A program made the position numbers and the translations under genes. A stretch of 35,801 bases of DNA from Acidimicrobiales bacterium (GTDB lineage Bacteria; Actinomycetota; Acidimicrobiia; Acidimicrobiales; QHCF01), in NCBI GenBank assembly GCA_003244275.1, contig QHCF01000101.1:1-35801 (forward strand), read 5' to 3'. How positions within the stretch are numbered: the stretch's first letter is position 1; every line of letters begins with the position of its first letter. The notes under the pieces are model-generated. The model ran no database searches. It saw only the letters and a program-made list of their open reading frames with translations, and was not told where the DNA came from. This document shows, piece after piece, positions 1 to 35,801 of this stretch.

Positions 1-22
1 AGGCTCAGGCGAATTATCGAGG

Positions 23-1399
23 TCAAGGATCCCTCGTGGGTGCCTGACGCCTCCGCGACCTTCGTACGGGCCGCCTCCTCAAGCTCGAAGAGGCCGGGTA
101 CGGCGCACTGGGTTTGACGGGCTGTTCAGACAGCAGCGCGGCCGAGCCAGCTACCATGCTAGGGCTCGACGCCTTGCCCCGGACGTGCAGAGCGCGGCGA
201 CTCAGACGGCGACGGAGTAGCAGTGACGCTACAAGCCCCATGGCACTGTAGGCAATGACGCTGGCCAGAGCTGCACCGGAGATACCGTGCGCCGGCACTA
301 GGACCACGTCGCCTAACACGGTCAGCACCACGCCAACTGCTACCGCCTTGGCGGACTCACCAACGCGACCCATACCGGAAAGGGACGCACTATCGAGATA
401 ATAGAATGTGAGACCGAATTCAGCCAGCAGCAGCAGACGCAAGGAAGGAACGGCCGCGGCGTAGCGCTGACCAAATACCACGCGAACTGAGAGAGGAGCG
501 GTGACGATAGCGACACCAACAGCAGCCGTCATTAGCCCCACGCACAGGAGACGACCACGCCGAAAGCTGCCGGGCGTCGCTGACCCAGATGCTAGTCCAT
601 AGAAGATGGGCTGGCCCATAGCAGCAGGAAGAATTCGTAGCATCTCCGGAAATGTGGCTGCCACCGAATAGATCCCGACTGCCGCTGGCGTAAGATAAAG
701 CACCACCAGGTAGCGATCGAGCTTAAAAGCAGCCATCTGGCCGAGGGTAACGGCGATTCCCGGAGGCCCCCGACGCAACAGACGGACCCACTGGGCCCAG
801 TGGAACAACGGCCGAATACCCGCCCGCGCCTGGCGCAAAGCGACGAGACACAGAAGGCTCTCTAACAAGTAGCCGACAGTTAACGCGCCAATAAAAATAG
901 GAACGCTTCTTGCCCCCCGAGAAGAAGCCAGGGCTACGATCAACAACTGAACAATACTGCTGGCCGCATCGATCACGGCCGCACGGACGGTGAAGCCGTA
1001 AGCATTTATCGCCTCTACCAGGAGAAGTCCCCCTAGGAAGGATCCGCCGAAGACGCCGAAGAGCCCCAGGCCCAAAAGGGACAAATGAACGTGTAGCGCC
1101 GGTGCAACGATAGTCACCGATACTACGCAAACACCAGCCTGCAGAAGGATCAACGCTAGCGAGAGCCCTAGATAATCACCACACCGGATCGGATCGATCT
1201 CGGCTACCAACTCGAGACGTGCGGCGATATTCACCCCGAGACCGCAGATCAGTAGGGCGAAGGTCGCCAGAGTGATGAGGAGGACAAAGACTCCTCGGCC
1301 CTGAGGCCCCAGCTGGCGCGCCGTCACGATAACAATGCCGGCGGAGGCAGCACTCGATAGTACCTTCCATAGCGTTATATGGGCCGCAACGCCGACCAT
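23..1399 (-). CDS. Polysaccharide flippase (Wzx/MATE-like), 458 aa
   Basis: A multi-pass membrane protein that fits the polysaccharide-transport (Wzx/RfbX, MVF/MATE) group. These proteins move lipid-linked sugar units across the cytoplasmic membrane. The translation is almost wholly hydrophobic segments split by short basic loops, with about 12-14 likely helices. The N-terminus carries the family-like pattern of a first helix followed by TARQLGPQGRGVF. The C-terminus is a basic Arg-rich cytoplasmic tail. I chose the ATG at 1399 because AAGGA sits 4 bases before it; an upstream in-frame TTG at 1444 would add 15 unconserved residues. It lies downstream of the carbamoyltransferase in the same direction, with a 155-base gap. 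Family assignment is firm; the substrate cannot be told from sequence. Confidence 0.85.
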   Translation of the reverse strand: MVGVAAHITLWKVLSSAASAGIVIVTARQLGPQGRGVFVLLITLATFALLICGLGVNIAARLELVAEIDPIRCGDYLGLSLALILLQAGVCVVSVTIVAPALHVHLSLLGLGLFGVFGGSFLGGLLLVEAINAYGFTVRAAVIDAASSIVQLLIVALASSRGARSVPIFIGALTVGYLLESLLCLVALRQARAGIRPLFHWAQWVRLLRRGPPGIAVTLGQMAAFKLDRYLVVLYLTPAAVGIYSVAATFPEMLRILPAAMGQPIFYGLASGSATPGSFRRGRLLCVGLMTAAVGVAIVTAPLSVRVVFGQRYAAAVPSLRLLLLAEFGLTFYYLDSASLSGMGRVGESAKAVAVGVVLTVLGDVVLVPAHGISGAALASVIAYSAMGLVASLLLRRRLSRRALHVRGKASSPSMVAGSAALLSEQPVKPSAPYPASSSLRRRPVRRSRRRQAPTRDP

Positions 1400-1554
1400 G
1401 CTATCCTTGGGCGAGGAATGCGGCCGCGTTCGGTGCCGGGTCAAATTGGCTCAGCGCTTCGATATGAGACTAAACCTATGGAGGGTCAAGCTAACAACTG
1501 CCTCGAGGTGACCCCTAGTGGGTACATCGATATATTGGCCAGTGGACAAGAAGG

Positions 1555-3444
1555 TCACGGACGTACCACCAGGTGGTCTTCGAGGACCATGGCGTCAAAA
1601 TTAGCCTTACTGAAGGTTGTTATTGCGTCTGCCGGAGTACAGACAATCGGCTCCTGCACATTGAACGACGTGTTGAGGAGCATAGGGACACCCGTGATGA
1701 GTTTGAACTGGTGGATTAGTTCCCAAAAGCGGGGATTGGTCTCACGGCTTACAGTTTGCGGGCGAGCACTACCGTCAACATGGACCACAGCCGGAATCAG
1801 TGGCCGCTGGTCGGCCGCAACATCGAGCACGGTGACCATGAAGGGATCGTGGTGAGGATGCCCGAACACCTGCGCACTGGCCTCCTCCAGTAGGGATGGC
1901 GCCAAGGGCCTAAACCACTCGCGCAGTTTCACCTTGTGATTCAGCAACTCGCGCATGTCAGCTCGTCTCGGGTCCGCTAGAAAGCTGCGGTTTCCCAAGG
2001 CCCGAGGACCGAACTCGGCTCGACCCTGAAACCAGCCAACAATCGCACCAGCGGCAATCATTTTTGCCACACGGGGTAACATCTCGTCGTCGGGAAGTGT
2101 CTTGAAGGGAAGGTGTGCTGCCTCCAATTCCCGTGCGCAGGCTGCAGAACTGAAGGCGGGGCCAAAGTAGGCGTGGCGCATGTGATACCGACGGGGCCTT
2201 CCGAGCAAGCCGTGGTATGTGAGGAACGCCGCTCCCAGAGAACAACCAGCGTCACCGGCCACAGGCTGAATGAATACTCGCTTAAACGGGGACTCAGCAA
2301 TTATCCGCCCATTCATCACCGAGTTGAATGCCACACCACCTGCCAAGCACAGGTTTTCCTCTGCTGTTCGCTCGTGAAGGTTCCGAAGCAAGTGGAGCAC
2401 GATATCTTCTAACAACAGTTGAGCGCTCGCGGCAATGTTTTGGAACCGGTCGGTGATCTCGTCACCTGGTCGTCGGGCTGGTCCGAGCGCCTGAAGAATC
2501 TTGTCACTGAACTGATATCGCTTGGCCAAATGATGATCAAGTACCCGAATGTTGACCCGGTACGCGTCAGGTCCATCCACTCTCAGGACACGGCGCGATA
2601 GGAAGTCGTAGTATTCAGGTTCGCCGTAGGCAGCCAGCCCCATGACCTTCCATTCATCGCCGGCAAACATGTCGAATCCCAGGAAGTTGGTTACAGCGGA
2701 GTAGAACTGGCCGAGAGAGTTCGGAAGCTTAATCTTTTTAATCGGCTTGATCTGACTCCCGGCCCCGAGTGCCATCATGGTCGTCGTTGCTTCGCCCGTC
2801 CCGTCCAGGGTGAGGATGGCGGCCCGCTCGAAAGGCGACACGAAGAAGGCACTAGCCGCATGGCACGGATGGTGCTCCAAGTAGTGGAAGCGAAAGTCAC
2901 TCGGCCCAAAACGCTCACGCATAAGCCGTGGATAGTGCAGCATCCCCAGGTAGCTGTTACTGACCTGAGACACCCCGCGGTCGACGCGAGCGGCGAACAT
3001 GGCGGGCGAGATAGCAAGTGACGTCAGGGCTTGCCAAGCCTTATGGACGATGATCCATGGTTTCCAGTACAGGGCCACATGATCCACGTCTTTCATCTCG
3101 ATAGCGCCCTCTGCCAGGCAGTACTCCACTGCCCGGTATGGAAAGCCAGAATGGTGCTTCGTGCGCGAGAACCGTTCTTCCTCCACAGCGGCCACGACCT
3201 CGCCGTCGCGGATGAGGGTGGCGGCGGCATCGCCAAGGGTCGTCAGACCAAGGATGTACAAGAAGCCTCCTCTCGTCGGGACCGGTGAACCATCTGTGCG
3301 GCCGAGGAAGTTGTCGAGACCAAGTAGGCGCCAGGTGCCCTCGGCCAGGGCGTCACCTAAGCTGAGCAAGCGTACCTGACTCCCGTCACTTGTGGAGTAG
3401 GTGGAGGCTGTAGCGACTCCGGCGCCGGTCTCGTTTGAGAGCAC
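1555..3444 (-). CDS. Carbamoyltransferase, NodU/CmcH family
   Basis: Transfers a carbamoyl group from carbamoyl phosphate, through a carbamoyl-adenylate, to a hydroxyl of a sugar or natural product (family knowledge). The N-terminal domain shows EEERFSRTKHHSGFP near residues 87-101, then HHPCHAASAFF and LTLDGTGE near 190-216, part of the metal/ATP site. The C-terminal YrdC-like/carbamoyltransferase part shows GRAEFGPRALGNRS and LLNTSFN. The start is uncertain. The conserved fold begins at YILGLTTLGD (about residue 63). A TTG at 3261 is preceded by a near-perfect ribosome site, GAGAGGAGG, and would give 568 aa, a usual family length. The upstream codons are G/C-biased and read like protein (LLGLDNFLGRTDG), so a start at TTG 3369 or GTG 3444 stays possible. 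It is divergent from the glycosyltransferase at 3628; no clear promoter was seen in the spacer. Likely decorates the glycan made by neighbouring enzymes. Confidence 0.9.
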   Translation of the reverse strand: MLSNETGAGVATASTYSTSDGSQVRLLSLGDALAEGTWRLLGLDNFLGRTDGSPVPTRGGFLYILGLTTLGDAAATLIRDGEVVAAVEEERFSRTKHHSGFPYRAVEYCLAEGAIEMKDVDHVALYWKPWIIVHKAWQALTSLAISPAMFAARVDRGVSQVSNSYLGMLHYPRLMRERFGPSDFRFHYLEHHPCHAASAFFVSPFERAAILTLDGTGEATTTMMALGAGSQIKPIKKIKLPNSLGQFYSAVTNFLGFDMFAGDEWKVMGLAAYGEPEYYDFLSRRVLRVDGPDAYRVNIRVLDHHLAKRYQFSDKILQALGPARRPGDEITDRFQNIAASAQLLLEDIVLHLLRNLHERTAEENLCLAGGVAFNSVMNGRIIAESPFKRVFIQPVAGDAGCSLGAAFLTYHGLLGRPRRYHMRHAYFGPAFSSAACARELEAAHLPFKTLPDDEMLPRVAKMIAAGAIVGWFQGRAEFGPRALGNRSFLADPRRADMRELLNHKVKLREWFRPLAPSLLEEASAQVFGHPHHDPFMVTVLDVAADQRPLIPAVVHVDGSARPQTVSRETNPRFWELIHQFKLITGVPMLLNTSFNVQEPIVCTPADAITTFSKANFDAMVLEDHLVVRP

Positions 3445-3627
3445 GGGGAGGCACGGTCTTCGATCGCACGGAATCGTTTGTCGCCTGGGCGGAACCGCGC
3501 CACGATGTGCCCTTCTCGCTTAGGGGTAGGCTCACCATGTGGCCGCCCCATCTTTTGCCGCTCGCGCGTCCCGTTGTCATTCTGATAGCTGCCCGACTGC
3601 CTTCGTGGCCATGGGAGCGGTCGCATT

Positions 3628-4737
3628 GTGACACATGTTGTCCTCGACACGAGGTCCCTCCGCCAGCAACGGGACGGCCTTGCGAACTATATCGAAGAGC
3701 TGGTGCCCAGGATCGTGTCGGCAGCGCCAGATCTTGAGTTCACTATCCTTGCGAATCCGTCGCAGATGACGTTTTGGACGTCGGCCGCACCAAATAGTCG
3801 CGTGCTCCCCTGTGACTGTCGTCCGATGTGGCCAGCGCAACATTGGCGCATCCCCCTCTTACTTCGGCGCTTGTCCCCTGACCTTTACTTTTACCCCGTT
3901 CATGATCCCCCACTTTTCTGCCCTCAACCGTTTATTTTCGTTATACAAGACGTTATCTCGCACGAGATTCGTCCATATTATGATAACCTCGACCGTCTAA
4001 AGACGGCATATACCCGTGTAGTGACAGCCGCAGGCCTCCGCCGCGCTTCCATGGTCCTTTGCAGTTCACATGCAACCAAGACGGCAGTAACCAGTGTTTT
4101 TGGGCATCGCTTGGGACACAAACTTCGGGTCGTACCGCTCGGCACCACGCCAAGTCATTCTCGCCTTGATGCTCAGATCCTTCCTTCCCATCTTCTCTAT
4201 GTTGGGACTGATCTACCTCAGAAAAACCTCGATCGCCTAATCAGCGGATACGCTAAGGCACAACGCCAAGCGAAGGGCCGCTTACCTAACCTCGAACTGG
4301 TCGGCGCGCTCCGTCACCAAGCCGACCTCCAAGAGCGCGCCGGGCGCGAAGGAGTCGGTGACAGCGTCCAGTTTCGAGGCCATGTCTCGCGGCCCGACCT
4401 TGAGGCAATGTACCAATCTGCCATCGCGCTCGTGTTCCCCTCCGTGGCTGAGGGGTTTGGTCTACCCATCTTGGAGGCCATGAGCCGCTCCGTGGCTGTC
4501 GTGACCAGTAACCGATCTGCCTGCGCAGAGGTAGCCGATACCGCCGCGCTTCTGGTCGATCCCTATAGTACAGATTCCATTGCCAATGGGCTTCTCACGA
4601 TCTCCACCGACGCCGCTCTCCGCCAAGATCTTGTCAGGCGCGGACACTCCCGAGTGTTGGCATTTTCATGGGACCAGTGCGCGGCCACAACGCTCGACGT
4701 AATCCGGGAAGCGCTACGAGGAACTGATGGCTGCTAA
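3628..4737 (+). CDS. Glycosyltransferase family 4 (GT-B), 369 aa
   Basis: A retaining GT-B glycosyltransferase that would add a nucleotide-activated sugar to a growing lipid-linked or surface glycan in the cytoplasm. The C-terminal donor-binding half is clear: YVGTDLPQKNL at 191-201 opens the second Rossmann domain and EGFGLPILEAM at 275-285 is the GT4 E-x7-E type motif. The N-terminal half holds VLDTRSLRQQRDGLANY, where GT4 proteins have their glycine-rich acceptor loop. The start is GTG 3628 with GGGAG about 10 bases upstream; an ATG 6 bases into the frame shift is not in frame. It overlaps the FkbM gene by 11 bases, so the two are probably co-translated. Codon use is less GC-rich than in the genes after 6.7 kb. 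Donor and acceptor are unknown. Confidence 0.9.
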   Translation: MTHVVLDTRSLRQQRDGLANYIEELVPRIVSAAPDLEFTILANPSQMTFWTSAAPNSRVLPCDCRPMWPAQHWRIPLLLRRLSPDLYFYPVHDPPLFCPQPFIFVIQDVISHEIRPYYDNLDRLKTAYTRVVTAAGLRRASMVLCSSHATKTAVTSVFGHRLGHKLRVVPLGTTPSHSRLDAQILPSHLLYVGTDLPQKNLDRLISGYAKAQRQAKGRLPNLELVGALRHQADLQERAGREGVGDSVQFRGHVSRPDLEAMYQSAIALVFPSVAEGFGLPILEAMSRSVAVVTSNRSACAEVADTAALLVDPYSTDSIANGLLTISTDAALRQDLVRRGHSRVLAFSWDQCAATTLDVIREALRGTDGC

Positions 4738-5566
4738 TTCGATTGCCCGGCGTGCGTTGAAATATATGCTCGCGGCCGCGCTCGCGGATCGCCATTATGC
4801 CTACCTACAGAGTGTCGCCATGGCGTGGGACATTCGTCGTGGGAAACTCTCGGAACCAGAGATATCATTGGTACCGATGGCCGTCCAGAACGGAGACGCA
4901 GTGATCGATATTGGCGCCAATTACGGACTCTACACTCATCATCTCTCGCGAGCGGTCGGAAGCACCGGCCGAGTATATGCATTCGAGCCAATTCCCTTTA
5001 CTAACAGCGTTCTTCGTCTAGTCGGACGGCTCCTTGGGTTTCGGAATGTCGAGGTATTTGAGAAGGGCTGCAGCAGTGAAACCAGTCGGCAAGCGTTCAC
5101 AGTGCCCGTTCAGGTCTCTGGAGCAATAGCCGCCGGCCTCGCGCATCTCAGTGCCGAAGGCGACGAGGATGCTAAACTAGTCTGTTCGTCTCTTAACAAT
5201 GCGACGGCGGTGATTTGCGAGGTTGTCGCTCTGGACGACTTCATGCCACCGCTAAGGGAGATCTCGTTCATTAAGTGTGATATTGAGGGTGCTGAATTGC
5301 TCGCCTTTCGGGGTTGTGAGACGATGATCGCTCGACATCATCCAACCGTACTCAGCGAGGTGTATCGTGAATATCTCGGCCGCTTCCACTTTAAATTGGA
5401 AGATTTGACCGGTTTTTTTATCGATAGGGGTTATCGTCTGTTCACTTACGATGGGGCGTCACAGGGTCTGATCGAGACGCCTCCGGAGGCGGTTGTCGAC
5501 GGTAATGTCCTGTTCATTCATCCAGACCGCCAACATCGCTTTCATCGGGCCTTGAAGTTGACGTGA
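4727..5566 (+). CDS. FkbM-family SAM-dependent methyltransferase, 279 aa
   Basis: Methylates a hydroxyl group, in clusters like this most often on a sugar of a surface glycan. The SAM-binding motif I is VIDIGANYGLYT (residues 59-70), the acidic motif II is VYAFEPIP (83-90), and the FkbM signature KCDIEGAE lies at 183-190. These three in this order are diagnostic for the family. There is no signal peptide or membrane segment, so it should act in the cytoplasm. The ATG at 4727 is preceded by GAGGA at 4-5 bases and lies inside the end of the glycosyltransferase gene (11-base overlap), which supports translational coupling. Some stretches are near 53% GC by hand count (line 5041-5100), well below the dcw genes. 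Confidence 0.9.
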   Translation: MAANSIARRALKYMLAAALADRHYAYLQSVAMAWDIRRGKLSEPEISLVPMAVQNGDAVIDIGANYGLYTHHLSRAVGSTGRVYAFEPIPFTNSVLRLVGRLLGFRNVEVFEKGCSSETSRQAFTVPVQVSGAIAAGLAHLSAEGDEDAKLVCSSLNNATAVICEVVALDDFMPPLREISFIKCDIEGAELLAFRGCETMIARHHPTVLSEVYREYLGRFHFKLEDLTGFFIDRGYRLFTYDGASQGLIETPPEAVVDGNVLFIHPDRQHRFHRALKLT

Positions 5567-5702
5567 CATTACCGACGGCCGCGTCACCGGTACGCCCAGT
5601 GTGGTCCTACTGCGACGACACGGATGGCATTTTTGCCCGCAACGCAGTAGCGAGTTACTCTCGTCATATTCGCGTGGCTGGGCCCGCGACTGGGGAGGCA
5701 CG

Positions 5703-6698
5703 GTGACAGCTTCATATTTGGTGACTGGGGGCGCCGGATTTATCGGGTCCCACCTGACCGACGCTCTACTGGCCCGTGGTGACCGGGTAGTTGCTCTCGA
5801 CTCCCTCTCGACCGGGCGACTTGCCAATCTTGATCACGCAGGTGGGCATCCGCAGTGCCGTTTCGTCCAGGGATCGGTGCTCGATGAGCTGGTGGTCGAC
5901 GAGCTCGTCCACGAGTGCGATGTTGTGGTCCACTTGGCGGCGGCGGTGGGGGTCAAGCTCATTGTCGAGCATCCTCTCCGTTCGCTCACCACGAATATTC
6001 GCGGCTCCGAGATCATGATCGAGGCGGCCCACCGTTATCGGCGGAAGATCCTGCTAGCCAGTACATCGGAGATTTATGGAAGAAACTCAGCTGAATCGCT
6101 CCACGAAGGGTCTGACCGAATCCTAGGTTCACCGACGGTGTCCCGCTGGGCATACTCTACGGCCAAAGCACTTGACGAAACTCTGGCCTATGCCTACCAC
6201 AAGGAACGGGGCCTACCCACGGTTGTTGTGCGCCTCTTCAACACCGTGGGTCCCCGACAGAGCGCCGCTTATGGGATGGTCATCCCGCGCCTGGCGCGAC
6301 AGGCCGTGGCCGGTGGTGCTCTCACGGTATATGGAGATGGAAACCAGCGGCGGTGCTTTTGCCACGTCGGGGATGTTGTGCGAGGCCTGCTCGGGGTGCT
6401 CGACCATCCGAAGGCGGTCGGGGATGTGTTCAACTTGGGTTCCGCTGAGGAAATATCCATCATGGACCTTGCCCATCGAATCGTCGCGCGGGCGGAGAGT
6501 TCCGCCAAGGTTGAGCTCATTCCCTATGAACAGGCCTACGAGCCAGGGTTTGAGGACATGTACAGGCGGCGGCCTGACACCACCAAGGTCCGCAACCTTA
6601 TCGGTTGGGCCCCGACACGAACTTTGGATGACATCCTCGACGAGGTGATCGCCGAGGCTCGTCTCGAAATGGCCCTTGGAGCCGACGCTCCGACCTGA
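5703..6698 (+). CDS. NAD-dependent sugar epimerase/dehydratase, 331 aa
   Basis: An extended short-chain dehydrogenase acting on a nucleotide sugar (UDP-glucose epimerase, UDP-glucuronate decarboxylase or dTDP-sugar type). The NAD-binding loop is GGAGFIG at residues 9-15, followed by the acidic residue of ALDSLSTG at 31-38. The catalytic set is TSEIYG (121-126) and Y151-S-T-A-K155. The C-terminal half has RLFNTVGPRQ and an R-rich donor-recognition region. I chose the GTG at 5703 because GGGGAGG lies 4 bases upstream and the protein then opens directly on the Rossmann fold; an ATG at 5601 would add 34 residues with no family match. It is 136 bases after the FkbM gene. It would supply an activated sugar to the glycosyltransferases. 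The exact reaction is not decided by the visible motifs. Confidence 0.9.
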   Translation: MTASYLVTGGAGFIGSHLTDALLARGDRVVALDSLSTGRLANLDHAGGHPQCRFVQGSVLDELVVDELVHECDVVVHLAAAVGVKLIVEHPLRSLTTNIRGSEIMIEAAHRYRRKILLASTSEIYGRNSAESLHEGSDRILGSPTVSRWAYSTAKALDETLAYAYHKERGLPTVVVRLFNTVGPRQSAAYGMVIPRLARQAVAGGALTVYGDGNQRRCFCHVGDVVRGLLGVLDHPKAVGDVFNLGSAEEISIMDLAHRIVARAESSAKVELIPYEQAYEPGFEDMYRRRPDTTKVRNLIGWAPTRTLDDILDEVIAEARLEMALGADAPT

Positions 6699-6726
6699 GC
6701 TAGGCAGCTGACCGCTGAGCGCATTG

Positions 6727-7845
6727 TCAGTTTGCCCCGGTGAGCTCTTGGTAAAGCTCACGGATATCGGCTACCAGGCGCTCCTGGCCGAACTTGGTCC
6801 TCACCGCCTCCCGGCCGCACTCCCCCATTCGGGCCCTGGCGCCCGGGGCGCCCAGCAGGTCGCCTAGGCGATCGGCCATAGTCCGGGGATCCCCGGACGG
6901 GACCAGGTACCCGTGGAGCCCGTCGGTCACCACGTGGCTGACTCCCCCTACGTCGGTCGCCACCACCGGCCGGGCGGTGGCCAGAGCTTCGATCATTGCC
7001 ACCGGGGTCCCCTCCTGGCGGCTGCTGAGGGCAATCACGTCGAGGTCACTCATGGCCACCGGCACATCTTCCCACCAACCGGTGAAATGCACACGGTCAT
7101 GTAACCCCAGCTGACGGGCCTCCGCCTCCAGGCGGGAGCGGAGCTCACCATCGCCGATGACCGCCAGGTGCACCCCAGGGAGGAGGTTCATGGCCGCCAG
7201 CATGGTGGAGTGGTCCTTGACCGGGACCAGTCGCCCGACGATGCCCACCAAGGGGACGTCAGCGCCAATGCCCAGCGCGGCTCGTAGCTTGCCGCTCGGC
7301 TGCGTGACCCTGAGATACGGATCCAGGTCGAGACCCAGCGGGACCACCTGGAAGCGAGACTCCGGCGCGATCTTGAGCTCCACCAGCTCGTCGCGTATCT
7401 CGGGGCTCACCGCCACCAGCACGTCGGTGCGGGCCGCCAGCCAACGCTCGGCCTCCACAAAGGCGCGCTGCACCGGCCGGGCAAAGTACCCCTCCAGGAC
7501 GTGGCCATGGAAGGTGTGGACCAGGCGGGGCCTCTCGGACACCCGCAAGGCGGCCAGGCGACCGATGGCCCCGGCCTTGGCCATGTGGGTGTGCACAATC
7601 CGAGGCTGGACCTCTCGGAGCAGTTGCCGGACGGCGCCGAAGGCCCGAAGGTCCATCGCCGGACTGGGCGGCCTCACGAAGGGAACGTCGATCACGTCGA
7701 CCGCCGGATCGCCAAGCTCTCCCTCACTGGCACCTGGGCGGCCGGCGGCCAGGACGGTCGGGAAGTCGGGGGCGAGCCGCTTGGTGAGCAGCAGTGCCTG
7801 GCGAGCCGGGCCTCCGATGTTGAGCCGGGTGATGAGGCGGACCAC
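6727..7845 (-). CDS. Glycosyltransferase family 4 (GT-B), 372 aa
   Basis: A second GT4-type transferase. The N-terminus has RLITRLNIGGPARQ, the acceptor-side glycine loop; HTHMAKAG and HTFHGHVLEGYF follow as in capsule/teichuronic-type GT4 enzymes. The donor domain shows GIVGRLVPVKDH, and the E-x7-E motif is EGTPVAMIEAL. It starts best at GTG 7845, 19 bases after the asnB stop, because the conserved fold begins immediately there; an upstream ATG at 7920 would overlap asnB by 56 bases. No strong ribosome site precedes the GTG, so coupling to asnB is likely. It converges on the plus-strand epimerase across only 28 bases, in which I see no clear terminator. GC content is typical of the right-hand part of the window. 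Confidence 0.88.
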   Translation of the reverse strand: MVRLITRLNIGGPARQALLLTKRLAPDFPTVLAAGRPGASEGELGDPAVDVIDVPFVRPPSPAMDLRAFGAVRQLLREVQPRIVHTHMAKAGAIGRLAALRVSERPRLVHTFHGHVLEGYFARPVQRAFVEAERWLAARTDVLVAVSPEIRDELVELKIAPESRFQVVPLGLDLDPYLRVTQPSGKLRAALGIGADVPLVGIVGRLVPVKDHSTMLAAMNLLPGVHLAVIGDGELRSRLEAEARQLGLHDRVHFTGWWEDVPVAMSDLDVIALSSRQEGTPVAMIEALATARPVVATDVGGVSHVVTDGLHGYLVPSGDPRTMADRLGDLLGAPGARARMGECGREAVRTKFGQERLVADIRELYQELTGAN

Positions 7846-7864
7846 TTTGTGCTGCTCGATACCG

Positions 7865-9754
7865 CTACCACCCTTCCTTGCGCAGGAAGATCTCCAGGGT
7901 GAGGAGGGTCCACAGGGCATTGCCGTGACCGACCCGACCAGATTGATGCTCGGCGATCAGGTCATCGACCGCCTCACCTGCCAGGTACTGGCGCACCGAG
8001 GCATCTGGTGAGCCCAGGGTGGCCGCCACATAGCCGGCCAGATCCTCTCGGAACCAGCGGTCCAGTGGCACACCAAAGCCGCGCTTGCGCCGGTGCAGGA
8101 TCTCGGGCGGCAGCAGGTCGGCCATGGCCACCTTGAGCACCCGCTTGAGGGCGAAGCCTCGTTGCTTGAACGAGGCCGGCAGGCGGGTGGCCAATTCCAG
8201 CACGGCCGGGTCGAGGAAGGGGCAGCGGACCTCCAGGCCGTGGGCCATGGACATGCGGTCGACCTTGGGAAGCAGGTCGTCGAGGAGGTAGCTGGTCAGG
8301 TTGAGCAGCAGGAGGCGGTGCAGCAGGCTGGGACCCGGTGTAAGTGGCCATTGGGCCTCGAAGCGGGATGCGGTATTTTTCGCGGATTCACCCAGCAAGG
8401 CAACTCGCCACTGTTCGGGCACATAGCTGATCCAGGACAGATAGGTGGCAGCAAAGGATCGATCGCTGTTGGCCACCAGCCGCTGCAGGCTGCGGGCCCG
8501 GCCCGAGAACCAGGAAGGCGACAGCATCGCCGTCCCCTGAGGGAGGCCCCGGCGTACAGGACCGGGCAGCTGTTGCAGCCAACCGAGCAGGCCGGCGGCC
8601 GCAAAGCGCTCGTAGCCGGCGAAGACCTCGTCTCCGCCGTCGCCACTGAGGGCCACGGTGACGTGCTCTCGGGTCATCTGGGACAACAGGTACGTGGGCA
8701 GGGCGCTGGAGTCGCCAAAGGGCTGGTCATGGTGCCAGACCAGATCCTCCACCAGCTCGGTGGCGTTGGGCCTTACCACCAGTTCGGTGTGGTCGGTGCC
8801 GAAGCGCTTGGCCACCAGGTTGGCGTATTGGCGCTCGTCAAACCCGGTCTGGTCCTCGAAGCCGATGGTGAAGGTGGACAGCGGAGCCACCCCGGCTTGA
8901 TGCATCAGGGCCACGATGGCCGACGAGTCGATGCCCCCGCTCAGGAACGCCCCCAACGGCACATCGGCCACCAGGCGACGCTCGACGGCGCCAGTCAGCT
9001 CGGCCCGAACCCTCCGGGCCGCCTCGGCCATGGTGCAGTCGAGGATGTTGAGCCCCGGCTCCCCCGCTACCGGCGGCTCCCAATAGCGCTGCAGGCGGGG
9101 TGCCTGGCCCTCCTCGGCCACCAGCACGTGGCCCGGGGGCACACTGTGTATGTCCTGGAAGAAGGTGTCGGGGGTGGGGGCATAGCCTACGGCCAGGTAG
9201 TCGGGGAGGATGCCCACATTGAGGCGCCGCGGCACTCGGGGGTGGGCCAGCAGCCCCTTGATCTCGCTGGCGAACACGACGCAGCCATCGCCCGACCAGT
9301 AGTAGAGGGGCTTCTTGCCGAGGCGATCCCGGCCCAGGACGAGCCGGTGACGGCCACGGTCCCACACCGCGAAGGCGAACATCCCGTCGAGGTCGCAGGC
9401 CAGCTCGATCGGCGAGCGCTCCTCGGCCAGGTGGGCCAAGACCTCGGTGTCCCCGGTCGTCTTGAGCTGATGGCCCTGGCGCCTGAGGGTGTCGGCCAGC
9501 TGGCGGTAATTGTAGATTTCGCCGTTGAGGGCCACCCCGATCGAGCCGTCGGCGTTGGCGATCGGCGGGTCGCCGGTGACCAGGTCGATGATTGACAACC
9601 GGGTCTGCCCAATGGCCGCCCCTGCTCCTGCGAACACCCCGGTGGCGTCCGGGCCTCGATGGGTCAGGGTGGCCAGCTGGCGCCACACGCTGGCCTCGGT
9701 GTCGGCAGTGCTCCCACCAACCCAGCTCTCGACCGCTCCTGCTATTCCGCACAT
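7865..9754 (-). CDS. asnB: Asparagine synthase (glutamine-hydrolysing), 629 aa
   Basis: An N-terminal glutaminase releases ammonia from glutamine; the C-terminal domain activates a carboxylate with ATP and amidates it. The protein begins MCGIAG, so Cys2 is the nucleophile after Met removal. LTHRGPDATGVF and LNGEIYNYRQL are the class II amidotransferase motifs. The ATP loop SGGIDSSAIVAL lies near residues 268-280, and SGDGGDEVFAGY and LEVRCPFLD follow. Length is normal for the AsnB family. Genes of this type inside glycan clusters are often used to amidate a uronic acid or a peptide branch instead of making free asparagine; here that is inference from the neighbours (WecA-like enzyme 15 bases upstream, glycosyltransferase 19 bases downstream). 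The ATG 9754 lacks a good ribosome site. Confidence 0.93.
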   Translation of the reverse strand: MCGIAGAVESWVGGSTADTEASVWRQLATLTHRGPDATGVFAGAGAAIGQTRLSIIDLVTGDPPIANADGSIGVALNGEIYNYRQLADTLRRQGHQLKTTGDTEVLAHLAEERSPIELACDLDGMFAFAVWDRGRHRLVLGRDRLGKKPLYYWSGDGCVVFASEIKGLLAHPRVPRRLNVGILPDYLAVGYAPTPDTFFQDIHSVPPGHVLVAEEGQAPRLQRYWEPPVAGEPGLNILDCTMAEAARRVRAELTGAVERRLVADVPLGAFLSGGIDSSAIVALMHQAGVAPLSTFTIGFEDQTGFDERQYANLVAKRFGTDHTELVVRPNATELVEDLVWHHDQPFGDSSALPTYLLSQMTREHVTVALSGDGGDEVFAGYERFAAAGLLGWLQQLPGPVRRGLPQGTAMLSPSWFSGRARSLQRLVANSDRSFAATYLSWISYVPEQWRVALLGESAKNTASRFEAQWPLTPGPSLLHRLLLLNLTSYLLDDLLPKVDRMSMAHGLEVRCPFLDPAVLELATRLPASFKQRGFALKRVLKVAMADLLPPEILHRRKRGFGVPLDRWFREDLAGYVAATLGSPDASVRQYLAGEAVDDLIAEHQSGRVGHGNALWTLLTLEIFLRKEGW

Positions 9755-9769
9755 GCCGACAACCGCTGG

Positions 9770-10894
9770 CTATGCAGTCGGGATCTTGACGAGCGGGGCC
9801 GAGGGCAGATCGGCCTCGGGGTCACGTCGGGCCACCTCGGTGATGACCAGGCGGTGCCGGCGGCTCTGCTCGTAGACCGGCACCAGGCTCAACAGCACCC
9901 CCAGGAACAGGGCAATGCCGAACACCAGAGCGGCCAGCAGGACGCTGGTCATGCTGTCGATCCGGGACAAGATGATCCCTATCCAGCCCAGCGTGCCCCC
10001 CGCGGCATAGATGAGAGCCACCGCCACCGGGACCGGGATGCCGATGAACACCAGCCGGTGGCTGGTGTGGTCGACTCCGCCTGACAGCACGCCCCGCCGG
10101 CTGACGAGTCGGTTGACGGTCACCAGGGCGGTGTCGAACAGCGCCACCCCGAGGACGACCACTGGGACCAGGAACGAGACCTGGTTGCCGGGCAAGATCC
10201 GCAGGCGCAGGGCTATGACGGACAACAAGAAGCCCAGGAAAAGGCTCCCGGCATCACCCATGTAGATGCGGGCGGGATGGAAATTGTGGCGAAGAAACCC
10301 GGCCGCACAGCCGGCCAGAGCAATGGACAGAGTAGCCAGGAGGAACTGGCCGTAGACCAGGGACAGGGCGAAGAAGGAGAGGGAGGCGATGGCGGCCACC
10401 CCGGCCGAGAGCCCGTCCATGTTGTCCAGCAGGTTGAAGGCGTTGGTCACTCCTACCACCCACATCACGGTGATGACCACGTTGACCGGTCCGGGCAGGA
10501 AGCTCAGGGCCACGCTGCTGCCGCTGGCCCACACCCCGATGCCGGCGGCCACCTCCACCGCCAGGCGAATCCATGGGGAGAGTCCCCGCAGGTCATCAAA
10601 CAGTCCCATAAGGGACAGGACCATGGCCATACCGAGCAGAATCTCGAGCTGGTGCAGGCTGGAGTCAGCCGGTCGAAGGAGGGCCGCACCCAGCACCACC
10701 GCAGTGAAGGCCACCAAGATCGCCGCCCCGCCCAGGTAGGGGATGGGCGAGCTGTGGGCCTTGATATCACTGGGCCGGTCGAGGAAGTCCCAGCGCCGGG
10801 CCGCCCACAGGGCTCCGGGAACCAACACCAGCGTGAGTGTCAACGTGGCCAGCCCGATGACCGGGTAAGCCCACCACGCCAACGCACTCGTCAA
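9770..10894 (-). CDS. WecA/TagO/MraY-family polyprenyl-phosphate sugar-phosphate transferase, 374 aa
   Basis: An integral membrane enzyme that moves a sugar-1-phosphate from a UDP-sugar to undecaprenyl phosphate, the first step of lipid-linked glycan assembly. Visible family motifs are FDDLRG (Asp pair), NAFNLLDNMDGLSAG, HNFHPARIYMGDAGS and, near the C-terminus, DHTSHRLV. The last is of the WecA/TagO type, not the PLHHHFE of MraY, and a real MraY is present at 26.6 kb. About ten hydrophobic segments. The start is taken as TTG 10894 because GGGGGG lies about 6 bases upstream and the first helix follows at once; an upstream ATG at 10942 would add 16 Cys/Gly-rich residues. It heads a compact three-gene run with asnB and the GT4 gene, so it probably primes the polysaccharide those genes build. 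Confidence 0.9.
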   Translation of the reverse strand: MTSALAWWAYPVIGLATLTLTLVLVPGALWAARRWDFLDRPSDIKAHSSPIPYLGGAAILVAFTAVVLGAALLRPADSSLHQLEILLGMAMVLSLMGLFDDLRGLSPWIRLAVEVAAGIGVWASGSSVALSFLPGPVNVVITVMWVVGVTNAFNLLDNMDGLSAGVAAIASLSFFALSLVYGQFLLATLSIALAGCAAGFLRHNFHPARIYMGDAGSLFLGFLLSVIALRLRILPGNQVSFLVPVVVLGVALFDTALVTVNRLVSRRGVLSGGVDHTSHRLVFIGIPVPVAVALIYAAGGTLGWIGIILSRIDSMTSVLLAALVFGIALFLGVLLSLVPVYEQSRRHRLVITEVARRDPEADLPSAPLVKIPTA

Positions 10895-10932
10895 TGGACA
10901 CCCCCCAGGGCAGCAGTAGCCGGTCCAGTGAC

Positions 10933-10954
10933 GGCCCAGCATAGGGCCTGGGCC
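10933..10954. other. GC-rich inverted repeat upstream of the WecA-like gene
   Basis: A perfect 7-base stem (GGCCCAG/CTGGGCC) with an 8-base loop, lying 39 bases before the WecA-like TTG start. No T-run follows on either strand, so it is a poor intrinsic terminator. It could be an operator or a weak pause site. The rest of the 228-base gap between this gene and the PIG-L gene (10895-11122) shows no coding signal and no promoter I trust. Confidence 0.25.
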
Positions 10955-11122
10955 AGGTGCTGAGCGGTCGGGTCGGTGCCCGCCGAGATGGCGAAGCGGC
11001 TCAGCGAGACAACCGCCTGGTTATGGTCGCTGCACGGCGCTGCACTCGCTCTTGACATCACGCCGACCGTGCCAGCCAGCGTGCTGGCCGAAGCCTGGCC
11101 GGGCGGGCCACAGCATCGGCTG

Positions 11123-11839
11123 TCAGGCCGTACCTACCACCTGGAATGCCTCGGCCAGGGTGCCGGTCGGCAGGCCTCCCACCTCGGCGGTGGCCGACAT
11201 CCAGCCCCGGACCCGCTCGGCTACCGCCTCCTCGTCCACCAGCTGGCTCACGTGGCAGCGCAGGGCGGCGATCTTGCGCTCGAACATGTCCGTCACATCC
11301 ATGAAATGGTCGGGCGACGGTGCCCCCGACAGCCACACCTCGGGGACACTGTGGGGCCCCAGACCCTCCACCAACAACTCCGGGTGGGCAAAAGCATTGC
11401 GGGCATCGGGGTAGACGGAACACAGGGCGGCCTCCCCTACCGCCAGGTGGTCGGGATGGCTGGCGTGGATGCGCTCGAAGTTGCGCTCGGGGGAGGGGCA
11501 CAGCACCCGCTCGGGCTGTACCTGGCGGATGAGGCGGGAGATGTCGCGTCGCAGCTCGAGGCTGGGGGTCAGGCGGCCATCCGGATAGCCGAGGAACACG
11601 ACGTTGGACACGCCCAGGACCTTGGCCGCTGCCTCCTGCTCGGCCCGGCGGATGCCGGGTATGTCACCGCGGGGAACCTCGAGGTCGAACCCTCCGGCAT
11701 CGCCATCGGTGACGATGCAGTAGGTGACGTCAGCACCGGCATCCACCCAGGTGGCCACGGTCCCGGCCGCCCCAAAGTCCACGTCGTCGGGATGGGCCAC
11801 CACCACCAGGATGGGTGTGGGTGTGCTCTGCTCCCCCAC
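11123..11839 (-). CDS. PIG-L/LmbE-family deacetylase, 238 aa
   Basis: A zinc-dependent N-acetyl-sugar deacetylase fold. The metal-binding signature VAHPDDVDFG lies near residues 14-23, and the third ligand region is HASHPDHLAVG in the middle of the protein. Characterised members act on GlcNAc-PI, on GlcNAc-inositol in mycothiol synthesis (MshB) or on antibiotics; this protein is shorter than typical MshB, so I do not assign that role. It starts at GTG 11839, 4 bases after the stop of the bacterioferritin-like gene, so the two are a transcriptional pair. No good ribosome site is visible, in line with coupling. It may deacetylate an amino sugar of the nearby glycan, but this is inference from position only. 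Confidence 0.88.
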   Translation of the reverse strand: MGEQSTPTPILVVVAHPDDVDFGAAGTVATWVDAGADVTYCIVTDGDAGGFDLEVPRGDIPGIRRAEQEAAAKVLGVSNVVFLGYPDGRLTPSLELRRDISRLIRQVQPERVLCPSPERNFERIHASHPDHLAVGEAALCSVYPDARNAFAHPELLVEGLGPHSVPEVWLSGAPSPDHFMDVTDMFERKIAALRCHVSQLVDEEAVAERVRGWMSATAEVGGLPTGTLAEAFQVVGTA

Positions 11840-11843
11840 CGGC

Positions 11844-12428
11844 TCAGCCAGTGTGAGGGCCGGGGGCCGACGCCTGGTGGTCCGAATCCTCGACCGGATG
11901 GCCCATCCGCTTGAGCAGGGTGAGCATGTCGTCGGCGTGCTCCTCCTCCACCGCCAGAATCCCCTCGATCATCCGGCGGGTGGTGGTGTCACCGTCACCC
12001 AGCCATCTGACGATCTCCTCATAAGAGGCGATGGCCACCCGCTCGGCCACCAGATCCTCCTTGATCATGTCGATCAGGTCGTTGCCGGGCGCGTACTCGG
12101 CGTGGCTGCGAGCCACCAGGGTGGCCGGGTTGAAGTCCGGTTCTCCCTGGAGCTGGACGATCCGAGTGGCGGCCTGGTCGGCGTGGCCCTGCTCCTCGTT
12201 GGCGTGCTGGAGGAACTCTTGGGCCACCGGCCCGGAGTTGAGGCCCTCGGCCATGTAGTAGTGGCGCTTGTAGCGCAGCACACACACCAGCTCGGTGGCC
12301 AGCACCTCGTTCAACACGGCAATGACCCGCTCCCGGTCGGCACCGTAGGCCGAGGTGATCGGGCCCTGGTCGATGTGCTCGCGGGCGTTGCGTCGGAGAG
12401 TTTGCACGTCCGTGAGGAAGTCGCTCAT
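11844..12428 (-). CDS. Bacterioferritin-like diiron protein without the haem-ligand methionine, 194 aa
   Basis: A four-helix ferritin-like protein. The di-iron ligand pattern is present: ATELVCVLRYKRH (first Glu), NEEQGHAD (E-x2-H), EDLVAERVA (third Glu) and EEEHADD (E-x2-H). In classical bacterioferritin the second motif is E-M-K-H and its Met binds haem between subunits. Here the motif reads E-Q-G-H, so the haem ligand is missing, and the protein is also longer than Bfr (about 158 aa). It is therefore more likely a non-haem iron-oxidising or storage protein, or a related stress protein. The ATG at 12428 has no ribosome site, but a TAGGCT box sits 6 bases upstream, so the transcript may be leaderless. 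The PIG-L gene follows after 4 bases. Confidence 0.85.
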   Translation of the reverse strand: MSDFLTDVQTLRRNAREHIDQGPITSAYGADRERVIAVLNEVLATELVCVLRYKRHYYMAEGLNSGPVAQEFLQHANEEQGHADQAATRIVQLQGEPDFNPATLVARSHAEYAPGNDLIDMIKEDLVAERVAIASYEEIVRWLGDGDTTTRRMIEGILAVEEEHADDMLTLLKRMGHPVEDSDHQASAPGPHTG

Positions 12429-12434
12429 GCTCGG

Positions 12435-12440
12435 AGCCTA
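12435..12440 (-). promoter_or_regulatory. Possible -10 box of a leaderless transcript (bacterioferritin-like gene)
   Basis: TAGGCT fits the actinobacterial TANNNT pattern and ends 6 bases before the ATG at 12428, which has no Shine-Dalgarno sequence. This is the geometry of leaderless actinobacterial mRNAs. No convincing -35 box is seen. Confidence 0.35.
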
Positions 12441-12532
12441 ACGGGAGCTGGGTCACGGACCACCTTCCCTCTTTGTGGGCATCAATTGGACGATGACGTT
12501 GCCGCCGCTGTCGAGCCGAGGAGGTCTCGCCC

Positions 12533-14671
12533 TCAGGTGCCGCGGCCGCTCCGGCCGCTGGGGCGCCTTGACACCAGCCGAGGACCCGTTCCGACCGGAG
12601 GACGCTTGGTCGGTGGGATCGCTGTGCCCCGCCCGGCGGGTGTCCGGCTCGAACCCGCACCGGCCGATCCCGCCCCGGCCGATCCCGCCCCGGCCGATCC
12701 CGCCCCGGCCGCCTGCCTGGTCGCCGTACCGGGGGCCTTGCGGGGGCGCGCCCCGGTCGCCTTTGATGTCCCGGCTGCACTGGCCTTGGTGGCCCGAGAC
12801 TTGACTGACGCGGTAGTCCTGGAACCGCTTGGCTTGGTCGCTCGCGGCGCCCTCGCCTTGGCCGGCTTGGCCCTGGCCTCCTCCTGCGCCCTGACGGGAC
12901 CGGCGGAGGCTCCGTTGGCTGAGCCGACGATGGTATTGATCCGCTTGAGAACTGTTGTCCTCGCCGCCCCCGCCTGTTCCCGACTGCGTACGACCTCGAG
13001 CTCTTCGGGATCGAGCTGGCGAAGCAGAGGCAGAATCTCGGCGACCCGCAGATCGTCGTAGTCGGCAATGGGGAACATGTCGTCGTCCGCGTAGGCCTCG
13101 GGACTGGCATCGAACTCAGGGGTGGACATCCCGGAGAGCATCGGCTCGGTGGCCCGTAGCTCATCCAGCCGCCGAAGTATCGTCGATCGTCCCCGGGTGG
13201 CCAACTCTCGCTGACGGACCACGTCGTACTCGTCGGGCACCAGCTCCTCCAACAACGGCATTATCTCTGACACCATCAGCTCGTCGTAGTCGGCGATCGG
13301 GAAGACGGCGTCGGGGTCGGCATTGGCATACGGCGTCGATGCCCCTTGCGACCATGCCTCCTCCTCGGCGGGCCAAGGTGCCTCCTCCTCGGCGGACCTG
13401 CGCCTCGAGCCGAAGAACGACCTCCGTACGGGTACCGGCTCGGCCTGCGCCGCCGGTTGCGGTTGCGGCTCCGACTCGAGCTCCTGCTCGGCTACATCGC
13501 TGTCCTCCCACGCGGGTTCCATCGGCTGGGAGATCGCCGGAGGTATGAAGATCCGACCACGCCGGGAGCCCACTGCCGGGACGACCCCCTCCTGGTCGGC
13601 GGTCTCAACCTGGTCGACCTCGTTGCCCCCCCCAGCCTCATCGGCCGCCTTGGCCTGGTCGGTCGAGTCACGCTGGTCGGCCATATCAGCTCGGGACGGG
13701 ACCGCGGTTCTGCGCCTCGATCCCAACAGCGACCGGCGCACCGGCTCGCGCATCGATTCCTGCCCCGGTCCGGTCTCGACCACCGACTCCGCCTCTACCG
13801 CCAGCTCGGCCTCCAATACCGGCTCGGACTCAGGTCCGCTGATGCTGGGTCGGGCTGAGGTTTCCTCGGCGACGGCCCCGCGCCTTGATCCCAACAGCGA
13901 CCTTCGCACCGGCACCGTCACCGGCTCCGGCAGTGGCTCAGACTCCGCGTCGGCCTGGTCGGCCTCGGCTGAGATCTCCTCGGCAACCGTCCTGCGCCTC
14001 GATCCCAGCAGGGACCGGCGTGCTGGCACCGGCTCCGGCAGTGGCTCGGACTCCGCGCCGGCCTGCGCCGGCTCGGGCGGCATCTCCTCGGCCGCGGCCC
14101 TCCGCCTCGATCCCAACCGCGACCGGCGCTCCGGCACCGGCTCCGGCAGTGGCTCGAGCTCCGCAGCGGCCGGGCCCGACTCGGGCCCCCCCTGGTCTGG
14201 CGCCCCTCTGCGCCCAGACGCTAGGTACGACCGCCGCACTGGCACCACCGCCGGCAGCGGTTCCAGCTCGCTCTGCGGTGCCGCCTCTGGGACATCGGGC
14301 TCGTCGATCTCGGCGCCCGCCCCGGGCCGCGCCTTGCGTCCGGCGCCACGAAGGACCCTGGGGGTCCTGCGGCCGGCGGGCGGGCGGACGGCCTCTACCA
14401 ACTGGGTGGGCCGATTGTCCTCGACCATGTCGGCCTCGGCCACGGTGTCGGTCTCCGACCCTGCCGTCTCTCGACGTCGCCGTCCCACGGATGGGGCCGT
14501 CGCCCCCCGGTCCCGGACCCGATTGAGGGCGGTAAACACGACCAGCAGGACCACACAAATCGCGCTGGCCCCGATAGAGACGTAGTCCAGTGCCAGCGAG
14601 CGCTCGACGAATCCAACCACCAGGGTGGCGGCGGCAGCCAACAACAGCCCAATAGTCAGAATCAGCAACAA
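12533..14671 (-). CDS. Unrecognised membrane-anchored Arg-motif repeat protein, 712 aa
   Basis: I do not recognise the whole protein. Two hydrophobic segments (about residues 1-21 and 31-49) form a hairpin anchor. A long acidic, Pro/Glu/Ala-rich, probably disordered region follows. It carries six copies of an RRS-x2-GSRRR motif at about 145, 181, 217, 255, 311 and 415, most preceded by EPLPEPVP. Two related helical modules come next (457-508 and 533-584), each beginning FPIADYD-[ED]-L and ending in a short basic helix. They resemble short YD-x-L helical modules seen in other actinobacterial proteins. The last 115 residues are Ala/Lys/Arg/Thr-rich, histone-H1-like, with an AGAGS tandem repeat. 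The start is TTG 14671, with GGTGG upstream. It follows divIVA by 130 bases in the same direction. Both anchor and basic tail should be cytoplasmic, so linking membrane to DNA or to division proteins is possible, but this is inference. Confidence 0.75.
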   Translation of the reverse strand: MLLILTIGLLLAAAATLVVGFVERSLALDYVSIGASAICVVLLVVFTALNRVRDRGATAPSVGRRRRETAGSETDTVAEADMVEDNRPTQLVEAVRPPAGRRTPRVLRGAGRKARPGAGAEIDEPDVPEAAPQSELEPLPAVVPVRRSYLASGRRGAPDQGGPESGPAAAELEPLPEPVPERRSRLGSRRRAAAEEMPPEPAQAGAESEPLPEPVPARRSLLGSRRRTVAEEISAEADQADAESEPLPEPVTVPVRRSLLGSRRGAVAEETSARPSISGPESEPVLEAELAVEAESVVETGPGQESMREPVRRSLLGSRRRTAVPSRADMADQRDSTDQAKAADEAGGGNEVDQVETADQEGVVPAVGSRRGRIFIPPAISQPMEPAWEDSDVAEQELESEPQPQPAAQAEPVPVRRSFFGSRRRSAEEEAPWPAEEEAWSQGASTPYANADPDAVFPIADYDELMVSEIMPLLEELVPDEYDVVRQRELATRGRSTILRRLDELRATEPMLSGMSTPEFDASPEAYADDDMFPIADYDDLRVAEILPLLRQLDPEELEVVRSREQAGAARTTVLKRINTIVGSANGASAGPVRAQEEARAKPAKARAPRATKPSGSRTTASVKSRATKASAAGTSKATGARPRKAPGTATRQAAGAGSAGAGSAGAGSAGAGSSRTPAGRGTAIPPTKRPPVGTGPRLVSRRPSGRSGRGT
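12661..12711 (-). repeat. 15-base tandem repeat, about 3.4 copies
   Basis: The unit on the plus strand is CGGCCGATCCCGCCC: three identical copies, then a partial one. It encodes the AGAGS-type repeat near the C-terminus of the 712-residue protein (about residues 655-672) and keeps the frame. Confidence 0.9.
13397..14239 (-). repeat. Six dispersed RRSxxGSRRR protein repeats
   Basis: Six copies of the basic motif are spread over this coding region. The middle ones sit in a larger unit of about 36-38 residues (acidic stretch, EPLPEPVP, RRSLLGSRRR, EE). DNA copies are similar but not identical, so the expansion is old or selected at protein level. Confidence 0.85.
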
Positions 14672-14801
14672 GAAAATCCACCACTTCCGCGAGACACCGC
14701 GCCCCCTGTCACCATAGTCGTGTCAGGCAGGACAGCCAGCGGGAACACGTCGCAGCGGCACCAGTGGCCGGCCTAGTGAACTGGCCGCGACAGGTGGGTG
14801 C

Positions 14802-15485
14802 TCAGATGGAGCTTGACCGGTCCGCATCGGGGCGTTGGGCCGGAGCCGTACCGGGAGGGGCCGGGCGCGAGTTCGGGTGACGCATGTCGGGCCGCGGCGA
14901 CAATGAGGGCAGGTTCTCCTCGACCCAGCGCAGGGCCTCGGCAAAGCCGGACTGCACCCGCGTCCTCTCAGCTACCAGGTAACGCTGGAGGTTGTCCACG
15001 TCTTCCTGGAGCGCCGCCCGGGTCCCGACCAGGCGGTCTATGTCGGAGCGCATCTCAGTCGTTGCCTCCTCGGTCATCCTGCGAACGTGCTCCTCGGCCT
15101 GGGCCACCATGGCCCCGGCGTCAGCCCGTGCCCGGTTCATGGCCTCAGTTGCCTGTTGGTGAGCCTCACTGACCGCCAGGTCGGCTGTGCGTTGCGCCAG
15201 CAGCAGCGTCCGGGTGATGGAATGATCGTCTACCTCGGGCTCGACTGGGCGAGGAGGCGGCTGGAAGCGTGTATCGGAGAGGCGCGACTGGGCCTGGGAC
15301 AGCTCGGTCTCGGCCTGGGCCGCCCGGGCGGCCGTCTCCCTTACCCGGTCCTGCAGCAGCTCGATACCGGCGGCCACTCGCTCGAGGAACTCGTCGACGT
15401 CGTCCTTGTTGTAGCCGCGCAGCTCGAGTCGGAACTCGATGTCCCGAAGAGTCGCCGAAGATACCTCCATAGCCATGACGCTCAT
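14802..15485 (-). CDS. divIVA: DivIVA/Wag31-like septum and pole organiser, 227 aa
   Basis: A coiled-coil protein that recognises curved membrane at poles and septa and steers wall growth in actinobacteria. The N-terminal DivIVA signature is TLRDIEFRLELRGYNKDDVD at about residues 12-31, followed by EFLERV. Heptad-rich coiled coil runs from about 40 to 190, interrupted by a Pro-rich linker (about 72-84). The tail is Pro/Ser-rich. I chose ATG 15485 because GGAG lies 6 bases upstream; the frame extends further only through the repeat element in front of the gene. It follows yggT by 77 bases, which are mostly repeat copies. Gene order sepF-yggT-divIVA is typical of Gram-positive dcw regions, which supports the call. 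Confidence 0.93.
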   Translation of the reverse strand: MSVMAMEVSSATLRDIEFRLELRGYNKDDVDEFLERVAAGIELLQDRVRETAARAAQAETELSQAQSRLSDTRFQPPPRPVEPEVDDHSITRTLLLAQRTADLAVSEAHQQATEAMNRARADAGAMVAQAEEHVRRMTEEATTEMRSDIDRLVGTRAALQEDVDNLQRYLVAERTRVQSGFAEALRWVEENLPSLSPRPDMRHPNSRPAPPGTAPAQRPDADRSSSI

Positions 15486-15494
15486 CCTATCTCC

Positions 15495-15526
15495 ACACTG
15501 CTCCGCAGGGGCAAAGGTGCTTCGCA
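15495..15526 (-). repeat. 32-base spacer repeat, copy A (yggT-divIVA gap)
   Basis: It matches copy B at 15828-15859 at all but one base (T/C at one position). Each copy contains two tiny hairpins (CTGC-TCC-GCAG and TGC-TTC-GCA). It ends 9 bases before the divIVA ATG. Confidence 0.9.
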
Positions 15527-15551
15527 ACACTGCTCCGCAGAGGCAATTGCG
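15527..15551 (-). repeat. Partial, diverged copy of the spacer repeat
   Basis: It is joined head-to-tail to copy A. The first 14 bases match exactly (ACACTGCTCCGCAG), then it diverges, keeping GGCAA and ending in TTGCG. With copy A it fills most of the 77 bases between yggT and divIVA. Confidence 0.75.
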
Positions 15552-15562
15552 TAAAACTCATC

Positions 15563-15826
15563 TCAGCGGGCGAACAGGGGGATGAGCACCACCTGGATAA
15601 CGATCAGGACGATCAGAGGGGACAGGTCGAGGCCGACGCCGCCAACTCCGATGGGAGGCAGGATCCTGCGTAGTGGAGCCAACACCGGCTCGGTGAGCTT
15701 GTTGAGGAGCTGCGCCACCCTGGAAAGCGCCGAGCCTGGCGTCGTCGGAAAATAGCTCAGGATGATCCGGGCGAAGATGATGACGACATAGGCCTCCAGC
15801 ACATAGCGAATGATGTTCGAGATCAA
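15563..15826 (-). CDS. yggT: YggT-family membrane protein, 87 aa
   Basis: A small two-helix membrane protein, commonly next to sepF and divIVA; its biochemical role is not settled. The first helix is about residues 3-22 (IIRYVLEAYVVIIFARIILS), a loop carries the YFPTTPGSALSRVAQLLNKLTEP-type YggT signature, LAPLRRILPP follows, and the second helix is near the C-terminus (LIVLIVIQVVLIPLF). I chose TTG 15826 because it gives the normal family start and length, and CGGAG lies 7 bases upstream. That ribosome site is part of the 32-base repeat filling the sepF-yggT gap. A longer reading frame up to 15988 runs through the repeat into sepF and is rejected. Confidence 0.9.
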   Translation of the reverse strand: MISNIIRYVLEAYVVIIFARIILSYFPTTPGSALSRVAQLLNKLTEPVLAPLRRILPPIGVGGVGLDLSPLIVLIVIQVVLIPLFAR

Positions 15827-15827
15827 G

Positions 15828-15859
15828 ACACTGCTCCGCAGGGGCAAAGGCGCTTCGCA
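15828..15859 (-). repeat. 32-base spacer repeat, copy B (sepF-yggT gap)
   Basis: This copy is almost the whole 34-base gap between the sepF stop (15861) and the yggT start (15826). Read on the coding strand it carries the CGGAG used as the yggT ribosome site. Confidence 0.9.
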
Positions 15860-15860
15860 C

Positions 15861-16418
15861 TCAAGGTCGGTAAAGGCCCCGTTCCTGGAGGCGTTGACGC
15901 TCCTCAGGCGACACCTCGACGTTGGTTGGCGTGAGGAGGAACACGTCCTCGGCCACCTTGTCCATGGCGCCGCCCAGGGCATAGGCAACTCCGCTGCAGA
16001 AGTCGATCATTCGCCGGGCCAGGTCCCTGTCCGCCACCTGGAGGTTGACGATCACCGGCTGCTCGATCTTGAGGCGATCCCCGATCTCCTGGGCATCGCC
16101 AAACCGCTCGGGTGCGACCACATGAACCCGGGCGCCGCGAGTCGGCACGATCTGGCGCACCACCGCTCCCCGTGTCGTCATCACCCCGGTAGCCGGTTGA
16201 TCTTCGCGAGGAAGGGCCCGGATGGGAGTCATGGTCTGCTCCTCCACCGGAGCCGGGAATCCCTGCACCGATCCGCCCGGGGCCGGCCCGAACGAACGCG
16301 CCGCGCCGCGCCCTGCCACCGGCGGCGCGGGCTCTTCGTAGTGCTGGTAGTCGTCATATTCTTCGTCGTTCATGTCGAGGCCAAGGTAGACCATCGCTCG
16401 ACGAATGAAAGATGCCAT
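15861..16418 (-). CDS. sepF: SepF, FtsZ membrane anchor, 185 aa
   Basis: Tethers FtsZ filaments to the membrane; it is the main anchor where ftsA is absent, as here. The N-terminal MASFIRRAMVYLGL is the amphipathic membrane-binding helix, followed by an acidic Tyr-rich linker (DEEYDDYQHYEEP). The folded SepF domain covers about residues 80-170, with VVNL-type core VIVNLQVADRDLARRMIDF and CSGVAYALGG, then VFLLTPTNVEVS. Length is normal. The start ATG 16418 has AGGAGG 5 bases upstream. It sits 21 bases after yggS, and the gap to yggT is a repeat copy. Confidence 0.95.
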   Translation of the reverse strand: MASFIRRAMVYLGLDMNDEEYDDYQHYEEPAPPVAGRGAARSFGPAPGGSVQGFPAPVEEQTMTPIRALPREDQPATGVMTTRGAVVRQIVPTRGARVHVVAPERFGDAQEIGDRLKIEQPVIVNLQVADRDLARRMIDFCSGVAYALGGAMDKVAEDVFLLTPTNVEVSPEERQRLQERGLYRP

Positions 16419-16439
16419 CGTCCCCTCCTTGGGGCCAGC

Positions 16440-17156
16440 CTATTGTCCCAGCGTCAGGCGGGGCGGACGATCACCGAAAAGAGCCCTGCCGACACGTACC
16501 ATCGTGGCACCTTCTTGGACCGCCACCTCCAGGTCATCGGTCATACCCATGGAAAGCTCGGGTAGTCCCAGCCGCCGAGCGATGCCGGCCACGGCGCGGT
16601 ATCCGGGCCGTGCCCCCTCTGGCTCGCCCCGCCGGCCCACGATCATCAGGCCCCGCACCTCCAAGCCGAGCTGGCGGAGGTGGCCCACCAACCCCGGTGC
16701 CGCCTGCTCAGAACAGCCGTTGCGTCCGGCACTCGATCCCTCTGGGTCGATCTGCACCAAGACGGCGGCTCCGGGAGCCCACCGAGCGATAGCAGTACCC
16801 TCCTCAGGGCGAGCCACCGACTGCCAGAGGTGGACATGGGGGGCCAGGGAGCGCACCTTGTTGCGTTGGATGGCGCCGAGAAAGTGCCAGCGAACGCCGG
16901 GAGTGTCCTGCGCCTTGACGTCCGGAGCGTCGGCGGTGCAGGCCTTGCCGGCCAGCTCGGTCGCGTAGTTCTCGCCCAGGTCCATCAATCCAGCCGCCAC
17001 CGCCTCGCACACCACCGCCTGACCGAAGCCCTTGGTCACCGCCACCACCTTGACCGCCTCGGGGGACGATCCGGCAGTGGCAATGCGCCTTCCCACCTCG
17101 GCCAGGCGCTCTCCCAGGCCAGCCGGTGCACCGTTTGCCGGCTCGCGTCGCGTCAC
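16440..17156 (-). CDS. YggS/PLPBP pyridoxal-phosphate homeostasis protein, 238 aa
   Basis: A single-domain PLP-binding TIM barrel with no known catalytic activity, involved in vitamin B6 and amino-acid homeostasis. The PLP lysine is K42 in VVAVTKGFG; LGENYATEL, WHFLGAIQRNK and SMGMTDDLEVAVQEGATMVRVG are the family landmarks. The usual start of the last motif is SMGMSxDxxxAI, so this is a slightly divergent member. GTG 17156 overlaps the pgeF stop by 4 bases (GTGA). It is regularly found between ftsZ/pgeF and sepF, as here. Confidence 0.93.
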   Translation of the reverse strand: MTRREPANGAPAGLGERLAEVGRRIATAGSSPEAVKVVAVTKGFGQAVVCEAVAAGLMDLGENYATELAGKACTADAPDVKAQDTPGVRWHFLGAIQRNKVRSLAPHVHLWQSVARPEEGTAIARWAPGAAVLVQIDPEGSSAGRNGCSEQAAPGLVGHLRQLGLEVRGLMIVGRRGEPEGARPGYRAVAGIARRLGLPELSMGMTDDLEVAVQEGATMVRVGRALFGDRPPRLTLGQ

Positions 17157-17851
17157 GCCGTCACCGGTCGCCAGACCACCAGGGCCTGACGCCCTTGGTC
17201 AGCCCGGGCTCGGTGGGAGAAGTAATCCGACGAGCATGCCGTGCACGGGGAATCGGCATGGATCAGCTCGGCGCCGGCCGCCACGGTGGCAAGTCGCACC
17301 ATCTCCCCCAAGTCGAGGGCGGCCTCGCCGGACTCGGTCCTGGCCCTCACCGACGACCCGAAGCGCGTGACCACCTGATCCAGCTCCCGGGACGAGAACT
17401 GGTAGCACTCAGGGCCGATGCACGGTCCGAGGGCGGCTCGGATGTCGGTGGCGCCCAGTCCCCGCATGGTCTTGGCCGCGGCCTGCACCACTCCTTCCAT
17501 CAGCCCCCGCCAACCGGCATGGACCGCACCCATCACACCCTCGGGGCTGGCCAGGGCGACGGTGGGACAATCGGCGCTGAACACGGCCAGGCATCCCAGG
17601 CTGTCGCCGCTCACCAGGGCATCGCCCGCCAGGCCCGTGCACTCCCCGGCGTGGCTCACCACCCGCACCTGGTCGCCGTGAACTTGGCGCAGCCAGCTCC
17701 ACGGCCGATCCAGCACGGCCCGACGTCGTTGCGGACTGGGGCCGCCGGTGACGTCAGGGGCCAGATCACCGTCGAGGGTGGTGGTCCAACGAGCCAGGAC
17801 GGGCGTTGAGCCCAGGCGGAGCGGGTCACCCCTTGAGGAAGGATGGGACAT
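17153..17851 (-). CDS. pgeF: PgeF/YfiH-type laccase-domain protein, 232 aa
   Basis: A copper/zinc-binding Cys-His hydrolase family. Members act as purine nucleoside enzymes or remove wrongly formed UDP-MurNAc-L-Ser precursors (PgeF in E. coli). Metal/catalytic residues are visible in [18 protein letters not shown] and [21 protein letters not shown] follows, and [13 protein letters not shown] is near the end. The conserved fold begins around [11 protein letters not shown], so the start must lie inside the ftsZ end; ATG 17851 is the nearest fitting one and gives a 26-base overlap with ftsZ. Location after ftsZ is common in actinobacteria. The name is by family and context; the exact substrate in this group is not proven. 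Confidence 0.9.
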
Positions 17852-18953
17852 CGAACTCGTCGTCGTCCAAGTCGAGGTCAGGCTCGGCGAAAATATCCTC
17901 TCGTGGCGACACGACCTTCGGCCCGGCACGCTCCTCGGGCCTGGCCCGGTCCTCGTCCCAGCGCTCGAAGCCGGCCGCGATCACCGTGACCCGGACCTCG
18001 TCGCCCATGGCGTCGTCGATGACGCTGCCGAAGATGATGTTGGCGTCGGGATGGCCCACTCCATGGATGATCTCGGCTGCCTCGTTGACCTCGAACAGCC
18101 CGAGGTCGTTGCCGCCCGCGATGTTGAGCAGGATGCCCCTCGCCCCCTCGATGGAGGCCTCCAGCAACGGGCTGGTGATGGCCCCACGAGCGGCGTTGAC
18201 CGCCCTGCCCTCCCCCGACGCCGAGCCGATCCCCATGATGGCCGTACCGGCATTGCTCATGATCATCTTGACGTCGGCGAAGTCGGTGTTGATGAGGCCG
18301 GGAGTGGTGATGAGGTCAGTGATCCCCTGCACTCCCTGGAGGAGGATCTCATCGGCCATCTTGAAGGCGTTCATCATCGACGTCTTGTCGTTGGACACCG
18401 TGAGCAAGCGGTCATTGGGGATGATGATGAGGGTGTCGACCTTCTCCTTCAGGCGCTGGATGCCGGACTCGGCCTGGACGGCGCGTCGGCGCCCCTCGAA
18501 CGCGAACGGCCGGGTCACCACGCCGATCGTCAGCGCCCCGAGGCTCTTGGCGATCTCGGCCACCACCGGAGCCCCGCCAGTGCCCGTTCCACCTCCCTCT
18601 CCGGCCGTGATGAACACCATGTCAGCGCCCTTGAGGACCTCGTCGATCTCGTCATTGTGGTCCTCGGCCGCCTGGCGGCCGATGTCGGGATCGCTCCCGG
18701 CGCCCAGCCCTCGGGTCAGCTGGCGACCGATGTCGAGCTTGACATCGGCGTCGCTCATCAACAGGGCCTGGGCATCAGTGTTCACCGCAATGAACTCGAC
18801 GCCCTTTAGGCCTGCGTCGATCATCCGATTGACGGCGTTTACTCCTCCGCCTCCGATGCCGACTACCTTGATTACCGCTATGTAGTTTTGCGATGCGACC
18901 GGCATGGGCCTGTGTGCCGCCTTCCGTTGTCCACCAGTGGGGGCTATCGCCAT
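17826..18953 (-). CDS. ftsZ: FtsZ cell-division GTPase, 375 aa
   Basis: The tubulin homologue that forms the Z ring. The GTP-binding signature GGGTGTG is at residues 120-126. [14 protein letters not shown] opens the nucleotide domain, NTDAQAL is the T2 region, and the T7-loop segment is [19 protein letters not shown]. The C-terminal peptide [11 protein letters not shown] corresponds to the DIPxFL partner-binding tail that SepF uses. An acidic linker of about 40 residues precedes it. ATG 18953 has GTGGAGGG 5-8 bases upstream. It has its own promoter at 19008-19036, separate from the long run of overlapping genes upstream, which allows higher expression than its neighbours. Confidence 0.98.
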
Positions 18954-19007
18954 CCCTCACCCTCCACTAAAGGTTGTGAGTTATGTCAACCTCTCGGTTC
19001 GCTTCAA

Positions 19008-19036
19008 ACTATAGAAGGGGATTCACCATCGGTCAA
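19008..19036 (-). promoter_or_regulatory. ftsZ promoter
   Basis: TTGACC (19031-19036) and TATAGT (19008-19013) read on the complement with a 17-base spacer, close to the housekeeping sigma consensus. Predicted transcription would begin about 50 bases before the ftsZ ATG. It is one of the two best promoter matches in the window. Confidence 0.75.
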
Positions 19037-19125
19037 GGGCAGATTTCCCGGTCCAGATTGCGGTGGCTGAGTCTCCGACCTCCGCCGATCCGCCGTCCCA
19101 GTCGATCCGCAGCCGCGGGCCCCCT

Positions 19126-19269
19126 TCAATTGTCGGCAACACGGTGGTGAACCTCACTCGCAGACTTGTCGATCCCGAGCCGTCGGCGCTCCTCGACAAT
19201 GGACTCTGAGGCTTCGATCAGGACAGCACGCACCCGAGTCAGTTTCTCACAGAGATCCGCATCCGTCAC
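19126..19269 (-). CDS. Possible 47-residue protein between ftsQ and ftsZ
   Basis: A GTG-initiated frame of 48 codons ending in TGA, beginning MTDADLCEKLTRVRAVLIEA and continuing as a charged, helix-prone sequence (SIVEERRRLGID) to VADN. I recognise no family. GC at third positions is about 60% by hand count, lower than in the flanking genes, and no good ribosome site precedes the GTG; an in-frame TTG 27 bases upstream is an alternative. It could be a small division-linked peptide or chance. It lies before the ftsZ promoter, so it would depend on read-through from ftsQ or on another promoter. Confidence 0.3.
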   Translation of the reverse strand: MTDADLCEKLTRVRAVLIEASESIVEERRRLGIDKSASEVHHRVADN

Positions 19270-19318
19270 AGGCCGTCGCGAGCTTGACCTTGTCAATGGT
19301 AAGCGGTGTTGTCAACCG

Positions 19319-20308
19319 TCAGCCTCGGGTCAGGGCCGGGGATTGGGGAACCCGTAGGTCAACGCTTCGAACACCGGCCAGGTCGGCCTGGTTGACGAGA
19401 AGGGCCAACGCCTGAAGCTTGGCGTCGAGTTGATCGGTACCGCCCAGCACGACCGTGGCGCCGGTGGAGGTCACCGGCGCCGGTCGAGGACCAGGATGGC
19501 CGGTCACCGCAGGAGGACTTCCCGATGGGGCTATCGGCTCGGGGGCCCCTGGGACCGGACGTAGGACCATCTCCAGGTCTCCTACCCCGACCGCATTCAC
19601 CGTCGCCACTCGTTGGGCCAGGGACGGAGCCAAATCCACCACCGCGTCCAACGCCGGCCCGGCTCCCTGCTCCAGCCGGGTTCCCGGCGCTCCCGGGTCG
19701 CCCACGCCGCTCAGGACGACCAGCCCTGGCGGTGGCTGGGGAACGTCGGCCAGCACTCGGGCCGACCGATCCACCAACGTCCAGTTGCTCCCTCCACCTG
19801 ACGCGGTACCCGCGCCGGCGCCCCGCCGGGAAACCACGGCTACCGGCTGGCGCTCCACCACAGAGATCTGCACCCTCGATGGCCAGTGCCGCTCGATACG
19901 GGCATCAGCCACCCATGGCAGGCGTTCGATTCGTCGGGCCGCCCGGGAACCCTCGACGTCGATCATCAGCCTGCTCAGTTGGGCAGCCGAGCGCACACTG
20001 GCCCGGCTGGTATGGCTGACGCCGGTCACCTGGACGGTGCCCACGGCCAGGACAGACGAGTGGAGCAGGGCCACGCCACCGATGCCCAGGGTGACCACGC
20101 CGGCCACGATGGCGACGGCACGGAGGCGGCGCCTGCTCTCATGGCGGCGCGCCGCCATCCGTCGTTCACCAAAGCGGGGGTCGATCAGCGGCCGCCCCAC
20201 TCCCGACCGCCCCCCGGACAGGGACCTCCCTGCTCCCAGCGGCTCCCTGGGCCGGTGTCCCCTGGGCCGCGGCTCGGCCTGCATCGCGGCGCGCCGGACG
20301 ATCCTCAA
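19319..20308 (-). CDS. ftsQ: FtsQ/DivIB divisome protein, 329 aa
   Basis: Links early and late division proteins and binds FtsL/FtsB outside the membrane. It has a basic Arg/Gly/Pro-rich cytoplasmic N-terminus (1-62), one membrane helix (about 63-83), and a POTRA domain starting VLAVGTVQVTGVSH (86-99). The beta domain follows, with RIERLPWVADARIERHWPSRVQISVVERQPVA-type core motifs near 127-157. A Pro/Gly/Ala-rich insert of about 30 residues (251-281) splits the beta domain between DLEMVLR and GATVVLGG, which should be adjacent strands. The start is TTG 20308, overlapping the murB stop as TTGA, with GGGGAG 5-6 bases upstream. Confidence 0.92.
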   Translation of the reverse strand: MRIVRRAAMQAEPRPRGHRPREPLGAGRSLSGGRSGVGRPLIDPRFGERRMAARRHESRRRLRAVAIVAGVVTLGIGGVALLHSSVLAVGTVQVTGVSHTSRASVRSAAQLSRLMIDVEGSRAARRIERLPWVADARIERHWPSRVQISVVERQPVAVVSRRGAGAGTASGGGSNWTLVDRSARVLADVPQPPPGLVVLSGVGDPGAPGTRLEQGAGPALDAVVDLAPSLAQRVATVNAVGVGDLEMVLRPVPGAPEPIAPSGSPPAVTGHPGPRPAPVTSTGATVVLGGTDQLDAKLQALALLVNQADLAGVRSVDLRVPQSPALTRG

Positions 20309-21360
20309 GAGGCTCTCCCCGGCCGAGAACCCGCGCTCGACGCTGCCTCGGTACCTGGCTCGGAGAACCCGAGCATGCGAACCTCGGGCACCAGCTCGAT
20401 GCCCAGCCGCTGGCTCACCAGATGGCGAACCTCCTCGATCAGGGCCCTCACGTCGTCGGCCCTGCCGTGGGGGTCGGCCTGGATGAAGTTGGCGTGCTTG
20501 GTCGAGATCGACGCCGATCCGATCCGGTGGCCCTTGAGGCCGGCGGCCTGTATCACCCGGCCCGAGGAGTCGCCGGGCGGGTTGGTGAACACCGAGCCGG
20601 CATTCTGGCCACCGGGCTGGTGCTCCCGGCGCCAGCGGACGATGTCGGCGATGGCCCCCTCCGAGCGCTTCCGGTTGCCGGCGTCCAGGTCCATCTCGAC
20701 CCAGGTCACCACCTGGCTCGGGATCAGGTTGGAGTGGCGATAGGAGTAGCCAAGGGCACCGGTTTCCATCACCGTCTCACCAGGTTCATCCGGATCAGCC
20801 AGGCTGACCACCCCTGCACGGCTCAGGCACCGCGACATGTCCGACCCGTGGCCGCCGGCATTCATATGCACCGCCCCGCCCACCAACCCCGGAACGCCCA
20901 CTGCCCACTCGAAGCCAGCAAGGCCGGCTGCTGCAGTGCGACGGGCCAGCACCGGCAGGCTGACCGCGCCGCCCGCCCTGACCCGGTGCTCCTGGATCTC
21001 GATGCCAGCGAAGGCCGCCCCCAGAGTCACCACCAGGCCAGGGAAGCCGCCGTCGGCCACCAACAGGTTGGAGCCCCGGCCCAGCACCACCGCCGGTAGC
21101 GAGGTGGCCAGCACGGCCCGGCCCACCGCGGCCAGTTGGACGTGGTCGGCCACCTCCACGAACAGGGCGGCCGGGCCGCCCACCCGGTAGGTGGTGAGGG
21201 GGCCGATGGGCCAGTCCCGCCGGACCAGAGACCCCAGCATGGCCACCGCCTCCTCGACCTGCTGGGCCGGGACCTGCTGGGCCGGGACCTGCTGGGCCGG
21301 GATCTGCTGGCTGCCCCGGGGCAGGCCGTCCGACGGGGGCAGCCCCTGGCGCTCAGTCAC
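20305..21360 (-). CDS. murB: UDP-N-acetylenolpyruvoylglucosamine reductase MurB, 351 aa
   Basis: The FAD enzyme that reduces UDP-GlcNAc-enolpyruvate to UDP-MurNAc with NADPH. The FAD-binding motif is LGRGSNLLVADGGFPGLV; YRVGGPAALFVE opens the fold; GVPGLVGGAVHMNAGGHG is the pyrophosphate loop. The catalytic Ser is in NAGSVFTNP and the catalytic Glu in LVPEVRMLG near the end. Start is GTG 21360, overlapping murC by 8 bases. Residues 18-35 are a PAQQV tandem repeat ahead of the real fold, and the C-terminus has an extra Ser/Gly/Arg tail. The ftsQ start overlaps its stop. Confidence 0.95.
   Translation of the reverse strand: MTERQGLPPSDGLPRGSQQIPAQQVPAQQVPAQQVEEAVAMLGSLVRRDWPIGPLTTYRVGGPAALFVEVADHVQLAAVGRAVLATSLPAVVLGRGSNLLVADGGFPGLVVTLGAAFAGIEIQEHRVRAGGAVSLPVLARRTAAAGLAGFEWAVGVPGLVGGAVHMNAGGHGSDMSRCLSRAGVVSLADPDEPGETVMETGALGYSYRHSNLIPSQVVTWVEMDLDAGNRKRSEGAIADIVRWRREHQPGGQNAGSVFTNPPGDSSGRVIQAAGLKGHRIGSASISTKHANFIQADPHGRADDVRALIEEVRHLVSQRLGIELVPEVRMLGFSEPGTEAASSAGSRPGRAS
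21256..21310 (-). repeat. 15-base tandem repeat in murB, about 3.7 copies
   Basis: The plus-strand unit GACCTGCTGGGCCGG is present three times exactly, followed by a partial copy with one change. It encodes PAQQV repeats in the N-terminal tail of MurB, before the conserved domain. Confidence 0.92.
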
Positions 21361-22756
21361 GGCCGCGCCACGCCGTCGCCAGCTCGTCGGCCAGCGTGGT
21401 GAGGTCCCCGGCCCCCAGGGTGAGGCACACGTCACCGGCCGTCAGGGTGGCGCTCAGGAATTCCACCACCTCCGGCCTGGTGCCCAGGTAGACCACGTTG
21501 GCGGCCGGATGGGCCTCGGTCACCGCCCGGGCCACCAGCTCTCCGGTGATCCCCGGTCGTGGCTCTTCGCCGGCCGAGTAGATGTCACACACCACCACCA
21601 GGTCGGCGGCCACGAAAGCATCGGCAAAATCGGCCCACAGGGTGGCAGTGCGCGAATATCGGTGGGGCTGGAAGACACACACCACCCGTTCCCAGCCACC
21701 GTCGGCCGCGGTGGACAGGGCGGCTGTCACCTCACCGGGGAGGTGGGCGTAGTCGTCGACGAAGCTCACGCCACGCTCCGAGCCGCGAAACTGGAAGCGC
21801 CGGGCCACGCCGGCGAAGCGGGCCAGGGCCCGCTGGGCGTGCTCGAAACGGGCCCCCAGCGACAAGGCGATCGCCGTCGCCCCAGCTGCGTTGCGGGCGT
21901 TGTGCAGGCCAGGCACACTCACCTGCAGACGCCCCAGGCTCTGGCCCTCGAGCTCGAGATCGAAGCTGGTCCGGGCACGCGAGCGCTCGATGGCGACCAT
22001 GCGGTAGCGGGCGTGGGCCGAGGTGCCGTAGGTGGACGCGCCCTCGGCTGCGGAGAGACCGGCAGCCGTGGGTTCGTCGGCGCACACCGCCCGGGGACCG
22101 GTAACCGAGCCGAGGAAGCGGTCGAAGTTGGCCACCAAGGCCTCGAAGGAGCCGTGGTACTCCAGATGGTCCGGCTCCACGCTGGTGAGCACGGCGGCCT
22201 CGGGGTTGAGTCGCAGGAACGTCCCGTCGCTCTCATCGGCCTCCACCACCAACCACTCCCCCGAGTCCCACACCGCGCCGGTACCGATCTCGTTGAGCTC
22301 GCCGCCGATGATGAAGGAGGGCTGGATACCCGCCTCCACCAGGACCAGGGACAGCATCGACGCGGTAGTGGTCTTGCCGTGGGTGCCGGCCACCGCCACG
22401 GTGCGACGGGTGGCGCAGATGGCGGCCAGGATGTCGGCCCGGCTCAGCACCGGGATGCCCCGCTCGGTGGCCGCCACCACCTCGGGATTGGATCGCCCCA
22501 CCGCGCTGGAGACGGCCACCGCGTCCACCTGGCCCACGTTGTCGCCTCGGTGGCCCACCACCACCGACGCTCCTGCGGCTCGGAGACGCTCCAGGCTGGG
22601 CGACCCACGCACGTCGCTCCCGCTCACGGTATGGCCCATGGCCGCCAGCACCGAGGCGATGGCGCTCATCCCCGCGCCCCCCGCTCCCACCACGTGGATC
22701 CTCTGGGGGCTGCTCAGGTCGAGGGGCGGGGCTCCGCTCCCGGTCCGATCGGTCAT
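21353..22756 (-). CDS. murC: UDP-N-acetylmuramate-L-alanine ligase MurC, 467 aa
   Basis: Adds L-Ala to UDP-MurNAc with ATP in the cytoplasm. RIHVVGAGGAGMSAIASVL (about 19-37) is the N-terminal dinucleotide-like fold, GTHGKTT at 124-130 is the ATP loop in the MurC form (His in place of Asn), VVEADESDGTF and LTSVEPDHLEYHG follow, and DDYAHLPGEV is the C-terminal domain motif, whose more usual form is DDYAHHPxE; here Leu replaces the second His. The start ATG 22756 overlaps the murG stop as ATGA, and GGAGG lies 5 bases upstream. The gene overlaps murB at its end by 8 bases. Confidence 0.96.
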   Translation of the reverse strand: MTDRTGSGAPPLDLSSPQRIHVVGAGGAGMSAIASVLAAMGHTVSGSDVRGSPSLERLRAAGASVVVGHRGDNVGQVDAVAVSSAVGRSNPEVVAATERGIPVLSRADILAAICATRRTVAVAGTHGKTTTASMLSLVLVEAGIQPSFIIGGELNEIGTGAVWDSGEWLVVEADESDGTFLRLNPEAAVLTSVEPDHLEYHGSFEALVANFDRFLGSVTGPRAVCADEPTAAGLSAAEGASTYGTSAHARYRMVAIERSRARTSFDLELEGQSLGRLQVSVPGLHNARNAAGATAIALSLGARFEHAQRALARFAGVARRFQFRGSERGVSFVDDYAHLPGEVTAALSTAADGGWERVVCVFQPHRYSRTATLWADFADAFVAADLVVVCDIYSAGEEPRPGITGELVARAVTEAHPAANVVYLGTRPEVVEFLSATLTAGDVCLTLGAGDLTTLADELATAWRGRD

Positions 22757-23970
22757 CGCTGCCTCCGGGCGTTGCTCTCGACCAGCTGAGCCACCCGTGC
22801 GGCGGCATCGGGTCGGCCCATCCGGCCCGCCGCCCGACCCATCGTGGCCAGACGCTCGGGGTCGGCCAGGAGGTCGCCCACCACCTCGGCCAGTCGGGTC
22901 GGCGTGCACTGCTCGTCGACCAGCCGCACCGCCCCCCCGGCACTCACCATGGCCTTGGCGTTGGCTGTCTGATGATCGCCGGGGGCACCCGGGAGAGGTA
23001 CCAGGACACTGGGCACTCCAGCCACCGCCAGCTCGGCCACCGAGGTGGCCCCCGCTCGGCACACCACCAGGTCGGCGGCGGCCAGGACACAGTCCATGTG
23101 CTCCTCGTACTCCACCCCCTGGTAAACCAGCCCCCCGCCCGGTGCCCTGGGCAGATCTCGGGCCACTTCGGGCCAGTCCCGCCGGCCGACCACGTGATAG
23201 ATGGCCAGGTCGCCGCGACCGGCCCAGTCCCGAGCCAGCCCCAGGGCGGCCTGGTTGATCCGAAGGGCACCCAACGAGCCGCCAAAGACGGCCACCACCA
23301 TCCTCTCCTCCAGCAGGCCCAGTCGGGCCCGAGCGGCGGCTCGCCCCTCCGATGAACGGTCCACCGCCGCCATCTCTGGCCTCACCGGGTTACCGGTCAC
23401 CACGGCGCGAGGTAGAGCCGTGCCCTCGAAGGCCACCGCGCTGGCCCGAGCCAGTCGGCCGACCAGGCGGTTGGCCGCCCCCGGCACGGCGTTGGACTCG
23501 GCCACCACCAAGGGCACACGTAGGGCCACTGCCGCCAGGGCGCACGGCAGGCCGGCATAGCCGCCCACCGACAGGACCACGGCCGGGTGGCGCCGGGCCA
23601 CCAGGCGCAGGGCCATGGCCAGGGCCTGGGCCAGGCCAGCCAGGGCACCCAGGTTGTCCCGATCGAGGTGGCGGACCAGCCCCCGGCCCGGTAGGAGGGT
23701 CACCTCGAAGCCGGCCGCCGGGACCAGGCGGCCCTCGATGCCTCGGCGGGAACCGACGAAGTGGATGTTGGACTGCGGATGACCGGCCTCCACCAGGGCG
23801 TGGCCCACGGCCAGGGCGGGCAGGACGTGGCCCGCGGTACCGCCCCCGGCCACGATGGCAAATGTGGCCGAGTCCCCTCGGTCACTGGCCCCCGTACTCC
23901 TGGGGTCACTGGCCCCCGTACCCCTGGGGCGGCCCCAGCCCGAGCGAAGGCGGCGACAGGCGAGCCTCAT
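22753..23970 (-). CDS. murG: UDP-GlcNAc transferase MurG, 405 aa
   Basis: Adds GlcNAc to lipid I to make lipid II at the inner membrane face. The acceptor loop GGGTAGHVLPALAV begins at residue 42; LSVGGYAG, ESNAVPGAANR, VTGNPVR, VFGGSLGALRIN, YHVVGRRDW, CRAGATSVAELAVAG and PGAPGDHQTANA are all in family order. The first 36 residues are an extra basic segment with two TGASD-type repeats before the fold. The start ATG 23970 overlaps the ftsW stop as ATGA; no strong ribosome site is present. It ends by overlapping murC. Confidence 0.95.
   Translation of the reverse strand: MRLACRRLRSGWGRPRGTGASDPRSTGASDRGDSATFAIVAGGGTAGHVLPALAVGHALVEAGHPQSNIHFVGSRRGIEGRLVPAAGFEVTLLPGRGLVRHLDRDNLGALAGLAQALAMALRLVARRHPAVVLSVGGYAGLPCALAAVALRVPLVVAESNAVPGAANRLVGRLARASAVAFEGTALPRAVVTGNPVRPEMAAVDRSSEGRAAARARLGLLEERMVVAVFGGSLGALRINQAALGLARDWAGRGDLAIYHVVGRRDWPEVARDLPRAPGGGLVYQGVEYEEHMDCVLAAADLVVCRAGATSVAELAVAGVPSVLVPLPGAPGDHQTANAKAMVSAGGAVRLVDEQCTPTRLAEVVGDLLADPERLATMGRAAGRMGRPDAAARVAQLVESNARRQR
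23881..23928 (-). repeat. 24-base tandem repeat in murG, 2 copies
   Basis: Two adjacent 24-base copies differ by a single base. They encode the duplicated TGASDPRS/TGASDRG segment in the N-terminal extension of MurG. Confidence 0.88.
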
Positions 23971-25214
23971 CGGCGGGCCGCTCGCAGGGTCCTGGCCGCC
24001 CCCGTGCGCTGGCCAGCACTCCGAGGTTGGCCAGCACTCCGAGGTTGGCCAGCACTCCGAGGTTGGCCAGCACGACGAGGCTGCGCGGCCACGTTGAGCA
24101 GCACGCCGGTGGCAGCCATGAGGATGGCGAGCGAGGACCCGCCGTAGGACACAAAAGGAAGCGGTACGCCCGTGACCGGTAGGGCCCCCACCACCGCTCC
24201 GATGTTGATCACCGCCTGGCCGACGATCCAGCAGGTGATGCCGGCCGCCATCAGAGCCCCGAACCGGTCAGGGGCCCGACCCGCAATACGGATGCCCAGC
24301 ACGGCCAGGGCCACGAACAGGCCCACCACCAGCACCGCCCCGATCAGGCCCAGCTCCTCGCCGATGATGGCGAAGATGAAGTCGGTGTAGGCGTTGGGCA
24401 AGAAGCCCCACTTGGCTCGGCTGGCGCCCAGGCCCACCCCGAACAAGTGCCCCGACGTCAAGCCCACCAGCGACTGGACCACCTGGTAGCCGGAGTTGGA
24501 GGCGTGGGCCAAGGGGTTGGTGAACGACAGCAACCGAGCCCGCTGATAGGGCTTCATCGCACTGGAGATGACGGCCCCCCCCACCAGGAGAGCCACCACG
24601 CCGGACATGGTGGCCAGGCGGGTGCCGGCGCACCACAGCAGCCCCAGGGTGATGCAGGCCAGCACCAGGGTGGTGCCCAGGTCGGGCTGGGTGAAGATCA
24701 GGGCGCCGGCCAGGCCGAAGACGACCAGGATCGGTCGCAGGGTGACCCGCCAGTCGCCCATTCGGTCGGCCCGGCGAGCCAGCAGGTCGGCCCCGAACAA
24801 CACCATGGCCAGCTTGGTCAGCTCGGAGGGCTGGATGCGCAGCGAGCCGGCGCCCAGCCATCGGCTGGATCCCCCCACCGTCACCCCGAACCCGGGCACC
24901 AGGATCAGGACCAGCAGGAACAGGCAGGCCACCATGAACCACCTGCTCCATCGCCGCCAGGACCGGTAGTCGACCCGTATGGTGATGGCCATGGCGATGC
25001 CGCCGACAGCCAGCCACTGGACCTGGCGCACGAAGAAATACCACGACGAGCCGTGCACCCGCAGGGACTCGACCGACGAGGCAGACAGCACCATCACCAG
25101 GCCGATCACGTTGAGGATCACGACCAGGGCCAGCAACCCGACGAAGACAGCCGGCTTTTGTGGGCCCGGCGGCTTGGCCGGGACGCTCGAGCGCCGGGAC
25201 AACAGGGCTCTCAA
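23967..25214 (-). CDS. ftsW: FtsW lipid II polymerase (SEDS family), 415 aa
   Basis: The septal peptidoglycan glycosyltransferase that works with FtsI. About ten membrane helices; SEDS landmarks are RIQPSELTKLAMVLF, TQPDLGTTLVL, FLPNAYTDFIFAIIGEELGL and PLPFVSYGGSSL. The start is TTG 25214, which overlaps the murD stop as TTGA and leaves a short basic tail before the first helix; a frame up to 25373 lies inside murD and is rejected. The cytoplasmic C-terminus carries four AGQPRS-type repeats and a basic end. It precedes murG with an ATGA overlap. Confidence 0.94.
   Translation of the reverse strand: MRALLSRRSSVPAKPPGPQKPAVFVGLLALVVILNVIGLVMVLSASSVESLRVHGSSWYFFVRQVQWLAVGGIAMAITIRVDYRSWRRWSRWFMVACLFLLVLILVPGFGVTVGGSSRWLGAGSLRIQPSELTKLAMVLFGADLLARRADRMGDWRVTLRPILVVFGLAGALIFTQPDLGTTLVLACITLGLLWCAGTRLATMSGVVALLVGGAVISSAMKPYQRARLLSFTNPLAHASNSGYQVVQSLVGLTSGHLFGVGLGASRAKWGFLPNAYTDFIFAIIGEELGLIGAVLVVGLFVALAVLGIRIAGRAPDRFGALMAAGITCWIVGQAVINIGAVVGALPVTGVPLPFVSYGGSSLAILMAATGVLLNVAAQPRRAGQPRSAGQPRSAGQPRSAGQRTGAARTLRAARR
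24011..24082 (-). repeat. 18-base tandem repeat in ftsW, 4 copies
   Basis: The plus-strand unit GGCCAGCACTCCGAGGTT is present three times exactly and once diverged. It encodes AGQPRS-like hexapeptide repeats after the last membrane helix of FtsW. Confidence 0.92.
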
Positions 25215-26599
25215 CGAACCGCCCCATTCTTTGGGCGCTCTTGGGCACCTGAAGGGGATGATCCGTCCAAAGAATGACCCGAAGTCACTCCCGGCCCCAA
25301 CGCCGTCCTGACCGCTCGGGCGAAGTCGTCGCCCCGCTCGGCGTACGACCCGTACCAGTCGAACGAAGTGCACGCCGGGGACAACACCACCGAGTCACCG
25401 GGCCGGGCCGCCTCGGCCGCCAAGGCCACCGCCTCATCCATCGATCCGGCCGCCACCACTGGGCTAAGGCCGGCGAAGGCCGCCTCTATCTCGCCCGCCG
25501 CCTCCCCGATGGCCACCACCGACCGGATCCGCCCGGCGCCGGCCCGCAGAGCGGACAGATCCATCCCCTTGTTGCGCCCGCCGGCCACCAGAACCACCGA
25601 GGCGAGGCCCCCCAGGGCGGCCAGCACCGAGGCCGGGGTGGTGGCCTTGGAGTCGTCGTACCACGACACCCCACCGTGCCGGCCTACCAGCTCCACCCGA
25701 TGCGGTAGGCCGCCGAAGTCCATCAGCACCTCTCGGCAGGCCTCGGCACTGGCCCCCCCGGCCCCGGCGGTGGCCACCGCGGCCAGGGCGTTGGCCAGGT
25801 CGTGGGGCATGGTCCGGGGCAGCTCGTCCACCCTGGCCACCACTCCCTGGGGCGAAATTAGGCGTTGGTCGTGCACCCGGTAGTCGCCCACTCCCAGCCC
25901 GAAGGTGACCAGCCGGGCCGGGGCTGACCAGGCGGCCGCCGTGACCACCGGATCCTCGGCATTGGCCACCGCCACCTCACCGGCCCCCTGGTTGGCCCAG
26001 ATGCGGGCCTTGGCCGCCACATAGCCATCCATCCCCAGGTGCCAGTCGAGGTGGTCCTCAGCCACATTGAGCCAGGTCGCCACCTGCGGTCGAAATGTCG
26101 AGGTCAGGGCCAGCTGGAACGACGACACCTCCACCACCAGCACCTCGGCATCGGTGGCCACCGCCTCCACCAGCGGCATGCCGATATTGCCGGCCGCTAC
26201 GGCGCGGTACCCGCTGGCAGCCAGCATCCGGGTCACCAGGGTGGTCACTGTGGTTTTGCCGTTGGTCCCCGTGATGGCCAGGATCGGCACCGTCGTGGCC
26301 CGGGCCGCCAGCTCCACTTCGCTCATCACGGGGATGCCCGGATCCAGGGCGAAGACCGGGTGGTGGGCCGGGACACCCGGGCTCACCACCACCACTTCGA
26401 CGCCCTGGGCCAGCTCGGCCAGACGGGACGGCGTGGGGGCCTCCACCAGCTCGACACCCAGGGCGGCAGCCCGCTGGCGCAGGGCCGGGTGGGAGTGGTC
26501 ATCGACTGCGACTACCGAGAGGCCCAATTTCGCAAAGTGCCTGACCACGGCCTCACCCGTGCGGGCCAACCCGACCACCAGGGCACCCGAGCGACCCAT
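25211..26599 (-). CDS. murD: UDP-MurNAc-L-Ala-D-Glu ligase MurD, 462 aa
   Basis: Adds D-Glu to UDP-MurNAc-L-Ala. The N-terminal Rossmann-like fold opens GALVVGLARTG (5-15), the ATP loop GTNGKTT is at 111-117, EVSSFQL and NVAEDHLDWH follow, and the C-terminal domain has GLPHRVE, WYDDSKATTP and VLSPACTSFDW. The start ATG 26599 overlaps the mraY stop by one base (TGATG); a frame running up to 26866 is read-through of mraY. The stop overlaps the ftsW TTG. Confidence 0.96.
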   Translation of the reverse strand: MGRSGALVVGLARTGEAVVRHFAKLGLSVVAVDDHSHPALRQRAAALGVELVEAPTPSRLAELAQGVEVVVVSPGVPAHHPVFALDPGIPVMSEVELAARATTVPILAITGTNGKTTVTTLVTRMLAASGYRAVAAGNIGMPLVEAVATDAEVLVVEVSSFQLALTSTFRPQVATWLNVAEDHLDWHLGMDGYVAAKARIWANQGAGEVAVANAEDPVVTAAAWSAPARLVTFGLGVGDYRVHDQRLISPQGVVARVDELPRTMPHDLANALAAVATAGAGGASAEACREVLMDFGGLPHRVELVGRHGGVSWYDDSKATTPASVLAALGGLASVVLVAGGRNKGMDLSALRAGAGRIRSVVAIGEAAGEIEAAFAGLSPVVAAGSMDEAVALAAEAARPGDSVVLSPACTSFDWYGSYAERGDDFARAVRTALGPGVTSGHSLDGSSPSGAQERPKNGAVR

Positions 26600-27633
26600 C
26601 AGCCGGCCGTCCCGAACGTGAGGAAATCGGCGTAGAACAGGCCCAGGCTCATGGCCGTGAACAGCCCGGCCAGGATCCAGAAGCGGATGATCACGGTGGT
26701 CTCCGGCCACCCCTTGAGCTCGAAGTGGTGGTGCAGGGGTGCCATCAGGAACACCCGCCGGCCGAACAGGCGAAAGCTGGCCACCTGGATCACCACCGAC
26801 AGGGTGACCAGCACGAACAGCCCACCGAGCAGGGGCAGCAACAGCTGCAGGTTCATCTCGAAGCACAGGGCGGCCAGGCCAGCCCCGATGGCCAGAGAAC
26901 CGGTGTCACCCATGAAGATCCGGGCGGGGGCGGCGTTCCACCACAAGAACCCGGTGCACGCCCCGGTGAGGGCCACCGCCACCAGGGCCAGGTCCAGCCC
27001 ATTGTGGACGTGGTAGATGCGGGGGTGGCGGAACACCCAGTAGCCGATCACGGCCAGGCAGCTGAAGATGATGGCGGCGGATCCGGCGGCCAGGCCGTCG
27101 AGGCCGTCGGTGAGGTTCACCGCGTTGGAGGCGCCGATGAGGGCCACCGCGGCCAGGATTCCCCAACCCGCGTAGTGGAGGTTGATCCCGGTGGAGCTGT
27201 AGCGGGTGAACGACAACATGGTGCTCACCCGCACCCAGTAAAGGCCCAGGAAGACGAAGGTGAGGGCCAACAGGAGCTGGCCGCCCAGCTTGGCTCGGGT
27301 TGACAGGCCCAGGTTGCGCTGGTTGTGGACCTTGATCCAGTCGTCGATCAGTCCGACCAGGCCGGCCGCCGCCACCACCAGGATGACCAGGGCCCCCGAG
27401 CGGGTGAAGGGCGCCCCTATTCCCAGGTGACCGGCGATGTAGCCGATCACCACCGCCCCCACGATGGTGATGCCGCCCATGGTCGGTGTGCCGGCCTTGG
27501 TGACATGGCCCTTGGGGCCGTCCTCCCGGATGTGCTGGCCGACGCCCCTCGCCGTGAGCCAGCGCATGAGGACAGGCGTACCCAGGCCGGTCAGCAACAG
27601 AGCCACCGCACCCGCAGTGAACAGGGCGATCAC
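26599..27633 (-). CDS. mraY: Phospho-MurNAc-pentapeptide transferase MraY, 344 aa
   Basis: Makes lipid I from UDP-MurNAc-pentapeptide and undecaprenyl phosphate. About ten helices; GTPTMGG at 48-54, the Asp pair LIDDWIKV at about 95-102, NLTDGLDGLAAG, IFMGDTGSLA and the MraY-specific PLHHHFELKGW are all present. GTG 27633 overlaps the murE stop as GTGA, and GGAGG lies 6 bases before it. In most bacteria murF stands between murE and mraY; here the two touch directly. Confidence 0.97.
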   Translation of the reverse strand: MIALFTAGAVALLLTGLGTPVLMRWLTARGVGQHIREDGPKGHVTKAGTPTMGGITIVGAVVIGYIAGHLGIGAPFTRSGALVILVVAAAGLVGLIDDWIKVHNQRNLGLSTRAKLGGQLLLALTFVFLGLYWVRVSTMLSFTRYSSTGINLHYAGWGILAAVALIGASNAVNLTDGLDGLAAGSAAIIFSCLAVIGYWVFRHPRIYHVHNGLDLALVAVALTGACTGFLWWNAAPARIFMGDTGSLAIGAGLAALCFEMNLQLLLPLLGGLFVLVTLSVVIQVASFRLFGRRVFLMAPLHHHFELKGWPETTVIIRFWILAGLFTAMSLGLFYADFLTFGTAG

Positions 27634-29138
27634 TGCTGGCCTCCGTCGTCGTCGTCGTCGGCCGGCCGGTCTGGATGGCTGGCTGGGTGCTGAGGAGCGG
27701 GCGGGTATCGGCGCTGGAGGGCGGCCCGGGCCACCAATCGGTCGTCGAAGGGGGCCCGATGGCCGGCCACGTCCTGAGCGGTTTCATGTCCCTTTCCGGC
27801 CACGAGGACGACATCGCCCTCAGTGGCATCCTCCAGGGCCAGGGTGATGGCAGTGGCCCGGTCGGGCTCGGCCACCAACACCTCGGGACGGGCCGCTCCC
27901 CTGGCCACCTCGGCCATGATGGCCAAGGGGTCCTCGTGGCGAGGATTGTCCGAGGTGAGATAGGCCCGGTCAGCCAGCCGGGTGGCTACTTCGGCGAGGA
28001 GAGGCCTCTTGGTGCGATCACGGTCCCCCCCGGCGCCGAACACCACGATGACCCGGCCCGGGCCGCCGCTCCCGGCCGGTCGATTCCGACTCTGGATACC
28101 GAGCCGGGCCGCTTCCAGGGCCTGCTCCAGGGCGGCGGGCGTATGGGCATAGTCGACCAGCACGGTGAAGGGCTGGCCCGCTTCGACCACCTCCAGGCGC
28201 CCCGGGATGGACCGCACCGTCGACAGCCCGGCCGCCACCGCGTCCCCCGGTACCCCGAGATAGCGGGCCATGGTGGCGGCGGCCAGGGCGTTGGTCAGGT
28301 TGAAGCGTCCGCCCAGGGCCAGACGCACCCGGTGGCTCCGGTCCCAGGTGAAGGTGGCGCTGGTGGGCCCCACGTCGGGGTCGCCGGCATCGCCCAGGCT
28401 GAACGCCTCCGGCGGTATCTGGGCCTGAGCGAGGAGGCATCGGCCCCAGTGGTCGTCGGCGTTGACGACGCCGGCCTCGGCCCGGGCCGGAGTGAAGAGG
28501 TCGGCCTTGGCCTCGAAATAGGCCTCCATGGTCCGGTGGTAGTCGAGATGATCCCGACTCAGATTGGTGAAGCAGGCCACCGCAAAGCGGATGCCGTCCA
28601 CCCTGTGCTGGGCCAGGGCGTGGGACGACACCTCCATGGCCACTGCCCGGGTACCGCGGTCGCGCAACTCGGCCAGCTGCCGCTGGAGGAGCGGCGACTC
28701 GGGGGTGGTGCGAGCCCCCTGCAGGGTACCGATCACCTCGGTGGGCCAGCCGTGGGCCTCCAGGATGGCTGACAAGAGGTGGGTGACCGTCGTCTTGCCG
28801 TTGGTCCCGGTCACCCCGGTCATCACCAGCGACGAGGCGGGATGGCCCCAGTAGGACGCGGCCACCCGGGCCATGGCTGGCCGGACCTGGCCCTGTGGCA
28901 CCCGGGCCTGCACCACGTCCAGGGGCAGCATCCGCTCGCACAGCAGGGCAGTGGCCCCGGCCGATACCGCCCGCTCAGCCAGGTCGTGGCCGTCGACCCT
29001 GGTCCCTGGCAGGCAGCAGTGCAGTGACCCGGGGACGACGTCGCCGGTGTCGAAGGTGATGGCCCTCACGCCGACATCGGTCGGATCCCCCCGGATCTCC
29101 ACCACGTCGACCCCTCCCAGCAGCTGGTCGAGCGGCAC
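27630..29138 (-). CDS. murE: UDP-MurNAc-tripeptide ligase MurE (meso-DAP type), 502 aa
   Basis: Adds the third residue of the stem peptide. ATP loop GTNGKTT is at 111-117, K211 in EAKADLF is the lysine expected to be carbamylated, and VVDYAHTP lies in the C-terminal domain at about 328-333. DNPR at 397-400 is the motif that marks meso-diaminopimelate-adding enzymes, so the wall should contain meso-DAP. AGKGHE (447-452) closes the family set. Length is normal, so it is not a MurE-MurF fusion. GTG 29138 overlaps the ftsI stop by one base (TAGTG) with GGAG 8 bases upstream. The last residues are an Asp run encoded by a trinucleotide repeat. Confidence 0.96.
   Translation of the reverse strand: MPLDQLLGGVDVVEIRGDPTDVGVRAITFDTGDVVPGSLHCCLPGTRVDGHDLAERAVSAGATALLCERMLPLDVVQARVPQGQVRPAMARVAASYWGHPASSLVMTGVTGTNGKTTVTHLLSAILEAHGWPTEVIGTLQGARTTPESPLLQRQLAELRDRGTRAVAMEVSSHALAQHRVDGIRFAVACFTNLSRDHLDYHRTMEAYFEAKADLFTPARAEAGVVNADDHWGRCLLAQAQIPPEAFSLGDAGDPDVGPTSATFTWDRSHRVRLALGGRFNLTNALAAATMARYLGVPGDAVAAGLSTVRSIPGRLEVVEAGQPFTVLVDYAHTPAALEQALEAARLGIQSRNRPAGSGGPGRVIVVFGAGGDRDRTKRPLLAEVATRLADRAYLTSDNPRHEDPLAIMAEVARGAARPEVLVAEPDRATAITLALEDATEGDVVLVAGKGHETAQDVAGHRAPFDDRLVARAALQRRYPPAPQHPASHPDRPADDDDDGGQQ
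27644..27660 (-). repeat. Trinucleotide repeat at the murE end
   Basis: Five CGT units plus CG on the plus strand, encoding the DDDDD run in the last ten residues of MurE. Confidence 0.85.
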
Positions 29139-31300
29139 TACGGTCTGCTCCGAATCCCTGGTGACCGTCCGAGCGTAGTGCTCGTGGTCGACCCCCCGGT
29201 GCTGGGAGTCGAACCGGGAACCGACCTGGAGGCCGAAGCGGTGGTCCGTACCTGGGAGGCTGGGGTCCGCGACGCGGCCTTGGCCGTGGTGGCTCCCGTG
29301 CTGCTGGTGGTCGAGCCGGTGGGTGTGGTCGAGCCAGTGGTAGCTCCGGGGGTGACGGGGGGCGGGATGACCACCGGCACGGTGACTGGCCCGCTCCCGG
29401 GAGCCAGGTCAGGGGGGACGTGGAAGTGGCTCAGGGCGTACCGGCCGATCTCGGCAAATACCGGTGCCCCCACCGAGCCCCCGTAGATGGGAGTGGGCTG
29501 GTCCAACACGACGATGGCCGTCAGCGCTGGCCGCTGGGCCGGTATGAAGCCGACGAAGCTGGCCATGTATGCACCTGGCTGGTAGCCAGGCTTTCCCGCG
29601 TACGGCTTCTGGGCGGTGCCGGTCTTCCCGGCCACCGCGTAGCCGGGGATGGCCGCCGCCTTGCCGGTGCCGTCAGCCCCCTGCACCACCTGTTCGAGCA
29701 TGGGCTTGAGCTGGTTGGCCGTCCGGGCCGAGATCACCCGACGATTGGGTTGAGCCGGGACGGGATGCTCAGCTCCGCTGGCATCGACGGTGGCATCCAC
29801 CAGACGGGGTGGGACCATCAATCCACCATTGGCCACCACGTTGTAGGCATCGAGCATCTGCACGGCGGTGACGGCCTCGTCCTGGCCGATGGGGACTGCG
29901 CCAATGGCCGTGCCCGACCAGTGGGCCGGCTTGTCGAGGAAGCCGGCCGACTCGCCTGGGAAGCCGAGGCCGGTGGGCCGCCCGAAGCCGAAATCCTGCA
30001 GGAAGTGGTTGATGCGCTCCTTGCCCAGCATCTTGGCGATGGTGATGGTCCCCACGTTGGAGGAGCGAGCCAGGATGTCGCTCACCGACAGATCAGTCGT
30101 CGGGTGGGCTTCGGCGTCGTGGAAGGTGGCGTCGGCCACCTGGAGCTGGTCGGGCACCACCAGGCGCTGAGATGGGGTCACGACATGGTCCTGCAGAGCA
30201 CCGCCGATGGTGGCGACCTTGGCCGTCGACCCCGGCTCGAAGACCTCGTTGAGGGCAAGGTTGGACGGGGCCGGGATCGGAGCCCCAGTGGGCTGATTGG
30301 GCGACCGAGCAAGGTTGGCCATGGCCAGGATGTCGCCATTGCGAGAGTCCATGACCACGGCCATGCCGGCCTGGGCCTTGCTGGTCACCACCTCGTTGGA
30401 GAGGGCTTGGCGGACCTCGATCTGCAGGGGGGTGTCGAGGGTGAGCACCAACCCTCGGCCGGGCTGGGCCGCCTGATCGCTGACCACCCCACCGGGGATG
30501 TCCCTGCCGTTGGGATCGCGCTGGACCACCATCTGACCCGAGTGGCCGGCCAGTTGGCGATCGTACTGGTACTCGATACCGCCCTGGCCATGGCCTTCGG
30601 TCCCCACCTGGCCGAGTACCGGCACAGCCACATCGCCAGCCAGCAGCTCCCGCTTGGGCTCCTTCACGAAGCTGATCCCGGTCAGCGCCAGGGCCTTCAC
30701 CGCGGCCGCGGTGGAATCGTCCACCTGGTGAGCCAGGTAGACGAAGCCCGAGCCCAGGCTCAGGTCGTGCTGCAAGGTAGCGACGCTCATCTTGAGCACC
30801 GGAGCCAAGGCCTTGGCCTCACCCAGCGGATCGTCGATCTGGTGGGGATCGGCGACCACCGTCTGAAGGGGAACCGACATGGCCAGGACACGACCGTCCC
30901 TGTCCAACAGGGGACCCCTCTGGGCTGGCAGGTTCACTGTGTGCAACAGCTCCGAGCGGCCGACCGCCGCATAGGCCTGATTGTGGAACACCTGGACCCA
31001 GGTGAGGCGGCCTATCACCAACACGAACGCTGTCCCCATGACGACCATGAGAGTGATCAGCCGCCGGGCGGCCTGGCGAGGGGTGGCAGGCGTGGACCTG
31101 TAGCTGGCCCTGGGCCTGGTGCCTGCCGCCGGACGGGGCCTGGTGCCTGCCGCCGGACGGGGCCTGGTGCCTGCCGCCGGACGCCGGCTGAGGCTGCGGC
31201 TGGCCGCCCGCCGGAGGGAAGGCCGAGGCACCGGGCCACGGGCGGCGCGGCGGCGGACCCAGGGGGCCACCCTGGGCGAAGGCCGGGGTGGGCCGGTCAC
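29138..31300 (-). CDS. ftsI: Septal transpeptidase FtsI/PBP3 (class B PBP), 720 aa
   Basis: Cross-links septal peptidoglycan outside the membrane. The serine site is S358-TAK361, the second motif SSN 413-415, and the third KTG 559-561. One membrane anchor is at about 81-102, and RGPLLDRDGRVLA (128-140) is the class B pedestal motif. GTG 31300 overlaps the ftsL stop as GTGA; the same frame stays open for another 170 codons, but that part is out-of-frame ftsL. Two odd parts: an 80-residue Arg/Pro-rich cytoplasmic tail with PAAGTRPR repeats (41-64), and a Thr/Ser/Pro-rich tail of about 90 residues (630-720) beyond the transpeptidase domain, with no PASTA domain. At 720 aa it is longer than most FtsI proteins (about 580-650). 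Confidence 0.95.
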   Translation of the reverse strand: MTGPPRPSPRVAPWVRRRAARGPVPRPSLRRAASRSLSRRPAAGTRPRPAAGTRPRPAAGTRPRASYRSTPATPRQAARRLITLMVVMGTAFVLVIGRLTWVQVFHNQAYAAVGRSELLHTVNLPAQRGPLLDRDGRVLAMSVPLQTVVADPHQIDDPLGEAKALAPVLKMSVATLQHDLSLGSGFVYLAHQVDDSTAAAVKALALTGISFVKEPKRELLAGDVAVPVLGQVGTEGHGQGGIEYQYDRQLAGHSGQMVVQRDPNGRDIPGGVVSDQAAQPGRGLVLTLDTPLQIEVRQALSNEVVTSKAQAGMAVVMDSRNGDILAMANLARSPNQPTGAPIPAPSNLALNEVFEPGSTAKVATIGGALQDHVVTPSQRLVVPDQLQVADATFHDAEAHPTTDLSVSDILARSSNVGTITIAKMLGKERINHFLQDFGFGRPTGLGFPGESAGFLDKPAHWSGTAIGAVPIGQDEAVTAVQMLDAYNVVANGGLMVPPRLVDATVDASGAEHPVPAQPNRRVISARTANQLKPMLEQVVQGADGTGKAAAIPGYAVAGKTGTAQKPYAGKPGYQPGAYMASFVGFIPAQRPALTAIVVLDQPTPIYGGSVGAPVFAEIGRYALSHFHVPPDLAPGSGPVTVPVVIPPPVTPGATTGSTTPTGSTTSSTGATTAKAASRTPASQVRTTASASRSVPGSTPSTGGSTTSTTLGRSPGIRSRP
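31114..31183 (-). repeat. 24-base tandem repeat in ftsI, about 2.9 copies
   Basis: The plus-strand unit begins GCCTGGTGCCTGCCGCCGGA and has period 24; copies are identical. It encodes PAAGTRPR in the cytoplasmic tail of FtsI. Confidence 0.92.
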
Positions 31301-31773
31301 CGACGAGACGGGGCGGTGGTCCCAGTCCGGGCAGGCCCGGCGGTGGTCCCAGTCCGGGCAGTCTGGGACTTCGGGGACAGGTAGGTCACGCTGGCCGGGA
31401 TCACCATGTGCAGGTGCTGCTGGGCGGTGGTCACTATTCGGGTGGGTGACTCCAGCTGGGCGGCCCGGAGCTCGAGGCGTTGGTGCGCCCCGACCTGGGC
31501 AGCCAGTTGGTGGTTCAGCCGATCCAGCCGAAGCTGGCTCTGCGCCAGCATGACGTGAGCGGCAACCACCCCCAACAGAACCAGGCAGATGACACCCAGC
31601 CCGCCGACCAGCACCAACCTGGGCCGCTGAGCCAGGCGCGGCCGGCGCCGGTTGGGACTGTGCAGAACTCGGAGGGGTGCTCGGGACGGCTCCGGAGAGC
31701 GACGAGGCGCCGAGCGCCCCGTTGCCGGCTGACGCAGGGCTGGCCCGCCCCACCGAGTCTCCGGCACGCTCAT
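31297..31773 (-). CDS. ftsL: FtsL-like divisome protein, 158 aa
   Basis: A small bitopic protein that pairs with FtsB/FtsQ to switch on FtsWI. A basic Pro/Arg/Ser-rich cytoplasmic tail (about 1-53) is followed by one membrane helix (LVLVGGLGVICLVLLGVVAA) and a coiled coil (LRLDRLNHQLAAQVGAHQRL), then ESPTRIVTTAQQHLHMV, the usual FtsL end of the coil. The C-terminus adds a duplicated ARTGTTA segment. ATG 31773 overlaps the rsmH stop (ATGA) and has GGGAGG 7 bases upstream. FtsL varies greatly in sequence; the call rests on topology plus position between rsmH and ftsI. Confidence 0.9.
   Translation of the reverse strand: MSVPETRWGGPALRQPATGRSAPRRSPEPSRAPLRVLHSPNRRRPRLAQRPRLVLVGGLGVICLVLLGVVAAHVMLAQSQLRLDRLNHQLAAQVGAHQRLELRAAQLESPTRIVTTAQQHLHMVIPASVTYLSPKSQTARTGTTAGPARTGTTAPSRR
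31314..31361 (-). repeat. 27-base tandem repeat at the ftsL end, 2 copies
   Basis: A 21-base identical core beginning CGGTGGTCCCAGTCCGGGCA recurs with period 27, encoding two ARTGTTA segments at the C-terminus of FtsL. Confidence 0.85.
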
Positions 31774-32753
31774 GGCCGGCCCTCCCGATCTGTACCGGCC
31801 GGGTCTCCATGCTCCGGTACCAGGCGTTCCGCAGCTCTCAGGCGGGCACTGGCGGCGCGGGGATTGGCCGCCACCTCGGCGGCGGACGGACGCCGCGCCC
31901 CACGGTTGAGCAGGCGCACCCAAGGCTGGGCTCCACAAACACACGGCAGGCCCGGCGGGCAGGTGCAGCCCCCGGTGGCGGCCCGAGTGAGGCGCCCCTT
32001 CACCAGGCGGTCCTCGCCGGAGTGGTAGGACAGGACCACGCCGCGCCCACCCGGAGCCAGCAGCTCGATGGCGTCATCGAGGGCCGGCCCCAGGACCTCC
32101 AGCTCGGCATTGACTGCGATGCGGATGGCCTGGAACACCCGCTTGGCCGGGTGGCCGCCCTGGCGCCGGGTAGCGGCCGGGATGGCCGCCCGCACCACCT
32201 CCGCCAGTTGCCCGGTGGTGGCCAGGGGTCGGGCTGCCACGATGGCCCGGACGATGCGCCGGGCAAAACGCCCCTCCCCGTTGGCTGCCAGCAGCCGGGC
32301 CAGCTCGTCGGTGTCCATGCTGTTGACCACGTCAGCTGCACTGGCGCCCCCGCCGGGGTCCATGCGCATATCGAGGGGGGCGTCGACCCGGTAGGAGAAG
32401 CCCCGCTCGGGCCGGTCCAACTGGGCGGAGCTGACCCCGAGGTCGAACAGGGCTCCAGACAGCGCACGTTCGCCCACTACTGTCTTCAATTGGCCAAAAT
32501 TGGCCTGGTAGACCGCACCCCTCTCCCCCACTCCCGCCAGTGCCGACCGAGAGGCAGCCACAGCCTCTGGATCGGCATCCAGGCCCACCAGCGACAGATG
32601 GGGATGAGCGGCGAGGATGGCCGAGGCATGGCCACCCCCCCCAACAGTGGCGTCCAGCACCAGGCCAGGCGGTACGGGCCCGAACAACTCCACTACCTCG
32701 GCCAACATCACCGGGCGATGCTCAAAGCCCCGCTCCGATTTCACCTGGCTCAT
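31770..32753 (-). CDS. rsmH: 16S rRNA (cytosine-1402-N4) methyltransferase RsmH, 327 aa
   Basis: Methylates C1402 of 16S rRNA with SAM. FEHRPVMLAEV (10-20) and DATVGGGGHA (34-43) are the SAM-domain landmarks. DLGVSSAQLDRPERGFSYR and DMRMDP follow, then FQAIRIAVNAELE and YHSGEDRLVK in the catalytic lid region. A Cys-rich CTCPPGLPCVCG lies before the C-terminus. ATG 32753 gives the usual protein start; an in-frame ATG about 28 codons earlier is possible but adds unconserved residues. It follows mraZ by 137 bases. Its stop overlaps ftsL. Confidence 0.96.
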   Translation of the reverse strand: MSQVKSERGFEHRPVMLAEVVELFGPVPPGLVLDATVGGGGHASAILAAHPHLSLVGLDADPEAVAASRSALAGVGERGAVYQANFGQLKTVVGERALSGALFDLGVSSAQLDRPERGFSYRVDAPLDMRMDPGGGASAADVVNSMDTDELARLLAANGEGRFARRIVRAIVAARPLATTGQLAEVVRAAIPAATRRQGGHPAKRVFQAIRIAVNAELEVLGPALDDAIELLAPGGRGVVLSYHSGEDRLVKGRLTRAATGGCTCPPGLPCVCGAQPWVRLLNRGARRPSAAEVAANPRAASARLRAAERLVPEHGDPAGTDREGRP

Positions 32754-32890
32754 CCGCAGCCCCCCGACCAGTGCTGTGCCGTCAGGTGGGATACCTGCCG
32801 GCGGCGACGGGAGTCGGCGGAGAGGGAAGTCCCCCATCGCCCCAGTCGAGGGGCTGCGCATGCGCCAGGTGATCATTGTTGTCGGTCGCC

Positions 32891-33304
32891 TCAGGCCTCG
32901 ATGAGGCGACGGTCGTAGGGTTGCTCGAGATGCTCGCGCCAACGGACTGGCGGCCACAGCTCCACATGGTTGATGGCGCCAACGACGAGAACCTCGCCAT
33001 CCAGGCGGGCGAACTCCCGCAGGCGGATCGGGATGGGCAGACGGCCCTGGCGGTCCACCTCCACCTCGTGGGTGCCGGCTGCCCGCACCCGAGCCAGGTC
33101 GCGCAGCTCGGGACTGGTGGCTGCCTGCGCCAGCAGTGTCTCCATCTCCTTCTCGAGCTCGGCTGGCTCCCACAGGGCCAGACAGCCACTGTCGAACTTG
33201 GAGAGGTAGCCCCCGGCCGCAAAGTGAGGGCGGAAGGCAACAGGCAGGATGACTCGTCCCTTGACATCCAAGGAGTGCTCGAACTCCCCATAGAACCTGG
33301 CCAT
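32891..33304 (-). CDS. mraZ: MraZ transcriptional regulator, 137 aa
   Basis: First gene of the dcw cluster, encoding a DNA-binding repressor with two SpoVT/AbrB half-domains: about 5-50 (FEHSLDVKGRVILPVAFR) and 76-122 (THEVEVDRQGRLPIPIRL). The family forms rings and binds direct repeats near its own promoter. ATG 33304 has GGGAG 9 bases upstream. The promoter at 33371-33399 and a candidate operator at 33341-33371 lie just before it. Confidence 0.96.
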   Translation of the reverse strand: MARFYGEFEHSLDVKGRVILPVAFRPHFAAGGYLSKFDSGCLALWEPAELEKEMETLLAQAATSPELRDLARVRAAGTHEVEVDRQGRLPIPIRLREFARLDGEVLVVGAINHVELWPPVRWREHLEQPYDRRLIEA

Positions 33305-33340
33305 CCTCGCTCACTCCCACCGCTCTCCCTCACGCGCGTC

Positions 33341-33371
33341 CGGACCCTCCCCTTCGCGCCACTGCCCGCCA
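33341..33371 (-). promoter_or_regulatory. Candidate MraZ operator
   Basis: On the coding strand two TGGCG elements recur with a 10-base period (33371-33367 and 33361-33357), followed by a GGGAG-like third element. Known MraZ boxes are TGGGN direct repeats on a 10-base period near the mraZ promoter. The bases differ from the E. coli box, so this is tentative. Confidence 0.3.
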
Positions 33372-33399
33372 CCTTACGCCCCTTCCCCCCACCCGTCAA
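33371..33399 (-). promoter_or_regulatory. dcw/mraZ promoter
   Basis: TTGACG (33394-33399) and TAAGGT (33371-33376) on the complement with a 17-base spacer. It lies about 67 bases before the mraZ ATG and would drive the long overlapping gene run. Confidence 0.65.
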
Positions 33400-33478
33400 T
33401 CCCCCACGTCCATTTCTTGCGCGTCGGCTGATGTGTCGAGGAGCGATTGCCGTGCCCGGCGACGGGTAGGACGCCAGT

Positions 33479-33802
33479 GTGTTGATCACGACCACCAACG
33501 ACCTGCCTGGGTACGAGATCACCGAGGTGCTGGGGGAGGTGTTTGGACTCACCGTCCGATCGCGCAACATCGGCTCCCAGCTGGGCGCCGGGTTCAAGTC
33601 GCTGGTCGGCGGCGAGCTCAAGGGCATGACCCAGAACCTGGTTGACAGCCGGGAGGAGGTCATACAGCGCATGGTGGAGGAGGCTCAGACCACGGGGGCC
33701 AACGCGGTCCTGGCCTTTCGATTCGACACCTCCGACATGGGCGGCAACTGGACCGAGATCTGCGCCTACGGGACCGCCGTCAGGGCCAGTCCTCGACCGT
33801 AG
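33479..33802 (+). CDS. YbjQ/UPF0145-family protein, 107 aa
   Basis: A small pentamer-forming protein family sometimes annotated as heavy-metal binding; the true role is unknown. The family pattern is clear: ITTTNDLPGYEITEVLGEVFGLTVRS at the start, the GGELKGMTQ segment, R-E-E-V in the central helix, and GANAVLAFRFDT near the end. It starts at GTG 33479 (a TTG follows at once) with GGGTAGG upstream. It is divergent from mraZ across 174 bases that also hold the dcw promoter. No functional tie to division is implied. Confidence 0.92.
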   Translation: MLITTTNDLPGYEITEVLGEVFGLTVRSRNIGSQLGAGFKSLVGGELKGMTQNLVDSREEVIQRMVEEAQTTGANAVLAFRFDTSDMGGNWTEICAYGTAVRASPRP

Positions 33803-33827
33803 CCACCCCTCCCTGGCCCGAGCGCTC

Positions 33828-34523
33828 TCACACCAGGCGACGGAGGAAGGCGAGTTCGACTCTGCTCACCGTCAGCTCGGCGGGGCGATCCACCAACGCC
33901 CGCAGGCCGGTGGCCGCTCGGTTGAGGCAGGCGGCTGCCTCGATGCGCTGCTCGGGTTCGAGGGCCAGCAGGTCGAGCAGGTCGCCGGGCTCCCAGTCCA
34001 ACAGGGCGGCACAGGAAAAGGTTGCCCCTTCGCGGGTCCGGCGCTGGGACAGGCCAACCACCTTCGCTGTTCCGGCCGTCACCTCGCCGGGCCCCAACCC
34101 GGCGAAGCACACCGTGGAAGACCAGCGAGTGGCGACCAGAGCCCCCCGGTGCACCTCGACGGCCGCAATCCCCAGATCGGCCAGGGCCCGAGCCCAGACG
34201 TCCCCCAACCACCAGAACGCCCTACCCACATCCGCCTCCCAGAGGGGATCGTCCCGCTCGATGTGCACCTCGACCCAGACCAGTTGTCCGGGTGCGACCA
34301 GGACCGCTCCCCCACCGCTGCGTCGGCGGCCCACGTCGATGCCGGTGGCAGCTGTTCCGCCCAGAGCGGCGTCGCCCTGCGCTTGGGTGCTGCCCAGCAC
34401 CAGGGCCGGACGGCTGACTCGGCACAAGGTGACCAACCTGGCCCCGCATGCCGCCGGGAGTGACTGGTGAAGGCGGGCGGCGTCGCCCGCTCGCCAACGC
34501 ACGTCCCAGGCAGGGGCACTCAA
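33828..34523 (-). CDS. Lipoate/biotin protein ligase-like protein, 231 aa
   Basis: Belongs to the biotinyl/lipoyl ligase (BPL_LPL) fold, which activates lipoate, octanoate or biotin with ATP or moves an acyl group to a carrier lysine. RRRSGGGAV at 66-74 is the signature ligand-binding loop, and K154 in GTAKVVGLSQRR is the catalytic lysine position. The C-terminal accessory domain is short. Whether it is LplA-like or an amidotransferase cannot be told. The start TTG 34523 overlaps the HNH gene stop as TTGA, so the two are coupled. It converges on ybjQ with 25 bases between. Confidence 0.85.
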   Translation of the reverse strand: MSAPAWDVRWRAGDAARLHQSLPAACGARLVTLCRVSRPALVLGSTQAQGDAALGGTAATGIDVGRRRSGGGAVLVAPGQLVWVEVHIERDDPLWEADVGRAFWWLGDVWARALADLGIAAVEVHRGALVATRWSSTVCFAGLGPGEVTAGTAKVVGLSQRRTREGATFSCAALLDWEPGDLLDLLALEPEQRIEAAACLNRAATGLRALVDRPAELTVSRVELAFLRRLV

Positions 34524-35074
34524 GCTGACAGCCAGGCGGTCCCGAGATCTGACAGCGAAGCAGGTCCAAACTCTGCCAGCGGAGCTGGGCCGAGATAGGG
34601 CTCCCAGTCCGGGCGCACCCCACCGATGGCCACCAACAGCCAGATTCGCTGGTGGGGCTGGGCCGGTGAGCGATGCAGGGTGAAGCCGACCTCATGGAGG
34701 AGGCGATCCTCCTTGCGACTGTTGCACGGCCGGCAGGCGGCCACCACATTCTCCCAGGTGTGAGTACCCCCTCGACTGCGGGGCACCACGTGGTCGATGT
34801 TCTCCGCCCCCGCACCGCAGTACTGGCAGCGGTGGCCATCCCGGGCGAAGACGGCCCGACGGTTGAGGGCCAACCGGGTCTGGTAGGGCACCTTGACGTA
34901 GCGGGCCAGGCGTACCACTGACGGTTCGGGAAAGGTCGCCCTCACCGAACGGAACACCCCGTCGGTTGCCGCTACCAGTTCGGCCTTGTCATCAAGCACC
35001 AGCAACAGGGCCCGCCGAGTGGGTACCACGCACAGTGGTTCGAAGCTGGCGTTGAGGACCAGCGCCCGGCTCAC
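34520..35074 (-). CDS. HNH endonuclease-like protein, 184 aa
   Basis: A stand-alone HNH protein of a kind common in actinobacteria. The start region RALVLNASFEPLCVVPTRRA is typical, and the HNH core is CQYC (83-86), DHVVPRSRGG (94-103), WENVVAAC (107-114) and CxxCN with C117. This gives the zinc pairs and the catalytic His of the beta-beta-alpha metal fold. Cellular target unknown; there is no restriction or toxin partner beside it. Start uncertain: GTG 35074 fits the conserved start but has no ribosome site; ATG 35137 would add 21 residues and overlap the upstream gene. The C-terminus is a degenerate octapeptide repeat. Confidence 0.88.
   Translation of the reverse strand: MSRALVLNASFEPLCVVPTRRALLLVLDDKAELVAATDGVFRSVRATFPEPSVVRLARYVKVPYQTRLALNRRAVFARDGHRCQYCGAGAENIDHVVPRSRGGTHTWENVVAACRPCNSRKEDRLLHEVGFTLHRSPAQPHQRIWLLVAIGGVRPDWEPYLGPAPLAEFGPASLSDLGTAWLSA
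34525..34596 (-). repeat. Degenerate 24-base repeat at the HNH gene end, 3 copies
   Basis: Three adjacent 24-base units start CTGACAG, CTGACAG and CTGCCAG; the first and third end in CGAGAT. They encode LGPAPLAE, FGPASLSD and LGTAWLSA. The copies are clearly older than those in the dcw genes. Confidence 0.7.
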
Positions 35075-35103
35075 GGCGGTGGTGGCAGCGGCATGGTCCG
35101 ACG

Positions 35104-35364
35104 TTAGCGCGACAGCTTGCGCTGGTCGCGGCACCATTCCAGGTGTCCTACTACATCGGCGGGGGACACGGCGATCGGCCTGGCCGAGCCATAGGCCGTT
35201 TCCAGGCGAAATTCGAGGTATCTGCCAGAGGGCTTTGGCCACGGAGGCCAGTCCCGCCACCAGCCCGGCCGGGCCGTCACCCGGGCCTGGTCCATTGCCG
35301 TGGCCCACAAATCAGGCCGGCGGACGACCGCCAGCAGGATGCGGGCCGCAACCATGGGCGCCAC
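35104..35364 (-). CDS. Conserved actinobacterial protein of unknown function, 86 aa
   Basis: A short basic protein with the pattern RPDLW, RPGWWRDWPPWPKP, RYLEFRLETAYG and a final HLEWCR. I know this pattern from uncharacterised actinobacterial proteins; no activity is established and no catalytic motif stands out. I chose GTG 35364 because GAGG lies 6 bases upstream and the conserved part follows at once; the ATG at 35355 is the alternative. The HNH gene follows 29 bases after its stop (or overlaps it if the HNH ATG is used), so they are likely co-transcribed. Confidence 0.75.
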   Translation of the reverse strand: MAPMVAARILLAVVRRPDLWATAMDQARVTARPGWWRDWPPWPKPSGRYLEFRLETAYGSARPIAVSPADVVGHLEWCRDQRKLSR

Positions 35365-35432
35365 CAACGACCTCGTTGACGGACCACACCCACTTATGCG
35401 GTGTGGCCGCCGTCCCGACCCGATGGGCAGGG

Positions 35433-35801
35433 TCACCACGCGCCCGTAGGCCAGGCGTCGGCGCCCCCAAGCGCTCGCCAGGCCACTGCGGCCGCCCCCA
35501 CGAGGGGTCCCTGGCGCCCCAGTCCAGCTGGGACGATAGTGGTCCCCGAGGAGAAGTCGAGGCAGGCCAGGGCATCCAGTTCGGCCTGGGCGGCGGCGAA
35601 GAACGGGTCGCCGAAACCCAATGCCACCGACCCGGCCACCACCGCCAGGTCCAGATCTAACAGGTTGGCTGTCGATGCCACCGCCCGACCCACCAGTCGT
35701 CCGGTCCTGGCCACCACCGCCTGGTCAGCCTCACTGGCTGGACGGCCAGTGAGGGCGGCGATGGCAGGGCCAGCGGCCTCTGCCTCCAGACAACCCCTCC
35801 C
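35433..35801 (-). CDS. ROK-family protein (sugar kinase or regulator), C-terminal part, cut by window end
   Basis: Only the last 122 residues are present; the gene continues past base 35801. GRGCLEAEAAGPAI at the cut edge matches the end of the ROK zinc-site signature (GCxE), and NLLDLDLAVVAGSVALGFGDPFFAAAQAEL matches the usual C-terminal strand (NLLDPexVviGGgv). ROK members are glucokinases, N-acetyl-sugar kinases or repressors. The missing N-terminus holds the ATP loop or the DNA-binding domain, so the function is open. The stop is at 35433, 68 bases before the 86-aa gene. Confidence 0.85.
   Translation of the reverse strand, partial: GRGCLEAEAAGPAIAALTGRPASEADQAVVARTGRLVGRAVASTANLLDLDLAVVAGSVALGFGDPFFAAAQAELDALACLDFSSGTTIVPAGLGRQGPLVGAAAVAWRALGGADAWPTGAW

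Follow-up and report, generated by a model that had tools for sequence, protein, structure and literature searches.

In a few model genera of actinobacteria, the position of the chromosome is known to be linked to DivIVA-directed polar growth through ParB/ParA and DivIVA and, in Mycobacterium tuberculosis, through Rv3852. Rv3852 is a membrane-anchored nucleoid protein that contacts Wag31 (DivIVA) directly, and Wag31 depends on it for localisation at the pole (PMC8233713). A comparable layout is found in MLDS of Rhodococcus jostii, a protein of the lipid-droplet monolayer with an N-terminal lipid-surface anchor and a Lys-rich DNA-binding C-terminus; its Lys/Ala-rich PAKKA tail is a sequence-nonspecific DNA binder and recruits DNA to the lipid surface (PMC5504291).

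The stretch of DNA analysed here (35,801 nucleotides from an Acidimicrobiales bacterium, referred to as the window) encodes a 712-residue protein with a membrane hairpin, two helical modules (termed YDxL modules) and a basic tail. With Rv3852 (NF050153) the likeness lies in the combination of a Lys/Ala-rich DNA-binding part with a membrane anchor, and by analogy the activity that we propose below would have a functional precedent there. The anchor of Rv3852, however, is a single C-terminal helix, YDxL modules are lacking, and the protein has been reported as confined to M. tuberculosis and close relatives. The window protein did not match NF050153; weak matches were obtained in the K-rich stretch of two relatives (L011 with 19.1 and L013 with 15.1 bits, cut-off 100). 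The likeness to MLDS is one of layout and no homology is claimed. In the lipid-droplet protein Rv1109c (NF033649) a three-helix YDxL module forms the C-terminus, in some cases preceded by a K-rich stretch, but the protein has another N-terminus and only one module and is encoded outside the divIVA cluster; the window protein reached 7.9 bits against a cut-off of 110. Histone H1-like proteins (Pfam HC2, NF038053) share the Lys/Ala/Pro repeat composition of the tail with several family members. This low-complexity similarity concerns the tail only, and the window protein matched neither HC2 nor NF038053. A Mycobacterium locus (L208) encodes a related hairpin (E about 2e-6) directly after divIVA/wag31, but its short acidic C-terminus has neither modules nor a basic tail. 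Among the papers of the library searched, none deals with a hairpin protein encoded after divIVA.

The gene after divIVA and the parts of its product

The gene is a single open frame of 712 residues on the minus strand (14671..12533), located directly downstream of sepF, yggT and divIVA. No ATG or GTG is present in frame upstream of the TTG start. Since the relatives begin at the matching point of the hairpin (with GTG or ATG, mostly GTG), the TTG start is credible. GC content by codon position is of the coding type up to about residue 600, and the pattern of the tail codons is biased by their Ala/Gly/Ser/Arg composition. The frame is a genuine gene. In the gap that separates it from divIVA a consensus scan detected neither a promoter nor a terminator; such a scan is uninformative for this phylum.

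Features of the locus. All are on the minus strand; residues refer to the 712-residue protein.
Feature	Position	Strand	Remarks
Gene for the hairpin/module/tail protein	12533..14671	minus	712 aa, TTG start at 14671, TGA stop
N-terminal membrane hairpin	14513..14671	minus	residues 1-53; hydropathy and conserved hairpin alignment
Charged low-complexity linker	13307..14506	minus	residues 56-455
RRSxxGSRR motifs, this protein only	13400..14236	minus	residues 146 (degenerate), 182, 218, 256, 312, 416
108-bp (36-codon) tandem repeat, 2.9 copies	13863-14184	minus	yields the regular RRSxxGSRRR spacing
YDxL module 1	13148..13303	minus	residues 457-508, three helices; alignments and AlphaFold
YDxL module 2	12923..13075	minus	residues 533-583, three helices; alignments and AlphaFold
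Basic Ala/Arg/Lys/Gly/Ser tail	12536..12916	minus	residues 586-712, net +23
divIVA	14802..15530	minus	Pfam DivIVA 2.1e-15; start approximate; directly upstream, co-directional, 130-bp gap
yggT	15563..15856	minus	Pfam YGGT 3.4e-20
sepF	15861..16418	minus	Pfam SepF 6.6e-25

The protein consists, in this order, of a two-helix hairpin, a charged linker, two modules and a basic tail. The sequence-only reading had described this anatomy correctly as far as the hairpin, the two related modules and the basic tail are concerned; the number and spacing of its motifs had to be corrected (see below). The hairpin comprises two hydrophobic segments followed by basic residues, and from the basic stretch after the second helix the positive-inside rule predicts a cytoplasmic C-terminus. 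The linker carries a net charge of -29 (residues 120-455) and the module region one of -14 (residues 456-585). Linker length is lineage-specific, the linkers of the relatives being far shorter. The tail had been called histone-like and rich in Lys, Ala and Arg. Its net charge is +23; it is rich in Ala, Gly, Arg, Ser and Thr with 8 Lys only, and it has no family match. A 15-bp tandem repeat is located inside the tail (12644-12711).

The linker had been reported to contain six regularly spaced basic motifs. We found five exact copies of RRSxxGSRR and one degenerate copy (RRSYLASGRRG), with distances of 36, 36, 38, 56 and 104 residues, and the spacing is thus even in the first four motifs only. 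A lone GSRRG is present at residue 368 of the linker. Five exact copies compare with a mean of 0.00005 in a composition shuffle, an excess that is largely due to the tandem duplication. The motif is absent from every relative compared. A role as docking or phosphorylation sites, which had been suggested for these motifs, was rejected for both reasons: no relative carries them and a 108-bp tandem duplication largely accounts for them. Therefore, we read them as a recent lineage-specific spacer expansion and not as conserved sites.

The first part of the window (1-6000) has a G+C content of 57-61%, compared with 66-74% downstream. By eye, the open reading frames in this part look like genes for a flippase, a carbamoyltransferase, a glycosyltransferase, an FkbM-type methyltransferase and an epimerase. 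The region resembles a surface-polysaccharide cluster and was possibly acquired.

Relatives of the hairpin and their C-termini

A search with the module region gave matches in 44 of 59 genomes of the order, and the matching proteins are of two kinds. Proteins of the first kind (L003-L018) are about 310-515 amino acids long and have a window-type N-terminal hairpin and usually two modules; one module was scored in L008 and four are present in L011. Proteins of the second kind are smaller, have a single module and differ at the N-terminus; the window's own genome encodes one of them (L128, contig 103). Most members of the first kind end in a Lys/Ala/Pro H1-like tail; in L006, L010 and L017 this tail is missing or very short. 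The hairpin of L006 is closest to that of the window (52% identity), and the best module matches to the window are those of L006 and L010. Both proteins lack the tail, and the tail of the window protein is therefore not common to its nearest sampled relatives. A hairpin profile that includes the window protein matches it at E 8e-17.

All 15 hairpin-and-module members that could be tested (L112-L126, loci fetched with enough flanking sequence) are located directly downstream in the sepF-yggT-divIVA cluster and on the same strand. One of them (L124, 4229-6002) directly follows yggT in a cluster without divIVA. Among Acidimicrobiia sepF loci, chosen by SepF similarity, 8 of 68 testable ones contain the hairpin gene, with two more weaker or contig-edge cases. 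The hairpin gene is thus kept in place, yet it is not universal.

Across the phylum, a hairpin and module profile matched 73 of 247 genomes, about two dozen of them by the hairpin end only. We fetched 20 of these hairpin-only matches irrespective of their position (L162-L181) and left out L167, which lies at a contig edge. In all 19 testable loci the gene is located in the sepF/divIVA cluster (divIVA was identified by eye in L166, L173, L174 and L181). The idea that the gene keeps its place beside divIVA was thereby borne out for module-bearing and hairpin-only relatives. It lies on the same strand as divIVA with a gap of -4 to 249 bp, as would fit a single transcription unit. When sepF loci were sampled family by family, 6 of about 39 contained the hairpin gene, one being the Mycobacterium locus. 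The N-terminus of the DivIVA encoded there is nearly identical to that of M. tuberculosis Wag31, and by its position the hairpin gene of this type is probably Rv2144c. In the literature searched, Rv2144c is mentioned only once, as an unknown transmembrane protein in a listing of exported proteins without assigned function (PMC5405230).

Hairpin and position are constant in these relatives, whereas the C-terminus varies: it may be an H1-like tail, a helix-hairpin-helix domain, both, or a Cys/His motif. HHH_5 scored above the Pfam cut-off at the C-terminus of five proteins (L162, L163, L166, L174, L175), and L166 in addition matched histone H1-like HC2 above the curated cut-off. K-rich tails are found in L164 and L168 and are less strong in L170, L192 and L196. 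Six proteins (L165, L167, L169, L173, L177, L192) have a Cys/His-rich end of the type H...C...C..C, for which Pfam holds no family; we presume that it is perhaps like Ada-type zinc domains. In L165, L169, L173 and L177 this end contains the conserved motif FH...C.YA...(A)..GY.PC..CKP. Acidic, Pro-rich or near-absent C-termini were found in L171, L176, L181, L187, L208 and L220. DNA-binding-type ends, as predicted from these matches and compositions, are thus recurrent and not general. Two tandem hairpin genes follow sepF and a YggT-like ORF in L192 (1399-2583), with no divIVA recognised between; the first has a basic K/A/P/R-rich tail and the second a basic tail and the C-terminal Cys/His motif.

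The proteins range from about 115 to 745 amino acids. Because one hairpin recurs at one locus in very divergent genomes, they most probably form one family with a functional tie to the divIVA cluster, the shared locus being the strongest evidence for this. The family is conserved and apparently undescribed.

The YDxL modules

The two modules of about 52 residues are 53% identical to each other, the related segments starting at residues 458 and 534. In alignments of the family, each module shows Pro-Ile, Tyr, Leu, Val, Glu and Arg at invariant positions. AlphaFold models each as three helices with pLDDT values of 92-97 and gives no fixed arrangement between them. Identities between first modules, between second modules and between first and second modules are all 49-52%, which would neither favour nor oppose an ancient duplication as their origin.

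Neither the full-length protein nor the separate modules matched Pfam, NCBIfam or PDB at the respective cut-offs, in agreement with the earlier statement that no described family with this arrangement was known. Weak Pfam matches, among them HalOD1 (0.0093) and, with the hairpin alone, DUF7027 (0.0075), were below the cut-off, and the Pfam scan found no DivIVA domain inside the protein. Foldseek searches with models of the tandem and of a single module gave no PDB match at E ≤ 0.001. A profile of 55 modules had no sequence match in PDB; the best candidate, a PP2A scaffold, was a partial match with an E value of 0.026 and was rejected. A GTDB contig scan using the module region yielded no confirmed match.

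Two related helical modules had been noted before; both are present, and they are not unique to the window protein. Modules of the single-module proteins L130 and L131 align with those of the window and match the C-terminus of NF033649 (3.2e-5 and 6e-6, respectively). The YDxL module is thus a widespread, unnamed actinobacterial unit. Single-module paralogues of this type (L128, 3590-4150, and L129-L131) have VYAPVG... as their N-terminus and carry the YDxL module at the C-terminal end. Weak matches to NF033649 (Rv1109c) were obtained with some of them, and the paralogues are possibly lipid-droplet or membrane-surface proteins. In L011 (locus L120, 3982-5526) the last of the four modules follows a K-rich stretch. 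The end of this protein, K-rich stretch included, matches NF033649 with 84 bits (1.3e-23), which suggests a fusion of both module-bearing protein types. As the modules are neutral to acidic, we infer that they may bind proteins.

Possible roles at the divIVA locus

We propose that the protein is a membrane anchor which is made together with DivIVA and keeps DNA close to the membrane at poles or septa; we give this reading about an even chance. The hairpin would hold the protein in the membrane, and its long C-terminal part would extend into the cytoplasm. The tail, or in other members the helix-hairpin-helix domain, would bind DNA without sequence specificity, and the YDxL modules and/or the hairpin would contact another protein, with DivIVA or one of its partners as the likeliest candidate. 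In this way the nucleoid would be kept close to the membrane at the sites of DivIVA assembly, the pole or septum. The RRSxxGSRRR linker of the window species would be a spacer enlarged by tandem duplication.

This membrane-DNA tether is supported by the fixed synteny in the 15 module-bearing and 19 hairpin-only testable loci and by the presence of HHH_5 and HC2 at the same locus, together with the K-rich tails in most members of the order. The confidently modelled folding of the modules as separate three-helix domains is a further point in its favour, and MLDS and Rv3852 each make one half of the proposal plausible by analogy. A link to division or to chromosome-membrane tethering had been suggested from the gene's position; it gains strength from the same-locus relatives with Pfam HHH domains or an HC2 match. 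Against the tether stand the very short or absent tails of L006, L010 and L017, the lack of the gene after divIVA in most sampled Acidimicrobiia loci and phylum families, and the modules, which have no PDB match by fold or sequence. Since several hairpin relatives have acidic, Pro-rich or near-absent ends, not every member can function by binding DNA. The cluster without divIVA in L124 means that DivIVA is not certain as the partner.

Only the hairpin and the locus are universal, several members including the mycobacterial one have acidic or short C-termini, and the modules are not DNA-binding-like in charge. These points argue for a polar or septal membrane scaffold of DivIVA/SepF, in which hairpin and modules would bind division or cell-wall proteins and linker and tail would act electrostatically (in a condensate or by contact with acidic lipid or RNA) and not as a DNA tether. 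We consider such a scaffold possible but rather unlikely, as the recurrent and apparently independent gain of HHH_5 and HC2 and the conserved K/A tails are difficult to account for if no nucleic acid is involved. The module matches to the C-terminus of NF033649, and the manner in which MLDS ties DNA to droplets via its Lys-rich tail (PMC5504291), would fit a protein of lipid droplets or storage granules, with the hairpin in the lipid monolayer, an Rv1109c-type module and a tail linking droplets to DNA. However, in these genomes Rv1109c has closer counterparts in the separate single-module paralogues L128-L131 with their different N-terminus, the window protein scores far below the NF033649 cut-off, and the fixed sepF-divIVA location points to division or polar growth, which makes a droplet protein improbable. 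Patchy presence and the wide range in length could also indicate a fast-diverging, dispensable membrane gene that lies beside divIVA without a functional link. This is equally hard to accept, because the position is kept in all testable matches despite great sequence divergence, and hairpin and modules are under clear sequence constraint.

The tether reading can be extended to the phylum. Actinomycetota would then possess an undescribed family of membrane-chromosome tethers encoded beside DivIVA, with a fixed hairpin and gene position and a DNA-binding end that was replaced on repeated occasions (H1-like tail, helix-hairpin-helix, Cys/His motif, or YDxL modules plus tail), and Rv2144c would be the mycobacterial member; we hold this extension tentatively and lean slightly against it. 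The gene beside divIVA, with its hairpin and its exchangeable ends of DNA-binding type, is a concrete candidate, easy to delete, for a link between chromosome and DivIVA-directed polar growth in many lineages. Mycobacterium is among them, and its gene after wag31 appears to be uncharacterised.
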